Assembly: GCA_029863035.1 (NCBI GenBank)
Contig: JAOTWH010000077.1
Coordinates: 1-9,736 of the forward strand
DNA: 9,736 bases
DNA from: Acidimicrobiia bacterium
Lineage (GTDB): Bacteria > Actinomycetota > Acidimicrobiia > UBA5794 > JAOTWH01
Direction of reading: 5' to 3'
In this document: piece by piece, positions 1-9,736 of the stretch
Numbering within the stretch: position 1 is the first letter of the stretch
Layout: every line of letters begins with the position of its first letter
Made by a program: the position numbers and the translations under genes
The notes under the pieces: generated by a model
What the model was told of the DNA's origin: nothing
The model's input: the letters and a program-made list of their open reading frames with translations, nothing else
Databases searched by the model: none

Positions 1-751
1 CCGATGAAGAGCGCAGCTCTCCGTGGCGATCGGACATGAGATCCTCGAACTCGGCGCCAGGGGCGTAGTTGCGGTACCAAACGAAGTTCTGGAGCCGGGC
101 TCCCGGCGCTGTGTTCCCATCGACGTCCGGAATCGCATACACCAACACGTGGCCCGGTTCGAGGATCTGATAGAGCATCGAGTCGGCAAGCTGAGCCACG
201 CTTTCGGGGCTGAGGTCGGCTTCGTGGGCAGTGCCGCGCCAGGCGACGTAGCCGGTGTAGGTCGGCTCGACGTCGGGTAGCAGGATGTGGCGGGCGGTCG
301 ACGCCATGCCATCTGCGCATACGAGGAGGTCGGCAACAGTGGTAGCGCCGTCGGCCAGCTCCACGGTCACGGAGTCGGCATCCTGGGAGAACCCGACCAT
401 CTCGGAGTTCAGGTGGTACCGCTCGCTGGGAAGTGCGTCCAGCAGGGCGCGGTAGACGGTGTTCCAGGAGCTGAACCGGAAGTAGTCGGCGTCGGCGCTC
501 AGCTCTCGCCCCTCGCTGTCGATGTACTTCCACCAAGTGAGCTGAAGGCTCACTCGATCGTCTTCACCACCTTTGTGTACGAAGTACTGCTCCGTCATGG
601 GTAGTACCACGATGCCCGCCCCCCGCGACTGCAGCGCCTCACTCGACCGCTCGAACACCTGCACGTCACACCCCAGCTCGTGCAACAACACGGCGGCCGT
701 CAGTCCGCCGATCGAGCCACCGACGATGACTACCCGCAGGGCCTCGGTCAT
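1..751 (-). CDS. FAD-dependent aromatic-ring monooxygenase, 2,6-dihydroxypyridine hydroxylase-like (partial, C-terminus off the left edge)
   Basis: The minus-strand frame starts with ATG at 751-749 and stays open to the window edge, giving 250 residues of a family that is usually about 380-400 long. Residues 7-35 form the N-terminal FAD-binding beta-alpha-beta unit: VVIVGGSIGGLTAA, ending in an acidic residue of the VFERS strand. RGAGIVV at 43-49 and DLLVCADG at 141-148, followed by LLPDVEPTYTGYVAWRG at about 157-173, are typical of group A flavin monooxygenases close to 2,6-dihydroxypyridine 3-hydroxylase, as is the FVWYRNYAPGAEFEDLMSDR stretch near 223-242. Family members use NAD(P)H and O2 to hydroxylate an aromatic or N-heteroaromatic ring in the cytoplasm. 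The C-terminal GD FAD motif lies outside the window. The start is 6 bp downstream of the cupin stop, with no clear Shine-Dalgarno, so translational coupling is likely. Family is well supported; the exact substrate is not. Confidence 0.87.
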   Translation of the reverse strand, partial: MTEALRVVIVGGSIGGLTAAVLLHELGCDVQVFERSSEALQSRGAGIVVLPMTEQYFVHKGGEDDRVSLQLTWWKYIDSEGRELSADADYFRFSSWNTVYRALLDALPSERYHLNSEMVGFSQDADSVTVELADGATTVADLLVCADGMASTARHILLPDVEPTYTGYVAWRGTAHEADLSPESVAQLADSMLYQILEPGHVLVYAIPDVDGNTAPGARLQNFVWYRNYAPGAEFEDLMSDRHGELRSSS

Positions 752-757
752 CGGCAG

Positions 758-1132
758 CTAGCCGTCGAGGAGCTCGACCGTCACGAAACGGAGCACACTG
801 TCTCCGACGTTCTCAAGATCGTGGATAAGCGGGTCGCCCGGGGCGTGCTCGGAGTAGTTGGTGTCGCCGAGGGCATAGTCACGTACCCGAAACGTGCCAT
901 CGGAGAGTCGCTGCAGCCCGCTGCCTCCTTCCACCACAGTCCAGAAGTAGTTTCGGGTGTGGGCGTGGAACGGTCCGCGTTCGCCGGGTTCGAGCTTGAC
1001 TTCCCACACCTTGAGCCGCTCGTTCTCGAACCACAGGGTGGTGCCAACTGCCAGATTGGTGGGGGCGGCCTTCAGCTCATCGGCGTAGAGCGCGGTCTCG
1101 AATGTGCCCTCATTGAGAATCTCAGAAGCCAT
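758..1132 (-). CDS. Small single-domain cupin protein
   Basis: A 124-residue protein made of one cupin beta-barrel. The first cupin motif is seen as PGERGPFHAHTRNYFWTVVEGG (about 49-70), with metal-type histidines at 56 and 58. The glutamate that normally follows at spacing 3-4 is replaced by aromatic residues (Tyr62/Phe63). The second motif is GDPLIHDLENVGD (about 99-111), with His104 and Asn108. Such stand-alone cupins (BauB-like and relatives) are often found in amine and aromatic catabolism operons, but their reaction is mostly unknown. It is the first gene of a two-gene minus-strand unit with the flavin monooxygenase. I see no Shine-Dalgarno before the ATG at 1132-1130; a leaderless transcript is possible. 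With an incomplete metal site it may be a binding or accessory protein rather than a dioxygenase. Confidence 0.8.
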   Translation of the reverse strand: MASEILNEGTFETALYADELKAAPTNLAVGTTLWFENERLKVWEVKLEPGERGPFHAHTRNYFWTVVEGGSGLQRLSDGTFRVRDYALGDTNYSEHAPGDPLIHDLENVGDSVLRFVTVELLDG

Positions 1133-1227
1133 GAGATGGCGAGGCTAGCCAGGCCCGGCGCGGTCGGTCGGCGTGCCCGGCTCGATGGCGGTGGGTGGGA
1201 TAGCGTGGCCCTTGCCAAGGAGGCACT
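1133..1227. promoter_or_regulatory. Divergent intergenic region, probable promoters for both strands
   Basis: This 95-bp GC-rich gap separates the cupin start (minus) from the ridA start (plus), so promoters for both units should lie here. I see only weak -10-like TAnnnT hexamers (for example TAGCGT at 1201-1206 on the plus strand) and no convincing -35 partner. A strong Shine-Dalgarno, AAGGAGG at 1217-1223, serves the plus-strand gene. The promoter assignment rests on gene orientation, not on a recognisable motif. Confidence 0.35.
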
Positions 1228-1620
1228 ATGAAACAACACAACCCTGCCACCGTGGCCGGACCGTTTGCCACGTATACGCATGGTGTCGAGATCGACGAGC
1301 CGGTGCGGTTCCTGTTCGGAGCAGGCCAGGTTGGCGTCCACCCCGATGGCACCGTCGGAGAAGACATCGAGCAGCAGGCGCGTCTGGTGTGGCGCAACAT
1401 CGGGGAGGTCCTTGCCTCCGCCGGGATGGAGATCTCCGACATCGTGCAGCTCAACATGCTGCTGTTGGACAGGGCCGATCGCGAAGCCGCCGCCGCGGTG
1501 CGCCAGGAGGTGCTTGGTGATCATCGGCCGGCATCAACGCTCATGTACGTCGTCGGGCTGTCACGCCCCGAATGGCGGATCGAGGTCGACTTCATCGCCG
1601 CTCGGCCGGTGGCTGCATGA
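1228..1620 (+). CDS. RidA/YjgF/UK114-family enamine/imine deaminase
   Basis: A 130-residue protein of the usual RidA length. It shows the family landmarks in order: FGAGQVGVHPDGTV (30-43), DIEQQARLVWRNIGEVLASAG (46-66), DIVQLNMLLLD (71-81), HRPASTLMYVVGL (99-111) and IEVDFIAA (118-125). Arg100 matches the catalytic Arg105 of Salmonella RidA and Glu119 its Glu120. RidA proteins are trimeric and cytosolic, and hydrolyse reactive enamines/imines made by PLP enzymes or amine oxidation, releasing ammonia and a ketone. The start is fixed by AAGGAGG at 1217-1223, 4 nt before the ATG. It is the first gene of the plus-strand run. Its place opposite a ring hydroxylase suggests it handles an imine intermediate of the local pathway, as other catabolic RidA paralogues do; that role is inferred. 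Confidence 0.9.
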   Translation: MKQHNPATVAGPFATYTHGVEIDEPVRFLFGAGQVGVHPDGTVGEDIEQQARLVWRNIGEVLASAGMEISDIVQLNMLLLDRADREAAAAVRQEVLGDHRPASTLMYVVGLSRPEWRIEVDFIAARPVAA

Positions 1621-1692
1621 AAGCCGGTCGAGGAGCGGCTCGCAGCCAGAATCCGTGAGAAGGCAGATTCTCATTTTCCTAAGCTGGCAAGC

Positions 1693-2220
1693 TTGAGCAC
1701 CACCGACGGACCTCCGACGCCAGATCGGATGCCAACGCCTGCGACGAACCGCCAGGCGCTCGACGTCGGGGATCCGGCACCCGACTTCACGCTGCGAAGG
1801 ACATTCGAGGAGTCGGTGACGCTGAGCGAATGGAACGCCCGCAGCGCCATCCTCCTGCTGTTCTACGTCTTCGACTTCGGCCGAGTCTGAACGAATGAGC
1901 TGTCCCAGTTGGGACAGTTGGCTCGCGATATCCGCGCGCTCGGGACCGAGCCGATGGCAGTTGCCGTGACAGGCACGTTCTCGCAGCTTGCTTTCGGGAA
2001 ATCGCTTGGCCTCGACTACCCCCTCCTGTCGGATTGGGACGGGCTCGTCGCCAACCGATACGGCGTGCAATACCGCGAGTGGCTGGGGCATTCCGGCGTC
2101 GCCAAGCGTTCGATATTCGTGATCGACAGCGATGGAGTCATCCGCTATCGGTGGCACACCGACGATGCGCTGGTCCTCCCGCATTTCGACGAGGTGGTCG
2201 AGGTATTGCGCCGGCTCTAG
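1693..2220 (+). CDS. Putative selenocysteine-containing peroxiredoxin (AhpC/TSA redoxin fold), in-frame UGA read as Sec
   Basis: Two open stretches in the same frame (1693-1887 and 1891-2220) are separated only by TGA at 1888-1890. Read through, they make one complete peroxiredoxin of 175 residues from the TTG at 1693, or 163 from the ATG at 1729; neither start has a good Shine-Dalgarno. Landmarks (TTG numbering): LDVGDPAPDFTL (23-34), beta strand AILLLFYVFDFGRV (52-65), Sec66, TNEL (67-70), conserved Arg139 in KRSIFVIDSDG, and a DDALVLPHFDEVVEVL C-terminus. The UGA sits exactly at the peroxidatic cysteine position, just before the TNEL often seen after it. A SECIS-like hairpin follows immediately. 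There is no other Cys, so a one-Sec mechanism needing an external thiol reductant is expected. Unusually, the PxxxT/SxxC motif reads VxxxGxxU: Pro and Thr are replaced. The alternative is a nonsense-mutated pseudogene, which I find less likely because the rest shows no decay. Confidence 0.82.
1888..1890 (+). other. Recoded UGA codon (candidate selenocysteine)
   Basis: In-frame TGA between GTC and ACG within the peroxiredoxin gene. The codons on both sides encode FDFGRV and TNEL, which match the flanks of the peroxidatic cysteine in AhpC/TSA proteins, so the expected residue is Cys or Sec. TGA differs by one base from the Cys codons TGC and TGT. Confidence 0.8.
1898..1919 (+). promoter_or_regulatory. 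Candidate bacterial SECIS element (hairpin just downstream of the UGA)
   Basis: CTGTCCC (1900-1906) pairs perfectly with GGGACAG (1911-1917) around the loop AGTT (1907-1910). A G-U pair (1899/1918) and an A-U pair (1898/1919) extend the stem to 9 bp. The loop starts 16 nt after the UGA and has G then U at positions 2-3. Known bacterial SECIS elements lie within the coding region with the apical loop about 16-37 nt past the UGA, a G among the first loop bases, and a GU contacted by SelB. No bulged U like that of E. coli fdhF is seen, but the bulge is not universal. The hairpin also encodes LSQLGQL, so it is constrained by coding. Confidence 0.75.
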
Positions 2221-2279
2221 TTCCGTCCCAGCGGCGCCCTTGAGGCTCGACATAGAATCCCGACGATGGGAAACGACAC

Positions 2280-3272
2280 GTGACCGAAGCAACGAGGTTG
2301 GCCTCCGTTGGACTCGGCTGGTGGGGATCCAACCTTGCCGATGCCGCCACGAAGGAGGGTGCCGAAGTGGTGGCGGCTTTCGCCCGCACGCCGAGTAGCC
2401 GGGAGGCGTTCGCCGCTAAGCATCCGTGCCGCACCCCGGACACGTTGGAGGAGATCTGGAATGACCCGGAGATAGACGGGGTCCTCCTGGCTACGCCCCA
2501 CACGACCCACGGCGACTACATCGTGGCCGCCGCCGAGTCGGGCAAGCACGTATTCGTTGAGAAGCCGTTCACATTGACGGTGGCAGAGGGCAAGCGGGCG
2601 ATCGCCGCGGCCGAACGGGCGGGGGTGGTTCTCCAGGTCGGGCACAATAAGAGGCGCCAGCCGGCCAACCGGCGCCTCAAGCAGCTCATCGACGACGGCG
2701 CCCTCGGTCAGGTGATGATGGTCGAAACCCAACAATCGGTGCCCAATGCGCAGAAGTTCCAGCCCGATTACTGGCGAGCCGATCGCAACGAGAGCCCCCT
2801 GGGGGGAATGACCAGTCTCGGGGTGCACATGATCGACACGATGCACTATCTGCTGGGCCCGGTGTTACGGGTCTTCGCCTTCTCCAACGTCCTGATGGAT
2901 AGCCCGCCGATCGACGACGCCACCGCCATCGTCCTCGAGTTCCCGTCTGGTCAGCTCGGATACCTCGGGACTTCGTTCGTCGTCCCGCGAGCAACCGATA
3001 TCGCAGTTCGGGGAACGGAGGGATCGGCATGGAACGAGGAGAACGGCACTCGGTTCTTCCGCCAGGCCCGCGACGATGAGGCACGGAGCGAGGAGCCCAT
3101 CGACACGCTGGACACCATCGCAGATCAGCTGGGTGAGTTCCTGGCGGCGATACGCGGCGAGTCCGTCCCGGAGACCGGAGGAGCGGAAGCCCTCGAGGTC
3201 ATCGCCGTGCTCGAGGCGGCGCAGGCTTCCAGTGAATCGGGGCGCGCCGAGTCGGTTGCCGACTTCCGCTGA
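2280..3272 (+). CDS. Gfo/Idh/MocA-family NAD(P)-dependent oxidoreductase
   Basis: A 330-residue protein of normal family length. The N-terminal Rossmann domain carries GLGWWGSN (11-18) and the VLLATPHTTHGDYIVAAAESGKHVFVEKP region, with the family-defining EKP at 94-96. The C-terminal alpha/beta domain has the motif GGMTSLGVHMIDTMHYLLG (175-193), whose His183 and Asp186 match the usual GxHxxD catalytic and substrate-binding set. Family members oxidise or reduce polyols, sugars, inositols or other hydroxy/keto compounds; the substrate cannot be told from sequence. The start is GTG at 2280, 59 bp after the peroxiredoxin stop. A weak GGGA at 2268-2271 is the only Shine-Dalgarno candidate. The next gene begins 2 bp after its stop, so co-transcription with the HpsN-like dehydrogenase is very likely. 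Confidence 0.9.
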   Translation: MTEATRLASVGLGWWGSNLADAATKEGAEVVAAFARTPSSREAFAAKHPCRTPDTLEEIWNDPEIDGVLLATPHTTHGDYIVAAAESGKHVFVEKPFTLTVAEGKRAIAAAERAGVVLQVGHNKRRQPANRRLKQLIDDGALGQVMMVETQQSVPNAQKFQPDYWRADRNESPLGGMTSLGVHMIDTMHYLLGPVLRVFAFSNVLMDSPPIDDATAIVLEFPSGQLGYLGTSFVVPRATDIAVRGTEGSAWNEENGTRFFRQARDDEARSEEPIDTLDTIADQLGEFLAAIRGESVPETGGAEALEVIAVLEAAQASSESGRAESVADFR

Positions 3273-3274
3273 CC

Positions 3275-4576
3275 ATGGTGGAGCATGTCAAACGACCAAC
3301 GAAGCAGCCTCAAGAGGTAACCGACGAGATCCGGTCGACGGTCAGCACCATCATCGCCGACGTCGCTCGGGAGGGCACGACCGCGGTTCGGCGGTACTCG
3401 GAGAAGTTCGACGATTGGAGCCCGCCTACATTCCGCGTCCCCGCCACGACGATCAGCGCCGCGGTGGATCGGTTCGACCCGGCGGTCCAGGCCCATGCTC
3501 GCTTCACACTTGAGCAAGTGAGGAACTTCGCCCAGCACCAGCTGCGGAGCATGGGGGAGTTCGAGGTAGAGACTCTCCCCGGCGTGGTGCTCGGTCAGAA
3601 GCACATACCGGTTGCCTCCGTTGGGGCGTACTCACCCGGCGGGCTTTACCCGCTCATCGCTTCGGCCATCATGACCATCGCAACGCCCAAGGTGGCCGGT
3701 GTTGGCAGAGTGGCGGCGGCAGCGCCACCGCGCGATGCGGATGGAATGCACCCGCCGCAACTGTGGGCAATGGCCGAGTCTGGTGCCGACGAGATCTTCT
3801 GTGTCGGCGGGGTGCAGGCTCTAGCCGGCCTCGCCTTCGGGTTGGAAGACTCGGACCCAGTGGACATGGTCGTTGGCGCCGGCAATGTGTACGTAGCCGA
3901 GGCTAAGCGCCAGCTTTTCGGCACTGTCGGGATCGATCTTCTGGCCGGTCCAACCGAGGTGATGGTCATCGCCGACGACACTGCCGATCCGGCGGTAGTG
4001 GCGGCAGACCTGCTGGGCCAAGCTGAGCACGGCCCAACGTCTCCTGCCATCCTCGTTACGACGTCGGCCGAGGTTGCGACTCAGACCGCCCTTGAGGTTG
4101 ACCGGTGGCTGGAGACCTGGCCGACCGCAGCCATCGCGGGAGTTGCCTGGCGTGATTACGGCGCGATCATCCTGTGCGATAGCGACGACGAGATGGTTCG
4201 AGTCTCCGACGAGATCGCCCCGGAGCACCTCGAGATCCACACGGTCGACCCCGAATGGTTCGCCGCCCGACTGCGCAACTACGGGACGCTGTTCGTCGGC
4301 ACGCATGCCACTGTCACGTACTCCGACAAGGCCATCGGCACCAACCACGTCCTTCCCACCGAACGAGCCGCCCGCTACACGGGCGGGCTCTGGGTTGGGA
4401 AGTTCCTCAAGACGGTCACCACCCAGCGGGTGACCGCGCAAGGCTCCGCCGCGGTGGCGGAGCCGGCGGCCGCGGTGGCCGATGCCGAGCTGATGTTCGG
4501 CCATGCCATCAGCGCCCGTCTCCGGCTCAACCCCGAGTATTTTCCCGATGCCCTCTATGGGGAAGGAACCGAATGA
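3275..4576 (+). CDS. Histidinol dehydrogenase-family NAD-dependent dehydrogenase, HpsN-like subgroup
   Basis: A 433-residue, full-length HisD-fold protein. By alignment with E. coli HisD the key residues are all present at an offset of 9-10: Gln249 and His252 (GQAEHG), Glu317-His318 (APEHLE), Asp351 (YSDKAIGTNH), Glu405 and His410 (ELMFGH). These are the Zn ligands and catalytic pair that in HisD oxidise an alcohol through an aldehyde to a carboxylate using NAD. The segment AARYTGGLWVGKFLKTVT (365-382) is unlike biosynthetic HisD and recalls the sulfopropanediol dehydrogenase HpsN and related catabolic homologues. No other his gene is nearby; the neighbours are a MocA oxidoreductase and an SDR. 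I infer oxidation of a primary alcohol on a small polar substrate in catabolism. It starts 2 bp after the previous stop, without a clear ribosome binding site, and overlaps the SDR by 4 bp. Confidence 0.88.
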   Translation: MVEHVKRPTKQPQEVTDEIRSTVSTIIADVAREGTTAVRRYSEKFDDWSPPTFRVPATTISAAVDRFDPAVQAHARFTLEQVRNFAQHQLRSMGEFEVETLPGVVLGQKHIPVASVGAYSPGGLYPLIASAIMTIATPKVAGVGRVAAAAPPRDADGMHPPQLWAMAESGADEIFCVGGVQALAGLAFGLEDSDPVDMVVGAGNVYVAEAKRQLFGTVGIDLLAGPTEVMVIADDTADPAVVAADLLGQAEHGPTSPAILVTTSAEVATQTALEVDRWLETWPTAAIAGVAWRDYGAIILCDSDDEMVRVSDEIAPEHLEIHTVDPEWFAARLRNYGTLFVGTHATVTYSDKAIGTNHVLPTERAARYTGGLWVGKFLKTVTTQRVTAQGSAAVAEPAAAVADAELMFGHAISARLRLNPEYFPDALYGEGTE

Positions 4577-5349
4577 GCGCCCGGCGCGTCACGCTCATCA
4601 CAGGAGCCAGCCAGGGAATCGGCAGGATGCTGGCGCTGAGCTTCGCCGAAGCCGGTGATTCGCTTGTGCTGGCTGCCCGCAATGTTGAGAACCTCGAAGA
4701 GACCGCCCAAGCTGCTCGGGCATTGGGAGCGGAGACATTGGCTGTGCCGACGGATATCACAGATCCCGCTCAGGTGGAGCACATGGCGCAGGCCGCTATC
4801 GACCAGTTCCAGTACATCGACGTGCTCATCAACAACAGCGGCATCGGAGGCCCTTCGGGTCAGCTGTGGGAGCTCGATCTGGAGGCGTGGCGAGAGACAT
4901 TCGCCGTCAACGTCGATGGGGTGTTCCTCGTCTCTCGAGCTGTGCTGCCTCTCATGGTCGAGCGCCGGTCCGGGTCGGTCATCATCATCGGGTCGATCAC
5001 GGGCAAGCGCCCGCTGTGGGGTCGCACTCCCTACGCAACGACCAAGGCGGCTCTTGTGGGCCTCACCCGTACGCTCGCTCTCGAGGCCGGCGCCTATGGC
5101 ATCCGGGTGAACCTCATCTCGCCGGGATTCGTCGCCGGGCCCCGGCTCGATTGGGTGATCGACACCCAGGCCGAGGGTCGCGGTATCTCGACCGCAGAGG
5201 TCCGAGCCGAGATGGAGGCCGAGGCTGCCCTCAACCGGCTGACGCTGCCCGAGGACGTGGCTAAGGCAGCGCTCTATCTAGCCTCGGATGGCGCCAGCGC
5301 GATATCCGGGGCCGATCTCAATGTCAACTCCGGCGCCGTTATGTACTGA
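4573..5349 (+). CDS. Short-chain dehydrogenase/reductase (classical SDR)
   Basis: A 258-residue classical SDR. Cofactor motif TGASQGIG is at 10-17, the DIT acidic segment near 61-63, NNSG at 87-90 (a variant of the usual NNAG), catalytic Ser141 in IIGSITG, and Tyr154/Lys158 in YATTK. The PG motif SPGFVAGP is at 183-190 and the C-terminal ISGADLNVNSG matches the family. It is a cytosolic NAD(P)-dependent oxidoreductase acting on an alcohol or ketone. I chose ATG at 4573 because it overlaps the preceding TGA (ATGA) and has GGAAGGA at 4561-4567; the open frame extends further upstream, but only inside the previous gene. An HpsN-like enzyme paired with an SDR recalls the hps sulfopropanediol genes (HpsO and HpsP are SDRs), but that specific reaction is not shown here. 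Confidence 0.92.
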   Translation: MSARRVTLITGASQGIGRMLALSFAEAGDSLVLAARNVENLEETAQAARALGAETLAVPTDITDPAQVEHMAQAAIDQFQYIDVLINNSGIGGPSGQLWELDLEAWRETFAVNVDGVFLVSRAVLPLMVERRSGSVIIIGSITGKRPLWGRTPYATTKAALVGLTRTLALEAGAYGIRVNLISPGFVAGPRLDWVIDTQAEGRGISTAEVRAEMEAEAALNRLTLPEDVAKAALYLASDGASAISGADLNVNSGAVMY

Positions 5350-5361
5350 GGAGGACTCATT

Positions 5362-6048
5362 ATGAAACTTGTCGATCTGTCGCAGGACATCTATCAGGGA
5401 ATGAAGGTCTACCCGGGCCACCTCAAGACGGTGGTGTTCCAACACGCCACCCATTCCGAGACCAAGCCGCGCTTCGAAGGAGGCTTCTCCTTCCAGACGC
5501 TGGGCTTCATGTTGAACGACAACGGTCCCACCCACGTTGATTCGTTCAGCCACCTGGACCCCGACCCGGATGCCCAGTCCATCGATCAGATGGCGCTGGA
5601 TCTCTTCTATGGGCCGGCGATCTGCCTCGACGTCTCGGACGTGCCGGCCAAGACAGACATAACGGCCGAGCACCTCGACAAGGCCCTGGCCAACTCGGGT
5701 CTGGAATTGGAGAGCGGAGACATGCTCTTTCTCTACACCGCTACGTTCGACCGCTTCCGAGACACCGACGAGTACCTGACCGAGTTCCCGGGTCTGGGCG
5801 ACAGTGGAGCCGAGTGGATCGTCGAGCACGCGGTGAAGACGTTCGGAGTGGACTCACCCACCCCCGACAACCCGATCTCTCGCAGCTACCCGTGCCACAT
5901 GATGTGCCGACGCGAGCACATCACGCATTATGAGAACCTGATACTCACCGAAGTGGTCGGCCGGCGCTTCACGTTCGTCGGGTTTCCCCTCAAGGTGATC
6001 GGTGCGCACGGCGGACCGACTCGTGCCGTGGCCATCCTCGAGGATTGA
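5362..6048 (+). CDS. Cyclase-family (PF04199) metal-dependent hydrolase, kynurenine formamidase/isatin hydrolase-like
   Basis: A 228-residue protein starting MKLVDLSQDIYQGMKVYPGH, the typical opening of this family. The metal motif HxGTHxDxxxH appears as NGPTHVDSFSH (54-64): His58, Asp60 and His64 are kept, but the first His is Asn54 and the Gly is Pro56. A later HITHYENL segment supplies the conserved His and Glu, and GAHGGPTRAVAILE ends the fold. Family members hydrolyse amide bonds of N-formylkynurenine, isatin and other small, often cyclic, amides. The start has AGGAGGA at 5349-5355, which overlaps the end of the SDR stop codon, so it is co-transcribed. It is the last gene of the plus-strand run. 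A hydrolytic role on a cyclic or N-acyl intermediate fits the neighbourhood; the altered metal ligand means activity should not be assumed identical to KynB. Confidence 0.87.
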   Translation: MKLVDLSQDIYQGMKVYPGHLKTVVFQHATHSETKPRFEGGFSFQTLGFMLNDNGPTHVDSFSHLDPDPDAQSIDQMALDLFYGPAICLDVSDVPAKTDITAEHLDKALANSGLELESGDMLFLYTATFDRFRDTDEYLTEFPGLGDSGAEWIVEHAVKTFGVDSPTPDNPISRSYPCHMMCRREHITHYENLILTEVVGRRFTFVGFPLKVIGAHGGPTRAVAILED

Positions 6049-6136
6049 GCGGGCGAGCTGCATTCCTACACCTGATTTGGGCGACAGCGCTCAATGGCGC
6101 CTCAGCTTGACCCGATGGTCGCTTCGAACCTCTGCG

Positions 6137-7876
6137 TCAGATGACCGGAACAAGCACATGTGCCGCTCGCTCGGGCCCGAGATGGAGCGTGGTGGTCCCG
6201 CCGTAGATGGCAGGGGGGCGATCGCGAGGATCGTCGTGCAAGAACGGCCCGACACCGGAGAAACGATTCTTGAAGCTGGCGATCCGGGTAGATCCGACGT
6301 CTGCTCCGCGGTAGGTGTAATCGCTCCCTAGAACCGATAGCCCCACCGTGTAGCCGGCGGGCACGACGATAGACGTCGGCCATATCTCGATATCGAGCTC
6401 GTACACCTCCCCGGGCGTCAGTGGCTGGCGCTCGCCGTGTTGGTGATAGGGCCGCCACCGCGTGGTGAGCGTGGGATCGAGCTTGCGCTGCGATGCCCGC
6501 AGCCATCCTTGGGCGATCGGTGTGTGCGGGTCGAGCGCGCCCTGGAACGTGACTTCGTCGCCCGATGGGTCGAAAACCCCGAAGACGAGGAAGAGGTCGG
6601 CGTCTTCCGTGGAGGAGGAAACCCACATTTTCGCCGACAGTGGACCGGTGAACTCAGTGGCGGCTGTCAACGGAGCAGAACGGAACTCGAGGCCGTCGCC
6701 CAGTGCCTCGAACTCGAGGGTCGTCATCTCTGTTGGAGGCCGAGGACGGAGAACCAGGTCGGAATGAAGGTACAACTCGGTCCACTTGGTGCGGGGGATC
6801 GGCCAGTCCTGCTCGAAGCGTTCCTCGAAGCGGTCGACGTGACGGATCTGGAGCTGGACACGTGGATGTCGGTCCCAGCCATTCTCCTCGCCCTTCAAGA
6901 AGTGGTCGAAGAATCGCTTCTGCAGTGTCCGCCCATAATCCGTATAGAAGTGGGTCCAGTGCTCCAGGCCGTGGGCCTCCAGCCACTTGTCGGCAGTCGC
7001 CGATCGGTAGTAGCCCTCGAAGTTGCCGCGGGCATGAAGCCCATGGCCGCCCCAGTTGGCGGCACTCAACAACGGCACCGTGACCTTGTCCCATCGTGGA
7101 GATCGAGCCCGGTGGTACTCGTCGTCGAGCGGGTGGGAGAAGATCTCGTCTCCGAGATGGCATCGGTTGGCGGCGAGCTCTTCGGTTGTGAGGTTCTCGT
7201 CACCGCAGGCGTTGACACCGGTAACGGGGTGCTTCGGGCCGCTATCTCCCAGTCCGTACTGGACCGTCTTGACCTGCATGTCGTACCAATTCGCCCAGAA
7301 GGTCGACAAGATCCCACCGTGGTGGGTCATGTCCCGGTACCAATCGGCCGCCCCCTCCCACACGCATATGGCAGCGAGGTGGGGCGGCTGCAGCGACGCC
7401 ACGTGCCACGCGTTGATCGCGTAATACGAGATTCCATTGAGGCCAACCTTGCCGCTCGACCATGGTTGCACCCCCGCCCACTCGATGCAGGAGGCGAAGT
7501 CCGCTGTCTCCCGCGGCGAGAAGTGATCGACGAAGCCGGGAGATCTTCCCGTGCCACGTGAGTCCACCCGGACGCAGGCGTAGCCGTCGCTCACCCATTT
7601 CTCCGGGTCGACGACTTCCCAGTTCTGGTATTTGTTCGACGATCCGGCGGTGACGTCGGGATGTCCCGAGACCATCTGCTGCCACTGGTCCGGGTAGCCC
7701 TCCTGGAAGGCGAGGCCCTTGGCGTACGGCCCATAGCTGAGGATCACGGGGTATCGACCATCGGGGATGGGACGAAACACGTCGGCCCGCAGCACGAGGC
7801 CATCATCCATCTCGATCGGCACATCCCACTCGATCCGCATGCCGTCCCGGATCTCGCTGATCGTCTGCTCTCTCAT
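6137..7876 (-). CDS. CocE/NonD-family alpha/beta hydrolase (X-Pro dipeptidyl-peptidase S15-like)
   Basis: A 579-residue protein with the full CocE/NonD layout. The alpha/beta-hydrolase domain (about 20-330) contains the RVDSRGTGRSPG oxyanion/loop motif (103-114) and the nucleophile elbow GLNGISYYAI with Ser150. EHWTHFYTDYG at about 305-315 carries the candidate catalytic His306 or His309. A C-terminal jelly-roll (about 410-575) covers the PepX_C-like segment, including GPLSAKMWVSSSTEDADLFL. Members cleave ester or amide bonds (cocaine esterase, glutaryl-7-ACA acylase, X-Pro peptidases). Where CocE has the catalytic Asp in GWYD, this protein reads NWGG (274-277), as I recall for an actinobacterial-type subgroup. 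No signal peptide is seen, so it is cytosolic. Its ATG overlaps the stop of the upstream amidohydrolase by 4 bp (ATGA, 7873-7876). Confidence 0.88.
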   Translation of the reverse strand: MREQTISEIRDGMRIEWDVPIEMDDGLVLRADVFRPIPDGRYPVILSYGPYAKGLAFQEGYPDQWQQMVSGHPDVTAGSSNKYQNWEVVDPEKWVSDGYACVRVDSRGTGRSPGFVDHFSPRETADFASCIEWAGVQPWSSGKVGLNGISYYAINAWHVASLQPPHLAAICVWEGAADWYRDMTHHGGILSTFWANWYDMQVKTVQYGLGDSGPKHPVTGVNACGDENLTTEELAANRCHLGDEIFSHPLDDEYHRARSPRWDKVTVPLLSAANWGGHGLHARGNFEGYYRSATADKWLEAHGLEHWTHFYTDYGRTLQKRFFDHFLKGEENGWDRHPRVQLQIRHVDRFEERFEQDWPIPRTKWTELYLHSDLVLRPRPPTEMTTLEFEALGDGLEFRSAPLTAATEFTGPLSAKMWVSSSTEDADLFLVFGVFDPSGDEVTFQGALDPHTPIAQGWLRASQRKLDPTLTTRWRPYHQHGERQPLTPGEVYELDIEIWPTSIVVPAGYTVGLSVLGSDYTYRGADVGSTRIASFKNRFSGVGPFLHDDPRDRPPAIYGGTTTLHLGPERAAHVLVPVI

Positions 7877-9222
7877 TCGTCACGCCCCCCTGCTCCCGGC
7901 AGGAAGGCGCCGCTGCGCTCATCGTGGGGTGATCCGTCCCGGGCGATCTCGCTGCCGCGGAGGTAGGTAGCTACGACCCGACCGCGAAACACCCGGCCCG
8001 AGTAGGGAGACCACCCCGCCTTGGAGATGACGGTCTCGTCCGTCAGCTCGAAGTCGGACTCCGGGTCGACGAGAACCAGGTCGGCGTCGGCGCCTTCTGC
8101 CAGTCGCCCCTTGCGAGGAGACAGCCCATAGCGGCGGGCCGGGGCCTCCGAGTACAGCTCGGCCACCTTCGGCAGTGGGATGATTCCGGAGAGAGCGGCA
8201 TCGAGCAACCACGGGAAGGTGGAGTCGAGACCAGGTAGCCCGAACGGAGCTTCCCAGATATCGCCCTTCATCTTCTGCTCGGGGGTTGAGGGGGCGTGGT
8301 CGGTGGAGAAGTGCGAGAAGGTTCCATTGGCCAACAGATCGAGCATCGCCCGTTCCTCAGCATCCGAGCGAATTCTGGCCGGCGGCGTGAACTTCCGGAA
8401 TGGGCCCTTGTCGAGGATCTCGTCCTGGCGCAGCGCGAAGTACTGAGGGCAGGCCTCGGCCGAGAGGTCTGCTCCCGCTGCCCGGGCTTCAGTGACCAGG
8501 CGAGCCGCCCGGGGGTTGGAGACGTGTGCGATGGTGGCGGAGGCGCCCGTCGTCCTCACCAGCTCGGCCACGACCGCGATGGCGGCCTCCTCGGCCTCTC
8601 GGGTTCTCCACTCGATGATCACTCCGTTGTCGGTTCGGCCGGCCTTCTTGAGTGCTTGCTCTGCTTCGGCCGTGATGAGTTCATCCTCGCAGTGGATGAG
8701 GCAGACGCCGCCGAACCCCGCGGCAGTCTGCAGCGTGTCAAGCAGGTGGTTCGAGTCGATGCCCGGCACGCCGTGGGTCGTGCAGGTGAAGACCTTGAAG
8801 AAGGTGATCCCATCTGCCCACAGCTCATGGAGGCGGTCGATTCGGTCTGGCCAGACGTGGGCCGCCAAGCCGAAATCGACGTGTGAGCGACCTTTGAGGT
8901 ATCGGCGCTTGTCCACCAGGTCGGAGGCCTGGCGAATCGGGTGGGCGTGGGTGTGCTCAACGATGGTTGTGACGCCCCGAGCAGCTGCTGCGGCGCTACC
9001 TGTGGGAAAGTCCTCGCGTTCGGTCGGCCCGGGGTCCATCAGGTGGACGTGGGTGTCGACCATCCCCGGTAGAACGAGCAAACCCGAGGCGTCGACAACG
9101 GTTCCAGCCGGTTGCAGGTCCGGCTGCACGGCAATGATCGAACCGTCTCGAACCGCGATGTCGGCGCGCCGTGTTCCCGCGCCGGTGACCACCGTGGCCC
9201 CCTTGATCGTCATGTCCGCCAT
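7873..9222 (-). CDS. Dihydroorotase/allantoinase-like cyclic amidohydrolase
   Basis: A 449-residue amidohydrolase-superfamily TIM barrel. The binuclear metal site is complete: DTHVHLMDPG (His58, His60), carboxylatable Lys143 in ITFFKVFTC, His177 in LIHCED, His233 in IAHVSN and Asp308 in STDHAPS. The EDFPTGSAAAAARGVTT segment after the HxH resembles allantoinase and hydantoinase more than pyrimidine-synthesis dihydroorotase, and no pyr gene is near. Such enzymes open cyclic amides or ureides (allantoin, hydantoins, dihydropyrimidines). I keep the ATG at 9222 because GGGAG (9227-9231, minus strand) precedes it by 4 nt; an internal ATG at 9213 is the alternative. The gene shares 4 bp with the CocE-like gene and sits 55 bp after the MBL gene, so all three probably form one operon. 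Exact substrate unknown. Confidence 0.9.
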   Translation of the reverse strand: MADMTIKGATVVTGAGTRRADIAVRDGSIIAVQPDLQPAGTVVDASGLLVLPGMVDTHVHLMDPGPTEREDFPTGSAAAAARGVTTIVEHTHAHPIRQASDLVDKRRYLKGRSHVDFGLAAHVWPDRIDRLHELWADGITFFKVFTCTTHGVPGIDSNHLLDTLQTAAGFGGVCLIHCEDELITAEAEQALKKAGRTDNGVIIEWRTREAEEAAIAVVAELVRTTGASATIAHVSNPRAARLVTEARAAGADLSAEACPQYFALRQDEILDKGPFRKFTPPARIRSDAEERAMLDLLANGTFSHFSTDHAPSTPEQKMKGDIWEAPFGLPGLDSTFPWLLDAALSGIIPLPKVAELYSEAPARRYGLSPRKGRLAEGADADLVLVDPESDFELTDETVISKAGWSPYSGRVFRGRVVATYLRGSEIARDGSPHDERSGAFLPGAGGRDE

Positions 9223-9277
9223 TCGGCTCCCATCATCTCACACGGACCCCCTCGGAAGGATGGGCCTAAGGGCCAGA

Positions 9278-9736
9278 TCAGGTCGCGTAGCGGAAGGTCC
9301 GCCGATCATCGACGTGGGCGGGGTACCCCATGCTGGGAAACCCGAAGTGACCGCCAGCGAGGAGTGCGTTCTCTTGCTCGGCTCGGTCGAGGATCATGTG
9401 GCGGCTCTTGGTCGACTCGACCGGGTCCAGGTCGAAGCCTGGATACCAATCCGGCTCGGTGAGCTGCACAGGTTTGTGGACGGCGTCACCGAGGACGTAG
9501 GCGCGTTCTCCGGCGCTGATGACCGCGAAAGACACGTGCCCCGGGGTGTGGCCCGGGGTGGGGATCGCCACTACCTCTTTGGTAGCGGCGTACTCGTCGT
9601 TCACCAGCTCCAGCCGGTTGGCGGCGATGATCGGTGCCAGTACCCGTTCGTAGGCCGGTCCGTTGCTTGGCTTGTCGCCGGGGCTTCTCCAGTAGTCGAA
9701 CTCCTTCTGCTGGACGATGTAGCTGGCATTAGGGAA
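9278..9736 (-). CDS. Metallo-beta-lactamase-fold hydrolase (partial, N-terminus off the right edge)
   Basis: The minus-strand frame is open from the right edge to TGA at 9280-9278, giving 152 residues of the C-terminal half of an MBL-fold protein. In fragment numbering, FPNASYIVQQKEFDYW (1-16) is the familiar strand after the first metal motif. TPGHTPGH (60-67) gives metal His63, VLGDAVHKP (81-89) gives the bridging Asp84, and AGGHFGFP (127-134) gives the last metal His130. The HxHxDH motif lies outside the window. A GTG at 9604 inside the frame is not the true start, since coding-quality sequence continues upstream. The FPNA and GDAVHKPVQL features resemble AHL-lactonase/AttM-like and other small-molecule lactonases, so lactone or ester hydrolysis is a fair guess. 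It is the first visible gene of the minus-strand operon. Confidence 0.87.
   Translation of the reverse strand, partial: FPNASYIVQQKEFDYWRSPGDKPSNGPAYERVLAPIIAANRLELVNDEYAATKEVVAIPTPGHTPGHVSFAVISAGERAYVLGDAVHKPVQLTEPDWYPGFDLDPVESTKSRHMILDRAEQENALLAGGHFGFPSMGYPAHVDDRRTFRYAT

Follow-up and report, generated by a model that had tools for sequence, protein, structure and literature searches.

A very likely selenoprotein gene of the AhpC/TSA fold in which the Pxxx(T/S) active-site motif is absent

Selenocysteine (Sec) in place of the catalytic cysteine is known among bacterial peroxiredoxins, and the Prx family appears in published selenoproteomes (PMC1794560, PMC1088965, PMC13188914), in agreement with the initial annotation of the locus described here. 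Sec peroxiredoxins have the PF00578 fold and are listed in those sources with TxxU or T/SxxU at the active site (PxxxTxxU in PMC13188914). According to PMC8945050, all six Prx subfamilies share the fuller motif, Pxxx(T/S)xx(C/U); PMC13188914 calls it crucial in Sec-Prx and, in addition, names AhpC/TSA relatives that have UxxC or UxxS. A UAG-coded selenoprotein called 'AhpC' is likewise already known. The authors of Secmarker reported a tRNA-Sec with a CUA anticodon in Geodermatophilaceae, as well as an AhpC selenoprotein of Blastococcus saxobsidens DD2 with Sec-TAG and a bSECIS element downstream (PMC5330540). AhpE, a one-Cys peroxiredoxin, runs a cycle in which an outside thiol system serves as reductant (PMC4360819).

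The protein predicted here shares with the published Sec peroxiredoxins both the PF00578 fold and Sec at the position of the peroxidatic Cys. However, where those proteins are listed with TxxU or T/SxxU, the clade to which it belongs has GxxU, together with Val for Pro, and neither the UxxC nor the UxxS pattern of the listed relatives is found in the window protein. As judged from the published description, the Blastococcus protein resembles ours in being of AhpC type, with Sec at a stop codon and a bSECIS element, and its CUA tRNA-Sec arrangement recurs in two relatives of our gene (L146 and L147); the difference is that Sec is encoded by TAG there, but by UGA in our gene and 12 of its relatives. 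Because Geodermatophilaceae have the CUA tRNA-Sec and a UAG-coded AhpC, and because five of the best database matches to our clade are named Geodermatophilus, it is likely that the Blastococcus protein belongs to the same clade. The PrxU profile (NF040737) aligns over residues 7-139 and scores 57 bits, compared to an equivalog cut-off of 270, and the protein is thus not a PrxU equivalog. AhpE (1xxu, 4x0x) is about 31% identical and has Cys where we predict Sec. The best sequence matches in the PDB are archaeal BCP/PrxQ proteins (2cx3, 2ywn and 3hjp), of which 3hjp is also the best fold match; 2cx3 and 2ywn have Cys where Sec is predicted and, three positions earlier, S or T instead of the Gly found here. 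In the open-licence PMC literature that we searched, we found no account of a VxxxGxxU clade like this one, where every member read has a codon for Sec.

The gene lies on the forward strand of the window, by which we mean the whole stretch of 9,736 nucleotides analysed. From ATG 1729 to the TAG at 2218-2220 the reading frame has a single interruption, TGA at 1888-1890, and both halves lie in one frame. Read through, the gene (1729..2220) encodes 163 amino acids with Sec at residue 54. Translation could start at this ATG or at TTG 1693; consequently, of the extent first given for the gene, 1693..2220, the end stands and the start is one of two candidates. The read-through protein scores 92.8 bits to the AhpC-TSA profile PF00578 (cut-off 26), compared to 20.2 bits for the N-terminal half (from TTG 1693) and 54.3 bits for the C-terminal half, each of which matches part of the profile only. 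This agrees with the original proposal that the gene is whole despite its stop codon. Also consistent with that proposal, the TGA falls in the position of the peroxidatic Cys, a C/U column that is invariant in an alignment of 48 sequences. Asp102 and Arg127 (codon 2107..2109) are invariant in the same alignment. A conserved Arg had been noted earlier in the downstream half, and we take Arg127 to be the active-site Arg of peroxiredoxins. The window protein has no Cys anywhere.

To compare what homologous genes carry at this column, the codon was read directly in 81 loci and found to be TGA in 46 and TGC or TGT in 35, with no other codon in these rows. This is the Cys-or-Sec pattern that the initial annotation proposed as a check. 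The 81 rows are a non-random sample comprising the window, the best matches of protein searches in the class of the nearest relative (G001), in a phylum sample and in the class of G003, and three TGA loci (L004, L007 and L009). Those three are the only rows taken from an earlier set of 21 loci, and L001, which duplicates L046, was dropped from the counts. The rest of the earlier set mostly has Cys at the column, and L011 has TGA in a UxxC setting. Five matches in the class of G003 contain one TGA and one TAG; in L129, L132 and L136 there is no stop between the TGA and the gene end, and the extra TAG of these three presumably lies upstream of the TGA.

Fourteen orthologues, 50-61% identical to the window protein, all keep a stop codon at the column (TGA in 12, TAG in two). 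Nine come from the 395 genomes of the class of G001, score 157-205 bits and have a single TGA each; the next-best match there scores 76 bits and has no stop. Three further TGA orthologues (L099-L101, 167-177 bits) occur in the phylum sample of 396 genomes, where the next match, at 93 bits, also has TGA. The remaining two, L146 and L147 (59% identity), come from the 318 genomes of the order of G007, and both have TAG at the Sec codon. The top match among 399 genomes of the class of G003 scores 100 bits. In the tree of the 81 rows, the clade forms a single branch (SH-aLRT 99). Each of the 15 clade members that were read has a codon for Sec, which is TGA in 13 (the window gene among them) and TAG in two.

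Database entries for this clade are often fragments. Among the 51 matches of a first database search, 32 were pieces of 91-119 amino acids that start after the Sec column and two were N-terminal pieces that end just before it, a pattern that goes beyond chance. In a later search, 118 of the best 120 of 3834 clade matches were pieces of 96-120 amino acids, many of them named peroxiredoxin or redoxin. The expectation that gene callers would split such genes is therefore confirmed, and with the clade catalogued in pieces, annotation does not reveal its Sec. Neither the 15 genes read nor the two full-length proteins in the best 120 of 3834 matches included a Cys form, a count to which the 118 pieces do not contribute, as they do not span the Sec column. 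The two full-length proteins have Trp (P0002) and Arg (P0053) at that column. Each is single-member and counts against the selenoprotein reading; either residue could be explained by a gene call under translation table 4 or by a one-base change.

If the stop codon specifies Sec, its identity should be considered together with the tRNA-Sec of each genome. The codon tracks the tRNA: TGA is accompanied by a tRNA-Sec with a UCA anticodon, as identified by ARAGORN, in 10 of 12 TGA clade genomes (7 of 9 in the class of G001 and all three in the phylum sample), and TAG by a CUA tRNA-Sec in both TAG genomes. The CUA tRNAs, which ARAGORN labels Pyl, score 66.7 and 66.4 bits to RF01852. No tRNA-Sec was found in the other two TGA clade genomes: in G233 Rfam matched a tRNA-Ser, and in G241 there was no match at E 1e-8. 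A search of 22 genomes gave a tRNA-Sec match at E 1e-9 in 14. Those with no match were G1184, G1208 and G1414, whose best homologue has no stop, G779, which has a Cys form, and four (G1016, G864, G885 and G492) of the 11 that carry a more distant TGA homologue; tRNA-Sec is present in the Cys-form genomes G1070 and G797. Neither Rfam nor ARAGORN gave any match in the 9.7-kb window, as expected for such a short stretch.

SelA, SelB and SelD were each found in all nine orthologue genomes of the class of G001, which were the genomes covered by that search (G573, G503, G483, G1294 and G1310 lay outside it). SelA occurs in 258 of the 395 genomes of this class, and its presence is thus necessary rather than telling. 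Genomes with Cys homologues (G006, G007 and G010) likewise have SelA and strong matches to tRNA-Sec, so that the presence of Sec machinery does not single out this gene. Six of the nine orthologue genomes (G001, G062, G058, G160, G125 and G241) have a SelD match that itself includes a TGA in frame.

A search for a bSECIS element at the locus had been suggested as a further check. The window gene has a putative bSECIS hairpin at 1898..1919 on the forward strand, with a 9-bp stem (1898-1906 paired with 1911-1919) and the loop AGUU (1907-1910), 16 nt after the UGA. Its energy of -13.9 kcal/mol and its geometry lie within the published bSECIS limits, given as a loop of 3-9 nt, a stem of 4-16 bp, G in the first two loop positions, a spacing of 16-37 nt and at most -7.5 kcal/mol (PMC13188914). 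A hairpin of this type can form in all 15 clade genes (13 TGA, two TAG), with the loop AGUU, AGUUC or AGUUG and exactly 16 nt past the codon. The bSECIS rules hold for all 13 TGA clade genes (15 of 15 with the TAG genes), for 19 of 33 other TGA homologues and for one of 35 Cys homologues; L053 and L054 only just qualify, with hairpin energies of exactly -7.5. When 45 nt were folded without constraints, 10 of the 13 TGA clade genes (all but L047, L053 and L054) and both TAG genes showed the hairpin. The fourth stem pair from the loop is UA, UG, AU, GC or CG, a standard pair in all 15, although the pair counts use the lowest-energy hairpin and hence lean to pairing. Wherever Leu is encoded under the loop (10 of 10 cases) its codon is TTG, compared to 8.4% at other Leu sites of these genes, and three more clade members have Phe TTC. 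Among synonymous recodings of the window, 41% satisfy the bSECIS rules and 6% reach the window energy; this control is partly circular, as codon usage was drawn from the clade itself. Taken alone against the recoded controls, the window hairpin would be weak evidence for a bSECIS, and its weight comes from its conservation across the clade.

The combination of a kept stop codon, the match between codon and tRNA anticodon, the shared hairpin, and SelA, SelB and SelD in orthologue genomes makes Sec readthrough at UGA 1888-1890 very likely. These patterns support the selenoprotein reading put forward by the initial annotation, and we have high confidence that the gene is intact and encodes a redox protein of the AhpC/TSA fold with a single Sec. 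In our judgement, sequence comparison has taken the case for a selenoprotein gene about as far as it can go, apart from the Sec genes of the host itself and direct detection of the residue. Three other explanations of the stop should be considered. The gene could be a pseudogene, or an ordinary peroxiredoxin gene affected by a nonsense mutation or sequencing error. The sequence offers the stop within the frame in favour of this and nothing more. Counter to this, the stop is conserved in 14 relatives (12 TGA, two TAG), which in effect refutes the idea; in addition, codon third positions downstream of the stop differ more than first and second positions in every comparison given, and frame and fold persist without the frameshift or decay whose absence had been noted at the outset. 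We consider this explanation very unlikely. Alternatively, the organism could read every TGA as Trp or some other amino acid. P0002, with Trp at the column as a table-4 gene call would give, is in line with this possibility, but we regard it as vanishingly improbable: among 10 window genes whose ends were checked, 8 end in TGA (TAG ends the other two, including the selenoprotein gene itself), and TGA is thus an ordinary stop in this DNA; the residue is Cys in the 35 rows without TGA; and two relatives combine a TAG codon with a CUA tRNA-Sec.

It is also conceivable that the halves are made as separate proteins, with termination at 1888 and re-initiation at TTG 1909, as they are divided by gene callers in the 118 database pieces. 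Against this, each half covers only part of the PF00578 profile, and the pairing of TGA and TAG with the tRNA-Sec anticodon would be left unexplained. This reading is highly improbable.

What a protein with Sec at residue 54 would do is a separate question. In all 15 clade members the active site reads VxxxGxxU, and the Pxxx(T/S)xx(C/U) motif is therefore absent; in the window gene, Val47 (codon 1867..1869) stands where the Pro belongs and Gly51 (codon 1879..1881) where the Thr or Ser belongs. In the 81 non-random rows, the motif Pro is absent from 45 of 46 with TGA and present in 32 of 35 with Cys, and other Sec branches mostly have no motif Pro, but retain Ser or Thr. These counts hint that Sec and the loss of this Pro are linked. 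Independent events are not supported, as the tree gives two independent pairs on starred branches (five on all branches) and three changes of Pro state. Like AhpE, the window protein has one peroxidatic residue and no resolving Cys. Elsewhere in the clade, three of 13 TGA members have a Cys 54 residues downstream, L050, which is among the three, has a second Cys upstream, and the two TAG members have one downstream Cys each. The name peroxiredoxin, as first applied, thus holds for the AhpC/TSA fold and not for the motif, and in its enzymatic sense would be a prediction. We place the gene among selenoproteins of the AhpC/TSA family rather than among the classical peroxiredoxins.

The absence of Pxxx(T/S) counts against the usual mechanism of a peroxidase, and Sec may be inserted into a protein that is not a peroxidase, but a redox sensor, a chaperone, a thiol-selenol reductase or an enzyme acting on another oxidant or electrophile. 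This alternative, which overlaps our main reading with regard to Sec, draws on the loss, in all 15 members, of a motif shared by the Prx subfamilies and reportedly crucial in Sec-Prx (PMC8945050, PMC13188914). Yet the fold and the conserved Arg are retained and, given the near absence of Pro from the TGA rows, some relaxation of the motif seems compatible with Sec, although other branches keep Ser or Thr. We consider a function other than peroxidase possible but unlikely.

During translation, SelB carrying Sec-tRNA(Sec) would bind the hairpin and insert Sec at UGA 1888-1890. A peroxidase cycle is the function we favour for the product, with fair confidence. In such a cycle, the selenolate, near Arg127, would attack peroxide to form a selenenic acid, which would be reduced by an external thiol system of the mycothiol/mycoredoxin or thioredoxin type, as for one-Cys AhpE; an outside reductant would be needed because the window protein has no other Cys. 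Since Val and Gly occupy the positions at which Pro and Thr/Ser activate Cys in ordinary peroxiredoxins, catalysis would depend on how reactive Sec is by itself. Whether Sec made Pxxx(T/S) activation dispensable in an AhpC/TSA-fold clade spanning several actinobacterial groups is, to us, an evenly balanced proposition. If true, the clade would represent a peroxidase that depends on Sec and has a different active site, or else a peroxiredoxin fold with a new redox activity. It offers a clean test of the role of Pxxx(T/S), namely whether Sec alone suffices on this fold. Furthermore, a single group of orthologues contains both UGA/UCA and UAG/CUA pairs, and this natural variation strongly supports Sec here.

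Downstream of the selenoprotein gene, at 3275-6048 in the window, lies a block of genes for a HisD-like protein, an SDR and a cyclase. In L090 and L092 such a block is also found, at most about 7 kb from the orthologue, with identities of 71-78%, 54-58% and 69-72%, respectively; HisD homologues near the orthologues in L094 and L095 are only about 38% identical.

Several other loci with Sec-type features were encountered. A second large Sec branch, of FYLFDWSSTU type (L103 and L117-L142), is found mostly in the class of G003. It has a hairpin around CUCCUG-CGUGA-CAGG that is near-identical in sequence across loci, and three of its members (L125, L138 and L140) have Cys in place of Sec. Among more distant AhpC/TSA matches with one in-frame stop, the codon is TGA in three (G108:C166, G123:C14 and G048:C86) and TAG in one (G177:C9). 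An Acidimicrobiia redoxin (L011, 8142) has an in-frame TGA followed by PPC, and looks like the known UxxC Prx-like thiol:disulfide oxidoreductase.
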